64,000 bases of DNA from Rhodobacteraceae bacterium DSL-40 (GTDB lineage: Bacteria > Pseudomonadota > Alphaproteobacteria > Rhodobacterales > Rhodobacteraceae): contig QKPN01000006.1 in assembly GCA_003258405.1 (NCBI GenBank), positions 62,001 to 126,000 of the forward strand, written 5' to 3'. This document shows positions 1 through 64,000 of the stretch, in pieces (position 1 is the first letter of the stretch; the number at the start of each line of letters is the position of its first letter). The position numbers and the translations under genes are program-made. The notes beneath the pieces are model-generated. The model searched no databases. It saw nothing but the letters and a program-made list of their open reading frames with translations, and had not been told where the DNA came from.

Positions 1-39
1 ACCTGCCGGATCCTCGGCTTGAACGGAGGCGCAACATGA
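1..39 (+). CDS. Possible 3' end of an upstream gene (partial)
   Basis: The first 12 codons of the window are open in the frame that ends with TGA at 37-39. That stop would overlap the next gene's ATG (36-38) in the ATGA arrangement common in this genome. Only 12 residues are visible, so no product can be named, and the open frame could be chance. Confidence 0.25.
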   Translation, partial: TCRILGLNGGAT

Positions 40-725
40 CGCTGGCCGCGCCGCCATACCTCGATTTCGAAACGGTACTCTCGCGCGCGCTGGGGAGCCT
101 GCAGGGTCTTCGGGTGCTCGACATGGGCGCGGGCCGTGGCGATGTGACGCGGCGCCTTGCTGCGGCCGGCGCGGATGTGACCGGTGTTGAACCCTCGCGC
201 GAGGCACTCGACGCGGCGGTGCAGTCAGGCGGCGGGCCGAGCTACGTCCTTGCCGGCGCGGAGGCTACAGGGCTCGCCTCGGCTGCCTTCGATCTCGTCT
301 TCTTCAGCAAGAGCCTGCATCACTGTCCCGACATGACAGCGGCCCTCGTCGAGTCGATCCGCCTGCTACGGCCCGCGGGCCGGATTGCTGTGCTTGAGCC
401 GGTGAGTCCTGATCCGTTCTGGCCAGTCATGCGGCATGTGGACGACGAGAGTGCTGTTCATGCCGAAGCCGTCACTGCTATCGAGGCTCAGGTCGCCGGA
501 GGCTTCTGCCGTCGCGAGGCCCAGCTGCTCTTCGCAACGAAATTCCGCACGGAAAGTGTCGATGCGCTCGTTGAACTGCTGCTCTCGGTCGATCCGCGCC
601 GTAGGCTTGACGCCGAGGGGCGCGCGGCAATGGAGCGCGCCTTCGCGACCGCTTGCGAGACGGATGCCGTGGGGCGTTTCATCCCGCACTGGCTTCGGCT
701 CGACGTGCTGCGTGCCGTGGCGTGA
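36..725 (+). CDS. Class I SAM-dependent methyltransferase
   Basis: A 229-residue Rossmann-fold methyltransferase of the Methyltransf_11 type. Motif I (VLDMGAGRG, about residues 27-35) binds S-adenosylmethionine. E52 in GVEPS is the usual acidic residue after strand 2, and FDLVFFSKSLHH (about 85-96) is the post-I/motif II region seen in small-molecule and quinone-type methyltransferases. A good ribosome binding site (GGAGG, 8 bases upstream) supports the ATG. The following gene, meaB, lies on the opposite strand 3 bases away, so the context does not reveal a substrate. The family is certain; the methyl acceptor is unknown. Confidence 0.85.
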   Translation: MTLAAPPYLDFETVLSRALGSLQGLRVLDMGAGRGDVTRRLAAAGADVTGVEPSREALDAAVQSGGGPSYVLAGAEATGLASAAFDLVFFSKSLHHCPDMTAALVESIRLLRPAGRIAVLEPVSPDPFWPVMRHVDDESAVHAEAVTAIEAQVAGGFCRREAQLLFATKFRTESVDALVELLLSVDPRRRLDAEGRAAMERAFATACETDAVGRFIPHWLRLDVLRAVA

Positions 726-728
726 GCC

Positions 729-1736
729 TCAGGAGGGGTGTGAAACCGGCGCGAAGGCATCGAGAAGGGTTTCTGCCGCAATATCCGGTGTGAGTTCCCC
801 GTCGGCAACCTGTCGCGCGAGCTCTGCTCTCCGCGCGGCCGCCTCTGGGTTCTTGTGAAGCCGCGCGATGAGGCCGGTCTCGATCGCATGGGAGAACCAG
901 GTCTGAGCCTGCGCGCGCCGCCGTGCCTCCCAGCTGCCGTTGGCTTGGCGGCCTTTCGCGAGCTTCTCGATCGTCTCCCAGGCCGCCTCGAGACCGTCGC
1001 CGGTGTAGGCCGAAACGGTGCGCGCGCAGGGAAAGCCCTCCGGGTCGCCGGGGCGCGCGCGCAGCAGGCGCAACGCCCCACCATAGTCTGCACAGGTCCT
1101 GAGCGCCTGGGACTTCAACTCGCCGTCGGCCTTGTTGACGAGGATGATGTCGGCCATCTCCATGATGCCGCGCTTCACGCCCTGCAGCTCATCGCCGCCC
1201 GCCGGCGCGAGCAGGAGGACGAAGATGTCGGTCATGTCCGCGACCATGGTCTCCGACTGACCGACGCCGACAGTCTCGATGACCACGATATCCGCGCCCC
1301 AGGCTTCGACCAGCCGGATGGTCTCGCGGGTGCGCTGACCCACGCCGCCCAGCGTGGCTTGGCTTGGGGAGGGGCGAATGAAGGCGCCGGGTGTGCGCGC
1401 GAGTTTTTCCATGCGGGTCTTGTCGCCGAGGATGGAGCCGCCCGAGCGCGCCGAGGACGGATCCACTGCAAGAACGGCCAGCCGCAGCCCGCGTTCGGTC
1501 AGCAGGAGGCCGAAACTCTCGGTAAAGCTCGACTTGCCGACGCCGGGCGTCCCGGTCAGGCCGATGCGGAGAGCCGGGGTCTCGCGCGGGGGCAGGGAGG
1601 CGAGGAGCGCGCGGGCCTCGGCCCGGTGATCAGCGCGGCTCGACTCGATCAGCGTGATCGCCCTTGCCAGCGCGCGCCGGTCGCCCGATGCAAGCCTTGC
1701 CGCAAGTTCTGTCGTGCCGCCATCCCTATCGCTCAT
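729..1736 (-). CDS. meaB: Methylmalonyl-CoA mutase-associated GTPase MeaB
   Basis: A 335-residue G3E-family GTPase (ArgK/MeaB). The family protects and reloads adenosylcobalamin-dependent methylmalonyl-CoA mutase. Visible motifs in order are the P-loop GTPGVGKSS (62-70), VDPSS (91-95), ETVGVGQ (154-160) and NKAD (201-204, guanine specificity). The start chosen is MSDRDGG; an in-frame ATG 21 bases upstream would add MREGLDG, which is not typical. The mutase gene is not in the window, so pairing with methylmalonyl-CoA mutase (or the related ethylmalonyl-CoA mutase) is inferred from the family. The gene ends 3 bases from the convergent methyltransferase. Confidence 0.93.
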   Translation of the reverse strand: MSDRDGGTTELAARLASGDRRALARAITLIESSRADHRAEARALLASLPPRETPALRIGLTGTPGVGKSSFTESFGLLLTERGLRLAVLAVDPSSARSGGSILGDKTRMEKLARTPGAFIRPSPSQATLGGVGQRTRETIRLVEAWGADIVVIETVGVGQSETMVADMTDIFVLLLAPAGGDELQGVKRGIMEMADIILVNKADGELKSQALRTCADYGGALRLLRARPGDPEGFPCARTVSAYTGDGLEAAWETIEKLAKGRQANGSWEARRRAQAQTWFSHAIETGLIARLHKNPEAAARRAELARQVADGELTPDIAAETLLDAFAPVSHPS

Positions 1737-1913
1737 GCCGTCCAGTCCTTCACGCAAGCTTCAACACACCGTACGGGTTCGTGCTTGGCCCCGCCCCGCG
1801 GCTTTGGCATACACCAAGACGCGCTGCCCGCTGTCAACCTCATGCCCGCCCGCTTCACCCGTCCTGCCGACGCCTGGCCTGTCGCGACGCCCCTTGATCC
1901 GAGGTTTCTCCCA

Positions 1914-2639
1914 ATGATGCTCCGCCCGATCCGAAATGCCCTTCTGGCGCTGGCAGTTGCGCCGCTCGCGGCAGCACCTGCCGCGGCGGCGGAGACCTAC
2001 GAGGCTGCCTTCGATTTCCGTATCGCCGGCATCCGGGCGGGGGAGATCTCGATGGGGGGTGTCGAGTCCGGCCGCACCTACGAGGCACGGGCCAAGGTGA
2101 ACACCGCCGGGCTGGTCGGGATCTTCGCGGATTTCCGTTTCGATGGCACGGCGGCCGGAGGCGTGGCGGGGGACGGTCGAATCGTCCCGCAGGTCTTCCG
2201 GGCCTCTTCGGTTTCGCCTCGCGCCGCGCGCGAGACGCGGATCGACTGGGAAAACGGGACGCCAGTCTTCGTCTCGGTGAAGCCCGAGCGCAGTACCTCG
2301 CCGGATCCCTCGAACCAGACAGGCACGCTCGATCCGGTTTCGGCAAGCTTCGCGCTCCTGCGCGATGTGCCGGTCGGCGAGGTCTGCGGGAAGTCGGTGG
2401 ATGTCTTCGACGGCTCGAGGCGCTCGCGGATCACGCTCGGGAAGCCGGAGATGCAGGGCGATGGCGAGATCCTCTGCAATGGCCGCTACGAGCGGCTGGA
2501 GGGGGAAGAGCAGACCTTCAACACCTCTTCGTCCTATCCTTTCAAGGCGATCTTCCGCGATCGCGGCGACGGCGTTGCGCAACTCCAGCGGCTGGACACC
2601 AAGACCCAGTTCGGCCGTGCCGCGCTCGTGCGAAAATAG
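1914..2639 (+). CDS. DUF3108 domain-containing exported protein
   Basis: A 241-residue protein with a clear Sec signal peptide: MMLRPIRN, a hydrophobic core, then an Ala-rich cleavage region ending near residue 26 before ETYEA. The mature part (YEAAFDFRIAGIRAGE, then repeated beta-like stretches) fits DUF3108, a periplasmic beta-rich family of unknown function. The frame stays open far upstream over meaB on the other strand, but the signal peptide and gene layout fix the start at 1914 or at the adjacent ATG at 1917. hrpB begins 11 bases after the stop, so the two may be co-transcribed. The molecular role is not known. Confidence 0.8.
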   Translation: MMLRPIRNALLALAVAPLAAAPAAAAETYEAAFDFRIAGIRAGEISMGGVESGRTYEARAKVNTAGLVGIFADFRFDGTAAGGVAGDGRIVPQVFRASSVSPRAARETRIDWENGTPVFVSVKPERSTSPDPSNQTGTLDPVSASFALLRDVPVGEVCGKSVDVFDGSRRSRITLGKPEMQGDGEILCNGRYERLEGEEQTFNTSSSYPFKAIFRDRGDGVAQLQRLDTKTQFGRAALVRK

Positions 2640-2650
2640 GCGCGGGCAGC

Positions 2651-5158
2651 ATGGCGCAACTGCCGATCGAGCCGGTCCTGCCCGCGCTCGGCGCCGCCCT
2701 TGCGGCGCGCGGCTGCGCCGTGCTCCAGGCTCCTCCTGGTGCAGGCAAGACGACCCGGGTGCCGCTTTTCCTGCTCGAGGCCGGCGCTGTCGACGGGCGT
2801 ATTCTCATGCTTGAGCCGCGGCGGGTGGCGGCGCGGGCCGCCGCCGAGCGGCTGGCCGCAAGCCTCGGTGAAACGCCGGGTGGCCGCGTTGGCTATCGCA
2901 TCCGCGGCGAGAGCGTGCCCGGCAACCGGATCGAGGTCGTGACGGAAGGGATCCTCACCCGCATGATCCAGTCCGATCCCGAACTTCCGGGCATTGGCTG
3001 CGTCATCTTTGACGAGTTTCACGAGCGCGCGCTTCAGGCCGATCTCGGCCTTGCGCTCACACTTGAGCTTCGTGCCGCACTCCGGCCCGAGCTGAAACTC
3101 ATCGTCATGTCCGCAACCCTCGATGCGGAGCCCGTCGCGGCTCTGCTCGGAGATGCCCCGCTCGTCACTTCGGAAGGGCGAGCCTTCCCGGTCGAGACCC
3201 TCTGGCTCGATCGCCCCTGGGCGAGCGGCCCGCCGCGGCGTGGCCAGTTCGAGGCGGCGGCGGCCGATCTCGTCGAGACAGCACTTGCCGGAACCGAAGG
3301 CGGTGTGCTCGTCTTCCTGCCAGGACAGGCGGAAATCGGGCGTGTGGCTCAGCTTCTCGAACGCCGCGTGCCGCGAAACGTGATGATCCAGCCTCTCCAT
3401 GGCGGTCTCAAGCTCGCTGCGCAACGGGCCGCGCTGACGTCGCTCGCCGAAGGACGCAAGCTCGTGCTCGCCACCTCCATTGCGGAAACCTCCCTCACCA
3501 TTCCCGATGTGCGGGTTGTCGTTGATGCGGGCCGTGCGCGCCGGGCACGCTTCGATCCCGGCTCCGGCATGTCGCGCCTGGTGACGGAACGCGTGACGCG
3601 CGCAGAAGCCGAGCAGCGGCGTGGCCGCGCCGGACGCGTTGCCGCCGGTTGGTGCTATCGGCTCTGGACGAAGGGGGAGGAAGGGGCGCTTGCCGCCTTC
3701 CCGCCTCCCGAAATTGCTTCCGCCGATCTCGCGCCGCTCGCACTTGAACTCTCGCTCTGGGGCGCGGCCGAGACCGACGGGCTCGCGTTCCTCACGCCGC
3801 CGCCCGATGCGGCCTTCACCGAGGCACGTATGCTGCTCGCGGAGCTCGGTGCGCTCGACCCCGACGGGCGAATCAGCAGCCACGGCAGGCAATTGGCCCG
3901 GCTGCCAGTCCACCCCCGGCTCGCCCACATGCTGGTTGCGGCACAGGAGCGTGGCGGTGCCGGGCTCGCGGCCGATCTCGCGGCGTTGCTTGAAAATCGT
4001 GATCCGTTGCGCGCACGGGGAGGTGGTCGCGCGCCTGCGGACCTTCTCCTGCGGATCCGGGCGCTTGCAGATGCCGCCAAGCTGATGCGGGACGTGCCGG
4101 TCGAGGTGGACCGCGGGGCGCTCGCCGCGATCCGGCAGGAAGCCGCGCGCCTTCGGCGTCTCGTTCCAGGAGCGTCCGGCGCGGGAGAGCTCTCCGTCGG
4201 AGGGGCGCTGTCGCTCGCCTATCCCGATCGGATCGGCAAGCGCCGCGACGGCGAGGCGCCGCGCTTCCTGCTGTCCGGCGGCAAGGGGGCTCTGACCGCA
4301 CCAGGCGAGCCGCTCGGCGCCGCGCAGATGCTGGTGGCCGGCGATCTGGACGGCAATCCGCGCGAGGCCCTCATCCGGCTTGCCGCGCCCGTCACCGAAG
4401 CCGAAATCCGTGCGCTGCATGGCGGACGGCTGCGGCATGTTCAGTCTTGCGAATGGTCGCGGCGGGATCGGGCAGTGATCGCGCGCGACCGCCTGATGCT
4501 CGGCGCACTCGCGTTGGAGGACAGGCGCTGGAGCGATGTGCCACCCGAGGCGCTTGCAGCGGCAATGGTGGAGGGGGTGCGTGATCTCGGCCTCGAGATC
4601 CTGCCTTGGAGCGATGCCGCGCGGCGGTTTGCGGGACGCGCGGAATGGCTCCGCGCCCATGGAGGTGCGGAACTGCCCGACTTTTCGCCCGACGGCCTGA
4701 TCGCGACGCTTGAGAACTGGCTGGCACCGCATCTTGGCGCCGTCCGCCGGGCAGAGCAGCTCGGGGGGCTCGATCTGCTCGCCATCCTTGAGGCGCGGCT
4801 TTCATGGGAGGAGCGGCAGATGCTTGATCGCCTTGCGCCGCCTGCGATCACCGCGCCCACCGGCACGCGCCTGCCCGTGGATTATGGCGGCGATGCGCCC
4901 TCGGTCTCTGTGCGGCTCCAGGAGCTCTTTGGCCTTACGCGACACCCGACGGTGGGGCCCGAAGCCATTCCGCTTGTGCTTCACCTGCTGTCACCGGCGC
5001 AGCGGCCGGTGCAGACAACCTCGGATCTGCCGGGCTTCTGGGCCTCTTCCTATGCCGATGTGCGGCGCGACCTGCGCGGCCGCTACCCGAAGCACTCCTG
5101 GCCCGAGGACCCCGTCGCCGCTGAGCCAACGCGGAGAACGGTGCGGCGGCGATCCTGA
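2651..5158 (+). CDS. hrpB: ATP-dependent helicase HrpB
   Basis: An 835-residue DEAH-box helicase of full family length. Seen in order are Walker A (APPGAGKTT, 27-35), the DEFH Walker B (121-124; HrpB-type variant of DEAH), SAT (about 154), a Q/R-rich motif VI (QRRGRAGR, about 323), the helicase-associated HA2 region, and the C-terminal HrpB domain with the family's ending of repeated aromatic/Pro motifs (LPGFWASSYADVRRDLRGRYPKH). HrpB homologues are RNA/DNA-dependent ATPases of uncertain cellular role in most bacteria. It lies 11 bases after the DUF3108 gene and probably shares its transcript. Confidence 0.93.
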   Translation: MAQLPIEPVLPALGAALAARGCAVLQAPPGAGKTTRVPLFLLEAGAVDGRILMLEPRRVAARAAAERLAASLGETPGGRVGYRIRGESVPGNRIEVVTEGILTRMIQSDPELPGIGCVIFDEFHERALQADLGLALTLELRAALRPELKLIVMSATLDAEPVAALLGDAPLVTSEGRAFPVETLWLDRPWASGPPRRGQFEAAAADLVETALAGTEGGVLVFLPGQAEIGRVAQLLERRVPRNVMIQPLHGGLKLAAQRAALTSLAEGRKLVLATSIAETSLTIPDVRVVVDAGRARRARFDPGSGMSRLVTERVTRAEAEQRRGRAGRVAAGWCYRLWTKGEEGALAAFPPPEIASADLAPLALELSLWGAAETDGLAFLTPPPDAAFTEARMLLAELGALDPDGRISSHGRQLARLPVHPRLAHMLVAAQERGGAGLAADLAALLENRDPLRARGGGRAPADLLLRIRALADAAKLMRDVPVEVDRGALAAIRQEAARLRRLVPGASGAGELSVGGALSLAYPDRIGKRRDGEAPRFLLSGGKGALTAPGEPLGAAQMLVAGDLDGNPREALIRLAAPVTEAEIRALHGGRLRHVQSCEWSRRDRAVIARDRLMLGALALEDRRWSDVPPEALAAAMVEGVRDLGLEILPWSDAARRFAGRAEWLRAHGGAELPDFSPDGLIATLENWLAPHLGAVRRAEQLGGLDLLAILEARLSWEERQMLDRLAPPAITAPTGTRLPVDYGGDAPSVSVRLQELFGLTRHPTVGPEAIPLVLHLLSPAQRPVQTTSDLPGFWASSYADVRRDLRGRYPKHSWPEDPVAAEPTRRTVRRRS

Positions 5159-5170
5159 CCGGCGCCGCTT

Positions 5171-5213
5171 TTCCTTGAGAGCGCGGCGCAGGAGTGCTCT
5201 AGTGCTCAAGGAA
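5171..5213. promoter_or_regulatory. Perfect 9-bp inverted repeat upstream of glutamate dehydrogenase
   Basis: TTCCTTGAG (5171-5179) and CTCAAGGAA (5205-5213) are exact reverse complements separated by 25 bases. The pair lies between the hrpB stop and the gdh start, 33 bases before the ATG. It could be an operator for the dehydrogenase or part of a terminator for hrpB; there is no T-run after it. Confidence 0.4.
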
Positions 5214-5246
5214 GAGGCAGACAAAAGCCGCTCAGGGAGGATCGAG

Positions 5247-6680
5247 ATGAACGCTCCGCTTCGGGAACCGAGTTTCCGCGAATCCGTCGACATTATGTTC
5301 AACCGGGCCGTGCGCCTGATGGATCTCTCACCCGGTCTCGAGGAAAAGATCCGGGTGTGCAATTCGACCTACACCGTGCGTTTCGGCGTTCGCCTGCGTG
5401 GCTCGATCCACACCTTCACCGGCTACCGCTCCGTTCATTCCGAACACATGGAACCCGTCAAGGGCGGTATCCGCTTCGCGCCCAGCGTGCATCAGGACGA
5501 GGTCGAAGCGCTTGCCGCGTTGATGACCTACAAGTGCGCGTTGGTTGAAGTGCCGTTCGGCGGCTCGAAGGGCGGGCTCCGGATCGACCCGCGCGAGTGG
5601 GAGGAGCACGAAATGGAGCTCATCACCCGCCGCTTCGCCTATGAGCTCGCCAAGCGTGACCTGATCCACCCGTCCCAGAACGTGCCCGCGCCCGACATGG
5701 GCACCGGGGAGCGGGAAATGGCCTGGATCGTCGATCAGTATCGCCGGATGAACACGACCGACATCAATTCCGCTGCCTGCGTCACCGGCAAGCCCCTCAA
5801 TGCGGGTGGCATCCATGGCCGCGTCGAGGCAACCGGGCGCGGTGTGCAATATGCGCTGCGCGAGTTCTTCCGGCACCCGGACGATCTCAAGGCGGCCGGT
5901 CTTGATGGCACTCTCGATGGCAAGCGCGTGATCGTGCAGGGGCTCGGCAATGTCGGCTTCCATGCCGCGAAGTTCCTCTCGGAAGAGGATGGCTGCCGGA
6001 TTGTCGCGGTGATCGAGCGCGACGGCGCCATCGTCAATCCCAAGGGCATTCCGATCGAATTCCTCAAGACCCATATCGGCGCGAACGGAGGGGTCAAGGG
6101 TTTCCCGCGCGGCACATATGTCGAGGATGGCTCTTCCGTCCTGGAAATGGAATGCGACATCCTGATCCCGGCGGCGATGGAGGCGGTCATCACCATCGAG
6201 AACGCGGCCCGCGTCCGTGCGCCGCTGATCGTGGAGGCGGCAAACGGCCCGGTCACTGCTGGCGCAGACGAGATCCTTCGGGCGAAGGGCACGGTGATCA
6301 TGCCCGATCTCTACGTCAACGCAGGCGGCGTGACTGTCAGCTACTTCGAGTGGGTGAAGAACCTCAGCCATATCCGCTTCGGCAGGATGCAGCGGCGCCA
6401 GGAAGAGGCGCACAGTCTCATGCTCGTCAACGAGATCGAGCGCATCCTGCACGAGACCGGCGCGCAGATGAACCTCTCGGATGCCTTCAAGCAGGAGTTC
6501 GTGCGTGGGGCAGGCGAGCTTGAGCTTGTGCGCTCCGGCCTCGACGACACGATGCGTATCGCATACCAGTCGATGCGCGAGATCTGGCATGGCCGCAAGG
6601 ATGTGGAAGACCTCCGTATCGCCGCCTACATCGTCTCGATCAGCCGGGTTGCACAGAGCTACCGTTCCAAAGGCCTCTGA
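5247..6680 (+). CDS. Glu/Leu/Phe/Val dehydrogenase (glutamate dehydrogenase)
   Basis: A 477-residue amino-acid dehydrogenase, most probably NAD-type glutamate dehydrogenase, which converts glutamate to 2-oxoglutarate and ammonia. Substrate-binding lysines are present in VKGGIRF (K72), TYKCALV (K96) and the catalytic GSKGG (K108). NVPAPDMGT carries the catalytic Asp, and GLGNVGFHA is the dinucleotide fold. It is longer than the usual 410-450-residue bacterial enzyme because of an N-terminal extension and a C-terminal helical tail. The ATG follows AGGGAGGATCGAG, a strong ribosome binding site. NAD versus NADP preference cannot be read safely from sequence alone. Confidence 0.92.
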   Translation: MNAPLREPSFRESVDIMFNRAVRLMDLSPGLEEKIRVCNSTYTVRFGVRLRGSIHTFTGYRSVHSEHMEPVKGGIRFAPSVHQDEVEALAALMTYKCALVEVPFGGSKGGLRIDPREWEEHEMELITRRFAYELAKRDLIHPSQNVPAPDMGTGEREMAWIVDQYRRMNTTDINSAACVTGKPLNAGGIHGRVEATGRGVQYALREFFRHPDDLKAAGLDGTLDGKRVIVQGLGNVGFHAAKFLSEEDGCRIVAVIERDGAIVNPKGIPIEFLKTHIGANGGVKGFPRGTYVEDGSSVLEMECDILIPAAMEAVITIENAARVRAPLIVEAANGPVTAGADEILRAKGTVIMPDLYVNAGGVTVSYFEWVKNLSHIRFGRMQRRQEEAHSLMLVNEIERILHETGAQMNLSDAFKQEFVRGAGELELVRSGLDDTMRIAYQSMREIWHGRKDVEDLRIAAYIVSISRVAQSYRSKGL

Positions 6681-6775
6681 CGGCATGTCTGGTCGGAACT
6701 GCCGCTTCTGCGGATGAGAAACGATCCGCGCAGCCGCGTCTTGCTGTGGCCCAGATGTTCCTCTCAGATCCGCAG

Positions 6776-7021
6776 TCAGTCCGGCTTTCGGATCAGAAAG
6801 GCTCGCACGCCGTCGCCTATGTCGGCCTCGCCCGCGAAGGTATAGCCCTGCTCGGCGCAGAAATGCGGGAAGTCGATGCGGGCGGCGGGATCGTCGGCCA
6901 GCACGCGCAGCACCGTGCCGGGGCCGAGGCCGAGAAGCCGCTTGCGCGCGCGCAGGACCGGCAGGGGGCAGAGGAGCCCCCGCGCATCGAGTTCCGCATC
7001 CCAGCTCGTGCCCGTGTTCAT
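6776..7021 (-). CDS. TusA-family sulfurtransferase
   Basis: An 81-residue single-domain TusA/SirA/YeeD-type protein. The diagnostic Cys-Pro-x-Pro motif is present as RGLLCPLPV, with C18 as the persulfide-carrying cysteine. The ATG used (MNTGTSWDAEL) gives the standard family length; an upstream in-frame start would add 14 residues not typical of the family. Such proteins pass sulfur to tRNA thiolation, molybdenum cofactor or other sulfur routes. It lies beside a divergently transcribed ccdA-like gene, a frequent neighbour of sulfur and redox genes, but its specific partner is unknown. Confidence 0.88.
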   Translation of the reverse strand: MNTGTSWDAELDARGLLCPLPVLRARKRLLGLGPGTVLRVLADDPAARIDFPHFCAEQGYTFAGEADIGDGVRAFLIRKPD

Positions 7022-7143
7022 GGGCCGAGAGCTAGCTTCCGGCCTTGCGCTTGTCCACGCCAATGTGACGCGTTCCGGAGGTGACGGAGCGGCGGGAAGC
7101 CGCTAGGTTGCGCGCCAGTCCGGGGCAGGCAGACGGAGAAGAG

Positions 7144-7896
7144 ATGTTCGGTGTGGATCTTTGGGATGCCTCGCTGGTGCCGGCGCTCGGCGTGGCGCTT
7201 GCCGCGGGGGTGTTGAGCTTCCTGTCCCCTTGTGTCCTGCCCATCGTTCCGCCCTATCTCGCCTTCATGGCCGGGGCATCCATGGACGAGATGGCGACGG
7301 GTCGCGGTGGCACGCGGCGCGCGCTTCAGGCCGCCGTCTTCTTCGTGCTTGGGCTCTCGACAGTCTTCCTCTTCCTGGGCCTCGCGGCCTCGGTTTTCGG
7401 ACGGCTGCTGCTCAGCCATCAGCGCGAGATGGCGATGCTCGCAGGTGCGGTCATCCTCATCTTCGGCCTGCATTTTCTCGGCGTGATCCGGATTCCGCTG
7501 CTTTATCGCGAGGCGCGCTTCGAGACCGCTGCAAAGGGCGGCACGGCCTTTGGCGCCTATGTGCTGGGGCTCGCATTCGCCTTTGGTTGGACGCCCTGCA
7601 TCGGCCCGGTTCTGGGCGCGATTCTCTCGCTGGCCGCGACGGAAGGCTCGGTCGAGCGGGGCATGCTGCTCATGGGATTCTACGCGGTGGGGCTTGGGCT
7701 TCCCTTCCTGCTCACGGCCATATTTCTCCAGCGCGCGCTGGGCGTGATGGCGCATCTCAAGCGTCACATGGGGGCGATCGAACGCGCCATGGGCGTGCTG
7801 CTGGTGGCCGTCGGGCTTCTCATGATGACCGGCGCCTTCAGCAGCCTTTCCTTCTGGCTGCTCGAAACCTTCCCGGCACTCGGTCAGATCGGATAG
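7144..7896 (+). CDS. ccdA: Cytochrome c biogenesis protein CcdA (DsbD transmembrane-type)
   Basis: A 250-residue integral membrane protein with about six hydrophobic segments. The two redox cysteines of the CcdA/DsbD family are visible, C30 in SFLSPCVLP and C152 in GWTPCIGP. It carries electrons from cytoplasmic thioredoxin across the inner membrane to periplasmic thiol proteins such as CcmG, whose gene lies at 21.8-22.3 kb. The start MFGVDLW follows GGAGAAGAG; a longer in-frame start at 7081 would add a non-membrane, Arg-rich leader and is rejected. It converges on the PQQ dehydrogenase operon, with a strong hairpin between them. Confidence 0.93.
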   Translation: MFGVDLWDASLVPALGVALAAGVLSFLSPCVLPIVPPYLAFMAGASMDEMATGRGGTRRALQAAVFFVLGLSTVFLFLGLAASVFGRLLLSHQREMAMLAGAVILIFGLHFLGVIRIPLLYREARFETAAKGGTAFGAYVLGLAFAFGWTPCIGPVLGAILSLAATEGSVERGMLLMGFYAVGLGLPFLLTAIFLQRALGVMAHLKRHMGAIERAMGVLLVAVGLLMMTGAFSSLSFWLLETFPALGQIG

Positions 7897-7928
7897 CCCC
7901 AGGTCGCGGACCCGGTTGACCCCCGGCT

Positions 7929-7959
7929 GGAACCGGCGGTAGCGCTGCCCGCCGGTTCC
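7929..7959 (+). terminator. Strong hairpin terminator after ccdA
   Basis: GGAACCGGCGG (7929-7939) and CCGCCGGTTCC (7949-7959) form a perfect 11-bp stem with a 9-base loop, followed by GTTTGT. It lies between the convergent ccdA and PQQ dehydrogenase genes. The T-rich side favours termination of ccdA, though the stem could act on both strands. Confidence 0.7.
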
Positions 7960-7977
7960 GTTTGTGCGCTGCGCGGC

Positions 7978-9966
7978 TTATTCCTCGGGCAGCGCGTAGA
8001 CCGCGACCTGATCGCCGACCTGATCCTTGATGATCGTGTTGCCTCCGGCGACGAAGGCCACGTACTCGCGGCCCTTGTATTCGTAGACCGCCGGGTTCGC
8101 GACGGCGGGGGCCGCGACGATGTCTTCCCAAAGCACTTCTCCGGTCTCGAGCGAATAGGCGCGGACCTTGGCATCCATCGAAGCGCCGATGAAAATCAGC
8201 CCACCCGCGGTGACCGCCGGGCCACCGATTGTTGGCGAGCCCATGCTTTCTGGCATGTAGAAACCGTATTTCTGCGATGCGCCCATCGGGACGCGCCATT
8301 TTACATCACCGGTGTGCATGTCGAGCGCAACAAGCTCGCCGTAGGGGGGCTTCCAGCAGGGCATGCCGAGCCAGTTCATCGCCACATCAAGCGACATCCC
8401 GTACGGCGCGCCGGCCTGGGGATAGAAGCCGCTCTCGTTGCCGGAGCCGCCCGCGAGCTTCTCGTATTCGTCCCGCGGGTAAAGCTTGATCTCCTGCACG
8501 ATGTGCGAGGTGTTGACGACTGCCGTCTGGCTCTCCGGGTCAAAGGCGACGCCGCCCCATTGCACGCCGCCCGAACTGTCGGGGTAGGCAAGCACGCCCG
8601 AGCCCTTCGTGGTCGGCGGCGAATACATCCCGTCGTATTCCAGGTTGTCGAAGAGGCGCGAGCACTGGCCGAAGCCGAGGAGATTGGCGAGCCACCAGAC
8701 CTCGGGCTTCTCCGCCTGATCGAGCAGCGGAGCGGGCTTGGTCGGGAAGGGCTGGGTCGGCGCATAGACCTCGCCCTCAATCCTGCCGGCCGGCACGGGG
8801 CGCTCCTCGATCGGCCAGACATCCTCGCCCGTCTCGCGATTGACCACGAACAGGAAGCCCTGCTTCGTGGACTGGATGAGCGCCGGGATCTCCTCGCCAT
8901 CGACGGTGATGTCCATGAGCGTCGGCGCTGCGTTGATGTCGTAATCCCAGATATCGTGATGCACCCACTGCCGCGACCAGACAACTTCGCCGGTCTCGAT
9001 ATCGAGCGCGGTGGTCGAGGTCGCCAGCGGGATCTCTTCGGTCCGGTTGCCACCCCAGTAGTTCGGCGAGGGTGAAGAAACCGGCAGGTAGACCAGTCCG
9101 CGCTCTTCGTCGACCGACATCGCCGTCCAGACATTGGCGGTTCCCGTCTTCGCTCGGACCGCCTCCGGCAGCGCCTGGAAGGTCCATTCAAGCGCGCCGG
9201 TTCGGGCGTTGAAAGAGAAGACCGACCCCGGCGGTGCTTCGGCGAAGGCCCAGTCCTTGCCGGCCCAGCCGAGGATCAGGTGATCGCCCACCACCGTCGG
9301 TGGCTGCAACAGCGAGAGCGGCCAGCGTGCATTCGTGGTGTTCCACTGGTTGAGATCAAGCACGCCGTTGTTGGCAAAACCGCTGCAAGGCGTGCCAGTG
9401 TCGGCATCGACCGCGAAGAGCTGCGCGTCCATCGTGCCGAGATAGACGATCTTCTGGCAGCTTTCGCCCCCGGCCGGGGCGCTCGTCTCCCAGTAGGCCA
9501 CGCCGCGGTTCTTGAGCGCCGGTTGCGTCAGCGCCTCGAGCGTCGACTCGGTGTCGAAGGTCCACTTCTCCGCACCGGTCTCGGGATCGAGCGCCACGAT
9601 CCGATAGAAGGGCGTGCCGATATAGAGTGTGTCGTTGGCAAAGATGGGCGTTGCGGACCAAACGGTTGCGGGACGTTCGCCCGATCCGTCCGAGACATCG
9701 CCGGTATGATACTCCCAGGCCTTCTCGAGCTTGCCGACATTCGAGGTGTCGATCTGATCGAGGGGCGAATATTTCTGCGCGCTGAGCTGGCCATGGAAAC
9801 TGTTCCAGACCGGCCCGTCGGGCACGAGCGGTACAGGCTCCGTTGCGGCTTCCTCCGGGGCAGGAACGGCTGCGGGAGCGCTTTCTGAGCTCGCTTCTTG
9901 CGCAAGCGAAAAAGGTGTGGCGGCAAGGCTGGCGAGGAGGGCGAGAGGGGAGACGAGACGGATCAT
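7978..9966 (-). CDS. PQQ-dependent dehydrogenase, glucose/quinate-type catalytic subunit
   Basis: A 662-residue periplasmic quinoprotein with a Sec signal peptide (MIRLVSPLALLASLAATPFSLAQ) and a beta-propeller of W-motif repeats (for example GAEKWTF, GALEWTF, GEVVWSR, GDVKWRV, GEVLWED). The start of the propeller (NSFHGQLSAQKYSPLDQI) and HHDIWDYDINAAPTLMDI match the membrane glucose/quinate/shikimate dehydrogenase family rather than the methanol dehydrogenases; the usual N-terminal membrane domain of that family is missing. A small membrane protein gene ends in an ATGA overlap with this start and probably supplies it. Oxidation of a sugar or polyol with electrons to ubiquinone is inferred; the substrate is unknown, and no PQQ synthesis genes are in the window. 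Confidence 0.88.
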   Translation of the reverse strand: MIRLVSPLALLASLAATPFSLAQEASSESAPAAVPAPEEAATEPVPLVPDGPVWNSFHGQLSAQKYSPLDQIDTSNVGKLEKAWEYHTGDVSDGSGERPATVWSATPIFANDTLYIGTPFYRIVALDPETGAEKWTFDTESTLEALTQPALKNRGVAYWETSAPAGGESCQKIVYLGTMDAQLFAVDADTGTPCSGFANNGVLDLNQWNTTNARWPLSLLQPPTVVGDHLILGWAGKDWAFAEAPPGSVFSFNARTGALEWTFQALPEAVRAKTGTANVWTAMSVDEERGLVYLPVSSPSPNYWGGNRTEEIPLATSTTALDIETGEVVWSRQWVHHDIWDYDINAAPTLMDITVDGEEIPALIQSTKQGFLFVVNRETGEDVWPIEERPVPAGRIEGEVYAPTQPFPTKPAPLLDQAEKPEVWWLANLLGFGQCSRLFDNLEYDGMYSPPTTKGSGVLAYPDSSGGVQWGGVAFDPESQTAVVNTSHIVQEIKLYPRDEYEKLAGGSGNESGFYPQAGAPYGMSLDVAMNWLGMPCWKPPYGELVALDMHTGDVKWRVPMGASQKYGFYMPESMGSPTIGGPAVTAGGLIFIGASMDAKVRAYSLETGEVLWEDIVAAPAVANPAVYEYKGREYVAFVAGGNTIIKDQVGDQVAVYALPEE

Positions 9967-10319
9967 GCCGGATACCCCCGCTTCGCAATCGAGTCGAATA
10001 GAACGAAGACAAGTGCCGCGATCATCGCACCGAGCAGCCAGGGGCTGTGCAGGAACCAGGCCGCCGCGGCGGTGCAGGCTGCGCCTATGAAGCCAAGGAA
10101 ACGGAAGAGGGTCGCCGCTTCGCCCGCGGGCTCGAAGATCATCACGAGGCCCGCGATCGCCAGCAGCCCGCAGGCGACTGCGACGAGCATCGCCCCGAAG
10201 CTGCCCGTCACACCGGTCAGCGGAACAAGATAGAGATAGAGCGAAATGCCAAGCCCCGCGAGGGCGCTCACAAGGAAAAGGACGGCGGCAGGCGTGTAGC
10301 GCGGCGGGGAGTGAGGCAT
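9963..10319 (-). CDS. Small four-helix membrane protein, likely anchor of the PQQ dehydrogenase
   Basis: A 118-residue, very hydrophobic protein with four predicted transmembrane segments (about residues 11-32, 39-61, 71-90 and 92-110). It is first in a two-gene operon, and its TGA overlaps the ATG of the PQQ dehydrogenase by four bases, which implies coupled translation. Membrane glucose and quinate dehydrogenases normally carry a five-helix N-terminal domain of about 140 residues that binds quinone; the catalytic protein downstream lacks it. The inference is that this gene encodes that domain separately. Sequence similarity to the domain cannot be proven by eye. Confidence 0.72.
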   Translation of the reverse strand: MPHSPPRYTPAAVLFLVSALAGLGISLYLYLVPLTGVTGSFGAMLVAVACGLLAIAGLVMIFEPAGEAATLFRFLGFIGAACTAAAAWFLHSPWLLGAMIAALVFVLFDSIAKRGYPA

Positions 10320-10356
10320 CGCGTGATCTCCTGAGCTTCAATGACGGCTTGGCGAA

Positions 10357-10372
10357 TTACTTGTTCAAGTAA
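10357..10372. promoter_or_regulatory. 16-bp palindrome upstream of the PQQ dehydrogenase operon
   Basis: TTACTTGTTCAAGTAA has two exact 7-bp arms around a central TT. It lies 38 bases upstream of the first ATG of the minus-strand PQQ operon (10319), where a repressor would block transcription. The size and symmetry suit a TetR-type dimer. No TetR gene is nearby, so the regulator would act from elsewhere. Confidence 0.5.
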
Positions 10373-10494
10373 CGGTCAGGGAGTGCTGCCGTTCCATCAA
10401 AACATGGCAGGGGGCCGCGCATCAACCGTGCGCGCCCGAAAGTAGGGCATTGGCCTGATCCTTGGGCACATGCTCCGTCGGAGCTCGGCCGCCG

Positions 10495-10743
10495 TCAGCG
10501 GGCGGGTGTCTCCGCGGCCTTGGCGCGCGCCTGATACCAGGCGAGCACATGAAGGCGGATCGCAGAGGCCAGGCCGCAGTCGGCGCCGCGTGCGGCATCG
10601 ATCTCGGCGGCGAGATCGTTGAGGCCGCGCCCCTCGGCGGCTGCGATTGCACGGAACGCCATCCAGAACGCCGGCTCGAGCGAAACCGAAGTGCGATGGC
10701 CGCGCAGGGTCAGGGAATGCTTCTGCGGGCGGGACGTGTGCAT
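10495..10743 (-). CDS. Ribbon-helix-helix domain protein
   Basis: An 82-residue protein whose N-terminal half (HSLTLRGHRTSVSLEPAFWMAF) has the strand-helix-helix pattern of the alphaproteobacterial RHH_4 family. These are small DNA-binding or regulatory proteins of unknown target. The frame remains open upstream, but MHTSRPQKH is the family-like start and leaves a 10-base gap after the DUF4169 gene. The pair DUF4169-RHH appears to be one operon. The function is not established. Confidence 0.78.
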   Translation of the reverse strand: MHTSRPQKHSLTLRGHRTSVSLEPAFWMAFRAIAAAEGRGLNDLAAEIDAARGADCGLASAIRLHVLAWYQARAKAAETPAR

Positions 10744-10753
10744 CGCGAACGCG

Positions 10754-10954
10754 CTACATCCCGCTCTCGCCGCCATCGCCGTCGCTGCGCCGGTGGCCGT
10801 CGAGCTGGCGCGCGGCGCGTTCGGCCTCGAGGCGGCGCGCGGTCTTGTCTGCGCGGCTTTCGCCGGCTTTTGCAGCCGTGCCGCTGCCGTCGCGGCGAGC
10901 AGCGTCACGGGCACGCTGCTTGCGGATGGTACGCAGGTTCATGATCTTGCTCAT
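10754..10954 (-). CDS. DUF4169 family small basic protein
   Basis: A 66-residue, highly charged protein beginning MSKIMNLRTIRKQRARD, the typical opening of DUF4169, a short family found in Rhodobacterales and relatives. The rest is rich in Arg, Lys, Glu and Ala and probably helical or disordered. GGAGGGGCGGCG just upstream is a strong ribosome binding site. It is directly followed by the ribbon-helix-helix gene on the same strand. No function is known. Confidence 0.8.
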   Translation of the reverse strand: MSKIMNLRTIRKQRARDAARRDGSGTAAKAGESRADKTARRLEAERAARQLDGHRRSDGDGGESGM

Positions 10955-10977
10955 CGCCGCCCCTCCGCGTCCTTGCC

Positions 10978-11850
10978 TCAGAGCGCGTCGGTTGCGAAAG
11001 TATCGCAGGCGGCAGGATCGCCGGTGCGGAAGCCGGTGTCGAACCAGCGCTGGCGCTGGGCGCTCGTCCCGTGCGTGAAGCTGTCGGGCACGACCTGGCC
11101 TCCTTGCGCGCGCTGGAGCGCGTCATCGCCAATCCGTGCCGCAGTGTCGAGCGCGCTGCGGATGTCGTCCTCGGTCAGCTCCAGCCCGCTCGCCGCATCC
11201 CGGGCCCAGAGCCCGGCATAGCAATCGGCCTGCAGCTCGATGCGGACCGAAAGCGCATTCGCCTCCGCCCGGCTCACCGAACTCCGTCTCTCGTTGACCT
11301 TGCCAAGCAGCCCGAGCTGATCCTGCACGTGATGCCCGACCTCATGGGCGATCACATAGGCCTGGGCGAACTCGCCCTGGCTGCCGAGATCCTGCTGCAT
11401 GACGCGGAAGAAATCCATGTCGAGGAAGATGTTCTGATCGGCCGGGCAGTAGAACGGCCCCATGGCCGAGCGCGCATAGCCGCAGCCCGAGGTGGTGCCG
11501 CCTTCGAAGAGCACCAGCGTCGGCTCCTCGTAGGTGTAGCCCGAGCGCGCGAAGATGTCGGACCAGACGGTCTCCGTTTCGCGGAGCACGACGGCCACGA
11601 ACTCTTCCTGGGAATCGTTGATCTGGTTCGGCCCCGACGGTGCGCTCTGCTCCGTGAGACTTCCCATGCCCCCGCCGCCCTGGAGCAGCGGGGTCACGTC
11701 GACGCCGAGAAAGGCGCCGACAATCAGAATGGCCAGCAGGCCGAGCCCGCCGATGCCGCTGACGTGACGTGTCGTGCGGCTGCCCCGGTAGCCGGCGGCT
11801 CCGCGCCGGTCCTGGATGTTGCTGCTCGTGTTGCGTCCGCGCCAGCGCAT
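10978..11850 (-). CDS. Neutral zinc metallopeptidase, YpfJ/KPN_02809 family
   Basis: A 290-residue protein: a basic N-terminus (MRWRGRN), one transmembrane segment at about residues 33-52, then a periplasmic metallopeptidase domain with the zinc motif HEVGH (169-173). The family signatures GCGYARSAMGPFYCP (about 122-136) and FLDMDFF (about 142-148) are present, as is the C-terminal region with HGTSAQRQRWFDTGF. Substrates are unknown for this widespread family. The start follows GGAGGCAGCC. Confidence 0.9.
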   Translation of the reverse strand: MRWRGRNTSSNIQDRRGAAGYRGSRTTRHVSGIGGLGLLAILIVGAFLGVDVTPLLQGGGGMGSLTEQSAPSGPNQINDSQEEFVAVVLRETETVWSDIFARSGYTYEEPTLVLFEGGTTSGCGYARSAMGPFYCPADQNIFLDMDFFRVMQQDLGSQGEFAQAYVIAHEVGHHVQDQLGLLGKVNERRSSVSRAEANALSVRIELQADCYAGLWARDAASGLELTEDDIRSALDTAARIGDDALQRAQGGQVVPDSFTHGTSAQRQRWFDTGFRTGDPAACDTFATDAL

Positions 11851-11862
11851 GGCTGCCTCCGT

Positions 11863-13257
11863 TCAGGGTTTCGGGCCAAGCATGTCCTTTGGCTGAACCA
11901 CTCTATCAAACGTTTCCTCGTCCACGAAGCCGAGCCTGATCGCTTCTTCCTTCAGCGTGGTGCGATTCTTGTGCGCGGTCTTCGCCACCTTGGTCGCGTT
12001 GTCGTAGCCGATGGTCGGGGCGAGGGCCGTCACCAGCATCAGGCTTTCCCACATCAGCTTCGAGATCCGCTCCTCGTCGGCCTTGATGCCCGCGATGCAG
12101 TTGTCGGTGAAGGCGCCCGCGGCGTCGCCGAGAAGCTGCATCGACTGAAGAACGTTGTAGGAAAGCATCGGCTTGTAGACGTTGAGCTCGAAATGGCCCT
12201 GCGAGCCTGCGAACCCGACGGCGGCATCGTTGCCCATCACATGGGCGCAGACCATGGTGAGCGCCTCGGCCTGCGTCGGGTTCACCTTGCCCGGCATGAT
12301 CGAGGAACCGGGCTCGTTCTCGGGCAGGATCAGCTCGCCAAGGCCGCAGCGGGGGCCGGAGCCGAGCAGGCGCACGTCGTTCGCGATCTTGAAGAGCGAG
12401 GCGGCGACGGTCTTGAGCGCGCCCGACATCTCGACCATCGCGTCATGCGCGGCGAGTGCCTCGAACTTGTTGGGGGCGGTCACGAAGGGCAGCCCGGTGA
12501 TCTCGGCGATCTTCGAGGCGACCGCTTCGGCAAAACCCGTCTTGGTGTTGAGCCCGGTGCCGACCGCCGTGCCGCCCTGCGCGAGCGGATAGATGTTGTG
12601 AAGGGCCGCGGTCACCCGCTTGATCGCCTGCTCGACCTGATAGGCATAGCCGGAGAATTCCTGGCCGAGCGTCAGCGGCGTCGCGTCCTGGGTGTGGGTG
12701 CGGCCGATCTTGATGATGTCCTTGAAGGCTTCCGCCTTCTCCACCAGCGCGGCGTGGAGCTTGCGCAGGCCGGGCAGCGTCACGTCCCGCGCGGTCATCG
12801 CCACGGCGACATGCATTGCGGTCGGGAAGGTGTCGTTCGACGACTGGCTCATGTTGCAGTGGTCGTTCGGGTGTACCGGCTTCTTCGAGCCCATCTCGCC
12901 GCCGAGCATCTCGATCGCGCGGTTGGAGATCACCTCGTTGGCGTTCATGTTGGACTGGGTGCCAGACCCCGTCTGCCAGACGACGAGCGGGAAATGGTCG
13001 TCGAGCTTGCCCTCGATCACTTCGGTTGCCGCCGCCGAGATCACCTCGGCGAGCTTCGGATCGAGCTTGCCCTGGGCTGCATTCACCTCGGCACAGGCCC
13101 GCTTGATGACACCGAGCGCGCGGACGATCGCCACCGGCTGTCTTTCCCAGCCAATCGGGAAGTTCAGGATCGACCGCTGCGTCTGGGCGCCCCAGTAGCG
13201 GTCGGCCTGAACCTCGAGCGGTCCAAAGCTGTCGGTTTCGGTGCGCGTCGCGGTCAT
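11863..13257 (-). CDS. fumC: Class II fumarate hydratase
   Basis: A 464-residue fumarase C, which interconverts fumarate and L-malate in the TCA cycle. The fumarase/aspartase signature [11 protein letters not shown] is intact, as are [28 protein letters not shown] and the catalytic His region (HPNDHCN). The ATG at [16 protein letters not shown] gives the usual family start; the preceding 20 in-frame residues are upstream sequence. The C-terminus runs to KDMLGPKP. It is an oxygen-stable, iron-free enzyme of typical length. Confidence 0.97.
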
Positions 13258-13411
13258 CTGCCCCTCCTGCATGTGGAATTCGCGCTTCGTATATCGCTGC
13301 GGAGCTGTGAAATCCAACGGCTAATTGATGCCGAAGCCGGGTGTTTCGCAATATTCTTTCGCGAGGTGAGCGGGCCCGGGCTTGCCGCGCAACGCGAAAG
13401 GTATCATGTGA

Positions 13412-13417
13412 TTGACA
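13412..13417 (+). promoter_or_regulatory. Possible -35 element for the DUF3775 gene
   Basis: A consensus TTGACA lies 62 bases before the DUF3775 ATG. At 17 bases spacing the -10 position reads CGTAGT, which is weak, so this is only a tentative promoter call. Confidence 0.3.
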
Positions 13418-13478
13418 CTTCCACGCGAATGGCGCGTAGTGAGACGCGCCAAATTCACAGTATGAAAGGGGAAATCCG

Positions 13479-13886
13479 ATGGACGCGCTGTCGCTCAACC
13501 CTCGGTTCCTGCAAGAGCTGATCCTCAAGACGCGAGCGGTGATGGCGCAGACCAGCGAGCTCTCGAACGAAGACAGCGATACCGTCGATGAAGTGGCCTC
13601 GGCCCGCTATCTCGGCGATGATCGCAATCTCTCCGTCGACGAGGTGATTTCCGAGATCGAGGATCTCGAGCCCGACCAGCAGGCCGAACTCGTCGCGCTG
13701 ATGTGGATCGGCCGCGGCGACATGGAGCCCGAGGAATGGGACGAGGCGGTGCAGCTTGCGATGCAGCGTCGTTCCGGATCTACCGCCGAGTATCTGCTCA
13801 CCCACCCGCATCTCGCCGAACACTGGGACGAGGGTGTGGACAAGATCTTCGATGGCAGCGATCTCGTCGAGACCGGCGAATACTGA
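13479..13886 (+). CDS. DUF3775 domain-containing protein
   Basis: A 135-residue acidic cytoplasmic protein. It matches the DUF3775 pattern: a short N-terminal helix (NPRFLQELILKTRAVM), a central acidic part with LEPDQQAELVALMWIGRGD, EPEEWDEAVQLA, and a C-terminal TAEYLLTHPHLAEHWDEGV. The family is found mainly in Alphaproteobacteria and has no known function. AAAGGGGAAATCC precedes the ATG. It is flanked by fumC (divergent) and an Acg-like gene downstream. Confidence 0.85.
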   Translation: MDALSLNPRFLQELILKTRAVMAQTSELSNEDSDTVDEVASARYLGDDRNLSVDEVISEIEDLEPDQQAELVALMWIGRGDMEPEEWDEAVQLAMQRRSGSTAEYLLTHPHLAEHWDEGVDKIFDGSDLVETGEY

Positions 13887-13992
13887 ATCGCCGCCTCACC
13901 TGAGCCGGACCTGTCCGGCTTGATCTGCGTCATGGCTGCGCGGCCCGCACATCCCGAAGGCTTCTGCAGGATTGGCCGGAGGCAGAGGCACA

Positions 13993-15087
13993 ATGTTGGG
14001 GCGGCGCGGAGTTCTGGTCGGAGGCGGCGCGCTTGCGGCCGCGGGCGGCGGGTTGTTGGCCTTCAACGCGGCGGCGGGGCGCGCCTACGAGGCGGAGGTC
14101 ACGGCGGTCTGGGCCGATGCCGGGATGCCGTCCGGATACGGGGCCGCGGAGGTCTATCGCCGCCTCGTCCACTTCGCGACCCTGGCGGCAAATGCGCATA
14201 ACACCCAAGCTTGGTATTTCGACCTCTTTCCCGACCGGATTGCGATCCGCCCGGATTTCTCGCGGCGCACGCCGGTGGTGGATCCCGACGACCATCACCT
14301 CTATGCGAGTCTTGGCTGTGCGGCGGAGAACCTGCGCATCGCCGCCGAGGCCTCGGGTTTCGTGGCCTCTGTCACCGGCAATGACCAGGGTGTGATCGTT
14401 CGCCTCGATCCCGCGGCGCCACGACCCTCCGAGCTCTTCGCCGCCCTGCCGCGCCGCCAGTCCGTCCGGTTCGATTTCGCCGGCATGCCACTCGATGCGG
14501 CGACCATCTCCGCTCTCGCCGAGGCGGCTGCGATCCCCGGCGTGGAGATCCGGCTCCTGACCGACCGCCAGGCGCTCGTCCGGATCGCCGAGCTGGTGGT
14601 CGCCGGAAATACGCTGCAGCTCGGCGACCCGGCCTTTCGCGAGGAGCTGCGCCGCTGGATCCGCTTCAACGGCTTCACCGCCGCCGAGACAGGTGACGGT
14701 CTCTTTTCGGCGACCACGGGCGCGCCCTCGATGCCGACGTGGCTCGGGCGACGCCTGTTCGATCTTCTGCTGAATGCGGATGCGGAGAACCGGAAATACG
14801 AGCGTCAGGTCGCCTCGTCTTCGGGTGTCGCGGTATTTATCGCCGATCGGGCAGAGCCGGAGGGCTGGATCGCCGCAGGCCGAGCAGCGCAGCGGTTCGC
14901 GCTTGCCGCCACCAGTCGCGATATCCGCTGCTCGTTTCTCAACCAGCCGATCGAAGCGGTGCCGGTACGTGCCGAGCTTCAGAGCTATCTCCAAACGGAT
15001 AGGCGGCCGGATCTTCTGATGCGCTTCGGGCCTGGCCCCGCCGCCCCGCGTGCGCTTCGGCGCCCGGTGGCGGCGGTCCTCGCCTGA
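13993..15087 (+). CDS. Acg-like nitroreductase-fold flavoprotein
   Basis: A 364-residue protein with a twin-arginine-like leader (LGRRGVLVGGGALAAAGG). The body resembles the Acg/nitroreductase-like FMN-binding family: AANAHNTQAWYF near residue 66, LYASLGCAAENLRIAAEASGF around 100-120, and RQSVRFDF near 155. Acg homologues are thought to bind or sequester FMN and are often stress-linked; catalysis is not established. The ATG at 13993 has GGAGG upstream; an in-frame ATG 21 bases earlier is less well placed. Export to the periplasm is inferred from the leader. Confidence 0.8.
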   Translation: MLGRRGVLVGGGALAAAGGGLLAFNAAAGRAYEAEVTAVWADAGMPSGYGAAEVYRRLVHFATLAANAHNTQAWYFDLFPDRIAIRPDFSRRTPVVDPDDHHLYASLGCAAENLRIAAEASGFVASVTGNDQGVIVRLDPAAPRPSELFAALPRRQSVRFDFAGMPLDAATISALAEAAAIPGVEIRLLTDRQALVRIAELVVAGNTLQLGDPAFREELRRWIRFNGFTAAETGDGLFSATTGAPSMPTWLGRRLFDLLLNADAENRKYERQVASSSGVAVFIADRAEPEGWIAAGRAAQRFALAATSRDIRCSFLNQPIEAVPVRAELQSYLQTDRRPDLLMRFGPGPAAPRALRRPVAAVLA

Positions 15088-15099
15088 GGCGGCCCCGGC

Positions 15100-15588
15100 T
15101 CAGTGCTTGCGGAACTTGTCGAGGCTCACCACCTCGGCATCATGTTCCTTGGGCTTTGACGAGGCTTCGGCGGTTTCCTCATCGGCCGCATCCTCGTCGT
15201 CTTCGTCCTCATCGTCGTCCTCGATGTCGAAATCCTGCTGCCCGTCGAAGCGCAGGCCGAATTCGACCGAAGGATCGACAAAGGTCTTGATCGCCTCGAA
15301 CGGGATCACGATCGGCTCGAGCACATTGCCGAAATTGAGCGTCACCGTGAAGCGGTCGGACATGACGGCGAGATTGTCGAACCACTCCTGGAGCACGATC
15401 GTCATTTCCTTCGGATAGCGCTGCCGGAGCGACTCGGACATGTCGACCCCGGGGTGGGCCGTGTCGAAGGTGATGAAGAAGTGGTGGTTGCCCGGCAGGC
15501 CTTCTTCCGCGACCTGGCTCAGCACATCCATGATGAGCTGTCGCAGCGCCTTGTGCATCAGGCGGCCGTAGTTGATCGTGTGCGTCAT
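15100..15588 (-). CDS. sspB: SspB family ClpXP adaptor
   Basis: A 162-residue protein of the alphaproteobacterial SspB type, which delivers ssrA-tagged peptides to the ClpXP protease. The substrate-binding domain occupies about residues 1-125 (MLSQVAEEGLPGNHHFFITF, then YPKEMTIVLQEWFDNL and VTLNFG). An Asp/Glu-rich flexible linker follows (about 128-150). The C-terminus ends with a short conserved tail (VVSLDKFRKH) that corresponds to the ClpX-binding region. It converges with the preceding Acg-like gene, 12 bases apart. Confidence 0.92.
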   Translation of the reverse strand: MTHTINYGRLMHKALRQLIMDVLSQVAEEGLPGNHHFFITFDTAHPGVDMSESLRQRYPKEMTIVLQEWFDNLAVMSDRFTVTLNFGNVLEPIVIPFEAIKTFVDPSVEFGLRFDGQQDFDIEDDDEDEDDEDAADEETAEASSKPKEHDAEVVSLDKFRKH

Positions 15589-15763
15589 GGCGGGCGGTTC
15601 CTAACTGGGTTTCCACGACAATATATGATTCAGGTGTCAGGAAAAGGGGGGGCGCGATTTTCGCACGCGTCGCGCCGGACGTTGGCGCTTCGGCGCTTGC
15701 GCGGATTTGCATCCGCCGCCGCCCCGGTTTAGGGGTTGGCGTCGGTTTTCTGGGGGTGGCTGC

Positions 15764-16864
15764 ATGGCATTCTTCCGCAAGCTCAAGGACAAGCTGTTCA
15801 AATCCTCCTCGAAGATCGAGGAGGGCCTTGATGCGATCATCAGCGAGGGCGAGGATCAGGCTCCGGACGCGGCGGAGGTTCCCGAAGCTCCCGCCCCGGA
15901 ACCGGCTGCGCGTGCAGCCGAGCCCGAGCCCCGGCCTGCCACGCCGGCACCGGCGCCTGCGTCCACGCCGGATACGTCAGCGGCGGAGGAGCCGCGGCGC
16001 GGCCTTGCCGGGCGGCTCTTCGGCGGGGCCGAAAAGGGCCGTGTGCTCGATGACGAGATGCTCGAAAGCCTCGAGGATCTGCTGATCACGGCGGACATGG
16101 GAGTCGAGACCTCGCTCAAGCTCACCTCCAACATCGCCGAGGGCCGGTTCGGCCGCCGGGTGGGCGCGCGCGAGATCCGTGAGGCGCTCGCGACCGAGAT
16201 TGCCGCGGTGCTGGAGCCGGTGGCGCGGCCGATGCCGATCTATCCCAAGCGGCCGCAGGTGGTGCTGGTCGTCGGGGTGAACGGTTCGGGCAAGACCACG
16301 ACGATCGGCAAGCTCGCGAGCCAGTTCCGCGCCGCGGGCAAGTCCGTGGTGATCGCGGCGGGCGATACCTTTCGCGCCGCGGCAGTCGAGCAGCTCCAGG
16401 TGTGGGGCGAGCGGGCCGGGGTGCCTGTGCTCACTGCGCCGCATGGCTCGGACCCTGCAAGCCTTTCCTTCGAGGCGATGGAGAAGGCCGAGGCGGAAGG
16501 CGCCGATCTGCTTCTCATCGACACCGCCGGGCGGCTCCAGAACCGCAACGACCTGATGCAGGAGCTCGCCAAGATCGTCCGGGTGATCCGCAAGAAGGAT
16601 CCGGAGGCACCGCACAACACACTCCTCGTGCTCGACGCCACCACCGGGCAGAACGCGCTCGCCCAGGTCGAGATCTTCCAGAAGATCGCCGATGTCTCGG
16701 GCCTCGTGATGACGAAGCTCGACGGCACGGCGAAGGGTGGGGTTCTCGTGGCGCTGGCCGACCGCTTCGGGTTGCCGATCCATGCGATTGGCGTGGGCGA
16801 GGGGATCGACGATCTCTCGCCCTTCGATCCGGAGGACTTCGCCCGCGCCCTGACGGGGCTCTGA
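15764..16864 (+). CDS. ftsY: Signal recognition particle receptor FtsY
   Basis: A 366-residue SRP receptor GTPase for co-translational membrane targeting. A short N-terminal membrane-binding region (MAFFRKLKDKLF) is followed by an acidic/Pro-Ala-rich A domain of about 60 residues. The NG domain contains GVNGSGKTTTIGKL (G1), DTFRAAAVEQL, DTAGRLQNR (G3) and TKLDGTAKGG (G4), and ends IGVGEGIDDLSPFDPEDF. The chosen start removes a non-conserved upstream stretch. The EamA transporter gene follows after 4 bases, and yciB after that, so they probably form one operon. Confidence 0.97.
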   Translation: MAFFRKLKDKLFKSSSKIEEGLDAIISEGEDQAPDAAEVPEAPAPEPAARAAEPEPRPATPAPAPASTPDTSAAEEPRRGLAGRLFGGAEKGRVLDDEMLESLEDLLITADMGVETSLKLTSNIAEGRFGRRVGAREIREALATEIAAVLEPVARPMPIYPKRPQVVLVVGVNGSGKTTTIGKLASQFRAAGKSVVIAAGDTFRAAAVEQLQVWGERAGVPVLTAPHGSDPASLSFEAMEKAEAEGADLLLIDTAGRLQNRNDLMQELAKIVRVIRKKDPEAPHNTLLVLDATTGQNALAQVEIFQKIADVSGLVMTKLDGTAKGGVLVALADRFGLPIHAIGVGEGIDDLSPFDPEDFARALTGL

Positions 16865-16868
16865 GGCG

Positions 16869-17768
16869 ATGGAAGCGTGGATCGCAGGCTTCGAGGGCAC
16901 GCCGGCCGCGGAGCACCTCGCGATGGCGCTCGCCCTGCTGGCCGCGGTCAGCCACGCGGTTTTCGGCGCGCTCCAGAAGGGCCGGCACGACCCCTGGCTT
17001 TCCCGCGGGGCGATCGACATCAGCTATTCGCTGATGGCGCTGCCGGTCGCGCTGCTGCTCGTGCCCTGGCCGGAGGGGCGGCAGTGGCTGATTCTCCTCG
17101 GCGCGGCGATCATCCATCTTGCCTACAAATACGCCCAGGCGCGGGCCTATGACCGGGGAGACTTCACGGTCGTCTATCCGATCGTGCGCGGCATGGGGCC
17201 GCTCGTCACGGTCGCGGCGGCGGGGGTGGTCTTCTCGGAGAGCTACTCGGCGGTGCAATGGGCGGGCGTGCTGCTCCTGTCGGGCGGGATCTTCTCGCTT
17301 TCGGCCTTCAATCTCGCGAGCGTCAGCATCGGGCGGCGCCGGCTTCTGGCCGCACTTGCCTGGGCGATGGTGACCGGGGTGCTGGTCTCGACCTACACGA
17401 CCTATGACGCCTACGGGATCCGCGAGACCCCCAACCCCTTCACCTTCCTCGCGTGGTTCTTCGTGCTAGACGGGGTGCTCTTTCCCTGGATCGCGCTGCG
17501 CCACTACGCGACCATGCCCGATCCGCCCGACCTCGGGCCGCTGTTCCGACGGGGGATCATCGGCGGGCTGGTGGCCTATGTGAGCTTCGGCTCGGTCATG
17601 ATGGCGACCCGGCTCGACAAGGTGGGGGAGGCGGCGGTCCTGCGCGAGACCTCGGTGGTCTTCGCCGCGCTGATCGGCTGGCTCTTTCTCGGCGAGCGGG
17701 TCGGGCCCTGGCGGGCGGCTCTCGTAGTTCTGATCGCGCTTGGCGCGGTAATTGTGGAATTCGGCTGA
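16869..17768 (+). CDS. EamA/DMT family transporter
   Basis: A 299-residue membrane protein with about ten hydrophobic segments arranged as two EamA repeats. Features of the family include VYPIVRGMGPLVT near the end of the first repeat, and AVLRETSVVFAALIGWLFLGE in the second. Drug/metabolite transporters of this type usually export small molecules; the substrate is unknown. It starts 4 bases after ftsY and is followed by yciB after 21 bases, an arrangement that suggests co-transcription. Confidence 0.88.
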   Translation: MEAWIAGFEGTPAAEHLAMALALLAAVSHAVFGALQKGRHDPWLSRGAIDISYSLMALPVALLLVPWPEGRQWLILLGAAIIHLAYKYAQARAYDRGDFTVVYPIVRGMGPLVTVAAAGVVFSESYSAVQWAGVLLLSGGIFSLSAFNLASVSIGRRRLLAALAWAMVTGVLVSTYTTYDAYGIRETPNPFTFLAWFFVLDGVLFPWIALRHYATMPDPPDLGPLFRRGIIGGLVAYVSFGSVMMATRLDKVGEAAVLRETSVVFAALIGWLFLGERVGPWRAALVVLIALGAVIVEFG

Positions 17769-17789
17769 AAGCCGCGGTAGGAGCCGGAC

Positions 17790-18404
17790 ATGGCTGAGCG
17801 CAAGATACATCCCCTTCTCAAGATCGCCCTCGAAGTCGGGCCGATCGCGATCTTCTTCCTGGCCTACCGGATGGCGCCGGTGCCGGACGGGCTCGATGCG
17901 ACCGAACGCCAGCTCGAGCAGATCCTGTTCTCGACCAAGGTCTTCATCCCGACGATCCTCGCGACCCTCGGGATCAGCTTCGCGCTCACCCGGAAGCTTC
18001 CGAAGATGGCGGTCATCACGGCGATCGTGGTGGTGGTGTTCGGGGGGCTCACGATCGTCCTGCATGACGATACCTTCGTGAAGATGAAGCCGACGATCCT
18101 CTACTGCATCTTCGCGGGCATCCTCGGCTTCGGGCTGCTCCGTGGGCAAAGCTATCTTCGCTATCTGATGGACGAGCTCCTGCCGATGCAGCGGGAGGGG
18201 TGGATGAAGTTCACCCGGCGCTTCGTGGTCTTCTACCTGTTTCTCGCGGTGCTGAACGAGGTGGTCTGGCGCGGGTTAGGGACGGACATGTGGGTGAATT
18301 TCCGTACGTTCGTGCTTCCGATCGCCAACTTCGGCTTCGTCATGGCCCAGCTCCCGCTCTTCCAGCGCTATTCGATCGTCCAGAAGGCCGACGAAGGGGT
18401 GTGA
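17790..18404 (+). CDS. yciB: Septation/intracellular-membrane protein YciB (IspZ family)
   Basis: A 204-residue inner-membrane protein with five or six hydrophobic segments. Family signatures include LEVGPIAIFFLAY near the N-terminus, FGGLTIVLHDDTFVKMKPTI in the middle, and NEVVWR and FPLFQRYS-like (LPLFQRYSIV) near the end. YciB is involved in cell envelope integrity and division in enterobacteria; its molecular activity is not settled. GGAGCCGGAC precedes the ATG. It is the last gene of the ftsY cluster and borders the low-GC island. Confidence 0.93.
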   Translation: MAERKIHPLLKIALEVGPIAIFFLAYRMAPVPDGLDATERQLEQILFSTKVFIPTILATLGISFALTRKLPKMAVITAIVVVVFGGLTIVLHDDTFVKMKPTILYCIFAGILGFGLLRGQSYLRYLMDELLPMQREGWMKFTRRFVVFYLFLAVLNEVVWRGLGTDMWVNFRTFVLPIANFGFVMAQLPLFQRYSIVQKADEGV

Positions 18405-18761
18405 GGGGCCGGGGTGCCCTGACCGTGAAAACGGGGGTTTTCACCGTGAAAATTTTGGTAAGTTGCTGAAATTTCGGATTAAAGTGGCTAACAAATTGTG
18501 AATGGGCGTTTTGTTGGCCTTTGAGGGCCGACATTGCGCCGGTTTTGGTTGGTCGGACCTTGGATTCGTGTGCGGCGGTGCACTGCATCCCGGACATGAA
18601 GGGCGGGAAGCGGTTGTTCGCTGCGCCCAAAACTAATGTCCGCAAGAGTGCAAACGAAGCCGTTGTGGGTTGCCATACAAGGAGCGATTAGCACGCCTGC
18701 CCAGCGCTCTGGCCCTGTGTACAGAGGAGGCGGACTGATCAACCGAACCTTGTTGACGAGG
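18405..18761. other. Non-coding left flank of the NTPase-TIR island
   Basis: No convincing gene is seen in these 357 bases. The segment begins with an A/T-rich hairpin and continues with patchy sequence of lower GC than yciB. It contains TGTCCGCAA (18637-18645), whose exact reverse complement TTGCGGACA occurs at 20248-20256 on the other side of the island gene. No tRNA, integrase or obvious long direct repeat was found by eye. Confidence 0.5.
18425..18444 (+). terminator. Hairpin after yciB
   Basis: GTGAAAAC and GTTTTCAC form an 8-bp stem around a GGGG loop, 21 bases after the yciB stop. A second GTGAAAA follows at once, then TTTTGG. The position suits a terminator for the ftsY-yciB operon, although the stem is not GC-rich. 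Confidence 0.45.
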
Positions 18762-20234
18762 TCAGAGGCTGGTGAGCTTGCCCGCGATGCGCAGAACTAT
18801 GTCGTCAATAATCGCGTCTGCCTGCGCATCGATGTCGCCACTGTAATCGAAGTGGATCGAAACGAGATCGGTAGGGATGCCAGGGAAAATCGTCTTGTCG
18901 AGAAAGACGGGGATCACCTCAGCCTCCGAAACCCTTTGGGTGAAACAGTCCCGCTCGAAAGTGGGCCAAACCTTGTCCTTGTGGTGCTGGTCAAGAATTG
19001 CGACAACCAAACGCGATTTTCGGACAAATATGTCCAAGAACTGTTGGGACCAAAGGCCGCCCAGATAATTGTCTTCATAGTTGCGGTCGTAGAACACCGA
19101 GATGTCGAGTTCCCGGAGTTTCTGGCCGATGAAGTCGGCAATGTCGCGGTTTTCACCCGCAAAGGATATTGCAATATCCCACTCGAAATCACGAGGATCA
19201 TCGCGGAAACCGCAGCGCTGGCGAAGGTCTTCCCAGTTCAGGTTCTTGATGTAGTAGAAAAGGGCTGGGTCTTCGATCGCGAAGTTTTTGGTGTCGGCGT
19301 CATAGTAAAACAATCGGGCGCAGGTCTCCTTCTGATCAAGTAGAACTCGCAACCGGTGATCCTTGACATTGTTTATGCTGCCCTTGATGTCGTGACGAGC
19401 ATTCGCGAGTTCGTTCAGGTCGACGTTCGATTGCTCCAACTCGGATACAGCCCGCAGCAGCTTGTAGTAAGGATCGTTCGTCGGACGGAAACGCCTACCG
19501 CGGCAAAATTCGCGAACCGCCGGATCGTAGTTGTGATGGAGCGTCTCCACGACTTGAGCCTTGATCGTGTCCTGTGTCCAGTTGATGTGGTGCGTCACTT
19601 CGCGAGTTTGATCGACATTCGCCGAGATGCAGATCGTTTTGCATATCTGCTGGGTGAGCCAATAGTCGCCCCTACTGTCCGTTATAATGGCTTCTTGCTC
19701 TTCGATTTTGATGTTCAGTCGAATGCTTCCGAGCTTGATCATCTCGCCGATCACGGCAGGAGTACCCGGGGCAATGCGGTGAATGCCCATGCGCTTCGCA
19801 ATGTCCGGGACCAGTTGGATGAGGTCCGATCCAACGTTGTTGATCCCAATAATGATGAGCTTTGGCAGCCCATCACGATTATCCCGTTCGGCAATCACTT
19901 TTGCCAGATTAGCAAGACGTTCTTTCGTTTCTTTGTTGAGACGGTGGAAGTCGTCAACGACGAAGGTCTCATCACCGGATTCTTCGCTAATAGCCTCGAT
20001 GATCGGGAGATCCTTGGGCTCGCGCGGCGTCAAAAGTCTTGGTGCGTTCTCAGGGAAGATTTCCGCAAGCGCTTTCTTGACGGTTGTAGTCTTACCTGTG
20101 CCTGATTGACCTTCGACGACGACCGGCTTTCCTTTGCGTCGCAAATCGACGAGAAGTGCTGTGAAGTTAGGGGGCTTCACGAATGTGAATTCAGGCACGC
20201 CCTCCGTAACGAAAACATCTTCCAAATATGCCAT
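18762..20234 (-). CDS. NTPase-TIR domain protein (putative defence effector)
   Basis: A 490-residue two-domain protein. The N-terminal half is a P-loop ATPase of the AAA/STAND type: Walker A GQSGTGKT (42-49), Walker B FVVDD (91-95), a sensor-1-like LIIIGINN (126-133), and a helical region to about residue 345. The C-terminal part (about 350-490) is a TIR domain: WDIAISFAGENRD opens it, SRLVVAILD forms a core strand, and E427 in WPTFERD sits where NADase TIR domains carry the catalytic glutamate. The order, sensor ATPase first and TIR last, suggests ATP-dependent assembly that activates NAD cleavage or signalling. The gene is alone in a low-GC island (hand counts of four 60-base lines give 25-35 GC, against 47 in a flanking line). 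A defence role is inferred; I do not recognise a named system. Confidence 0.8.
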   Translation of the reverse strand: MAYLEDVFVTEGVPEFTFVKPPNFTALLVDLRRKGKPVVVEGQSGTGKTTTVKKALAEIFPENAPRLLTPREPKDLPIIEAISEESGDETFVVDDFHRLNKETKERLANLAKVIAERDNRDGLPKLIIIGINNVGSDLIQLVPDIAKRMGIHRIAPGTPAVIGEMIKLGSIRLNIKIEEQEAIITDSRGDYWLTQQICKTICISANVDQTREVTHHINWTQDTIKAQVVETLHHNYDPAVREFCRGRRFRPTNDPYYKLLRAVSELEQSNVDLNELANARHDIKGSINNVKDHRLRVLLDQKETCARLFYYDADTKNFAIEDPALFYYIKNLNWEDLRQRCGFRDDPRDFEWDIAISFAGENRDIADFIGQKLRELDISVFYDRNYEDNYLGGLWSQQFLDIFVRKSRLVVAILDQHHKDKVWPTFERDCFTQRVSEAEVIPVFLDKTIFPGIPTDLVSIHFDYSGDIDAQADAIIDDIVLRIAGKLTSL

Positions 20235-20598
20235 TTGAGTCCCGAAATTGCGGACACTTTCGTTTTCCGATCACCGAAGGTGGCGCAATTACGTTTTTTC
20301 TTCAAGAGCGTCTGCACGGCAGATGGACAAATCGAGCGCTGTATGGTGGGCACCGCACATACCGCTGGTCATCTTCGAGCAAGGCGGATCGCTTATCCGC
20401 GATGGTTAACCACTATCGGTTGGAAGCGGCCATCCGACGAATGCAGAACGAACGACAGCTTAGGGCCGAAGGTAGTCGTTTGGTTCGGCAGATCAGAGGA
20501 AGGGCCGCAGGCCCGGCGGCGCTGCGCGCCTTGTTCGGGGCCGGGGGCCGAGTTGTTTCGCAGTAGGTTAGGCGGCAGTTGTGCATGGACGATCCGCC
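20235..20598. other. Non-coding right flank (promoter side) of the NTPase-TIR island
   Basis: These 364 bases hold the upstream region of the NTPase-TIR gene. No gene was recognised. The first 60 bases include TTGCGGACA (20248-20256) and a run TTTTTTCTT, suitable for a minus-strand promoter. The rest becomes steadily GC-richer and ends in degenerate palindromic GC-rich sequence near 20505-20545 next to the M24 gene's stop. This looks like an old insertion boundary without preserved ends. Confidence 0.45.
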
Positions 20599-21774
20599 CT
20601 ACCGCCGGATCAGGTCCAGCGGGGCCTGCGAGAGGGGTTCGGCGCCGGTTTCCGTGACGAGGGAGGTGCGGGCGAGGGTCATCGCGAGGCCGTTGGCCTC
20701 GTCGAAGAGGATCATGTGGATGAAGAAGGTGTTGCCGGGGCGGAGGATGTAGCTCTGGCCCTCGTAGAACATCGGCCAGTCCATCCAGTTCGGCGCGAAG
20801 GTGGTGCCCAGGGAATAGCCGCAGGCGTTGAGCTTGTTGGCGCCCTGGCCGCGGGCCTCCATCACGGCGGCATGGGCCTCGAAGACGGCGCGGGCGGGCT
20901 CGCCGGGGCGCAGCGCGGCCTCGGCGGCCAGCAGCGCCTCCTCGCAGGCGGCGTGCATCGCGGCGACGCGCGGGTCGAGCCGGCCGATGACGACCGTGCG
21001 CATGAGTGCTGCGTGGTAGTGGCGCCAGGCGGCGGCGAATTCCAGCGTGAGGAGGTCGTCGGGATCGAGCGTGCGGCGGCCGGTGAAGTAGCGGCACATG
21101 AGCGCGCCGGGGCCCGAGCCGATGATCTGCTCGTTGGCCGGGTCGTCGCCGCCGCCGCGGTAGATCGCGCCCTGAAGCTCGGCGAGGATGTCGCCCTCGT
21201 AGGCGCCGGGGCGCGTGGCTGCGGTCGCGGCGGCGAGGGCCTCGTCGGCGAGGGCGGCGGCGCGGCGGACATGGGCGATCTCGGCGGGGCTCTTCACGGC
21301 GCGCAGGCGCGTGACGAGGAGCGAGGCGTCCTCGAGGCTGCCGAAGCCTTCGAGGGCGTCGGTGAGGCGGCGGCCCTTGGCGGCGGTGAGCCCGTAGGCC
21401 TCCCACTCGACGCCGAGGCGGCGGCCGGAGAGGCCGAGCTCGGCGAGGATGCCGCGGAGCTCGCGCTCCGGGGCGGCATGTTCGCCATCGGTCCAGATGC
21501 GGATGTCGCTCACGCGCGAGGTGAAGCGGGCCTGGAGGCGGTCGGCGGAGCGGGTGAGCAGCACGAGGCGGCCGTCGCCGGTGAGCACCATGGCCTGGAA
21601 ATGCACGTAGCCGAAGGTGTCGTAGCCGGTCAGCCAGTACATGCTTTCCTGGCGGAAGAGCAGGAGCGCGTCGAGCCCCGCGCGCTCCATCTCGGCGAGC
21701 ACGGCCTGCTGGCGGGCGCGGAACTCGGGCTCGTCGAAGTGGAGGTTGCGGGGCGGCGTGCTATCCTGCGGCAT
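20599..21774 (-). CDS. M24-fold ('pita-bread') hydrolase lacking metal ligands
   Basis: A 391-residue creatinase/aminopeptidase-P-like protein: an N-terminal creatinase domain (about 1-150) and a C-terminal M24 domain (about 160-391). Compared by eye with methionine aminopeptidase, all five metal ligands are replaced: E245 and A256 for the two Asp, Y320 for His, H353 for Glu, and A368 for the last Glu. Metal-free relatives such as creatinase and ectoine hydrolase exist, so it may be a C-N hydrolase rather than a peptidase. It overlaps the end of ccmG by 14 bases, so it is probably translated as the last gene of the ccm operon. The substrate is unknown. Confidence 0.82.
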   Translation of the reverse strand: MPQDSTPPRNLHFDEPEFRARQQAVLAEMERAGLDALLLFRQESMYWLTGYDTFGYVHFQAMVLTGDGRLVLLTRSADRLQARFTSRVSDIRIWTDGEHAAPERELRGILAELGLSGRRLGVEWEAYGLTAAKGRRLTDALEGFGSLEDASLLVTRLRAVKSPAEIAHVRRAAALADEALAAATAATRPGAYEGDILAELQGAIYRGGGDDPANEQIIGSGPGALMCRYFTGRRTLDPDDLLTLEFAAAWRHYHAALMRTVVIGRLDPRVAAMHAACEEALLAAEAALRPGEPARAVFEAHAAVMEARGQGANKLNACGYSLGTTFAPNWMDWPMFYEGQSYILRPGNTFFIHMILFDEANGLAMTLARTSLVTETGAEPLSQAPLDLIRR

Positions 21775-22303
21775 CGATCACCGGCTTCAGGCGTTTCTCG
21801 ATGACCTCGCGGGTGAGCGGGCCGGGGTGGCGGAAGAGGATCTTGCCGCCCGGGCCGACGACGAAGGTTTCCGGCACGCCGTAGATGCCCCAGTCGATGC
21901 CGGTGCGGCCCGAGGCGTCCTCGCCGACCATGGCGTAGGGGTTGCCGAGCTCGGCGAGGAAGGCGGCGGCCTTCTCGGGGCTGTCCTTGTAGTTGATGCC
22001 GATGACGGGGCGCTCGGGGGTGCCGAGCTCCATCAGCACCGGGTGTTCGGCGCGGCAGGGCGCGCACCAGCTTGCCCAGAAGTTCACGAGCTTGATGCCG
22101 GGGCCGGTGAGGTCGGCGTCCGTGGGCGTGGGGCTGCCGGGAAATTCGGAGACATAGGCGAGCGGCGGGGTGGTCTTGCCGATGAGCGCGGAGGGGAGCG
22201 CGTTCGGGTCCTCGCGCTGGAGGCCGAACCAGGCGGCGACCGCGAAGGCGATGAAGAGGAGCGGCGGCAGCGCGATCAGCGGGTTGAAGCGACGCTCAGC
22301 CAC
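21761..22303 (-). CDS. ccmG: Thiol:disulfide interchange protein CcmG/DsbE
   Basis: A 180-residue membrane-anchored periplasmic thioredoxin that reduces apocytochrome c haem-binding cysteines during cytochrome c maturation. One N-terminal membrane helix (about 8-26) precedes a thioredoxin domain with the WCAPC active site (NFWASWCAPCRAEHP) and the CcmG-type GVPETFVV cis-Pro loop. The start is a GTG that overlaps the ccmD stop by 8 bases (GTGGCTGA); no ATG is well placed. It is in the order ccmC-ccmD-ccmG, typical of Alphaproteobacteria. Confidence 0.93.
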   Translation of the reverse strand: MAERRFNPLIALPPLLFIAFAVAAWFGLQREDPNALPSALIGKTTPPLAYVSEFPGSPTPTDADLTGPGIKLVNFWASWCAPCRAEHPVLMELGTPERPVIGINYKDSPEKAAAFLAELGNPYAMVGEDASGRTGIDWGIYGVPETFVVGPGGKILFRHPGPLTREVIEKRLKPVIDAAG

Positions 22304-22460
22304 GGCTGCGCCCCCGGATCTCGGCCTCGGCGCGCTCGAGCGCGCGGCGGACGCGGGCGCTGCGCCAGAGCGAGACGGCGACGAGGGCGGCGAGGAGGGC
22401 GATCGTCGCGCCATAGGCGCCGAGGACGGTTCCGGCGTAGCGTCCGAGGTCGGGCATCAT
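22296..22460 (-). CDS. ccmD: Haem exporter protein CcmD
   Basis: A 54-residue single-pass membrane protein (MMPDLGRYAG, hydrophobic helix about 10-32, then a charged tail of Arg/Glu). Size, topology and location between ccmC and ccmG identify it as CcmD, which helps release holo-CcmE from the CcmABC complex. It overlaps ccmC by four bases at its start and ccmG by eight bases at its end, so all three are translationally coupled. Two adjacent ATG codons (22460 and 22457) are possible starts. Confidence 0.87.
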   Translation of the reverse strand: MMPDLGRYAGTVLGAYGATIALLAALVAVSLWRSARVRRALERAEAEIRGRSRG

Positions 22461-23218
22461 GCCTTGTGGGCCTCCATGGGGCGGGGGGCGGCCTGCTGGG
22501 CCTGCATCTGTTCGATGGCGCGCAGCCGGCGGGCGCGGATTTCGGTGCGGGTGCGCAGGAGCACGAGGGTGATGAAGAGCAGCACGAAGCCCGCGATGCA
22601 GAGGAGCAGCGGCCAGTAGAAGGCGTTGTCGACGTTTTCGCGCTGGTCCATCGAGAGCGACGGGCCCTGGTGCAGCCCCTGCGACCAGAAGAAGACGGCG
22701 TAGCGCGAGAGGACGGCGAAGACGGAGCCGACGAGGCAGAGGATCGCGGTGAGGTCCGCGGCCTTTTCCGGGTCGTCGATGGCGGACCAGAGCGCGATGT
22801 AGCCGAGGTAGAAGACGAAGAGGATGAAGAACGAGGTGAGGCGCGGGTCCCAGGCCCACCAGGTGCCCCACATCGGTTCGCCCCAGATCGCGCCGGTGAA
22901 GAGCGTGATGAGCGTCATCACCGCACCGATGGGCGCGGCGGCACGGGCGGCTAGGGCTGAGACGTGGTGGCGGCGGATGAACCAGATCATCGAGGTCACC
23001 AGCATCATGAACCAGGCGTTGATGGCCATGAGCGCCGCGGGGACGTGGATGAAGAGGATCTTCACCGTGGCACCCTGCTGGTAGTCGTCCGGGGTGCCGA
23101 AGAAGCCCCAGCCGAGCCCGGCTGCGAGGCAGAGGACCGTGAGCCCCGAGAACGCGGGCAGGAGCGCCCCGGAGAGGCGCATGAACTGCACGGGATTGGC
23201 GAATTTCCAGATCGACAT
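22457..23218 (-). CDS. ccmC: Haem ABC transporter permease CcmC
   Basis: A 253-residue membrane protein with six hydrophobic segments. The tryptophan-rich WWD haem-handling motif is seen as GTWWAWDPRLTS, with flanking histidines in FIHVPAA and in the later periplasmic loop (SQGLHQGPSLS). CcmC loads haem onto CcmE. Its start MSIWKFANP is typical. It lies downstream of ccmA and ccmB on the same strand but is separated from ccmB by a lipoprotein gene. Confidence 0.95.
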   Translation of the reverse strand: MSIWKFANPVQFMRLSGALLPAFSGLTVLCLAAGLGWGFFGTPDDYQQGATVKILFIHVPAALMAINAWFMMLVTSMIWFIRRHHVSALAARAAAPIGAVMTLITLFTGAIWGEPMWGTWWAWDPRLTSFFILFVFYLGYIALWSAIDDPEKAADLTAILCLVGSVFAVLSRYAVFFWSQGLHQGPSLSMDQRENVDNAFYWPLLLCIAGFVLLFITLVLLRTRTEIRARRLRAIEQMQAQQAAPRPMEAHKA

Positions 23219-23294
23219 GCCGCCTTTTAGAGCCGACGGGCGCGCGGTTCAATCGCCTGAAAGTACTGTAACACCTTCGTGGGCGCGCGAGGGC

Positions 23295-23759
23295 TCAGGG
23301 CAGGATCACGCCGGGCTCGCCGACGGGCCCGGCAAGCGGGTCGAGGGGCAGGTCGGCGGGCGGCGCGGATGCGGTTGCCGGCGCGATGGCGAGGGTGGGC
23401 GCTGGCGCGACGGGGTGCGCGGTCTGCGGCAGGGCGATGGGCGTGGCGGCGCGGGGGGCGGCCTCGGCCGGTGCGACGGTTTCCGCCGAAGCAGTGTCCT
23501 TGCCGCCGCAGCGGGTGAAGGCATCGCTCCAGCCGCGGGCATAGGCGGTGTCGTTCTCGAAGGAGGTGGCATCCCGGAGGCGCGGGCCGCTGCCCGCCGC
23601 GGAGGATTGCCCGGAGGTGCAGCCGTCATCGAAGCCCTGACGGTAGGCGGGAGGGGCGTCTGCCGCGGGGGCGGGCGGGGCGGCTTCCGGGCGCGCGTCG
23701 GGGTCGCCGCCGGCACAGGCCGCGAGGAGGAGGCAAGCGGCGAGGGCGCGTCCGGTCAT
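23295..23759 (-). CDS. Predicted lipoprotein of unknown function within the ccm cluster
   Basis: A 154-residue protein with a lipoprotein signal peptide: MTGRALAACLLLAAC, lipobox LAAC with Cys15 as the lipidated residue. A Pro/Ala-rich stretch follows, then a short region with two cysteines (YRQGFDDGCTSGQSS and AFTRCGGKD), and a long Pro/Ala-rich tail. The repeated Y-x-x-G-(F/W)-x-D pattern (YRQGFDDG, YARGWSDA) is the only recognisable feature and may form a small helical pair. It lies between ccmB and ccmC on the same strand, so it may be co-transcribed with them. I do not recognise the family. Confidence 0.7.
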   Translation of the reverse strand: MTGRALAACLLLAACAGGDPDARPEAAPPAPAADAPPAYRQGFDDGCTSGQSSAAGSGPRLRDATSFENDTAYARGWSDAFTRCGGKDTASAETVAPAEAAPRAATPIALPQTAHPVAPAPTLAIAPATASAPPADLPLDPLAGPVGEPGVILP

Positions 23760-23856
23760 GTCTCTCAACTCCTCTCCGGGAGATATTCCCGCATAGGTTG
23801 AATAGCATGAACGGTATGCGCCGGGCAATCATGCCGCGCAGCAATCTGTGCAGGCG

Positions 23857-24522
23857 TCAGCGCAGGTTGATGCGCAGGGCAGCGGCGGCGGCGAAGGGGG
23901 CGAGGGCGAGGATGAAGAGGGTGAGGCCCGCCAGCAGGGTGAGGGCGGGCATCGGGTCGGTGCCTTCGGCGGCACTGGCGACCGCGCGGGCCCCGAAGAT
24001 CAGCGTCGGGATATAGAGCGGCAGGACGAGCACCGAGAGGAGCAGGCCACCGCGCCGCAGGCCGACGGTGACCGCCCCGCCGATTGCACCGAGAAAGCTG
24101 AGGCCGGGGGTGCCGAGGGCGAGGCTGGCCATCAGCCAGGCGAAGGCATCGCCCGGCAGGTTGAGGGTGATGGCAAGCACCGGCGCCACGATCACCAGCG
24201 GGAGGCCGGTGGTGAGCCAGTGGGCGAGCGCCTTCAGCGCCACGAGGCCCTCGAGGGGCAGCGGCGAGAGGGAGAGGATGTCGAGGGTGCCGTCCTCGTA
24301 ATCGGTCTGGAACAGCCGGTCGAGGGAGAGCTGGCAGGCAAGCAGCGCGGCGAGCCAGAGCGTTCCGGGAGCGATGGCGCGGAGCCTTTCCGGGTCCGGG
24401 CCGGTGCCGAAGGGGACGAGCAGCACGACGATGAGGAAGAAGGAGAGGCCGAGCCCGGCGCCGCCGCCGGAGCGGAGCGCGAGCCTCAGTTCCCGGCCGA
24501 GGACGGCGGAGGCGGTCTTCAT
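23857..24522 (-). CDS. ccmB: Haem exporter protein CcmB
   Basis: A 221-residue membrane protein with six hydrophobic segments, the permease partner of CcmA in the CcmABCD complex. Family hallmarks seen are the opening LGRELRLALRSGG, the segment DYEDGTLDILSLSPLPLEG, and the conserved GTPGLSFLGAIGGAVTVGLRRGG. The ATG overlaps the ccmA stop in an ATGA arrangement. Confidence 0.94.
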   Translation of the reverse strand: MKTASAVLGRELRLALRSGGGAGLGLSFFLIVVLLVPFGTGPDPERLRAIAPGTLWLAALLACQLSLDRLFQTDYEDGTLDILSLSPLPLEGLVALKALAHWLTTGLPLVIVAPVLAITLNLPGDAFAWLMASLALGTPGLSFLGAIGGAVTVGLRRGGLLLSVLVLPLYIPTLIFGARAVASAAEGTDPMPALTLLAGLTLFILALAPFAAAAALRINLR

Positions 24523-25187
24523 GGGGCAAGGCCTTCGAGGAACGGATCGTGATGGCCGGCGGTACCGGGACTGGCGGCCACGACGGGCGCAAGCGTGAGG
24601 TCGCGGGCGCTGCCGACATCAAGGGGCACGTGGGTTGCGATGATCGCGGCGCCGCCGCGGGCGCAATGCGCGCGGATGGCGGAAAAGAGCAGGGCGCAGG
24701 CGGGGCCGTCGAGCGAGACGGTGGGCTCGTCGAGCAGCCAGAGCGGCCGGTTGGGGGCGAGCGCCAGGCGGGCAAGGCCGAGCCGCCGTTTCTGGCCCGC
24801 GGAGCAGGCATGGGCGGGGCGCGCGGCGATCGCACCGAGATCGAAGGCCGCGAGCGCGGGCGCGATGTCGGGCGAACCGAAGAGCGCGCCCCAGAAGGCG
24901 AGGTTCTCGGCTACGGTGAGCTGTGGCTTGATGGCGTCAAGGTGGCCCGCATAGGCGATGCGCTCGGCATAGGCGTCATGGTCGCGGCCGAGCGGGATGC
25001 CGTCGAGGGTCACCGCGCCGCGGCTTCGCGGCAGGAGGCCTGCGAGCACGCGCAGGAGCGTGGACTTGCCCGAACCGTTGGGTCCGCGCAGCCCCAGCGC
25101 CTCGCCGCCGTCGAGCGTGAAGGAAACGCCCTCGAGAACGGGGCGACCGGAGCGTTGACAGGCGAGATCGGAAACGTCGAGGCGCAT
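24519..25187 (-). CDS. ccmA: Haem exporter ATP-binding protein CcmA
   Basis: A 222-residue ABC ATPase that powers release of holo-CcmE in cytochrome c maturation. Walker A is GPNGSGKST, the signature is CSAGQKRRLGLARL, and Walker B is LWLLDEPTVSLD. The start used is MRLDVSD; an in-frame ATG 12 bases upstream (MRRF) is also possible. It heads the minus-strand ccm operon and is divergent from acnA, with 179 bases between the two starts. Confidence 0.95.
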   Translation of the reverse strand: MRLDVSDLACQRSGRPVLEGVSFTLDGGEALGLRGPNGSGKSTLLRVLAGLLPRSRGAVTLDGIPLGRDHDAYAERIAYAGHLDAIKPQLTVAENLAFWGALFGSPDIAPALAAFDLGAIAARPAHACSAGQKRRLGLARLALAPNRPLWLLDEPTVSLDGPACALLFSAIRAHCARGGAAIIATHVPLDVGSARDLTLAPVVAASPGTAGHHDPFLEGLAP

Positions 25188-25366
25188 GAATCTCCGCATA
25201 GACTATTGACGCGGCGCCGGAAAGGGCGAGGCTGGCAAGGGACGGTGCAGATTTCTCCGAAATGTATACCGTTGTATTCTTTTCACCGTGCCTGCCATGT
25301 GCTAGAGGACGCACGGGCGGCACGGGAGCCGCGATTCACACAATCACGAGGGAGCATAGAGCCACC

Positions 25367-28117
<2,751 letters not shown>

Positions 28118-28136
28118 CCCGCTCCGCGATGAAGGG

Positions 28137-28167
28137 CGGGTGCCGGAGCTGATCCGGCGCCCGCCTT
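28137..28167 (+). terminator. Terminator hairpin after acnA
   Basis: GGCGGG-T-GCCGGA (28137-28149) pairs with TCCGGC-G-CCCGCC (28155-28167) to give a 13-bp stem (one T-G pair) with a 5-base loop. The pyrimidine-rich TTCTCTTCC follows. It lies 20 bases after the aconitase stop. Confidence 0.75.
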
Positions 28168-28287
28168 CTCTTCCCCCTGCCTTCTCTTCACTTCGGCGAC
28201 AGAGTGCCCGGCGCTCGCGAAGGCTTTACTGGCGCCCCCCGTGCCGTGCGGCTACCCCTGTAAGGCCCCAAAAGACACGGAGCATCG

Positions 28288-28998
28288 ATGCCTCTTCTCG
28301 CGCTTGTCCTTGCGCTACTCCTGTTCGTTTCGCCGCAGGCCGGACGCGCGCAGCAAAACGCGGTGGTGCTCGAGCTCTATACGAGCCAGGGCTGTTCGTC
28401 CTGCCCGCCCGCCGACGCGCTGCTGCCGAAACTTGCCGACATGCCCGGCGTGATCGCGCTCGCCTTGCATGTCGATTACTGGGATTATCTCGGCTGGAAG
28501 GATTCCTTCGGCAACGTCCAGTACACCAAGCGGCAGAAGGCCTATGCCAAGGCGCTGCATCACCGGCCGCTCTACACGCCGCAGGCGGTCATCCAGGGTC
28601 AGGACATCATCGTCGGCCATCAAGAGCCGCAGATCGTCAAGGCGCTCAACGCCTATATGTCCGAGCCTTCGCCCGTCCGGCTCGATATCGATCGGGGCGC
28701 AGGCGGGATCCTGTCGATCCGGGCGACCTCGCGCGATGGCGCGGCTCTGCCCGGGCCCTTCGATGTCCAGCTCGTGCAGTTTCTCGAATCCGAAGGCGTG
28801 GATATCGAGGGTGGCGAGAATGCCGGCCGGAACATGACCTATACCAACATCGTGACCGACTGGCGCACGGTGGCGCATTGGGACGGGCTCACGCCGCTCG
28901 ATCTCGAGATCACCGATCTCGCGCCGGATCAGCCCGTCGCGGTCATCGTGCAGGAAGCGGGAACCGGACCGGTCGTCACGGCCGCCGAGCTGCACTGA
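28288..28998 (+). CDS. DUF1223 domain-containing exported protein
   Basis: A 236-residue protein with a Sec signal peptide (MPLLALVLALLLFVSPQAGRAQ). The mature part starts VVLELYTSQGCSSCPPAD, the conserved opening of DUF1223, a thioredoxin-like fold with a CxxC motif (CSSC). YWDYLGWKDSFGNVQYTKRQKAYA and YTPQAVIQG are further family motifs. The role is not known; a periplasmic redox function is plausible. ATG is preceded by ACGGAGCATCG. Confidence 0.88.
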   Translation: MPLLALVLALLLFVSPQAGRAQQNAVVLELYTSQGCSSCPPADALLPKLADMPGVIALALHVDYWDYLGWKDSFGNVQYTKRQKAYAKALHHRPLYTPQAVIQGQDIIVGHQEPQIVKALNAYMSEPSPVRLDIDRGAGGILSIRATSRDGAALPGPFDVQLVQFLESEGVDIEGGENAGRNMTYTNIVTDWRTVAHWDGLTPLDLEITDLAPDQPVAVIVQEAGTGPVVTAAELH

Positions 28999-29023
28999 GC
29001 CGCAGCCCAGGCCGCGCGCGGCT

Positions 29024-29932
29024 TCAGGTCGGACCGGGTTCCGTCGCCGCCGGCAAGGATTTCGACCAGCGCCGGTGCAGCCAGTAATACTGACCGGGAT
29101 GGGCGCGGATCCGGGCCGCCAGCGCGTCGTTCACTGCCTGCATCATTTCCCTGGCAGTTCCGCGCGCGATCGGCGGATCGACCTCGACCTCGATATGCAT
29201 CCGGTCGGTCAGGCGATGGCTGAACGTCGGGATCAGCGGCACGTCGTATTTGAGCGCGAGCTGGGCTGCGACCAGGGAGGTGGGGGCGGGACGGCCGACG
29301 AAATCGAGCGGCTCGGCGCGGTGATCGTACTGGTCGATGAGGAGTGCCACGATGTTGCCCTTGGCGAGATGGGCCACGAGGCCGCGGGTGCCGCGGGCGC
29401 CCTTCTCGAACATCGGGGTGCCATTCGCATCCAGCCCGCGCTTGTAGATTGCGTTGATATAAGGGTTCTCCGTCCGCCGGTAGACTCCGGCGCAGGTGAT
29501 ACCGAGCGATGACATCCAGGCCCGCGAGCCTTCCCACTGCCCGAAATGCCCCGAGACGAGCACGGCTCCCTTGCCGTTGATGGCAGCCGCGCGAATGGCC
29601 TCCACGCCCGGCCCGGAGGGCGGCGGCGTAAGCAGATCATCGTCGCGAAACCGCTCGCCATGCAGCGTCTCGAGAAAGGTGCGCCCGAAGTTGTCGCCGG
29701 TCTCGCCCACGATGCGTGCTCGCTCTCCGGGCGAAAGCTCGGGGAGGACATAGGTGAGATTGGCTTCGATGCGGCGGCGCAGGCGGCGGTTGCGGGTGAC
29801 GATCTGTCGGCCGATGAAGCCGCCTAGGCCGGCGCGCGCGCGATGCGGCAGGAGACGGGTGAACTCCACCAGCGCATAGACCGGCACGCTGGCGAGCCGG
29901 TCGAGGAGCGCGTTTCTATTCTTCTTGGCCAT
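29024..29932 (-). CDS. Lysophospholipid acyltransferase family protein (LpxL/HtrB-like)
   Basis: A 302-residue acyltransferase of the lipid A biosynthesis type. The catalytic H-x4-E motif is seen as SGHFGQWEG, with family motifs VYRRTENPYIN and LLIDQYDHRAEPLDFVGRPAPT and the C-terminal QYYWLHRRWSK. The opening hydrophobic stretch (about 13-28) may anchor it to the inner membrane. It probably adds a secondary acyl chain to lipid A or a related lipid; which acyl donor and position it uses cannot be read from sequence. It lies downstream of infC on the same strand, 126 bases away. Confidence 0.87.
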   Translation of the reverse strand: MAKKNRNALLDRLASVPVYALVEFTRLLPHRARAGLGGFIGRQIVTRNRRLRRRIEANLTYVLPELSPGERARIVGETGDNFGRTFLETLHGERFRDDDLLTPPPSGPGVEAIRAAAINGKGAVLVSGHFGQWEGSRAWMSSLGITCAGVYRRTENPYINAIYKRGLDANGTPMFEKGARGTRGLVAHLAKGNIVALLIDQYDHRAEPLDFVGRPAPTSLVAAQLALKYDVPLIPTFSHRLTDRMHIEVEVDPPIARGTAREMMQAVNDALAARIRAHPGQYYWLHRRWSKSLPAATEPGPT

Positions 29933-30027
29933 GGAAATCCCGGTCCACCGGAGGCGGCGGACCCGTCTGCGAGGGGCGCGTGCGCTCTGCCGCGCGCGCG
30001 GGGGCAGAGGAAAGCGGGAAGTGCCCT

Positions 30028-30050
30028 GCGCCGGGAGCGGGCCCCGGCGC
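30028..30050 (-). terminator. GC-rich hairpin after infC
   Basis: GCGCCGGG (30028-30035) and CCCGGCGC (30043-30050) form a perfect 8-bp stem with a 7-base loop, 9 bases beyond the infC stop on the minus strand. There is no T-run, so termination is possible but not certain. Confidence 0.4.
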
Positions 30051-30058
30051 GCGGAAGT

Positions 30059-30604
30059 TCAGTGCTTGATCGGGTTGATCATCATCACCATCTGGCGACC
30101 TTCGAGGCGCGGCATGGATTCGATCTTGCCGAGTTCCTCGATATCGCCGGCGACACGTTCGAGCAGCTTGCGTCCGAGATCGGCATGCGCCATCTCGCGA
30201 CCGCGGAACCGGAGCGTCACCTTGACCTTGTCGCCACCCTCAAGGAACTTCACCACCGAGCGCATCTTGACGTCGTAGTCATGCGTATCGGTGTTGGGGC
30301 GGAACTTGATCTCCTTGACCTCGATGGTCTTCTGCTTCTTCCGGGCCTCGGATTCCTTTTTCTGCTGTTCATACTTGAACTTGCCGAAATCCATGATCTT
30401 GGCGACCGGCGGCGTGGCATTCGGGGAGATTTCCACCAGATCCAGCCCGGCCTCTGCCGCGAGCATCATGGCGCGGTCCGGAGAAATGACGCCGATATTC
30501 TCACCTTCGGCTCCGATGAGACGGATCTCCGAAGCACGGATGCGTTCGTTCACGCGGGGCCCGGTATCCCGGGTCGGCGGAGCATTATGTGGTCTGCGGG
30601 CGAT
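30059..30604 (-). CDS. infC: Translation initiation factor IF-3, ATC start codon
   Basis: A 181-residue IF-3, which prevents premature 30S-50S joining and checks the start codon. [45 protein letters not shown] (IF-3 signature region) and the C-terminal domain to MMINPIKH are complete. The protein begins [10 protein letters not shown], and its family relatives begin [10 protein letters not shown], so the start codon is ATC at 30602-30604, with GGAAG 8 bases upstream. Rare non-AUG starts are a known autoregulatory feature of infC. A long in-frame ATG extension upstream exists but overlaps a divergent gene and is not IF-3-like. Confidence 0.95.
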
Positions 30605-30637
30605 GGTCGTTGCTTCCTTTTGATCGTTGACGGGACG

Positions 30638-30661
30638 AAAAAACCGGAGCACTGCCCCGGT
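30638..30661 (-). terminator. Terminator-like hairpin in the infC leader
   Basis: On the minus strand ACCGGGGC pairs with GCTCCGGT (8 bp with one G-U pair, loop AGT; plus-strand 30643-30661) and is followed directly by TTTTTT (30638-30643). It lies 34 bases before the infC start and about 5 bases after the expected transcription start. It has the form of an intrinsic terminator, and so could be a leader attenuator for infC. Confidence 0.6.
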
Positions 30662-30671
30662 ATCGTGCCTT

Positions 30672-30700
30672 AACATAGTGCAAAACCGCAGCAAAGTGAA
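30672..30700 (-). promoter_or_regulatory. Predicted sigma-70-type promoter for infC
   Basis: Minus-strand TTCACT (30695-30700) and TATGTT (30672-30677) are spaced by exactly 17 bases, each 4 of 6 to consensus. Transcription would begin near 30664-30666, immediately before the leader hairpin. The match is moderate. Confidence 0.45.
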
Positions 30701-30866
30701 GGCTCTTCGGTGTCCGTCCGCCGATTCGTAGCGCTGCGCGGGGCCGCGCCGAAATCGTCGTGAGGCGATCACAGAACCGTGGGACATGTTGCAAGCGAGC
30801 GAGCAGCGCTGCATTTCATCGCTGGCAGAAGTCATTCGGCTCGCAGACCTCAGGAGGAAATTTCGC

Positions 30867-31388
30867 ATGTCGCGTTTCATTTGGGTGATCGTCGTCATCA
30901 TCGCAATCGTTCTCGGATACACCCTTTTCATGGGGTCGGAAGAGACCGAGACCCCGGTTCCGGTCACGGAGACCACCCCCGAATCGCCGGCGGATGCTGC
31001 TGTCGAGAATGCCGGCGAAGCGGCGCAGGACGCGGGCCAGGCCGCACAGGATGCGCTCGAGGCCACGGGCGATGCGGTGGACAACGCCGCCGAGAGTGCG
31101 GGCCAGGCGGCTCAGGACGCGCAGGATGCGGCCGGGGAAGCGGTCCAGTCGATCGAGGAGAAGGCGCAGGAGGCGACTGACGCGGTACGCGAGGAAGCCA
31201 ACGAGGCAATCCAGAAGATCGACAACGCCACCACGCCCGAGACGACGGCCCCGGAGACGCCGGAAACCACCACACCGGAGACCACGGCGCCCGCGGGTGA
31301 CGAGTCCTCGATCGACAGCCAGATCCGCGGCATGGTGAACGAGAGCACCCCGCCCGCCGCGGAAGAAACCCAGCCTGCGCAGCAGTAA
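30867..31388 (+). CDS. Membrane-anchored Ala/Glu-rich helical repeat protein
   Basis: A 173-residue protein with one N-terminal membrane helix (about 4-23, [17 protein letters not shown]). A long amphipathic helical region of degenerate QAAQDA-type repeats follows (about 45-120), then a Thr/Pro-rich segment with repeated [10 protein letters not shown] units, and an acidic C-terminus ([15 protein letters not shown]). The repeat pattern resembles LEA/apolipoprotein-like helices. The start MSRFIWV has GGAGGAAATTTCGC upstream; upstream in-frame ATG codons are less well placed. No function is recognised. It is divergent from infC. Confidence 0.75.
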
Positions 31389-31419
31389 GACTGCGCGGCA
31401 AAGCTCCTGCAGCCGAGCT

Positions 31420-32655
<1,236 letters not shown>

Positions 32656-32728
32656 TTAGGGTCCACCGCGAAGGCAGGCAAGCCTGCAGGCAGACGAGCG
32701 CGAGGGGTTCAGCGCAAGGGAGACGCAG

Positions 32729-33148
32729 ATGTCCGGCACCAGTTCCGGCAACCCCGCGGCTTCGGACGGCGAAGACTATTCCGATGCCGCGGCCACATTC
32801 GGAGATCGCATCACGCTGGCGCGCGAGGCGCTCGGCCTTGACCAGTTGGGGCTTTCCGAGAAGCTCGGGGTGAAACTCACGACGATCCAGAACTGGGAGG
32901 AGGACCGGGCGGAGCCGCGGGCCAACAAGCTTCAGATGCTGGCAGGTGTGCTCAACGTCTCGATGATCTGGCTGATAAGCGGGCGCGGAGAGCAGCCGGG
33001 TTTTGCCGGGCAGGAGGCGCATCGCGTGGTGGAGGAATGCCTGGCCGAGCTTCGGGAACTGCAGGGCGAACAGCGACAGATTTCGGAGCGCATGGTGCAG
33101 GTCGAGCGCAGGCTCCGCCTTGCCTTCGACGGCGTCGAACCCATCTGA
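32729..33148 (+). CDS. XRE-type helix-turn-helix transcriptional regulator
   Basis: A 139-residue regulator. An HTH_3/XRE domain lies at about residues 24-80 (ITLAREALGLDQLGLSEKLGVKLTTIQNWEEDRAEPRANKLQMLAGVLNV, given in short: GLDQLGLSEKL, TTIQNWE, EPRANKL). A C-terminal helical/coiled-coil region (about 98-132: CLAELRELQGEQRQISERM) probably forms the dimer. Its targets are unknown. It is divergent from the aminotransferase gene and precedes bfr on the same strand by 117 bases. Confidence 0.88.
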   Translation: MSGTSSGNPAASDGEDYSDAAATFGDRITLAREALGLDQLGLSEKLGVKLTTIQNWEEDRAEPRANKLQMLAGVLNVSMIWLISGRGEQPGFAGQEAHRVVEECLAELRELQGEQRQISERMVQVERRLRLAFDGVEPI

Positions 33149-33265
33149 GGCAAACCGGGCGATCGCGCGGTTCCGGGCGGTTGACAGGGCCTGGAGCGAA
33201 GGGGATACCCGAGAGGTTTCCAGGTTGCGCCGGCATTCGCGGCGCAGAATCCAAGAGGGGCGCAC

Positions 33266-33751
33266 ATGAAGGGCGACAAGAAAGTCATTGAATATCTGAA
33301 CGCGGGGCTTCGCAGCGAGCTGACCGCAGTCAGCCAGTACTGGCTGCATTTCCGGCTTCAGGACGACTGGGGCTTCGGCAAGCTTGCGGCGAAGTCCCGG
33401 GCCGAAAGCATCGAAGAGATGCACCACGCCGACAAGTTCATCGAGCGGATCCTCTTCCTCGAAGGTCATCCCAACCTGCAGAAGCTCGACTCGCTCCGGA
33501 TCGGAGAGACGGTGAAGGAAACCCTCGAGTGCGATCTCGCCGCCGAGCATGACGCGCGCAAGCTCTACATCGAGGCGCGCGAGCACTGCGAAAAGGTCGG
33601 CGACTATGTCTCGAAGAACCTCTTCGAGGAACTGATCGCCGATGAGGAAGGCCATATCGACTACCTCGAGACCCAGCTCGATCTGCTTGGCAAGCTCGGC
33701 GAGGAGAAATACGGCCTGCTGAACGCCAAGTCCGCCGACGAAGCGGACTAA
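33266..33751 (+). CDS. bfr: Bacterioferritin
   Basis: A 161-residue haem ferritin that stores iron as a ferric mineral in a 24-mer shell. All ferroxidase ligands are present in standard numbering: E18, E51, H54, E94, E127 and H130, along with Tyr25; M52 is the haem axial ligand. The opening [12 protein letters not shown] is typical. GAGGGGCGCAC precedes the ATG. No bacterioferritin-associated ferredoxin gene is adjacent. A hairpin follows at 33784-33812. Confidence 0.97.
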
Positions 33752-34062
33752 GCCGCTTCAGAACGCGCCAGCCAGCCCCCTCGGGACGGAGCCGCTGCCC
33801 TGCGCTCCGTCCGCCTCGGGGCAGCCAGCGCGGAAGACGGGTTCCCGGGCCCCCGGCCTCGGTGGCCGCACCTGCTCCCTCGGAGATCCTGATGATCCCG
33901 CGCCGGAGCGCTATTCTTCCCGGTCTTTTCCGACATCACCGCGACCCGAATGGCTTTGCGGCCAGCTCTTGGCCTGTGGCTTTTCATCGCGGCGGAAATG
34001 GTCTTAAGGTGGGGCGGGGCATAATCAGAAAAACAAGCGTGCCTTGAAACAGGGAGGGGAAA
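33752..34062. other. Intergenic region between bfr and the malic enzyme gene
   Basis: No gene is seen in these 311 bases. It contains a hairpin with a 9-bp perfect stem (GGACGGAGC at 33784-33792, GCTCCGTCC at 33804-33812), probably the end of the bfr transcript. CATAAT at 34020-34025, preceded by a GC-rich spacer, could be the -10 element for the malic enzyme gene. A short open frame at 33862-34047 has no supporting features. Confidence 0.5.
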
Positions 34063-36357
34063 ATGTCCGAAGATTTCAGGCGCGATGCGCTGGCCTATCA
34101 TTCCGCCGAGCCACGGGGGAAGCTGCAGATCCTGCCGACAAAGCCAATGGCAACGCAGCGCGATCTGGCACTGGCCTACAGCCCCGGCGTGGCGGTGCCC
34201 TGTGAGGAAATCGCCGCCGATCCCTCAAAGGCCGCGCTCTATACCGGGCGCGCCAATCTCGTTGCGGTCATCTCCAACGGCACTGCGGTGCTCGGGCTCG
34301 GAAATATCGGGGCGCTCGCCTCGAAGCCGGTGATGGAGGGCAAGGCCGCGCTGTTCAAGAAATTCTCCGGGATCGACGTGGTCGATCTCGAGGTGGATGA
34401 AACCGACGTTGATGCCTTCTGCGAGACGGTGCGGCGGCTGGAGCCAAGCTTTGGCGGCATCAATCTCGAGGATATCGCCGCCCCGGCCTGCTTCGAGATC
34501 GAGAGCCGGCTCAAGCGCGAGATGGGTATTCCGGTCTTCCATGACGACCAGCACGGCACGGCGATCGTCGCGGCCGCAGGCATGATCAACGGGCTTGATC
34601 TCGTCGGCAAGTCGCTCGAGGAAGCGAAGATCGTCTGCAACGGCGCGGGTGCCGCGGCGCTCGCCTGCATCGGGCTGCTGGTGAGCTTCGGAGCGCGGAA
34701 GGAAAACATTCTCGTCTGCGATTCCAAGGGCGTGGTGCATTCAGGCCGCGCCGCACAGCTCGACAAGTACAAGACCGCCTGGATGCGGGATACCGAGGCC
34801 CGGACGCTGGCCGATGCGATGAAGGGGGCGGACGTGTTTCTCGGCGTCTCGGTCGCCCGTGCGGTCGATCGAGACATGGTGGCTTCGATGGCGCCGAACC
34901 CGCTTATCTTCGCCCTCGCCAATCCCGAGCCGGAGATCCGGCCGGAAGAGGTGGAGGCGGTGCGCTCGGATGCGATCGTCGCGACCGGGCGTTCGGACTA
35001 TCCGAACCAGGTCAACAACGTGCTCTGCTTTCCGTTCATCTTCCGCGGCGCGCTCGATGTCGGCGCAACGGAGATCAACGATGCGATGAAGCGTGCCTGT
35101 GCCGAGGCAATCGCGCGCATCGCGCGGGCCGAAGCGGCGGACATGCAGTCAGCCTATGCCAATCAGGATCTGAAGTTCGGGCCCAATTACATCATTCCCA
35201 AGCCGTTCGACTCGCGGCTCATGCTGGAGATCGCGCCGCTGGTCGCGCAGACGGCGATGGATACCGGCGTCGCGACGCTTCCAATCGAGGACATGGCGGC
35301 CTATCGGGAGAAGCTCCAGAGCTTCGTCTACCGTTCGGGCATGCTCATGAAGCCGGTCTTCGAACGGGCGCAGCGCGATCCGCGGCGGGTGGTGTTCGCC
35401 GAAGGGGATTCCACGCGCGTCCTGCATGCCGCCTCCCGCGCGGCGCGCGACGGGATCGCGCGGCCGGTGCTTGTCGGCAACGCGGAGGCGATCCGTCAGA
35501 AGATCGCCGAGCTCTCGCTGAGCCTGACCATCGGCAAGGAGATCGAGGTCGCAGATCCGGAGAAGATCGATCCGCAGAGCTATGCCGACCAGCTTCACCG
35601 TCTTGTCGGCCGCGACGGCATCTCGCCCAAGGAAGCGCTCCGCGGCGTGCGCAGCGATCCCTCGGTCTTTGCCTTTCTGATGCTCGAGCGCGGTGAGGTG
35701 GATGCGGCGATCTGCGGCACCGGCGGGCGCTTTGCCCATCATCTGACCCGGCTCAAGGGCATCATCGGGCTGAAGCCCGGAGCGACGGGGCTTTCGACGA
35801 TGAACGCGCTGGTCATGCCCTCCGGAACGTTCTTCATTGCCGACGCCTATGTTTCGGTCGATCCCTCGGCTGAGGAGGTGGCGGATCTTGCTATCCGCGC
35901 CGCAGAGGCGGTCCGGCGCATGGGCCTCGAGCCGCGTGCGGCCCTCGTGAGCCATGCGAATTTCGGTGACCGGCCGAGCGCCTCTTCACGCAAGATGCGC
36001 CGGGCCGTGGAGATCCTGCGCCAGCGGCAACCGGATTTCGAGTTCGATGGCGAGATGCATGCCGATACTGCGCTCGTCGATTCGCTCCGGGCGAAGGCGC
36101 TGCCAGGAAGCAGCCTCAGGGGCCCCGCGAACCTTTTCATCATGCCGAATGCCGATGCGGCGCATATCTCGCTCACCCTGCTCAAGACACTGGGAGGGGC
36201 GGTGCCCGTCGGGCCGATCATGATGGGTGCGGCGAAGCCAGCCTATATCGCCTCGCAGTCGGTGACGGTGCGGGGGCTGCTCAACCTTACCGCGCTGGCG
36301 GTTGTGGAAGCGCAGGCATCGGCGGAGGCCGACGAGAACCGACTCGCGGCGGAGTAG
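34063..36357 (+). CDS. maeB: NADP-dependent malic enzyme with phosphotransacetylase-like domain
   Basis: A 764-residue hybrid malic enzyme that decarboxylates malate to pyruvate with NAD(P). The malic enzyme part (about 1-430) has the AYSPGVAVPCEEI start, ICGGAGAAA-type (CNGAGAAALACIG) dinucleotide loop, and HDDQHGTA metal-binding motif. The C-terminal part (about 430-750) is the phosphotransacetylase-like domain (MKPVFERA, VVFAEGD). This layout and length are typical of proteobacterial MaeB; the second domain is generally regulatory (acetyl-CoA-responsive) rather than catalytic. Confidence 0.95.
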   Translation: MSEDFRRDALAYHSAEPRGKLQILPTKPMATQRDLALAYSPGVAVPCEEIAADPSKAALYTGRANLVAVISNGTAVLGLGNIGALASKPVMEGKAALFKKFSGIDVVDLEVDETDVDAFCETVRRLEPSFGGINLEDIAAPACFEIESRLKREMGIPVFHDDQHGTAIVAAAGMINGLDLVGKSLEEAKIVCNGAGAAALACIGLLVSFGARKENILVCDSKGVVHSGRAAQLDKYKTAWMRDTEARTLADAMKGADVFLGVSVARAVDRDMVASMAPNPLIFALANPEPEIRPEEVEAVRSDAIVATGRSDYPNQVNNVLCFPFIFRGALDVGATEINDAMKRACAEAIARIARAEAADMQSAYANQDLKFGPNYIIPKPFDSRLMLEIAPLVAQTAMDTGVATLPIEDMAAYREKLQSFVYRSGMLMKPVFERAQRDPRRVVFAEGDSTRVLHAASRAARDGIARPVLVGNAEAIRQKIAELSLSLTIGKEIEVADPEKIDPQSYADQLHRLVGRDGISPKEALRGVRSDPSVFAFLMLERGEVDAAICGTGGRFAHHLTRLKGIIGLKPGATGLSTMNALVMPSGTFFIADAYVSVDPSAEEVADLAIRAAEAVRRMGLEPRAALVSHANFGDRPSASSRKMRRAVEILRQRQPDFEFDGEMHADTALVDSLRAKALPGSSLRGPANLFIMPNADAAHISLTLLKTLGGAVPVGPIMMGAAKPAYIASQSVTVRGLLNLTALAVVEAQASAEADENRLAAE

Positions 36358-36506
36358 CGCGCAGCGGCTTGAGCCGGGGTGGCGGGCGCACGGCGCCCCG
36401 CCATCCGCATGTGCAGCGGTGCCGTGTGGCGTCACGGAGATAGATGCAAGGCATTGAAGGCGTGCTATCCTACGGGGCTGGCGCAACCTTTTCGAAGACA
36501 CGCATC

Positions 36507-37352
36507 ATGACGCCCTCAACCTCCGTTTCGGCCTATGACGAGATATCCATCAATACGCTCGGCCTGCCATTCGTTGCCCTGATCCTGCTTGTCGTTCTGC
36601 CGCTCTCGGTGGCTGCAGGGTTTGCGTCGGGCCGGCACAGACGGCAGCGATTGCTCGCGGCGGGCGGCGCGGTCGATGTCGTGGTCGGCGAGATGGCCAT
36701 GAACGCCTTTCTCGCGCTTCTCGGTCTGCTGCTGGCCTTCACCTTCGGCAATTCGCTCGCCGTCTCGCTTTCGATCAAGGCGGCGACCACGGACGAGGCC
36801 TCCGCGCTCGGCACCGCCTTTCTCCGCGCGGACTATCTCGCCGAGCCCGGACGGACCGAGCTTCAACGCGCGCTCCTCGAGTATGGCCGGACCAGGGTCG
36901 TACCGAAGCATGCGCCGATCGACAGTGAGGAAAAGCTCAACGCCTTTCTCGAGACGACGCTCACGGCTCAGGCGCGGCTCTGGCCGCTGACGCTCGAGGC
37001 GACGCGCGATCCCACGCCGCCGCCGATCCAGACCTTCGTGGCCGGGGCGATGAACGCGGTGCTGGACGCACATCTCTACAGGGTTTCGTCCTTTTCGGTG
37101 CCGGTTTCGGCCTTCACCCAGGCCATGGTGCTCGCGGCCGCCGCCACCGCGCTCTTTCTCGTGGGCAATCGCGCAGGCATGCTCGGCCAATTTCTCACTT
37201 GGCGGGCCTATGCCTTCGCGTTCTTTCTCAGCGCGATCATGTACACGATCATCGATCTCCGGCGCGGCAACGCGGGCTTCATCCTCGCCGATGACAGCAC
37301 GCTCCGCGCAACGATCCTCGACATGGAGCAGGCTCTTGCGGACAGGCAATAG
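36507..37352 (+). CDS. Bestrophin-like (DUF4239) membrane protein
   Basis: A 281-residue membrane protein. Hydrophobic segments lie at about residues 18-40, 60-82, 190-210 and 215-235, with a large central soluble part containing AATTDEASALGTAFLRADYL and the helix-rich region after it. This pattern fits the DUF4239 'bestrophin-like domain' family. Possible starts are ATG at 36507 (used here) or 36444, which has GGAG close upstream but would add an unconserved-looking stretch. The gene overlaps the following META-domain gene by 17 bases. The role is unknown. Confidence 0.68.
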   Translation: MTPSTSVSAYDEISINTLGLPFVALILLVVLPLSVAAGFASGRHRRQRLLAAGGAVDVVVGEMAMNAFLALLGLLLAFTFGNSLAVSLSIKAATTDEASALGTAFLRADYLAEPGRTELQRALLEYGRTRVVPKHAPIDSEEKLNAFLETTLTAQARLWPLTLEATRDPTPPPIQTFVAGAMNAVLDAHLYRVSSFSVPVSAFTQAMVLAAAATALFLVGNRAGMLGQFLTWRAYAFAFFLSAIMYTIIDLRRGNAGFILADDSTLRATILDMEQALADRQ

Positions 37353-38118
37353 GTGGAAGACGCGGCTGGGGGACATTGCGCTGATCGGGGCGATTCTGCT
37401 GGCCGCGGGGACGATGGCTGCCGTTGCGGAGAGCGCATCGCTGCCGGTGAGCGTGCGCCTGGAGGAGGAGCAGCCGCTGCCACCCGGCGCGGAGCTGGAG
37501 GTGGAACTGCTGGATGTTTCTCGGGCGGACGCATCCTCGATCCGGATCACCTCCGGGCGGGTGGCGGTCAGCACGTTTCCGGTCTCGCTGCGACTCTCCT
37601 ACGATCCTGCCGCAATCGACCCGCGGATGACCTATGTCGTTGCCGCGGTGCTCCGGACGGGGGGACGTGTGAGCCATCGCACCATGACGGCCTGGCCGGT
37701 GCTGACGCGCGGCGCACCGGAGCGGGCCGATATCGTTCTGGAGCAGGTGGCGGAGGCGCCTCCGGCGGATGCGGCGCGCATCAGTGGCGTGCCCTGGGCC
37801 GTGACGGAAATCGGCGGCCGGGCGCTCGTGGCAGACGATCCGCCGACCATCGCCTTTCTCGAGGATGGGACCTTCTCGATGTTTGGCGGCTGCAACCGCT
37901 TTCGAGGGAGGGCGGCGCTTTCGGCGGGGCGGATCGCCTTCGTGCAGCCGATTGCCGGGACGAAGATGATGTGCCTGTCCGAGCGGATGAAACTCGAGCA
38001 GGATATGCTGGAGGCACTCGACCGGACGGCCAGCTATAAGCGGTCGGGCGCGCGCCTCAGCTTCACAAATGCGGCGGGCGTCGTGACCGTCCGGTTTGTG
38101 GAGCGGCCGGAGGGCTAG
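37336..38118 (+). CDS. YbaY- and META-domain exported protein
   Basis: A 260-residue protein with an N-terminal signal peptide (DIALIGAILLAAGTMAAVAES). Next come a YbaY-like beta-domain (about 33-135, LPVSVRLEEEQPLPPGAELEV at the start) and a C-terminal META/HslJ domain (about 150-255) with FSMFGGCNRFRG and the TKMMCLSERMKLEQDMLEAL helix. The best start is a TTG (37336) with GGAG 7 bases upstream, inside the end of the DUF4239 gene; no ATG allows the full signal peptide. META proteins are envelope proteins often linked to heat, drug or motility phenotypes. The function here is unknown. Confidence 0.78.
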   Translation: MRTGNRWKTRLGDIALIGAILLAAGTMAAVAESASLPVSVRLEEEQPLPPGAELEVELLDVSRADASSIRITSGRVAVSTFPVSLRLSYDPAAIDPRMTYVVAAVLRTGGRVSHRTMTAWPVLTRGAPERADIVLEQVAEAPPADAARISGVPWAVTEIGGRALVADDPPTIAFLEDGTFSMFGGCNRFRGRAALSAGRIAFVQPIAGTKMMCLSERMKLEQDMLEALDRTASYKRSGARLSFTNAAGVVTVRFVERPEG

Positions 38119-38131
38119 AGCGCGGCGACGC

Positions 38132-38156
38132 GCAGCCTTCCAATCTGGAAAGGCTG
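38132..38156. terminator. Hairpin between convergent META-protein and SDR genes
   Basis: GCAGCCTTCCA (38132-38142) pairs with TGGAAAGGCTGC (38146-38156, one bulged base), with a 3-base loop. It lies between the ends of two convergent genes and could terminate both, though no T-run follows. Confidence 0.5.
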
Positions 38157-38189
38157 CACGCGCCCCGCCGGGCGGAGTTCTGGCGCGGC

Positions 38190-38969
38190 TCAGATCTCCG
38201 AGATCGCCTCGAGGGATTCGGGCAGGATCTGGCCGCCGTCGACCACCAGGGTCTGACCGGTGATGTAGCCGGCCTCGTCGGAGGCGAAGAAGAGGGCGGC
38301 GTTGCCGATGTCCTCAACCTTGCCGAGACGCTTCAGCGGGATCGAGGCGGTCATGGTTTCGAGATATTCCTCTCCCAGGCCGGTGAGGCCCTCGGTCATG
38401 ATGTTACCCGGCATCACGGCATTGATCGTGGTGTTGTAGCGCGCGAGCTCCATGGAGGCGGTGCGCAGGAAGCCGAGCTGTCCCGCTTTCGAGGCGCCGT
38501 AATGCGACCAGCCGGGGAAGCCCGTCACCGGGCCGGTGATCGAGGAGGTGAGGATGACCCGGCCCCGGCCCGCCTTCTCGAACTGCGGGATTGCCGCCTT
38601 CACCGCGAGGAAGGCGCTCTTGAGGTTGGTCGCGAGCACCTTGTCCCAGTCGTCCGGATCCATCTCGATGATCTTGGTCTGGGGGAAGATGCCCGCATTG
38701 GCACAGAGGATGTCCAGCCCACCGAATTTGCGGACGCAGTCCTCCACCATGGTCTGGACATCCGCCCAATCGGAGACATCGCCGCAGACATAGGCTGCGG
38801 TTCCGCCGGCTGCGGTGATCTCCTCCGCGGTCTGGCGGGCACTGTCCTCGCCGCGGGCCGCGATCATGACCTTGGCGCCCGCATTGGCGAAGACCCGGGC
38901 GATCCCCTTGCCGATGCCCTTCGAGCCGCCTGTAACGAGAACGGCTTTTCCGGCGATGGGTGTGAGCAT
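38190..38969 (-). CDS. SDR family oxidoreductase in the phospho-lyase locus
   Basis: A 259-residue classical short-chain dehydrogenase. GGSKGIGKGIA is the nucleotide loop, NAG is at about 92-94, and the catalytic Ser (TSSITGP) and Tyr-x3-Lys (HYGASKAG) are present. It resembles FabG-type 3-oxoacyl reductases by overall pattern, but in this setting (last gene after a polyamine-type ABC importer, 18 bases away) it more likely acts on an alcohol or carbonyl in the catabolic route. Its substrate is unknown. Confidence 0.88.
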   Translation of the reverse strand: MLTPIAGKAVLVTGGSKGIGKGIARVFANAGAKVMIAARGEDSARQTAEEITAAGGTAAYVCGDVSDWADVQTMVEDCVRKFGGLDILCANAGIFPQTKIIEMDPDDWDKVLATNLKSAFLAVKAAIPQFEKAGRGRVILTSSITGPVTGFPGWSHYGASKAGQLGFLRTASMELARYNTTINAVMPGNIMTEGLTGLGEEYLETMTASIPLKRLGKVEDIGNAALFFASDEAGYITGQTLVVDGGQILPESLEAISEI

Positions 38970-38987
38970 GGGCGTCTCCTTCCTATT

Positions 38988-39794
38988 CTAGTCGGTCGTT
39001 TGGCCGCGCAGGAGGCGCAGCAGGGCGGGCAGGGTGAGCCCGATGGCAAGCAGCAGCGCGGAGGCGGCGACGCTCAGCATACCCACGGTCGGAACCAGGG
39101 GGGAATAGCCGGAGACCATCTTTGCATACAGCCATTCGGGTAAGGTCGAGTCGGCTCCCGTGGTGAAGAGCGAGAGCGGGAAGTTGCCCCAGGAGAGCAG
39201 GAAGGCGAAGAGGCCTGCCGAGATCACGCCGGGCATGAGCAGCGGTATCGTCACCTCACGCATCACGCTCCAAGTCGTGCAACCCATGTCGCGGGCGGCT
39301 TCCTCGAGCGCCGGATCGAAGCTGTAGGCGCGGATGGCGATGACGAGCGTCGCGATCGGGCCGATCCAGACCAGATGCGCGATGACGGCTGTCTTCCAGG
39401 TGGGGGTGACGCCGATCGCGTTGAACCAGATGAGCAGGGCGAGGCCGAGCACGGTCTGGGGGAAGAATATCGGCAGCAGGATGAGCTTCTGGAAGAGGCG
39501 CCGGTAGCGCCACTGGTAGCGGGCATAGGCGAGCGCGCCGAAGAATCCCGCAACCATCGAGATGACGGTGACGATGGCAGCGACGCGGAGCGAGGTGGCG
39601 AGAAGGTCGGACACGGTCGGGCTTGCGATCGCCTCGCCATACCAGTCGAAGGCGTAGCGGCGGATCGGGAAGGTGAGGTAACGCGCCTTGGAAACGGATG
39701 CGAAGCCCACGGCGACGATGGGGAGGTAGAGGATGGCGAGTACGAGGATGCCATAGCCGAGGAGGAGCGCACGGGTGACGGCGGTGGGTTTCAT
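38988..39794 (-). CDS. ABC transporter permease, PotC-like
   Basis: A 268-residue inner-membrane permease with six hydrophobic segments. The EAA loop is EEAARDMGCTTWSVMREVTIPLLMPG (short form EAARDMG...PLLMPG). It belongs with the spermidine/putrescine-type permeases and is the second permease in an operon with an ATPase, another permease and a binding protein. It starts 1 base after the upstream permease ends. Substrate is likely a small cationic or amino compound, but this is inference. Confidence 0.9.
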   Translation of the reverse strand: MKPTAVTRALLLGYGILVLAILYLPIVAVGFASVSKARYLTFPIRRYAFDWYGEAIASPTVSDLLATSLRVAAIVTVISMVAGFFGALAYARYQWRYRRLFQKLILLPIFFPQTVLGLALLIWFNAIGVTPTWKTAVIAHLVWIGPIATLVIAIRAYSFDPALEEAARDMGCTTWSVMREVTIPLLMPGVISAGLFAFLLSWGNFPLSLFTTGADSTLPEWLYAKMVSGYSPLVPTVGMLSVAASALLLAIGLTLPALLRLLRGQTTD

Positions 39795-39795
39795 C

Positions 39796-40650
39796 TCACT
39801 TTCTCCCGCCGAACATCGCGTCGAGATCCACGCGGCTCACGCTGAAGAGCGCCACGGCTCCTATGATGGCGATGAGCACCATGGCAAGTGCAGCGCCAAG
39901 CGGCCAGTTCTGGCCGTAGGTGAAGGCGGTCTCGACCTCGTCGCCCATCACGATCACCGCCTGGCCGCCGAGGAGCTTCGATTCGGCGATGGCGCCCGCG
40001 GAGAGCACGAAGCAGAGGAGGCAGCCGATGACGATGCCCGGTGCCGCGAGGGGAAGCTCGACCTCGCGCAGCAGCTGCCAGCGCGAGGCACCGAGATCGA
40101 CGGCCGCCTCGCGGGCGTCGTCGGGCACCATGGCGATGCCCTGGGCGAGGGGGAAGAGCATGAAGGGGAAGTAGACGTAGACGAGGCCGAACACGATCAC
40201 GGGAACGTTGTAGAGCAGCCCGTCGAAGCCGGCGAAGCCCCAGGACCGGAGGTAGCCCTCGATGAGCCCGCCCTTCATCAGCGTGAGCACCCAGCCGAAG
40301 AGGCGGATGTTCTCCGAGACGAAGAGGGTCATCACCACACCCACAGTCAGCACCAAGGTGAAGCGGCGGTAGACCTTGGCCATGGCGAAGGCGAGCGGCC
40401 AGGAGATCACGAAGAGTATTGCGGTTGCGGCGATCGCCATGCCGAGCGACCAGATGAGCGAGCGCCAGTAGCCCTGGCGCAGGATCTCGCCATAGGCCGA
40501 GAAGTCGGGCAGATGCGCGAGCGAGAAGACCTTCTGGGGCATGATCGAGAACGCGGCCACAACGACGAGCGGTGCGACGAAGCTCAGGAGCAGCAGCGCC
40601 GTGATCGGCAACGCGGTGAGATAACCGAGGCGGGCATTCAGCCGGTCCAT
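39796..40650 (-). CDS. ABC transporter permease, PotB-like
   Basis: A 284-residue inner-membrane permease with six hydrophobic segments. The EAA loop reads REAAVDLGASRWQLLREVELPL (EAAVDLGAS, then PLAAPG). Its order (binding protein, ATPase, PotB, PotC) is that of the polyamine-type importers. It lies 3 bases after the ATPase gene, so translation is probably coupled. Confidence 0.9.
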   Translation of the reverse strand: MDRLNARLGYLTALPITALLLLSFVAPLVVVAAFSIMPQKVFSLAHLPDFSAYGEILRQGYWRSLIWSLGMAIAATAILFVISWPLAFAMAKVYRRFTLVLTVGVVMTLFVSENIRLFGWVLTLMKGGLIEGYLRSWGFAGFDGLLYNVPVIVFGLVYVYFPFMLFPLAQGIAMVPDDAREAAVDLGASRWQLLREVELPLAAPGIVIGCLLCFVLSAGAIAESKLLGGQAVIVMGDEVETAFTYGQNWPLGAALAMVLIAIIGAVALFSVSRVDLDAMFGGRK

Positions 40651-40653
40651 GGC

Positions 40654-41766
40654 TCAGGCCCCCTTGATGAGATGGCAGCTCGAGAGATCCCAGCCGAGAC
40701 GGACGTCAGTTCCGGGTTTGCCTGTGATACGCTGCTCGCGCAGGACCTCAACCGTGCCCTTCCGGTCGTCAGCGAGGTCGATCTCGTACTGCAGGCGGCT
40801 GCCGAGGGCATATTCGGCGTGGAGGACGCCCTGGATCTGGAAATCCGCGGCTTCTCCGAAGTCGAGGAAACGGACGGCTTCGGGCCGGACGACCAGGGTG
40901 CCGGGGCCCTTGAGGCCCGTCTCCGCCGCGAGACCCGGCCGGATCACGAGGCCGGAGCCGGCCATGTCCGTCCCATCCGCCGTCACGTCGAAGAGGTTCA
41001 CCTCGCCCATGAAGCCCGCGACGAAACGGCTGACGGGGCGGGCGTAGATCTCGTCCGGCGTAGCGATCTGCTCGAAGCGGCCGGCGCGCATGATCGCAAT
41101 CCGGTCGGACATCACCATCGCCTCTTCGAGCGAGTGGGTGATGTAGATGAAGGTCTTGCCAGTGCGGGCATGAAGATCCTTCAGTTCCTTCTCGAGCGTC
41201 TTGCGCAGCCGGTAGTCGAGCGCGGAGAGCGGTTCATCGAAGAAGAGGATCTCGGGGTCGAAGGCGAGTGCGCGGGCAAGCGCCACGCGCTGCCGTTCGC
41301 CGCCGGAGCACTGCTGAATGCGCTTGCTGTAATAGTCGGGTGGCAGGCGCAAAAGGGTGAGAAGCTCCAGCGCGCGGGCCTTGCGCTCAGCGGCCGGAGT
41401 GCCCCGGATCTTGAGCGGGAACTCAATATTTTCGCCAACGGTCCGATGCGGGAAGAGTGCCAGCGACTGGAAGACCATGCAGGTCGGGCGCTTGTTGGGC
41501 GGCAGTTCATCGATCCGCTGATCGCGGAGCCAGATCGAGCCGCTCGTCGGGGTCTCCATTCCGACGAGCAGGCGGATCAGGGTCGTCTTCCCGCTGCCGG
41601 AGGGACCCACGATGGTCAGGAATTCGCCGTCCTGCACGTGGAGATCGATCCCGTGCAGGGCGGTGAAGTCATCAAAGGTCTTTTCCAGCCCGGCAATCGT
41701 CAGGATTGTCCGGGCGGGAGCCTTGATGGCGGCGGGGGCGGATGCCTCAAGCACGTTTGGCCGCAT
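40654..41766 (-). CDS. ABC transporter ATP-binding protein, PotA-like
   Basis: A 370-residue ABC ATPase with Walker A GPSGSGKTT, signature CSGGERQRVALARA, Walker B ILFFDEPLSALD and a C-terminal TOBE domain (about 285-365). This is the PotA/UgpC layout for importers of small organic compounds. The start is MRPNVLEAS (41766); an alternative ATG at 41790 adds 8 residues. Both overlap the end of the binding-protein gene. Confidence 0.9.
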   Translation of the reverse strand: MRPNVLEASAPAAIKAPARTILTIAGLEKTFDDFTALHGIDLHVQDGEFLTIVGPSGSGKTTLIRLLVGMETPTSGSIWLRDQRIDELPPNKRPTCMVFQSLALFPHRTVGENIEFPLKIRGTPAAERKARALELLTLLRLPPDYYSKRIQQCSGGERQRVALARALAFDPEILFFDEPLSALDYRLRKTLEKELKDLHARTGKTFIYITHSLEEAMVMSDRIAIMRAGRFEQIATPDEIYARPVSRFVAGFMGEVNLFDVTADGTDMAGSGLVIRPGLAAETGLKGPGTLVVRPEAVRFLDFGEAADFQIQGVLHAEYALGSRLQYEIDLADDRKGTVEVLREQRITGKPGTDVRLGWDLSSCHLIKGA

Positions 41767-42883
41767 TGTAGATCGTGTAGAGTTCGTCATAGGACGTGAC
41801 CACGTCGTACTGGACAGAGCGGGCCATCTCTTCCTCGAGGCTGTCCCACTGGATCGCGTCGAGCTCCTCCTCGTCCCAGAGCGCGAAGACCTCCGGATTG
41901 CCCATCTGGGCCACGGGATTGTAGGTGCCTTCGGCGAAGCCCACGGCCTTGCAGATCTCCGGCGCCTGAACGAATTCGAGAAAATCCTCGGCGAGCGGCG
42001 AGGGGTCAGGGTTGTTGACGGCAGATGTGAGCTCGATCCAGACGACGCCGCCCTTGCCGTCGAGGGGGCCGGATTTCGGTGTGATGCCGCGGATATTCGT
42101 CAGCCCGTCGAGGCGGGCGGGGCTGGCGGTGTAGGTGCCGCCCGTGAAATAGGCATCGATTTCGCCGTTGATGAGTGCAGTGTTCATCGCGACGAGATCG
42201 TCAGAGAGAAGTTTCGCGCCGCCAAAGATCTGGCCGGCTGTGGCTCTGAACGTCTCGAGCCCGTCACCCTCAAGGGGCGCAAACGGGTTCTGGTCGCCCG
42301 TCAGGCACATGTGGATGATGTTCCAGTTGTCGTAGGTGAGGATGCCGTAGCGATCCTTCATCGCCGGATCGAGGAAGAGTTTCCAGCCCTGGTCCTCGGC
42401 CATCTCGCGGCTGATCTTGTCGGTGTTCACCACGAAGGAGAACGGGCCGTAGCGCTGGGGCATGCCGATCAGATCACCATTGTCGGCGAAGGCGAGCGGA
42501 TAGGGCGGGTTTGCGAAACCCTGGGCCATCTTCTCGAAATAGGGCATGAACCGCTCCTTCTCGAGCGGTTTGATGAGGCCTTCGGGATAGAGCCGCGCTC
42601 GGGCCCAGGGCTGGTTGAGGTTTATGAGGTCCCAAACCTTGATCTCGCCCGCGCGGAGCTTGTTGACCATGTCCGGATCCGAGGTGCCGCTTTCGGCGCG
42701 GACGGTGGCACCGGCGTGCGCCTCGCGGAAGGGGCCGAGCACGTCGTCGGTATTGTAGCCTTCCCAGCACAGAATGTTGAGTTCGTCGGTGCGCGCAGCA
42801 AGGGCACGGGAGCCCAGACCCATCGCGCCGAGACCCGCCAGCGTGAGAACGCCGCGGTTAAATTCTCTTCGGGTGAATGTCAT
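41747..42883 (-). CDS. Extracellular solute-binding protein, PotD-like
   Basis: A 378-residue periplasmic binding protein with a twin-arginine-like signal (TRREFNRGVLTLAGLGAMGLG, cleavage after SRALA). The mature part opens with LNILCWEGYNTDDVL, the pattern of PotD/polyamine-type binding proteins, and has TDKIS and YGILTYDNWN further on. It is first in the minus-strand operon and would define the importer's substrate. It does not show obvious polyamine-specific residues that I can verify, and an amino alcohol or amine is inferred from context. The start MTFTRREFN is preceded by GGAGGCGTGACA. Confidence 0.9.
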   Translation of the reverse strand: MTFTRREFNRGVLTLAGLGAMGLGSRALAARTDELNILCWEGYNTDDVLGPFREAHAGATVRAESGTSDPDMVNKLRAGEIKVWDLINLNQPWARARLYPEGLIKPLEKERFMPYFEKMAQGFANPPYPLAFADNGDLIGMPQRYGPFSFVVNTDKISREMAEDQGWKLFLDPAMKDRYGILTYDNWNIIHMCLTGDQNPFAPLEGDGLETFRATAGQIFGGAKLLSDDLVAMNTALINGEIDAYFTGGTYTASPARLDGLTNIRGITPKSGPLDGKGGVVWIELTSAVNNPDPSPLAEDFLEFVQAPEICKAVGFAEGTYNPVAQMGNPEVFALWDEEELDAIQWDSLEEEMARSVQYDVVTSYDELYTIYNAAKRA

Positions 42884-43084
42884 TGTCACGCCTCCTCTTC
42901 TCTCTGTCTGCCGCATACCTGAGCAGCGTCGGCCTGATGCCTGGATGCGGATCCTGGCGAGGGGCGCAACGCCGAAAACATGAGCAGGAGACCTGCTTCT
43001 GTCACATTCTGCAAGAAGTTTTGTTGTGAGTCACAGGAAAACTGTTTAACTTGCATCAAAACTGGGCAGCACCGGGACCGGATC

Positions 43085-44080
43085 ATGGGCGGATTGTATA
43101 CTGAGAGTTTCCTCGAGCGGCTGCGGGCCGGAGCCATGGCGCTGGCTGGGGAATGGGGGCTCTCCGGACGCACCGAGGTTTCTCTCCTGACGATTTCCGA
43201 GAATGCGACCTTCCGCGCAGATGACCCGGAGCGGGAAGCGCCGGTAATCCTGCGGGTTCATCGCCCAGGGTATCACACACGGGCCGAAATCGAGTCTGAA
43301 CTTGCCTGGATTGAGGCGCTGCGGGCTGAAAACGTCTTGCCGACGCCCGCGCCCTTGCCCTGCCGCTCGGGCGGGCATGTGGCGGGGTTCGATCTTGATG
43401 GCGAGCGGCGCGACGTGGTCGCCTTTGCGTTCATGTCAGGCCGGGAGCCCTTGCCGGAGGAGGATCTTGAGGAGGGTTTCCGCGAGCTTGGCGAGATCAG
43501 CGCCCGATTGCACGCCCACGTGCGGCGCTGGACGCGTCCGGCTGGATTCGTGCGCAAGACCTGGGATTTCGACACGACCGTGGGCCGGCGGCCGCATTGG
43601 GGCGACTGGCGTGCGGCGTTGGGCCTGCGGGAACCGGGCAGGAAACTGCTCGAGCGCGCAACGGTTGAACTCGAACGGCGGCTTGCCGAGATCGGCACGG
43701 GGCCAGAGGTCTTCGGACTGATCCATGCCGATCTTCGGCTCGCGAATCTGCTGATCGATTCGGGGCGTATCGCGGTGATCGATTTCGACGACTGCGGTTT
43801 TGGCTGGTTCCTGTTCGATTTCGCGGCGGCAATCAGTTTCTTCGAGACAGATCCTGCGATCCCCGGTTTGCAGGCGGCCTGGCTCGATGGCTACCGTTCG
43901 GTTGCAGAGCTGCCCGTAACGGCAGAAATGCAGATGGAAACCTTCATCATGTTGCGCCGCCTGCAACTGACCGCGTGGATCGCGAGCCATGCGGAGACAC
44001 CGACGGCGCAGGAGATGGGGGCGGGCTTCACTGATGGCACGCTTGCCATCGCCGAGCGCTTCCTGTCCGGGCGGTCCTGA
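43085..44080 (+). CDS. APH-fold small-molecule kinase (hydroxylysine/homoserine kinase-like)
   Basis: A 331-residue phosphotransferase of the aminoglycoside phosphotransferase fold (homoserine kinase II/choline kinase relatives). The catalytic motif HADLRLANLL has H214, D216 and N221, and D233/D235 lie in IDFDDCGFG, the metal-binding DFG-equivalent. N-terminal lobe features include VILRVHRPG with the ATP-binding region. It is immediately followed (3 bases) by a phospho-lyase-like class III aminotransferase, and such pairs are known from hydroxylysine and ethanolamine degradation. It is predicted to phosphorylate the amino alcohol that the adjacent ABC importer brings in. Confidence 0.85.
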   Translation: MGGLYTESFLERLRAGAMALAGEWGLSGRTEVSLLTISENATFRADDPEREAPVILRVHRPGYHTRAEIESELAWIEALRAENVLPTPAPLPCRSGGHVAGFDLDGERRDVVAFAFMSGREPLPEEDLEEGFRELGEISARLHAHVRRWTRPAGFVRKTWDFDTTVGRRPHWGDWRAALGLREPGRKLLERATVELERRLAEIGTGPEVFGLIHADLRLANLLIDSGRIAVIDFDDCGFGWFLFDFAAAISFFETDPAIPGLQAAWLDGYRSVAELPVTAEMQMETFIMLRRLQLTAWIASHAETPTAQEMGAGFTDGTLAIAERFLSGRS

Positions 44081-44083
44081 GAG

Positions 44084-45409
44084 ATGGACGCGAAACCCCG
44101 CCAGATTCTCGACATGAACGCTTTCGACGCCTCCCGCGACGGCAATGGCGGCGATCCGCTGCTTGTGCGGCGCCAGCAGAACATGGGCGCGGCCTCGGTG
44201 CTGTTCTTTCGCCGACCGATCGAAATGGTCCGGGCGGAAGGTGCCTGGATGGAGGCTGCCGACGGCACGCGGTATCTCGACTTCTATAATAACGTCCCCT
44301 CGGTCGGGCATTGCCATCCGCGCGTGGTGGAGGCCGTGTCACGCCAGATCGCAACGCTCAATACCAACAGCCGCTATCTGACTCAGATTCTCGAGACCTA
44401 TCTGGAGCGGTTGAAGGGAGAATTGCCCGAGGCGCTCTCGAATGTGGTGCTGACCTGTTCGGGGAGCGAGGCGAACGATCTTGCGCTCCGGCTCGCGCGC
44501 ATGTCGACGGGCGGCACGGGCGTTGTCGTCACCGAGACGGCCTACCACGGCAATACCGATCTGGTGATGCAGGTCTCGCCGTCCGCCTTCAAGATGGGCG
44601 GGCCGCCCGACTGGGTCGAAAGCGTGCCGCCGCCGGGGCCGGAAGCCTATGGCGACGACATTGCGGGCGGATTTGCCGCCGCCATCGAGCGCGCGGCCGA
44701 GGCGCTTGCTGCGCGCGGCCACCGGCCTGCCGCGCTCATCTGTGATTCGATTTTTTCAAGCGACGGTGTCTTTGCCGATCCGGCAGGTTTTCTTGCTCCG
44801 GCGGTGGCGCGGATGCGGGCCGCGGGCGGGCTCTATATCGCCGACGAGGTGCAGCCCGGCTTTGCGCGGACAGGCAGCGCGATGTGGGGCTTCACCCGGC
44901 ACCGCGTGGAGCCAGACATCGTGACCATGGGCAAGCCGATGGGGAACGGTTTCCCGATGGCAGGCATGGCCGCGCGGCCGGAGCTTCTCGAGGCCTTCTG
45001 CGCCCAGTTCGGGTATTTCAATACCTTTGGCGCCAATCCGGTGGCTGCTGCTGCGGGACTCGCTGTTCTCGACGTGATCGCCGACGAGCGGCTCATGGAG
45101 AATGCCGCCCGGGTCGGTGCGCATCTCGCGGCCGGACTCGCCGGGCTTGCTGCACGGGACGACCGGATCGGCGCGATCCGGGGCGCGGGGCTCTTTCTCG
45201 GGCTCGATCTCTGTCGCGAGGGAGATGCGGGGATGCCGGATCCCGAACTCGCAGCGACGGTTATCAACGGGCTGCGCGGACATGGCGTGCTGATCGGTGC
45301 GGCAGGGAAGTTTGGCCATACGCTGAAGATCCGGCCTCCGCTCTGCCTCAGATTTGCCGAGGCGGATCGCTTTGTCGCCGCGCTGAGGGCGGCCCTGGCC
45401 GAGGCCTAG
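44084..45409 (+). CDS. Class III aminotransferase-fold enzyme, phospho-lyase-like
   Basis: A 441-residue PLP enzyme. PLP-binding residues include CSGSEAN (about 125-131), AYHGNT (153-158), IADEVQ with D254, and the Schiff-base K284 in TMGKPMGNG. From memory it matches the ethanolamine-phosphate and phosphohydroxylysine phospho-lyase (AGXT2L1/2, PbfA-like) pattern more than ordinary transaminases: FYNNVPSVGHCHPRVV, TLNTNSRYL and the LKIRPPLCL ending. Such enzymes eliminate phosphate and ammonia to give an aldehyde or ketone. The kinase 3 bases upstream supports this. The exact substrate is not determined. Confidence 0.88.
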   Translation: MDAKPRQILDMNAFDASRDGNGGDPLLVRRQQNMGAASVLFFRRPIEMVRAEGAWMEAADGTRYLDFYNNVPSVGHCHPRVVEAVSRQIATLNTNSRYLTQILETYLERLKGELPEALSNVVLTCSGSEANDLALRLARMSTGGTGVVVTETAYHGNTDLVMQVSPSAFKMGGPPDWVESVPPPGPEAYGDDIAGGFAAAIERAAEALAARGHRPAALICDSIFSSDGVFADPAGFLAPAVARMRAAGGLYIADEVQPGFARTGSAMWGFTRHRVEPDIVTMGKPMGNGFPMAGMAARPELLEAFCAQFGYFNTFGANPVAAAAGLAVLDVIADERLMENAARVGAHLAAGLAGLAARDDRIGAIRGAGLFLGLDLCREGDAGMPDPELAATVINGLRGHGVLIGAAGKFGHTLKIRPPLCLRFAEADRFVAALRAALAEA

Positions 45410-45438
45410 GCGATCCGCGTGGTGTGTATATGCTGCGG

Positions 45439-45457
45439 CCGGGCAGGGTTCGCCCGG
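45439..45457 (+). terminator. Hairpin after the phospho-lyase-like gene
   Basis: CCGGGC (45439-45444) and GCCCGG (45452-45457) form a 6-bp stem with a 7-base loop, 30 bases after the stop. A weak T-rich stretch follows (TCTCGCCCT). The rest of the 220-base gap to the tRNA shows no gene. Confidence 0.4.
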
Positions 45458-45628
45458 TCTCGCCCTCCGTGCGCTGTTTTCGGGCTCCAGGGCTTGCGAA
45501 ACGCGCTTATCCCTCGGGAGCAGGAAGACTTGCACGACAGCGCCAAGGGAATAGGCCCGCGCGCTTCTCCGAAGCCCGAAGGCGTGGATGCCCCGGATGA
45601 TCTAAGATCTTATTTTAAGAAGAAGATT

Positions 45629-45704
<76 letters not shown>

Positions 45705-45804
45705 ATTTGCGCGACGGCCGGTGGATGTTTCCATCTGACCGTCGCTGCAGGTCCGCTTCATATTGAGCTGCCTCAGACAGCGCAAGCCCAAAAAAGCAGG
45801 TTTT

Positions 45805-46131
45805 TCACTCGTCGTCGTCGTTTCCGCCAACGTCGGCGATTTCGTCGAGAGAGACGTTGTCATCGTCATCCTCGAGGAGGTCGTCGTCGAGATCGTCGTC
45901 GCCGTCGATGACGTCATCGGTCTCTTCGATATCGGGCAGATCCTCGACCTCATCGGCGGCCGCTGGCTTTGCCTTCTCGGGCCGCAAGGCCTTGGGTTTG
46001 CTGTCAGTCAGGCTTTCGAGCGAGAAGCTCGCGCCACAATTGGGGCAGGTGAGCGGATCCATGCGGAGATCATAGAACCGCGTGGAGCAACTCGGGCAAA
46101 TACGTTTCACGCCCCACTCTTCTTTGGGCAT
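45805..46131 (-). CDS. TIGR02300 family protein
   Basis: A 108-residue protein with an N-terminal zinc-ribbon-like part (KRICPSCSTRFYDL and LTCPNCGASF, four cysteines) and an almost entirely acidic C-terminal half (runs of Asp/Glu). The FYDL motif identifies the alphaproteobacterial TIGR02300 family, usually found near tRNA-Ala or PHB genes; its function is unknown. The ATG at 46131 is the natural start. It is divergent from phaZ and downstream of nothing obvious on its strand. Confidence 0.88.
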   Translation of the reverse strand: MPKEEWGVKRICPSCSTRFYDLRMDPLTCPNCGASFSLESLTDSKPKALRPEKAKPAAADEVEDLPDIEETDDVIDGDDDLDDDLLEDDDDNVSLDEIADVGGNDDDE

Positions 46132-46291
46132 ATGTGTCCTCGTTCAGGTTGAGAGCGAATCCGGCGTGCGATGCCATGCGGGTCCGGTGTTGTCAAAGGC
46201 TTTGCGGATCGTCACCAAGGTTTAACCTCACCGTCATACATTTGCCGCGGAGTAATAAAATTGCTTGAAGGCGGCCGTGAAAATATTACTG

Positions 46292-46300
46292 TTGCGGCAA
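46292..46300. promoter_or_regulatory. TTGC-G-GCAA palindrome upstream of phaZ
   Basis: TTGCGGCAA lies 27 bases before the phaZ ATG within an A/T-rich promoter-like stretch. PhaR-type regulators of PHA genes bind short TGC/GCA palindromes in related bacteria, so this is a candidate site. The match is short and could be chance. Confidence 0.3.
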
Positions 46301-46326
46301 GCGATAATACGGGATGCTGGTGGACT

Positions 46327-47580
46327 ATGCTGTACCATGCCTATGAGATGACTCATGCGGCGATTTCGCCGATGCGCACAGTTGCGCGAATGGGAAAGGA
46401 AGTGCTGCGGAACCCATTGAATCCGGTGGCGGAAACCTATGGTTCCCGCACCGTCTCTGCCGCGCTCGAGATGTTCATCAATGCTACGCGGCGCTATGGA
46501 AAGCCTGAATTCGAGATCGAATCGACGGTCGTTGACGGAATCGAGACCCCAATCCAGGAAGAAGTTGTCTGGACGAAGCCCTTCTGCGACCTGCTGCATT
46601 TCAAGCGCGACTCGGCCGCGGCCGACGGCCGCGACGATCCGAAGCTGCTGATCGTTGCGCCGATGTCGGGCCATTATGCCACGCTGCTCCGCGGCACGGT
46701 GAAGGCGATGCTGCCCGAGCATGATGTCTATATCACCGACTGGAAGGATGCGCGCGACGTGTCCGTCTCCGAGGGCAGCTTTGATCTGGACGATTATTCG
46801 GATTATCTGATCGAGGCGATCGAGTTCCTTTCCAGGAGCGGCGAGCGGGTGCATGTGATGGCGGTGTGCCAGCCCGGGATCCCTGTGACGGTCGCGGCCT
46901 CGCTGATGGCGATGTCGGACAATCCGCGGCGCCCGGCGTCGATCATCCTCATGGGATCGCCGATCGACACGGCTCAGAATCCGAAGCAGCCGAACATTCT
47001 TGCCGAGGGCAAGCCGCTCAGCTGGTTCGAGCATAATGTGGTCACCCATGTTCCTTGGCCGAATCGCGGCTTCATGCGCCGGGTCTACCCGGGATTCCTG
47101 CAGCTTTCCTCGTTCTTTGCCATGAACCTCGACCGCCACATGGATGCGCATGTTGGCCATTTCCGCAATCTGGTGCGGGGGGACGGTGAGAGCGCCGAGG
47201 CGCATCAGCGTTTCTACGATGAATACATGGCTGTGATGGATCTCACGGCGGAGTTTTATCTCCAGACCATCGAGCGGGTATTCCAGAAGCGTCTGCTGGC
47301 GGAGGGCAAGTATTACCACCGCGACACGCATGTCGATCCGGGTGCGATCACCGACATCGCGATCATGACGGTGGAAGGCGAGACCGACGACATCACCGGC
47401 CTCGGCCAGACCGAAGCGGCGCATACGCTGGCCAGGAACCTTCCTGACGACAAGCGGAAGCATTGTGTTGTCGAGGGTGTCGGCCACTACGGCGTCTTCA
47501 ACGGCTCGCGCTGGCGCAACATCACCCAGCCGCAGGTGCGGGATTTCATCCGCGCGAACCGGCAGGCCGTCGCCAGCTGA
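46327..47580 (+). CDS. phaZ: Intracellular polyhydroxyalkanoate depolymerase
   Basis: A 417-residue intracellular PHB depolymerase that mobilises stored polyhydroxybutyrate. The Cys nucleophile is in AVCQPGIPV, in the position of the lipase box, and conserved blocks include LLIVAPMSGHYATLLRGT, YITDWKDARDV and KHCVVEGVGHYGVFNG (catalytic His). The start MLYHAYEMTHA is the family start. The upstream region is A/T-rich with a TTGCGGCAA palindrome at 46292-46300. No phaC/phaP/phaR genes lie in the window. Confidence 0.93.
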   Translation: MLYHAYEMTHAAISPMRTVARMGKEVLRNPLNPVAETYGSRTVSAALEMFINATRRYGKPEFEIESTVVDGIETPIQEEVVWTKPFCDLLHFKRDSAAADGRDDPKLLIVAPMSGHYATLLRGTVKAMLPEHDVYITDWKDARDVSVSEGSFDLDDYSDYLIEAIEFLSRSGERVHVMAVCQPGIPVTVAASLMAMSDNPRRPASIILMGSPIDTAQNPKQPNILAEGKPLSWFEHNVVTHVPWPNRGFMRRVYPGFLQLSSFFAMNLDRHMDAHVGHFRNLVRGDGESAEAHQRFYDEYMAVMDLTAEFYLQTIERVFQKRLLAEGKYYHRDTHVDPGAITDIAIMTVEGETDDITGLGQTEAAHTLARNLPDDKRKHCVVEGVGHYGVFNGSRWRNITQPQVRDFIRANRQAVAS

Positions 47581-47590
47581 TCTCCGCGCA

Positions 47591-48289
47591 ATGGCGGAGA
47601 CGCTCAGGATCGGAGATCCGGCGATCGAGATCCGCCTGCGCCGACACGCGCAGGCCCGCCGATTTGTACTGCGCGTGTCGCGGGACGGGCAGGGCGCGGC
47701 GCTGACATTGCCGAGGGGCGTACCTGCCACCTCGGCAATTGCGTTTCTTCAAGCGAACGAGGGCTGGCTGCGCACGCGCTTGATGGCGAGCGGCGCACGC
47801 GTCGCCGTGGCTGACGGTGCCATCCTGCCGTTCCGGGGTGGCTCCCTCAGCGTGCGCCGGGCCGAAGGGCAGCGGCGGATGTCCTTCGCGGACGGTGTGC
47901 TGAGCGTTCCGGGGGCGCCCGAGATGGTTCCTGCAAAGGTGCGGGGCTGGCTGCGTGAGGCGGCACGGCAGGTTCTGATCGCGCGGAGCGAGTTTCATGC
48001 CGCGCAGCTCGGTCGGCGTTTCTCCGGCGTCACGCTGCGTGATCCCCGCTCACGCTGGGGATCGTGCAGTGTCGATGGCAGGCTGATGTATTCTTGGCGG
48101 CTCGTCATGGCGCCGCCCGAGGTGCTCGACTATGTCGCGGCGCATGAGGTGGCGCATCTGGCGGAGATGAACCACTCGCCCCGATTCTGGGCGGTGGTGG
48201 AGCAGCTGTTGCCGGATCATGCCGCGTCGCGGGACTGGCTCCGGCGCAGCGGGGCGACATTGCATCTCTTCGATTTCGGGCCAGCGTGA
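47591..48289 (+). CDS. YgjP-like (DUF45) zinc metallopeptidase
   Basis: A 232-residue protein of the YgjP/WLM-like M48 superfamily. The zinc motif is HEVAHLAEMNHSPRFW (H-E-V-A-H plus a downstream His), and the preceding SRWGSCS motif is the family marker. The start at 47591 lies 11 bases after the phaZ stop. The gene overlaps the GTG-start form of the next gene by four bases. The biological substrate is not known. Confidence 0.87.
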   Translation: MAETLRIGDPAIEIRLRRHAQARRFVLRVSRDGQGAALTLPRGVPATSAIAFLQANEGWLRTRLMASGARVAVADGAILPFRGGSLSVRRAEGQRRMSFADGVLSVPGAPEMVPAKVRGWLREAARQVLIARSEFHAAQLGRRFSGVTLRDPRSRWGSCSVDGRLMYSWRLVMAPPEVLDYVAAHEVAHLAEMNHSPRFWAVVEQLLPDHAASRDWLRRSGATLHLFDFGPA

Positions 48290-48309
48290 GGCGCGGAGGG
48301 GAATTTGAC

Positions 48310-48990
48310 ATGGAGGCTGTTTGTGATCACATGTTCAACATGGCTGACAGAGACCGCCCCACCGAAAATACAGTTCCGGCGCATGAGCGTGTCTACCGCA
48401 ACTTGCGGGCGCGGGTGATGCATGGCGCGCTGCCGCCCGGAGCAGCGCTGACGCTCCGGGGGATTGCCGCGGAGTTCGGCGTGAGCATGACGCCTGCGCG
48501 CGAAGCGGTGCGGCGGCTTGTGGCCGAAGGTGCCTTCAAGCTCTCGTCTTCCGGGCGGGTCTCGACACCGGAACTCACCAACGACCGTATCGAGGAGCTG
48601 GCGGCGTTGCGCGCCCTCCTCGAGCCGGAGCTGGCGTCACGTGCCTTGCCGCGGGCACATTTCGCGCTGATCGAGCGGATGCAGGCGATCAACACGGTGA
48701 TCGAGCAGATGATCGAGAAGCACGACGCGGGCGGCTATGTGCGCTCGAACCTCGAGTTTCACCGCACGCTCTATCTCCGGGCGCAGGCACCCGCGATGCT
48801 GGCTCTGACCGAGACGGTCTGGCTGCAATCCGGCCCGACGATGCGATCGCTTTACGAACGGCTGCAACGCAAGGCGGCGACCGAAAACCACCGCAAGATC
48901 ATCGCCGCGTTGCGGGCCGGGGACGATCCGGGTCTGCGTCTCGCGATCCGTGTTGATGCGACGCAGGGCCTCCGCATGCTCACCACCTGA
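48310..48990 (+). CDS. GntR family transcriptional regulator (FadR/FCD-type)
   Basis: A 226-residue regulator with an N-terminal winged helix-turn-helix (HERVYRNLRARVMHG, LTLRGIAAEFGVSMTPAREAVRRL) and a C-terminal all-helical FCD effector domain (about 85-215), containing NLEFHRTLYLRA with the metal/ligand-site His pattern. ATG at 48310 has GGAGGGG 8 bases upstream; GTG at 48286 (overlapping the preceding stop) and ATG at 48331 or 48340 are alternatives. GTGATCAC (48323-48330) is a perfect palindrome inside this region and could be an autoregulatory operator. Targets are unknown. Confidence 0.88.
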   Translation: MEAVCDHMFNMADRDRPTENTVPAHERVYRNLRARVMHGALPPGAALTLRGIAAEFGVSMTPAREAVRRLVAEGAFKLSSSGRVSTPELTNDRIEELAALRALLEPELASRALPRAHFALIERMQAINTVIEQMIEKHDAGGYVRSNLEFHRTLYLRAQAPAMLALTETVWLQSGPTMRSLYERLQRKAATENHRKIIAALRAGDDPGLRLAIRVDATQGLRMLTT

Positions 48991-49072
48991 TTTCGCGGGG
49001 CGGCTACTGGAAAAGCTGCCCTTGCACCCCCACCTTGCCCTCGCGCGCTTCCGCGCCTGAGGTCATCGGTTT

Positions 49073-50050
49073 ATGGAAATCCTTCTACCGCTTCTCGTCG
49101 GCCTCGTTCTGCTCGTCGGTGGAGGCGAGCTGCTTGTGCGCGGGGCCGTCGCCGTTGCGGAACGCTTCGGCGTTTCGCCACTCGTTATCGGCCTCACTCT
49201 GGTGGGTTTCGGAACCTCGACACCCGAGCTCGTCACCTCGGTAAAGGCTGCCCTCGACGGTTATCCCGGCGTCGCCTACGGCAATATCGTCGGCTCCAAC
49301 ATTGCCAACATCCTGCTGATTCTCGGGGCGGCGGCGCTACTCTTTCCGATCGGGGTGACCTCGGCGGCGCTGAAGCGCGATGGCGCAACGATGGTTGCCG
49401 TAGCTCTTGCCTTCGCCATGCTGGCGGCTTTTGTGCCTATAAGTCGCCCGCTCGGCGCACTCTTCGTCCTGGCGCTCGGCGGCTACATCTGGCTCGCCTT
49501 CCGGCAGGAACGCCAGATCCCGGACGATCATGGCGCAGTCTACGACAAGGGGCTTGCACTGTCGGAGGTCGAAGCGGCGCTCGTGCCGCGCCGGGCACAG
49601 ACGGGCGCTCTGCTCTTGCCACTCGCGACCGCGCTCCTTGGCATTGCGGCTGTCGTGGGCGGCGGTGCGTTCTTCGTGAAGGGGGCGGTGGGTCTTGCCC
49701 ATCAGCTGGGCATTTCCGACACGGTGATCGGCCTGACCGTCGTTGCGCTCGGCACCTCGCTTCCGGAGCTCGTTACCTCGGTGATGGCTGCACTCCGGCG
49801 GCAGACGGACGTTGCTTTCGGGAACATCGTCGGGTCGAACATCTACAACATTCTCGGCATCGGCGGGGTGACCGCGATGATCGCGCCGACCGCGGTGCCG
49901 CAGGACATAGTGCGCTTCGATAATCTCGTGATGGTGGGTATTTCCGCCATCGTCATGGTCTTTGCCTTCACCGGGCGGCGGCTCAGCCGGGGCGAAGGCG
50001 CGGTGCTGCTCGCGGGATATGCGGCCTATGTCTTCCTGGTCTGGCCGTGA
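49073..50050 (+). CDS. Calcium/sodium antiporter (YrbG/CaCA family)
   Basis: A 325-residue cation antiporter with about ten hydrophobic segments. The two inverted alpha-repeats are clear: GFGTSTPELVTSVKAAL and GNIVGSNIANILLI in the first half; ALGTSLPELVTSVMAAL and GNIVGSNIYNILGI in the second. These carry the Glu residues that coordinate Ca2+. The family exchanges Na+ or H+ for Ca2+ across the inner membrane. It converges on ureC. Confidence 0.95.
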   Translation: MEILLPLLVGLVLLVGGGELLVRGAVAVAERFGVSPLVIGLTLVGFGTSTPELVTSVKAALDGYPGVAYGNIVGSNIANILLILGAAALLFPIGVTSAALKRDGATMVAVALAFAMLAAFVPISRPLGALFVLALGGYIWLAFRQERQIPDDHGAVYDKGLALSEVEAALVPRRAQTGALLLPLATALLGIAAVVGGGAFFVKGAVGLAHQLGISDTVIGLTVVALGTSLPELVTSVMAALRRQTDVAFGNIVGSNIYNILGIGGVTAMIAPTAVPQDIVRFDNLVMVGISAIVMVFAFTGRRLSRGEGAVLLAGYAAYVFLVWP

Positions 50051-50062
50051 CCCGTCGGGTAC

Positions 50063-51775
<1,713 letters not shown>

Positions 51776-51843
51776 GGGGTCTTGTCCTCCGGGGTGCTGT
51801 TGTCGCAGCGCGCAATTGAGTGCAGACTGACACACACGCCGCC

Positions 51844-51859
51844 GGGGGCAAAAGCCCCC
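51844..51859 (-). terminator. Short hairpin between lprI-like gene and ureC
   Basis: GGGGGC (51844-51849), loop AAAA, and GCCCCC (51854-51859) form a perfect 6-bp GC stem. It lies 69 bases before the ureC start and could terminate transcription from the upstream gene or act in the ureC leader. No T-run follows on either strand. Confidence 0.4.
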
Positions 51860-51971
51860 ACTGGAGCGGGATCGACAAATTGCTCAGAAAATAGTCATTT
51901 TTGGCCGTTGAATCCGGTGTGAATGCCGGAACCGAGGCAGTTCGCTTCCATCCGGTATCTGCCGCGATCGC

Positions 51972-52346
51972 TCAGGGTCGCGAGAATTCCCGAAGATCCG
52001 TGCTGCGCCGTTCGGTCAGCCGGGTGAGGCAGGAGAGGCGGATGAGCGGCTGGATCGACCCGCCCTCGTATTGCGCGGCCTCCGCCTCACAGGCTGCGTC
52101 GCGATAGGCAATCCATTTGCGCTGTGCATCGAGCAGTGCAGGGCCTGCGCCGACCGCATCCGCGGTGGCTTTCGCCTCCGTCCAGGCTGCGTTGAGTTCG
52201 GCATCGGCAGCCTTGTAGTCTTGGTCGGCGCAGACATTCATGTCGAACTGGGTATAGGCCTTCGCGCAATCGACATCCTGGGCGAGGGTTGAGGATGCGA
52301 CGAGGCCGGCCAACAATGCCGTCGGCCAGAATATGGGATGGGCCAT
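51972..52346 (-). CDS. Lysozyme inhibitor LprI family exported protein
   Basis: A 124-residue protein with a Sec signal peptide (FWPTALLAGLVASSTLAQ). The mature part has four cysteines and the family pattern CAKAYTQFDMNVCADQDYKAADAELN, WIAYRDAACE, and LSCLTRLTERRSTDL. DUF1311/LprI proteins are periplasmic and in some cases inhibit lysozymes. From memory this family often lies within alphaproteobacterial urease operons, and here it is 197 bases upstream of ureC on the same strand. Confidence 0.87.
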   Translation of the reverse strand: MAHPIFWPTALLAGLVASSTLAQDVDCAKAYTQFDMNVCADQDYKAADAELNAAWTEAKATADAVGAGPALLDAQRKWIAYRDAACEAEAAQYEGGSIQPLIRLSCLTRLTERRSTDLREFSRP

Positions 52347-52364
52347 GGGGCCTCCGGTGGAAGT

Positions 52365-52889
52365 TCAGAGCGTCATGCGAAGCGAGACGATCTCGGGATC
52401 GCGGCGGGTGAAGGCGGGCGGATCGGGGTCCGGTCCGAAGCCGAGCTTGCGGTAGAGCGGCACCGCATCGACCCGTTCGTTGAGCGCATCGAGGCGGATT
52501 TCACGATAGCCGAGGGCACGGGCTTGCGAGATGAGTTCTTCGCAAAGCCGCCTGCCGAGCCCGTGCCCGCGAGCGGCGCGGGTGACATACATGCGGTTGA
52601 GTTCGCAGACCTCTGGCGCATAGGGTTTCAGCATGACGATCCCGACCCCTTCGCCGCCGAGTCGCGCCAGCAGGCACTCGCCATGGGGCGGCGTGAAGTG
52701 ATTGCGAAAATCGGCAAGCTGACCTTCGAAATCCTGCGCGATCAGATAGTCATCGATCAATCCGGCGCGCTCGGGCCAAGCCGCGCGCATGTAGTCGAAA
52801 AAGGCACGGGCGAGTTGCGAAGCCAAGGCGATATCGTCGTCACTCCGAACGGGCGTGATTGCCGCCGCGTGGGTGTCGGGCCCCATCAT
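52365..52889 (-). CDS. GNAT family N-acetyltransferase
   Basis: A 174-residue acetyltransferase. Motif A is RGHGLGRRL (acetyl-CoA pyrophosphate binding), preceded by CELNRMYVTRAAR, and the C-terminal LDALNERVDAVPLYRKLGF is the standard GNAT ending. The acceptor is unknown. It lies 18 bases upstream of the lprI-like gene on the same strand, so the two are probably co-transcribed. Two ATG codons (52889 and 52886) are possible. Confidence 0.87.
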   Translation of the reverse strand: MMGPDTHAAAITPVRSDDDIALASQLARAFFDYMRAAWPERAGLIDDYLIAQDFEGQLADFRNHFTPPHGECLLARLGGEGVGIVMLKPYAPEVCELNRMYVTRAARGHGLGRRLCEELISQARALGYREIRLDALNERVDAVPLYRKLGFGPDPDPPAFTRRDPEIVSLRMTL

Positions 52890-53045
52890 GGGGTGAGTGC
52901 CCTGCGCCGGGGTAGGGTTCCGGCAAGCTCGGTCGAAGCTTCACGGCGGCTGTCAATCATGGCGCAGTCTCCTTTCCCCCTCGTTTGCCGGAGCCGAGAT
53001 TGCGCGCAAACCGGCTCGGCCGCAAGCCGGGCGCCACATGTGCCG

Positions 53046-54050
53046 TCAGACGCTGGCTTCGGAGGCCGCAAGCACGGACTCTGCATCCTGATACCCGGCC
53101 TCGATCCGGCGGCGGATCGCGGTAGCAGAGAAATCCGAGGCGCCGGTCACGACGCGCGGGTCCGAGCTGCCGATATGGATGATCTCGTCGAGATAGCTCT
53201 CCGGGGCGAGACCGCGCGCGCCGGGGAAGGCGTCCATGAAGCGCCGCTGCACCTCCGGCTCGAGATCCCGAATGATCTCGATGAGTGTGTTGCGGGTCTT
53301 GAGGCGCTGTAGCTCGGAGTGGAGCCGGCCCGAAAACTGCAGCTCCACCATGCGTTCTGAGACCTCGTTGATGTTTGTCGGCACCTTGCCGCGGCAGGGG
53401 AGCGGGGCGACAAGAATGAGGCGGCGCCGAATGTTGGGTCCGTGGTCGAAAAGATCGAGCGCGGGTTGCAGCGGGGTCGAGTCGAATGGTCCCCCATCCC
53501 AGTAGCTGTGACCGTCGATCTCGGTCATTGGAAAGCCCGGTGGCATGCTGCCGCTCGCGACGATGTCGTCAAGGGCGACATAGGCGCCGCCACGATTGCG
53601 GAAGCACTGGATCCGGCCGGTTTCCACATCGATCGCGGAGGTCGCGAAGGCGACGGGGCTGTCGTTGAGTTTGTCGAAATCGACATGGCGCACGAGCGTG
53701 CTGCGGAGCGGATCGGTCGAGAGCAGTGCCGTCCAGGTGGGTGCAGCCCAGACGTCGAGACGGGGCCGGTACATGCCGAAATTGATGACCGAGGAAAGCG
53801 CCCGGCCCGCCTGTGGCAAGAGGAACGGCGCGCCGACCGTGAATTCCTTCCAGATGTCCTCAAGCTCGCGAAGCGGGTCTCCGCTCGCGGCGCCCACGAG
53901 CACGGCTGCGGTTATTGCACCGATCGAAACGCCCGTGACGATATCCGGCTTGATCCCAGCTTCGTGGAGACGTCTCCAGACGCCGAGATGATAGGCTCCG
54001 ACCGCACCGGCGCCCTGAAATACGAGCGCGGTCTGGGTTCGTCCCGCCAT
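53046..54050 (-). CDS. Patatin-like phospholipase
   Basis: A 334-residue hydrolase of the patatin/RssA family. The oxyanion loop GAGAVGAYHLGV, the nucleophile motif TGVSIGAI (G-x-S-x-G) and the catalytic Asp in WDGGPFDS are in order. The C-terminal part ends LVDFSATAIRRRIEAGYQD-like (ASDFSATAIRRRIEAGY), a DUF3734-type tail. It likely cleaves phospholipid acyl chains; localisation is cytoplasmic with no signal peptide. The start MAGRTQTALVFQ is chosen as the family start; the upstream open frame is not conserved. Confidence 0.88.
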   Translation of the reverse strand: MAGRTQTALVFQGAGAVGAYHLGVWRRLHEAGIKPDIVTGVSIGAITAAVLVGAASGDPLRELEDIWKEFTVGAPFLLPQAGRALSSVINFGMYRPRLDVWAAPTWTALLSTDPLRSTLVRHVDFDKLNDSPVAFATSAIDVETGRIQCFRNRGGAYVALDDIVASGSMPPGFPMTEIDGHSYWDGGPFDSTPLQPALDLFDHGPNIRRRLILVAPLPCRGKVPTNINEVSERMVELQFSGRLHSELQRLKTRNTLIEIIRDLEPEVQRRFMDAFPGARGLAPESYLDEIIHIGSSDPRVVTGASDFSATAIRRRIEAGYQDAESVLAASEASV

Positions 54051-54232
54051 TGCGTTTCCTCGATATGGTCTTCTTCTTCGGGTCCTCTGACGGGGCCCAT
54101 GGCGCAATGTTACTACGTTTGAAAGGCGCGTGCAGACCCAAAGATGCGCAAACACACCAGTTTCGTCGTTATGCGATTATTTATCTGCGTTCTGGAACGC
54201 CCACAGGTGTATGGTCTGGAGGCCTTCAGGGC

Positions 54233-54835
54233 TCAGCCGAGCAATGAAACCTTTCGGCGGTCGCCGGCGGCAAAGCGGCGCAGCACGGCCGGATAGAGCT
54301 TGTGCTCCATGGGCAGGAGGCGCGCGGCAAGGCTGTCGGGCGTGTCCTCCGGTTCGATCGGAATAGCGGCCTGGCCCAGGATCGGCCCGGCGTCGAGATC
54401 CGTCGTGACCTCGTGAACGGTACAGCCATGGATCGCCATGCCGGCATCAATGGCGCGGGCATGGGTGTGAAGGCCGGGGAAAAGCGGCAGGATCGAGGGA
54501 TGGATGTTGAGCATCCGTCCGGCCCAGCGCTCGATGAAGCCCGGAGTGAGAACGCGCATGAAGCCGGCGAGGCAGACGATTTCGGTGCCGTGCTCCTCGA
54601 GCGTTCGGGTGAGCTGTGTCTCGAAGGCGGCACGGTCGCCCTTGAAGATGCGGTGGTCGATGGCAAGCGCCTCGACACCGAGTTCGGTGGCCTTGGCGAG
54701 ACCGCCCGCATCGGGCCGGTTCGAGACCACGACGCAGGGGAGCGCCGGATGCTGGCGGTCGGACATGTCGCGCAGCAGCGAGACCATATTGGACCCGCTG
54801 CCGGAGATGAGGATGGCGACGCGCTTGCGGATCAC
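54233..54835 (-). CDS. purN: Phosphoribosylglycinamide formyltransferase (GTG start)
   Basis: A 200-residue enzyme that transfers a formyl group from 10-formyl-THF to GAR in purine synthesis. The opening [13 protein letters not shown], catalytic N/H/D in [10 protein letters not shown]-like ([10 protein letters not shown]), [14 protein letters not shown] and the D in TTDLDAGPI are all present. The start is GTG, overlapping the purM stop by four bases (GTGA), so both are coupled. Confidence 0.95.
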
Positions 54836-55875
54836 AGGTTGCCCCGGTAGCTGACGCCCGCGCCGGGCACGAGCGTGCCAATGCGGAAAACGGTTTCGCC
54901 TTCGGCCGCGAGCAGTTCGGCAAGCGTATCGGCGGCTTCCGCATCAACGACGGCGACGAGGCCGATTCCGCAGTTGAAGGTCTTGAGCATCTCGGCGGTC
55001 TCGATACCACCTTCTGTCCGGAGCCAGGCGAAGACCGCTGGCAGCGTCCAAGCATCGAGGTCGATCTCTGCCCCGACGCCTTCGGGCAGGATGCGCGGCA
55101 GGTTCTCGGTAAGCCCGCCGCCGGTAATGTGGGCAAGGCCCTTGAGCCCTCCGGCCCGGAGCGCCTTGATCGCCTGCCTTGCGTAGATGCGCGTTGGCGT
55201 CAGCAGCGCGTCGCCCAGAGCACCTTCGCCGAACGGGCAGGGTGTGTCCCAGCCGAGACCGGCTTCGGAGACGATGCGGCGCACGAGCGAGTAGCCGTTC
55301 GAATGGACACCCGACGAGGCGAGGCCGAGCAGAACATCCCCTTCGGCGATGCCGGAAGGCAGGTGGCCGCCGCGTTCCATTGCTCCCACCGCGAAGCCTG
55401 CAAGGTCGAAATCGCCCTTGGCGTAGAGCCCCGGCATTTCCGCGGTCTCGCCGCCGATGAGCGCGGCGCCGGCCTGGGCGCAACCCTCCGCGATGCCCTC
55501 GATGATGCTGGCAGCCCCTTCGACATCGAGCTTGCCGGTGGCGAAGTAGTCGAGAAAGAGTAGCGGCTCTGCGCCCTGGCAGACGAGATCGTTGACGCAC
55601 ATCGCCACGAGGTCGATGCCGACCGTATCGAGGCGGCCGGTGTCGATGGCAATCTTGAGCTTGGTCCCGACGCCGTCAGTGGCGGCAACGAGGATCGGGT
55701 CGCTGTAGCCAGCGGCGCGGAGGTCGAACATTGCGCCAAAGCCGCCGAGCCCATCCATCACACCGGGGCGCTTCGTGGCGGCCGCAGCGGGCTTGATGCG
55801 GTCCACGAGCGCATTGCCTGCGTCGATATCGACGCCGGCTGCGGCATAGGTGAGCCCGGTCTTGCGTTCGGTCAC
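54832..55875 (-). CDS. purM: Phosphoribosylformylglycinamidine cyclo-ligase (GTG start)
   Basis: A 347-residue AIR synthetase of the purine pathway. The opening [40 protein letters not shown] and the [11 protein letters not shown] glycine-rich region are typical. The start codon is GTG at 55875 (GTG ACC GAA), preceded by GGGGGGATAATCC; no ATG fits better. It is the first gene of the purM-purN pair. Confidence 0.95.
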
Positions 55876-56053
55876 GGATTATCCCCCCGTCCTTTGGGTG
55901 TTGCGCCGTGAGCCCTCTAGCGCAAGTCTCAAGCCAAGGGAACATGTGCCGGTATCCCTTGGCTGAGGGAGAGGGCAATGGCGCACACGTCTCCGGCTGG
56001 CGGAACAGGCGCTTGACCCGCTTACGGCGACTGGCTAGCACGGAGGCCATGGC

Positions 56054-56129
56054 GGGCCTGTAGCTCAACGGTCAGAGCAGAGCGCTCATAACGCTTTGGT
56101 TGGGGGTTCGAATCCCTCCGGGCCTACCA
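56054..56129 (+). tRNA. tRNA with anticodon CAT (Met elongator or Ile2)
   Basis: 76 bases, including an encoded CCA. The acceptor stem GGGCCTG pairs with the 3' CGGGCCT-like end, the anticodon stem GAGCG/CGCTT holds loop CTCATAA, anticodon CAT. The D-loop and TTCGAAT T-loop are well formed. With a CAT anticodon it is either elongator tRNA-Met or a tRNA-Ile2 whose C34 is modified to lysidine; identity elements would have to be checked. Confidence 0.9.
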
Positions 56130-56181
56130 CGAAAGCCCGTGGTTTCCGCGCCATGCGGTTTCAGGCTTCTGCCGGTCATGC

Positions 56182-57561
56182 TCAGGCTGACATCGCAGCT
56201 TTGAGTGCCGCATAGACCCTTCCCTCGCTCATGTGGGCGACATTGAAGCGCATGAATGCGGCGGCCGACTGCGAGGGGCTGAAGACATTTCCGGGCGCCA
56301 TGATGATGTTTTCCTCAAGACAGCGCTGCGCCACCTCTCCGGTATCGATACCGTCGGGAAATTGGCACCAGAGATAGAAGCCGCCGCGCGGCACGACCCA
56401 AGGCGTGATCCCGAGCGGCCGGAGGTTGGCGATGGTGGCCCTGCGGGCCGTGGCAAGCCGGGCGCGGATTTCGGCCAGATGCTTGCGATAGCCGCCGCCC
56501 GAGAGCGCGCCGGCGATCAGTTCGGCCGATACCGGGCTCGGGCCGCCAAAGCTCGTCGCGACCTGAAGGTCGGTCAGCGCCTCGATCCAGTCCGCGCGTC
56601 CGGCAATGTAACCGCAGCGGACAGAGGCCGAGAGGGTCTTGGAGAATCCGCCGATTCTGAGCACGCGGGACAGGCCGTCGAGCACCGCAAGGCGCGGTGA
56701 GGGTTCGGGTTCGAGATCGGCGAAGGTATCGTCCTCCACGATCGTCACGTCATGGGCCTCCGCGAGTGCCAGCACCCGGTGGGCGGTCTGGGGCGAGAGC
56801 GCGGCGCCGGTCGGATTGTGGAGCGCGGAATTGGTGATGTAGAGTCGTGGCGCGGTCGCAGTGCCAAGCGCGGCCTCGAAGGCGGCAAGATCGGGTCCTT
56901 CCGGCATGCGGGGCACACTGGCAATGTCCACCCGGTGGGCGCGCAGGAGTGCATGAAAATTGAAATAGCCGGGATCGTCCACCAGCACCGTGTCGCCGGG
57001 CTGAAGCAGCAGACGGCAGATGAGATCCATCGCCTGAGATGCCGAAGCGGTCAGCATGAGCTGATCCGGCTCCGCCGGGAGGCGCTCTTCGGCGAAACGG
57101 CCGAGAAGATACCGCCGCAAGGCGGGTGACCCGCGGGCCGCGGCATAGTTGGTGAGCAGGGCCGGGTCAGCTTTGGCAAGGGCCCGCAGGCCGCGCCGCA
57201 GGGCGGCGTGTGGCATCCAGTCCTCCGGGAGCCAGCCGCATCCCGGCTGGAGCGCACCGGGCTCTGCATCGAGCGCCTGACGTGAAACCCAGAACGGATC
57301 GACATTGCGCGGGCGCCGTGCACCCATCGCAGCGACATTCAGCGGCGGAATGGCGAGGCCGGTCACGAAAAATCCCGAGCCGGGCCGGGCGTGAATGATG
57401 CCCTCGGCAGCGAGGCGGTCATAAGCTTCGACCACGGTTGCGGGTGACACTTCCATCGCTCGGGCGAGGCCGCGAATCGAGGGCAGCCGGTCACCAGCCA
57501 CAAGCGCCCTGCGCGCGATCTTGTCGCGCACCACCTGCATCAACATCCCGGTCTTGGTCAT
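56182..57561 (-). CDS. MocR-type regulator (PLP-dependent aminotransferase-like)
   Basis: A 459-residue GntR/MocR regulator. The N-terminal winged helix-turn-helix spans about residues 5-75 (LPSIRGLARAMEVSPATVVEAYDRL), and the C-terminal part is an aminotransferase fold I domain with the PLP lysine in IGGFSKTLSASVRCGYIAG. YITNSALHNPTGAALS is the aminotransferase substrate/PLP region. The start MTKTGMLMQVV follows GGAAGC. It is divergent from a DMT transporter gene across a 131-bp gap holding three related half-sites (57585-57629). It probably senses an amino acid or vitamin B6 compound and regulates that transporter. Confidence 0.9.
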   Translation of the reverse strand: MTKTGMLMQVVRDKIARRALVAGDRLPSIRGLARAMEVSPATVVEAYDRLAAEGIIHARPGSGFFVTGLAIPPLNVAAMGARRPRNVDPFWVSRQALDAEPGALQPGCGWLPEDWMPHAALRRGLRALAKADPALLTNYAAARGSPALRRYLLGRFAEERLPAEPDQLMLTASASQAMDLICRLLLQPGDTVLVDDPGYFNFHALLRAHRVDIASVPRMPEGPDLAAFEAALGTATAPRLYITNSALHNPTGAALSPQTAHRVLALAEAHDVTIVEDDTFADLEPEPSPRLAVLDGLSRVLRIGGFSKTLSASVRCGYIAGRADWIEALTDLQVATSFGGPSPVSAELIAGALSGGGYRKHLAEIRARLATARRATIANLRPLGITPWVVPRGGFYLWCQFPDGIDTGEVAQRCLEENIIMAPGNVFSPSQSAAAFMRFNVAHMSEGRVYAALKAAMSA

Positions 57562-57584
57562 GCTTCCGTGCGTTCCCCCCCCAG

Positions 57585-57629
57585 ACTGTAATGCTTCTGA
57601 AGGCAATACAGTTTGGGGATATTGTATTG
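57585..57629. promoter_or_regulatory. Three related half-sites between the MocR gene and the DMT transporter
   Basis: ACTGTAATGC (57585-57594), GCAATACAGT (57602-57611) and TGTATTGC (57622-57629) share one motif, CTGTATTGC, the middle copy inverted. The middle and third form an exact 8-bp inverted repeat with a 12-base spacer. MocR/GabR regulators bind such arrays, so this is the likely operator region for both divergent genes. Confidence 0.6.
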
Positions 57630-57691
57630 CTGTGTGTCTGTTCGCGCCAGCCCTTCCGACCTATGCCAATCGGATGAAACGCGAGGCTGAT

Positions 57692-58555
57692 ATGGGACAT
57701 CACAGAACAGGTTGGGGCAGCGGGCTGCTCGGGGTGCTGATCTTCAGCGGGTCGCTGCCCGCAACGCGCGTCGCCGTGCAGGATTTCACGCCGCTTTTCC
57801 TCACCTCGGCACGGGCGGTGATCGCGGCGTTGATCGGCCTGCTGGTGCTGCGGACCCTGAAACAGAACCGGCCGGCGCGGCGCGATCTCGGACCGCTCCT
57901 TGTTGTCGCGCTGGGCGTGGTGATCGGTTTTCCGCTGCTGACCGCACTTGCGCTCCGCCATGTCACCGCGGCGCATTCGGTTGTTTTCATCGGGCTCCTG
58001 CCGCTCGCAACGGCGGGCTTCGGGGTCCTGCGCGGTGGCGAGCGGCCGAAACCGGCATTCTGGTTCTTCTCGATTCTCGGCGCGGTTTCGGTCGCGGGCT
58101 TTGCGCTCTTGCAGGGGGCCGGCGGTTCCATAGAGGGCGATCTCGCGATGCTTGCCGCGATTATCGTCTGCGGGCTCGGCTACGCCGAGGGCGCCGTGCT
58201 TTCGCGCCGTCTCGGCGGCTGGCAGGTGATCTGCTGGGCGCTCGCGCTGTCGCTGCCGGTCATGTGCGGGCTGGCGATCATGGCCTGGCCGGGCACCCTG
58301 CGCGGTGTCTCTCCCTCCGGCTGGATGGGCCTTGGGTATGTTGCGGTGTTCAGCATGCTGTTGGGTTTCGTATTCTGGTACAGGGGACTCGCACTTGGCG
58401 GCATCGCAGGCGTCGGGCAGCTGCAACTCCTGCAGCCCTTCTTCGGGCTTGGTATCGCTGCGGTGCTGCTCGGGGAGCCGATAGCCTGGCCGATGATTGC
58501 CTGCACGCTTGTCGTCGTGCTCTGTGTGGCCGGAGCGAAACGCTTCGCGGCATGA
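57692..58555 (+). CDS. DMT (EamA) family transporter, divergent from MocR
   Basis: A 287-residue membrane protein with ten hydrophobic segments in two EamA repeats (GSLPATRVAVQDFTPLFLTSARAV in the first; VFWYRGLALGGIAGVGQLQLLQPF in the second). GAGGCTGAT precedes the ATG at 57692. Its divergence from the MocR gene and shared half-sites suggest it exports the compound that the regulator senses, perhaps an amino acid. The substrate is not identified. Confidence 0.9.
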   Translation: MGHHRTGWGSGLLGVLIFSGSLPATRVAVQDFTPLFLTSARAVIAALIGLLVLRTLKQNRPARRDLGPLLVVALGVVIGFPLLTALALRHVTAAHSVVFIGLLPLATAGFGVLRGGERPKPAFWFFSILGAVSVAGFALLQGAGGSIEGDLAMLAAIIVCGLGYAEGAVLSRRLGGWQVICWALALSLPVMCGLAIMAWPGTLRGVSPSGWMGLGYVAVFSMLLGFVFWYRGLALGGIAGVGQLQLLQPFFGLGIAAVLLGEPIAWPMIACTLVVVLCVAGAKRFAA

Positions 58556-58710
58556 CGGCGGGCCCGCCCAGGCGCATATGGGCCGTGACGGCGACTCGCA
58601 TGGCTGACCAAAAGACCGTGTGGAACGCTGGGTCCGGGTTCGTTCGTACTGGACAAGGCCGTGCCCTGCGCCGAAGCTCCCGCCGCGCCGCGCATCTCGG
58701 GAGCTCACGA

Positions 58711-59733
58711 ATGAAGAAGATCGGCTTTCTCTCCTTCGGGCACTGGAGCCCTGCTGCCGGATCCGGCACGCGCTCGGCCTCGGATGCCTTGCTCCAGTCG
58801 ATTGAACTCGCGGTTGCTGCGGAGGAGCTCGGTGCGGACGGCGCCTATTTTCGCGTGCATCACTTCGCGCGCCAGCTTGCCTCTCCCTTTCCGCTTCTTG
58901 CCGCGGTGGGCGCGCGTACGAAGCGCATCGAGATTGGCACTGCTGTCATCGACATGCGCTATGAAAACCCGTTCTACATGGCCGAGGATGCCGGTGCGGC
59001 GGACCTGATCGCGGGCGGGCGGTTGCAACTCGGGATCAGCCGCGGCTCGCCCGAACAGGTGATCGACGGCTGGCGCTACTTTGGCTACTGCCCGCGCGAA
59101 GGCGAAGGTGATGCGGAGATGGCGCGCGAACATGCCGAGGTGTTTCTCGACATGTTGCGCGGAGAGGGCTTTGCCGAGCCCAATCCGCAGCCGATGTTCG
59201 AGAACCCGCCGGGTCTCCTGCGGCTCGAACCGCATTCGCAAGGCTTGCTTGAGCGTATCTGGTGGGGGGCCGCGTCGGATGCCACGGCCGTCTGGGCGGC
59301 GCAGCGGGGCATGAACCTCCAGAGCTCGACGCTCAAGAACGACGAGACCGGGGAGCCCTTCCATATCCAGCAGGCGCGGCAGATCCGTGCCTACCGCGAG
59401 GCCTGGGCAAAGGCGGGCCATGCCCGGACCCCGCGGGTTTCGGTCAGCCGGTCGATCTTTGCGCTGACCGACGACCGGGACCGGATGTATTTCGGCCGCG
59501 GCAACCAGAGCCGAGACCAGATCGGCATGCTCGATGCGACCACGCGGGCGATTTTCGGGCGCAGCTATGCTGCCGAGCCCGATGCCCTCATCGCGGAGCT
59601 CGCGCGCGACGAGGCGATTGCCGAGGCTGATACGCTGCTCCTGACCGTGCCGAACCAGCTTGGCGTCGAATACAACGCCCATGTGATCGAGGCGATCCTG
59701 ACCCACGTCGCGCCGGCACTCGGCTGGCGGTAG
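58711..59733 (+). CDS. LLM class flavin-dependent oxidoreductase
   Basis: A 340-residue luciferase-like (alpha/beta barrel) flavoprotein. KKIGFLSFGHWSP opens the barrel, and VHHFARQLASPFPLLAAVGARTKRIEIGTAVID and RLQLGISRGSPEQV are conserved blocks. Members use FMN or F420; the substrate here is unknown. The ATG follows GGGAGCTCACGA. It ends 15 bases from the convergent cbpM gene. Confidence 0.88.
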   Translation: MKKIGFLSFGHWSPAAGSGTRSASDALLQSIELAVAAEELGADGAYFRVHHFARQLASPFPLLAAVGARTKRIEIGTAVIDMRYENPFYMAEDAGAADLIAGGRLQLGISRGSPEQVIDGWRYFGYCPREGEGDAEMAREHAEVFLDMLRGEGFAEPNPQPMFENPPGLLRLEPHSQGLLERIWWGAASDATAVWAAQRGMNLQSSTLKNDETGEPFHIQQARQIRAYREAWAKAGHARTPRVSVSRSIFALTDDRDRMYFGRGNQSRDQIGMLDATTRAIFGRSYAAEPDALIAELARDEAIAEADTLLLTVPNQLGVEYNAHVIEAILTHVAPALGWR

Positions 59734-59748
59734 GCGCTGCCGGCTGGT

Positions 59749-60081
59749 TCAGCCGGTTGCGCCGAGGCGGCTGCGGATGCGGGCGCGGGTCTCTTCGGGC
59801 TCCTCGGCCAACGCTTCGCCGAGCGCGCGCAGTTCGCGCCGGAGGCCATGGATCTGGTCGACCAGCCCGAGCACCATGGCCGCGGCGTCCTCGTCAAGCT
59901 CGAAGTCCGAGGCGAGTTCGGTCAGGAGCTGGAGCCGGGCAAGATCCGCTTCGGTAAAGGCCGGGGCGCCGTCGCGATTGCAGGGAACGACACAGTTGGC
60001 GGCGACGTAGGTTTCGAGGTGTGCGACCGTAAGTCCCTCGACCCGTGCGACAATCTCGGTTCGGGAATAGAAGCGGCCCAT
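59749..60081 (-). CDS. cbpM: Chaperone modulator CbpM
   Basis: A 110-residue MerR-like helical protein that binds the J-domain of CbpA and inhibits it. The N-terminal helix-turn-helix-like part (YSRTEIVARVEGLTVAHLETYV) and the helical C-terminal (LDEDAAAMVLGLVDQIHGLRRELRAL) fit the family. It directly follows cbpA on the minus strand (TGATG overlap), the usual arrangement. Confidence 0.9.
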   Translation of the reverse strand: MGRFYSRTEIVARVEGLTVAHLETYVAANCVVPCNRDGAPAFTEADLARLQLLTELASDFELDEDAAAMVLGLVDQIHGLRRELRALGEALAEEPEETRARIRSRLGATG

Positions 60082-61046
60082 CAGAACACCCCCTTGCGTG
60101 GATCATAGGCGTGGGTTTCGCGCCAGCGACGGAAGAACTCCTCGAGCCCGGGATCGACCTCCGGCGGCGCCACGATCTTGAGCGTCACGAGTTGGTCGCC
60201 GTGCGTCGCACCTTTTTTTATCCCGCGCCCGCGGAGGCGCATCACCTGGCCGGTGGTGGCCCCCTTCGGAATGCGGAGCGCCACGCGGCCATCGATGGTC
60301 GGGATCTCGATCCGGGCGCCGAGCACGGCCTCGTCGAGGCCGATCGGCAGCTCGACATGGATGTCCTCGCCCTCGCGGCGGAAGGTGGCGTGGGGTTCGA
60401 CGTGAACGAGCACGAGTGCATCTCCCGCGGGGCCGCCGCCGAAACCCGCACCGCCCTTGCCGCGCAGGCGGATCGTCTGGCCATCGGCGAGGCCTTCCGG
60501 GATCTTCACATCAAGCGTCGCGCCTGTGGGCAGGGTGATGCGCTTCGTTGCGCCCTTCGCTGCCTCCAGGAAACTTACTTCGAGCGCATAGCGCTCGTCC
60601 GGTCCGCGCATCTCGAAATGGGCCTCCTGGCCGCCCGCCCCCTGTCGGAAGCCACGCGGGTCGAACCCGCCCTGCCGGGAGCCGCTTTGGCGTGCGCGCT
60701 GGCCGAAGAGATCGGCGAAGATGTCGGAATAGTTGCCGAAATCCTCGTAGCCGCGCGAGGTGTGGTAGGTCGCTTCCGGGCCTTCGGCATATTCGCGGTA
60801 GAACCGGCGCTCGGGCTGCTCCTGGCCACTTGCGTCGATCTCGCCGGCATCGAACCGGGCGCGCTTCTCGGGATCCTTGAGGAGATCGTAGGCCGAAGCC
60901 GCGGCCTTGAAGCGCGCCTCCGCACCGGCATCGCCTGGGTTGAGATCCGGATGGCTCTCCTTCGCGATCGTCTTGTAGGCCTTCTTGATTTCGTCCTGGC
61001 TCGCCGTCCTTGCGACGCCGAGATCGGCATACGGGTCCTCGCTCAT
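60081..61046 (-). CDS. cbpA: DnaJ-like curved DNA-binding protein CbpA
   Basis: A 321-residue type II J-protein without a zinc finger. The J domain (about 3-68) contains the HPD motif (ESHPDLNPG), then a Gly/Arg-rich linker, and two DnaJ C-terminal beta-domains (about 125-310: LPTGATLDVKIPEGLADGQTIRLRGKG and PTIDGRVALRIPKGATTGQVMRLRGRGIK). It works with DnaK in protein folding. The start MSEDPYADLG is preceded by a Met-Gly that may be an alternative start. It is 72 bases from the next upstream gene. Confidence 0.93.
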   Translation of the reverse strand: MSEDPYADLGVARTASQDEIKKAYKTIAKESHPDLNPGDAGAEARFKAAASAYDLLKDPEKRARFDAGEIDASGQEQPERRFYREYAEGPEATYHTSRGYEDFGNYSDIFADLFGQRARQSGSRQGGFDPRGFRQGAGGQEAHFEMRGPDERYALEVSFLEAAKGATKRITLPTGATLDVKIPEGLADGQTIRLRGKGGAGFGGGPAGDALVLVHVEPHATFRREGEDIHVELPIGLDEAVLGARIEIPTIDGRVALRIPKGATTGQVMRLRGRGIKKGATHGDQLVTLKIVAPPEVDPGLEEFFRRWRETHAYDPRKGVF

Positions 61047-61117
61047 CCCCATCCGTCCGTCTTGTCTTCTGCTCGGCCGCGACAGTCCTGCGCCGGGCGC
61101 GGTTTGTCAACGGCACC

Positions 61118-62386
61118 TCAGAGGATGAGAATGGCGCGGAAGTCGTTCACGTTGGTGCCGGTCGGCCCGGTGACGAGGATGTCGCCCGCATGATCGAGCG
61201 CAGTCCAGGCGTCATTGCGCGCAAGAAGCGCCCGGGGATCTGCTCCGGCGTTGCGGATGCGGCCCGCGGTGCCGCCATCGGCAAAGCCCCCGGCGTTGTC
61301 CTCCGAGCCGTCAATGCCGTCGGTATCGGCGGCGAGCGCGTGAATTCCCTCGATCCCGTCGAGCGCAAGTGCAAGCGAGAGCAGGAACTCGCTGTTGCGT
61401 CCGCCCTTGCCCTTGCCGCGCATGGTCACGGTGGTTTCGCCGCCCGAGAGCAGGACCACGGGTTTCGTGAAGGGCCGGTCGCGGGTCGCGATCTCGCGGG
61501 CGATTGCGGCATGGACCCGGGCAACATCGCGGCTTTCGCCCTCGATCGCATCCGAGAGGATCATGGCGGGGATGCCAGCGTCTTCGGCGGCGGCCTGTGC
61601 CGCTTCGAGCGAGACGGCGGCCGAGGCTATGACATGCACCTCGTTTCGGGCAAACGCCTCGTCTCCGGGCTGCGGTGCGGCGCAGTCGGGGCCTGCAAGG
61701 TGGTCATGCACCGCTTGCGGCAGATCCAGCCCGTATTCGGCGACGATGGCGCGCGCCATTTCCGGCGTCGCGGCATCCGGTACGGTGGGGCCGGAGGCAA
61801 CCATCGCGGGATCATCGCCGGGAATGTCGGAGACGATGAGCGAGACGACCCGGGCCGGGTAAGCCGCGGCGGCAAGGCGGCCGCCCTTGATGCCAGAGAC
61901 GTGCTTTCGGACGATGTTCATGTCGGTGATCGGCGCGCCCGAGGCGAGCAGCGCGCGGTTGACCGCAAGCTCATCGGCCAGGGAGAGCCCTTCCGGCGGG
62001 CAGGGCAGCAGCGCCGAGCCGCCGCCGCAGACCAGCGCCACGACGAGATCGTCTTCGCTGAGGCCCTCGACGGTGTCGAGCAGGCGTCTTGCAGCGAGGA
62101 GCCCGGCTTCGTCGGGCTCGGGATGGGCGGCCTCGAGCACCTCGATGCGCTCACAGGGCGCGGCATAGCCGTAGCGGGTGACGACGACCCCTTCGAGCGG
62201 ACCCTGCCAGTGCGCCTCGAAGGCTTGGGCGAGCTGGGCCGCGCCCTTGCCCGCGCCCACGACGATGGTGCGCCCTTTTGGCCGTTCGGGCAGGAAGGCC
62301 GCGACGGAGCTGTCGGGAAGGGCGGCGGCGACGGCAGCGTCGAGAAGGCTGCGGAGAAAGGCGCGGGGATCCTGGTGAGCTTTCAT
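61118..62386 (-). CDS. Glycerate 2-kinase (MOFRL family)
   Basis: A 422-residue type-2 glycerate kinase that phosphorylates D-glycerate to 2-phosphoglycerate. The N-terminal DUF4147 domain has IVVGAGKGAAQLAQ, VCGGGSALLPCPPEGLSL and KHVSGIKGGRLA. The C-terminal MOFRL domain has LSGGETTVTMRGKGKGGRNSEFLL and ADTDGIDGSEDNAGG. It is part of a three-gene run with a crotonase (8 bases upstream) and exonuclease III. It probably serves serine or glyoxylate metabolism. Confidence 0.92.
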   Translation of the reverse strand: MKAHQDPRAFLRSLLDAAVAAALPDSSVAAFLPERPKGRTIVVGAGKGAAQLAQAFEAHWQGPLEGVVVTRYGYAAPCERIEVLEAAHPEPDEAGLLAARRLLDTVEGLSEDDLVVALVCGGGSALLPCPPEGLSLADELAVNRALLASGAPITDMNIVRKHVSGIKGGRLAAAAYPARVVSLIVSDIPGDDPAMVASGPTVPDAATPEMARAIVAEYGLDLPQAVHDHLAGPDCAAPQPGDEAFARNEVHVIASAAVSLEAAQAAAEDAGIPAMILSDAIEGESRDVARVHAAIAREIATRDRPFTKPVVLLSGGETTVTMRGKGKGGRNSEFLLSLALALDGIEGIHALAADTDGIDGSEDNAGGFADGGTAGRIRNAGADPRALLARNDAWTALDHAGDILVTGPTGTNVNDFRAILIL

Positions 62387-62394
62387 CCGCGCGC

Positions 62395-63147
62395 TCACTT
62401 GCCGACGAAGACCGGCGGGCGCTTCTCTGCCTGCGCCGCCAGCCCCTCGGCGTGATCGGCGGAAGCAAAGCAGGCGGCGACGCGTTCCCGGGCCGCCTCC
62501 GCGTCGAGCGTGCCACGCGAAAGCTCCACGATGGTGCGCTTCATGCCGCGCTCCGCGAGCGGGGCGAGGCTCGAGAGGATTGCGACGAGCTCGTCCACCT
62601 TCTCGTCGAGTTCGCCTGTCTGCATCAGGAAATCGAGGAAGCCCATGGCATGCAGATCCTCCGCCTCGAAGCGTTCGGCGAGGAGGAACATGCGCCGGGC
62701 CATCTGCGCGCCGACCCGGTCCATGGCGCGACGGATGCCCGCGGGTTCGTAATGAATGCCGAGCCGGGCGGGCGGGGCGAAGGCCTTCATGCCGGTGATG
62801 CCGACCCGGAAATCGCACGCCAGTGCGATCTCCACGCCGCCGCCGTAAGCGCCGCCATTGAGCCGCGCGATGGTCGGGGCGGGAAACTCCTCCAGCGTGT
62901 CGCAGAGCCTGGTAAGCGGATTGTCGGACCAGTCGTTGCCGCCCGCGGCCACATCCCCGAGCGAGGCCCCGGCACAGAAGCTCTTGCCGGTGCCGGTGAC
63001 GACAAGCACGCGGAGGTCAGGGTGCTCCCACCAGCTTTCGAGCACGCCCGTCATCTCCGCCATCGCGGTGCGGTCGAGCGCGTTGTGCGCTTCGGGGCGG
63101 TTCAGGGTGATGCGGCCCACCGGACCGGTGATTTCAGCGTCGATCAT
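62395..63147 (-). CDS. Enoyl-CoA hydratase/isomerase family protein
   Basis: A 250-residue crotonase-fold protein. Oxyanion-hole loops are KSFCAGASLGDV and GGAYGGGVEIALACD, where the E of GGGVE is the first catalytic glutamate. The second catalytic Glu of hydratases (QPEILLG) is replaced (FAPPARLG), so it may be an isomerase or another crotonase activity rather than a true hydratase. The start MIDAEITGPVGRITLN is the family start. It lies between xthA and the glycerate kinase on the same strand. Confidence 0.87.
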   Translation of the reverse strand: MIDAEITGPVGRITLNRPEAHNALDRTAMAEMTGVLESWWEHPDLRVLVVTGTGKSFCAGASLGDVAAGGNDWSDNPLTRLCDTLEEFPAPTIARLNGGAYGGGVEIALACDFRVGITGMKAFAPPARLGIHYEPAGIRRAMDRVGAQMARRMFLLAERFEAEDLHAMGFLDFLMQTGELDEKVDELVAILSSLAPLAERGMKRTIVELSRGTLDAEAARERVAACFASADHAEGLAAQAEKRPPVFVGK

Positions 63148-63151
63148 GGCC

Positions 63152-63940
63152 TCAGACCTCGAATTCGGCAAAGACGGGAGCATGGTCGCTGGGCTGGTCC
63201 CAGCCGCGGACATGGCGGGCAATGCGGCTGCCGCCGGATTTCGGCGCGAGATCGGGGCTTGCCCAGATATGGTCGAGGCGCCGCCCCTTGTCGGCGGCGT
63301 CCCAGTCGCGGGCCCGGTAGGACCACCAGGAATAGAGAAGGCCCTCGGGAATGTCCTTCCGGGTCACATCGACCCAGCCCCCCGCGGCCTGCATCGCGCC
63401 CATCGCCTCGGTCTCGACCGGTGTGTGCGAAACGATCTTCAGGAGCTGCTTGTGGTTCCAGACGTCATCCTCGCGCGGCGCGATGTTGAGATCACCGACG
63501 AGGATGGCGGCTTGCGGCGGCTCTGCTCTGAACCACCCCTGAAGTTCGGCGAGGAAATCGAGCTTGTGGCCAAACTTCGGGTTCACCTCGCGGTCGGGCA
63601 CGTCGCCACCGGCCGGAATGTAGAAATTGTGCAGGAGCACGCCGGAGGGCAGGCGCGCCGCAACGTGGCGGGCATCCCCCTTGAGGCAGACGTCGCGATG
63701 GCCGGCATCCTCGATCGGCACGCGGGAGAGGATCATCACGCCGTTGTAGCCCTTCTGGCCGCGTGCGACGACGTGCGTGTAGCCGCGCGCGGCAAACCCT
63801 TCGAGCGGCAGTTTCTCCACCGGACACTTGGTTTCCTGAAGGCAGAGGATGTCCGGCGCTTCCTCCTCGAGGAGCTTCAGCACGATCGGCTCGCGCAGGC
63901 GGACCGAATTGATGTTCCAGGTGCAGATCTTGAGCGGCAT
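63152..63940 (-). CDS. xthA: Exodeoxyribonuclease III
   Basis: A 262-residue AP endonuclease/exonuclease III. KICTWNINSVR, LCLQETKC (catalytic Glu), ILVGDLNIAP and the ending SDHAPVFAEF (catalytic Asp-His) are conserved. It cleaves DNA at abasic sites and removes 3' blocks. The start MPLKICTWNINS is the usual one; 18 upstream in-frame residues are not conserved. The 60 bases to the end of the window hold no gene. Confidence 0.95.
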   Translation of the reverse strand: MPLKICTWNINSVRLREPIVLKLLEEEAPDILCLQETKCPVEKLPLEGFAARGYTHVVARGQKGYNGVMILSRVPIEDAGHRDVCLKGDARHVAARLPSGVLLHNFYIPAGGDVPDREVNPKFGHKLDFLAELQGWFRAEPPQAAILVGDLNIAPREDDVWNHKQLLKIVSHTPVETEAMGAMQAAGGWVDVTRKDIPEGLLYSWWSYRARDWDAADKGRRLDHIWASPDLAPKSGGSRIARHVRGWDQPSDHAPVFAEFEV

Positions 63941-64000
63941 GGAGGCTCCGGCGTTGTTCTGCCGGAGTTTTAACGTTCGCACCCGCCGCGACAACCTCGA

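What the first reader, a model, noticed from the sequence alone, without database searches (positions are those of the whole stretch)
18405..20598. A low-GC island carrying a lone NTPase-TIR protein
The protein combines an N-terminal Walker A/B NTPase (G42-T49, FVVDD 91-95) with a C-terminal TIR domain (E427 as the likely NADase glutamate). Most TIR-STAND proteins have TIR first, so the order here is reversed. The gene sits alone between housekeeping genes, and sampled 60-base lines give 25-35 GC against 47 in a flank, so it looks acquired. A role in phage defence by NAD depletion is inferred.
Basis: partly seen in the sequence, partly recalled or inferred. Interest (0 to 1): 0.75.

Follow-up and report, generated by a model that had tools for sequence, protein, structure and literature searches.

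The report
Mobile AAA+ ATPase–TIR defence candidate
A lone, horizontally acquired bacterial gene encodes an ATP-driven switch fused to a TIR domain of the NAD-cutting kind; its relatives ride on plasmids and in prophages, so it is probably a compact anti-phage suicide system of a layout we did not find described.

Summary
The gene (18762-20234, minus strand, 490 aa) encodes a P-loop NTPase (residues 1-345) followed by a TIR domain (about 350-490). Key Walker residues and E427 are identical in 27 aligned sequences. Gene GC is 0.523 against 0.661 elsewhere in the window. The stretch 18371-20602 has another gene in its place in one same-genus genome. The closest relatives are in Hyphomicrobiales (88%, 84%) and on a Pantoea plasmid (71%); the same-genus homologue is only about 33% identical: horizontal acquisition. 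All 16 viral-contig copies found keep the layout; in P2-type prophages, two E. coli genomes included, the gene sits between tail gene S and baseplate gene V. On three plasmids ThsB-like TIR genes lie within 4 kb. 'Reversed TIR-STAND' is not supported: the NTPase looks AAA+ of the ORC/Cdc6-RFC-RuvB type, without sensor repeats. PADLOC's candidate PDC-S59 is a related NTPase without TIR. Best reading: a single-gene, ATPase-gated TIR NADase that aborts phage infection. Activity and trigger are untested.

The parts
18762..20234 (-). AAA+ NTPase-TIR gene, 490 aa (stop codon included)
   Evidence: ORF; start MAYLEDVF shared with close relatives; Pfam TIR_2 above cut-off
19200..20234 (-). NTPase module, residues 1-345 (AAA+ core, lid, winged-helix-like end)
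   Evidence: model pLDDT 91.8; Foldseek; profile match to RuvB
20088..20111 (-). Walker A, residues G42-T49
   Evidence: G42, G47, K48 in 27 of 27 sequences, position 49 T in 25 and S in 2; partly selected for, since the viral-contig scans used a P-loop pattern
19950..19964 (-). Walker B, FVVDD residues 91-95
   Evidence: D94 and D95 in 27 of 27
19839..19847 (-). Sensor-1-like GIN, residues 130-132
   Evidence: G130 and I131 27 of 27; N132 24 of 27, P in 3; role inferred from position
19791..19793 (-). R148, candidate arginine finger
   Evidence: 27 of 27; role inferred
19245..19472 (-). winged-helix-like region, about residues 255-330
   Evidence: secondary structure of the models; assignment is inference, not searched on its own
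18765..19187 (-). TIR domain, about residues 350-490
   Evidence: TIR_2 in 18 of 18 members scanned; profile best matches AbTIR
18954..18956 (-). E427, putative NADase glutamate
   Evidence: 27 of 27; aligned with TcpB and AbTIR
18371..20602 (.). stretch with no DNA match in same-genus genome G005, which has an inositol monophosphatase gene in its place
   Evidence: low GC

Best explanation
It is a single-gene, mobile anti-phage system. The AAA+ module (residues 1-345) binds ATP and, on an infection signal, assembles or rearranges through contacts between subunits that use R148. This brings C-terminal TIR domains together, which cleave NAD+ with E427 and stop the infected cell before phage release. 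Shown here: architecture, motif conservation, horizontal spread as one gene, and residence on plasmids and in prophage cargo slots. Inferred: ATP-driven oligomerisation, NAD cleavage, abortive infection, and the trigger (a phage DNA structure or protein; unknown).
For: E427, W423, K48, D94, D95 and R148 are identical in 27 of 27 sequences (the window's and 26 relatives), down to about 27% overall identity. The same NTPase-TIR order is in 16 of 16 viral-contig loci. NTPase and TIR diverge together (Pearson r 0.91 over 351 non-independent pairs), so they travel as one unit. The gene tree puts the window gene with Ciceribacter, Aquamicrobium, a Pantoea plasmid and a phage-like contig at 100/100 support, apart from the same-genus copy. 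DNA shared with L002 is nearly the whole ORF plus 15 bases upstream. In two annotated E. coli P2-type prophages it is the only gene between S and V (L024 alike), where P2 itself carries nonessential orf30. On three of four annotated plasmids ThsB-like TIR genes lie 0.4-3.9 kb away and phospholipase or caspase effector genes 0.6-6.8 kb away. All 18 members scanned match PADLOC candidate PDC-S59. The best solved TIR relative is the NAD+ hydrolase AbTIR. No constant partner gene was seen, so the TIR itself is probably the effector.
Against: No phage challenge or NAD assay of any member was found. PDC-S59 is itself only a candidate. No record of 50,697 in the phage collection holds a full-length copy; the one match covers the TIR part only, so the phage link rests on predicted viral contigs and prophages. 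Two of 14 viral-contig loci whose neighbours I tested showed no structural phage gene among two proteins each. On the fourth annotated plasmid (Acetobacter) no TIR or defence gene is annotated nearby. In its own chromosome it is not in a defence island (10 neighbours). The viral-contig and genome scans seek peptide patterns, one of them the P-loop, so Walker A conservation is partly built in. Sensor-1 N132 is P in 3 of 27. TIR domains can also scaffold or signal without depleting NAD.
Confidence: 0.65

Rival explanations
1. The TIR makes a nucleotide signal (a cyclic ADP-ribose type) that switches on a separate effector, as in Thoeris, so the gene is one half of a dispersed system.
For: ThsB-like TIR genes and phospholipase or caspase effector genes lie nearby on the Pantoea, Curtobacterium and Gloeothece plasmids (the Curtobacterium ThsB match is weak, E 9.5e-8).
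Against: In the window, in G012 and G472 (few neighbours tested) and in the P2 slot no such neighbour was seen; there it is a single-gene cargo.
Confidence: 0.13
2. It is a TIR-STAND (NLR-like) protein with the domain order reversed.
For: Weak matches to nSTAND_NTPase5 (13 of 18 members), nSTAND3 (10 of 18) and NACHT (4 of 18); one NLR-named hit at rank 22 in the viral structure library.
Against: For the window protein all NTPase matches, STAND or AAA, are below Pfam cut-offs; AAA_22 and AAA_16 match 18 of 18; the 50 listed PDB fold matches in each of two searches are AAA+; sensor 1 is mostly Asn rather than the Arg that I recall for STAND; no residues for repeats follow the TIR.
Confidence: 0.1
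3. The protein serves plasmid or prophage competition (exclusion of other mobile elements) rather than host defence against lytic phages.
For: Residence on plasmids and in prophages.
Against: Lone chromosomal copies with housekeeping genes as the neighbours tested; the two roles overlap mechanistically.
Confidence: 0.08
4. It is a housekeeping or regulatory AAA+ protein.
For: It lies between housekeeping genes in this genome.
Against: Found in 2 of 60 relatives besides its own genome and in 1 of 247 others in a family sample; low GC; none of seven same-genus stretches beside yciB holds it.
Confidence: 0.03

Closest known systems
PADLOC PDC-S59 (candidate defence protein)
   Same: Related NTPase: 18 of 18 members match, best E 6.9e-21; also found as single chromosomal genes beside housekeeping genes.
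   Different: The five proteins matching most of the profile that I read (L015/L043, L042, L044-L046) are about 340-460 aa and end with the NTPase part, with no room for a TIR; the window protein matches only positions 137-401 of 428.
TIR-NLR of P4 satellites (Rousset et al. 2022, PMC9122126; passages read)
   Same: Single gene; TIR effector coupled to an ATPase switch; carried by a P2/P4-type element; anti-phage activity tested there.
   Different: There TIR stands with a central STAND NTPase and C-terminal TPRs; here AAA+ first, TIR last, no repeats. Their P2 hotspot is next to cos, not S-V.
AbTIR and TcpB TIR domains
   Same: Among the closest solved TIR relatives by sequence; same W-x3-E.
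   Different: The matched solved chains are 137-184 residues, with no ATPase in them; full proteins not examined.
ORC/Cdc6, RFC, RuvB AAA+ ATPases
   Same: Best fold and profile matches of the NTPase.
   Different: Replication and recombination machines; 10-21% identity in the listed fold matches; no TIR.
Thoeris ThsB
   Same: TIR protein of phage defence; ThsB-like genes lie nearby on three plasmids.
   Different: Works with a partner effector; the 10 window neighbours tested hold none.

Membership tests
TIR domain | Pfam TIR_2 above gathering score | tested here: met
   36.6 bits against 28; TIR_2 in 18 of 18 at E <= 0.01
TIR NADase | catalytic glutamate in the W-x3-E position | tested here: met
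   E427 27 of 27; aligned to TcpB and AbTIR; that this Glu is catalytic in those is recalled
TIR NADase | NAD+ cleavage | not testable with these tools
   needs an enzyme assay
AAA+ ATPase (ORC/Cdc6-RFC-RuvB type) | Walker A and B, sensor 1, conserved Arg after sensor 1 | tested here: met
   K48, D94, D95, R148 27 of 27; N132 24 of 27; roles of N132 and R148 inferred
AAA+ ATPase (ORC/Cdc6-RFC-RuvB type) | AAA+ fold | tested here: met
   Foldseek best E 5e-9 and 1e-8, the 50 listed hits in each of two searches; TM mostly 0.3-0.5, so domain packing differs; no Pfam AAA model above cut-off for the window protein
AAA+ ATPase (ORC/Cdc6-RFC-RuvB type) | ring or filament assembly | not testable with these tools
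   needs biochemistry or a solved assembly
TIR-STAND / TIR-NLR | TIR at the N terminus | tested here: not met
   TIR_2 at 354-465 of 490
TIR-STAND / TIR-NLR | STAND NTPase | tested here: inconclusive
   nSTAND models below cut-off, matched weakly by 10-13 of 18; fold points to AAA+
TIR-STAND / TIR-NLR | C-terminal sensor repeats | tested here: not met
   the protein ends about 25 residues after the TIR_2 match
PDC-S59 | match over the whole profile, no effector fused | tested here: not met
   positions 137-401 of 428 only, and a TIR is fused
Thoeris | effector and ThsB genes together | tested here: not met
   10 window neighbours scanned are housekeeping or unmatched
Anti-phage system | patchy spread on mobile elements | tested here: met
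Anti-phage system | protection from phage | not testable with these tools
   needs plaque assays

The most novel reading that the evidence does not exclude
A replication-initiator or clamp-loader-like AAA+ ATPase with a winged-helix end has been turned into an immune sensor: it loads onto a DNA structure or replication intermediate made by invading phage, forms a ring, and the ring itself clusters TIR domains to destroy NAD. This would be an immune receptor built from the clamp-loader branch of AAA+ rather than from STAND, with no separate sensor repeats.
Probability: 0.28. Interest if true: 0.78.

Novelty: new variant of a known kind. Interest (0 to 1): 0.52.

Why it matters
ATP-gated TIR enzymes link bacterial anti-phage defence with plant and animal innate immunity. 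The single-gene TIR example in the papers I looked into is a STAND protein with C-terminal sensor repeats (TIR-NLR; PMC9122126, passages). This family would be a minimal version: one protein of about 490 residues, an AAA+ switch of the ORC/RFC/RuvB type, TIR at the other end, no repeats. It has spread as a single gene through proteobacteria, an actinobacterium and a cyanobacterium and sits in a P2 prophage cargo slot, so it can be tested directly in E. coli. A TIR-less sister NTPase (PDC-S59) offers a natural comparison of what the ATPase does alone.

Tried and rejected
Housekeeping gene: rejected on distribution and synteny. STAND class: not supported by fold or profile, though the profile search also brought guanylate kinases, dynein and FtsE as weak P-loop matches. 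Effector swapping on the same NTPase: searched with NTPase-only profiles and with the PDC-S59 profile; the close relatives carried the TIR, and the relatives without it were the more distant PDC-S59 proteins, which end with the NTPase part by length and by eye; I did not scan those for other domains. The P2 fun(Z) locus as the cargo slot was my first guess; reading the P2 record corrected it: the slot is S-V, the place of orf30, and fun(Z) lies elsewhere. Insertion scars: the only two GGGGCCGGGG in the window lie at 18405 and 20537, near the two borders, but 16 of 100 shuffles also give at least two matches, and none of the seven same-genus stretches fetched has that word at the yciB end; not accepted as a target duplication. 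A palindrome at 18425-18444 has one other place in the genome; no meaning found. Rfam: no match in 17000-22500. Promoter and terminator scans were no better than shuffles. The second viral-contig scan, with the full-length profile, returned the same 16 contigs. The surroundings of the G010 copy (L063) were not resolved.

Rows dropped before the 27-sequence counts: L018 (same contig as L006), L031 (same protein as L024), the second E. coli copy (L040, same protein accession as L039), the TIR-only matches H6, H7 and H8, and the TIR-less PDC-S59 proteins (L015/L043, L042, L044-L046).

Papers: the statement that I found no report of this architecture rests on the ten searches and on passages (not whole texts) of PMC9122126, PMC8195603, PMC7824862, PMC10952713 and PMC12799240; other papers were seen as search listings only. 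The library lacks most subscription papers and bioRxiv.

Full report
What is there. The ORF at 18762-20234 (minus strand) encodes 490 aa. Residues 354-465 match TIR_2 above Pfam's cut-off; the N-terminal half matches AAA_22, nSTAND_NTPase5, AAA_16 and nSTAND3 only below their cut-offs. An AlphaFold2 model from 18 sequences has mean pLDDT 85.2 for the whole protein and 91.8 for residues 1-345 alone. The one stretch under pLDDT 50 is 387-394, inside the TIR domain.

Foreign origin. Gene GC is 0.523; equal-length windows outside the island average 0.661 with a minimum of 0.578 (5,887 overlapping windows). In the six relatives measured (of 26 aligned) the gene is also poorer in GC than its flanks. 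DNA similarity to the Ciceribacter homologue covers the ORF but for its last 13 bases, plus 15 bases upstream; that to the Aquamicrobium homologue starts 2 bases upstream; the two homologues share 90 bases upstream with each other. Around the slot I fetched seven same-genus stretches and none holds the gene beside yciB: G005 has yciB, an inositol monophosphatase gene and the M24 peptidase gene; in G009 and G007 yciB is followed by the dsbE-like/ccm region with neither gene between; in G002, G003, G006 and G010 only the yciB side matched. The window stretch with no counterpart in G005 is 18371-20602.

Distribution. Relatives: 2 of 60 besides its own genome. Family sample: 1 of 247 others at E <= 1e-15. 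Class sample: 1 of 288 others at E <= 1e-8, a TIR-less PDC-S59 type (read). A phylum sample of 398 searched with the PDC-S59 profile gave 7 with a match: the window genome, one further NTPase-TIR (G472) and five without TIR. E. coli: 2 of 5,426 genomes by DNA similarity to one P2-prophage copy, a lower bound. Plasmids: 7 of 72,556 records, 5 of them covering at least 80% of the protein. Phage records: 1 of 50,697, TIR part only. Viral contigs: 16, all full NTPase-TIR proteins (the same 16). Named genomes: two at 88% and 84% in a scan that finds close relatives only, both Hyphomicrobiales. The contig scans look for peptide patterns, among them the P-loop, so conservation of Walker A is partly built in; that of D94, D95, R148 and E427 less so (one search used the Walker B motif but found no new contig).

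Tree. The window gene, Ciceribacter, Aquamicrobium, a Pantoea plasmid and viral contig L016 form one group with 100/100 support. The same-genus copy (G010) lies in another group with viral contigs and the Acetobacter and Azospirillum plasmids. Long branches, L029 above all, make deep forks unsure, but the 88% versus about 33% contrast does not depend on them.

Contexts. Of 15 viral contigs with distinct proteins I tested neighbours of 14 by PHROGs (not L025; one to eight proteins each): 12 had structural, packaging or lysis proteins (L006, L016, L017, L019, L020, L022, L023, L024, L026, L027, L028, L030; for L006 the tail match covers part of a long protein), and L021 and L029 had none among two proteins each. 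In L024 and L026 the left neighbour is a tail-completion protein; in L024 baseplate proteins follow directly, in L026 a baseplate protein follows after an ORF on the other strand without a match. Two E. coli prophages show the same order with annotation: virion morphogenesis (S), this gene, V, gpW/gp25, J, I (letters by comparison with P2). In P2 the S-V gap holds orf30, marked nonessential. On plasmids, ThsB-like TIR genes lie 0.4 kb (Pantoea), 1.6 kb (Curtobacterium, weak match) and 3.8 kb (Gloeothece) away, phospholipase effectors 1.1 and 6.7 kb away (Pantoea, Gloeothece) and a caspase gene 0.6 kb away (Curtobacterium); in Acetobacter integrase genes lie on both sides and no TIR or defence gene is annotated nearby; the Azospirillum record has no annotation. 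Lone chromosomal copies sit next to lepA in G012 and between a trypsin/PDZ protease gene and a methylmalonyl-CoA mutase gene in G472.

What the NTPase is. Two Foldseek searches of the PDB list ORC/Cdc6, RFC-type clamp loaders and RuvB only among the 50 shown (of 1,672 and 1,820 matches). The profile of 18 NTPase rows matches RuvB over 34-209 with E about 2e-5; other weak matches are dynein, guanylate kinase, FtsE and, at the P-loop, VchTnsC. TM-scores are modest (mostly 0.3-0.5), so the class is better supported than the exact arrangement. Against this, nSTAND models match 10-13 of 18 members weakly, and one NLR-named viral model appears at rank 22. The motif set is Walker A K48, Walker B D94-D95, sensor-1-like N132 (24 of 27) and R148. 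I read it as AAA+.

What the TIR is. The profile's best solved relatives are AbTIR (NAD+ hydrolase) and the plant RPS4 and Roq1 TIRs; the conserved W and E align with AbTIR and RPS4 in the alignments shown. E427 is present in 27 of 27, the window's own sequence included. NAD cleavage is inferred.

How it probably works. Shown: one conserved polypeptide with an intact ATPase motif set and an intact TIR motif, moving as a unit (identity of the two halves correlates, r 0.91). Inferred: infection triggers ATP-dependent assembly, the TIRs cluster and cleave NAD, and the cell stops. The lack of repeats, the lack of a constant partner and the winged-helix-like end suggest that the AAA+ module itself does the sensing, perhaps of phage DNA structures.

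Relation to the known. PDC-S59 of PADLOC is a related NTPase without TIR; it is a candidate, and no paper in the library holds the name. TIR-NLR (PMC9122126, passages) works alike but has another order and another NTPase class. A review table (PMC10952713, passages) lists for a TIR family Thoeris, Pycsar, CBASS type III, Retron-TIR, TIR-NLR and SPARTA, none with this layout as far as the passages show. I therefore call it a new variant of a known kind. Public annotation already names members 'TIR domain-containing protein' or 'AAA family ATPase'.

Noticed in passing
L064 (G012) 7181-10496; L046 (G616) 276-2983: In two genomes of the window's family the gene just downstream of lepA is an NTPase-TIR in one and a TIR-less PDC-S59-type NTPase in the other, which suggests that the lepA flank is a recurrent cargo slot for these NTPases.
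   Followed up: partly
L042 1444-2799: A PDC-S59-type lone NTPase lies between a VTT-domain (DedA-like) gene and rmuC, again a single gene between housekeeping genes.
   Followed up: no
L007 11844-17912 (Pantoea plasmid pNBBC01-2): Three ThsB-like TIR genes, a phospholipase effector with an extra N-terminal part of about 220 aa, and a gene annotated as macro-domain protein lie directly beside the NTPase-TIR gene.
   Followed up: partly
window 18405-18414 and 20537-20546: GGGGCCGGGG occurs only twice in the 64 kb, near the two borders of the low-GC island and in the same orientation; 16 of 100 shuffles give at least two copies.
   Followed up: yes
window 18425-18444: Perfect palindrome GTGAAAACNNNNGTTTTCAC just beyond yciB, followed by a second CGTGAAAA; one other place in the genome has it.
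   Followed up: partly
L028 7758-9464: This viral-contig NTPase-TIR reading frame starts some 80 residues further upstream than the family start, with a stretch that looks like a helix-turn-helix by eye.
   Followed up: no
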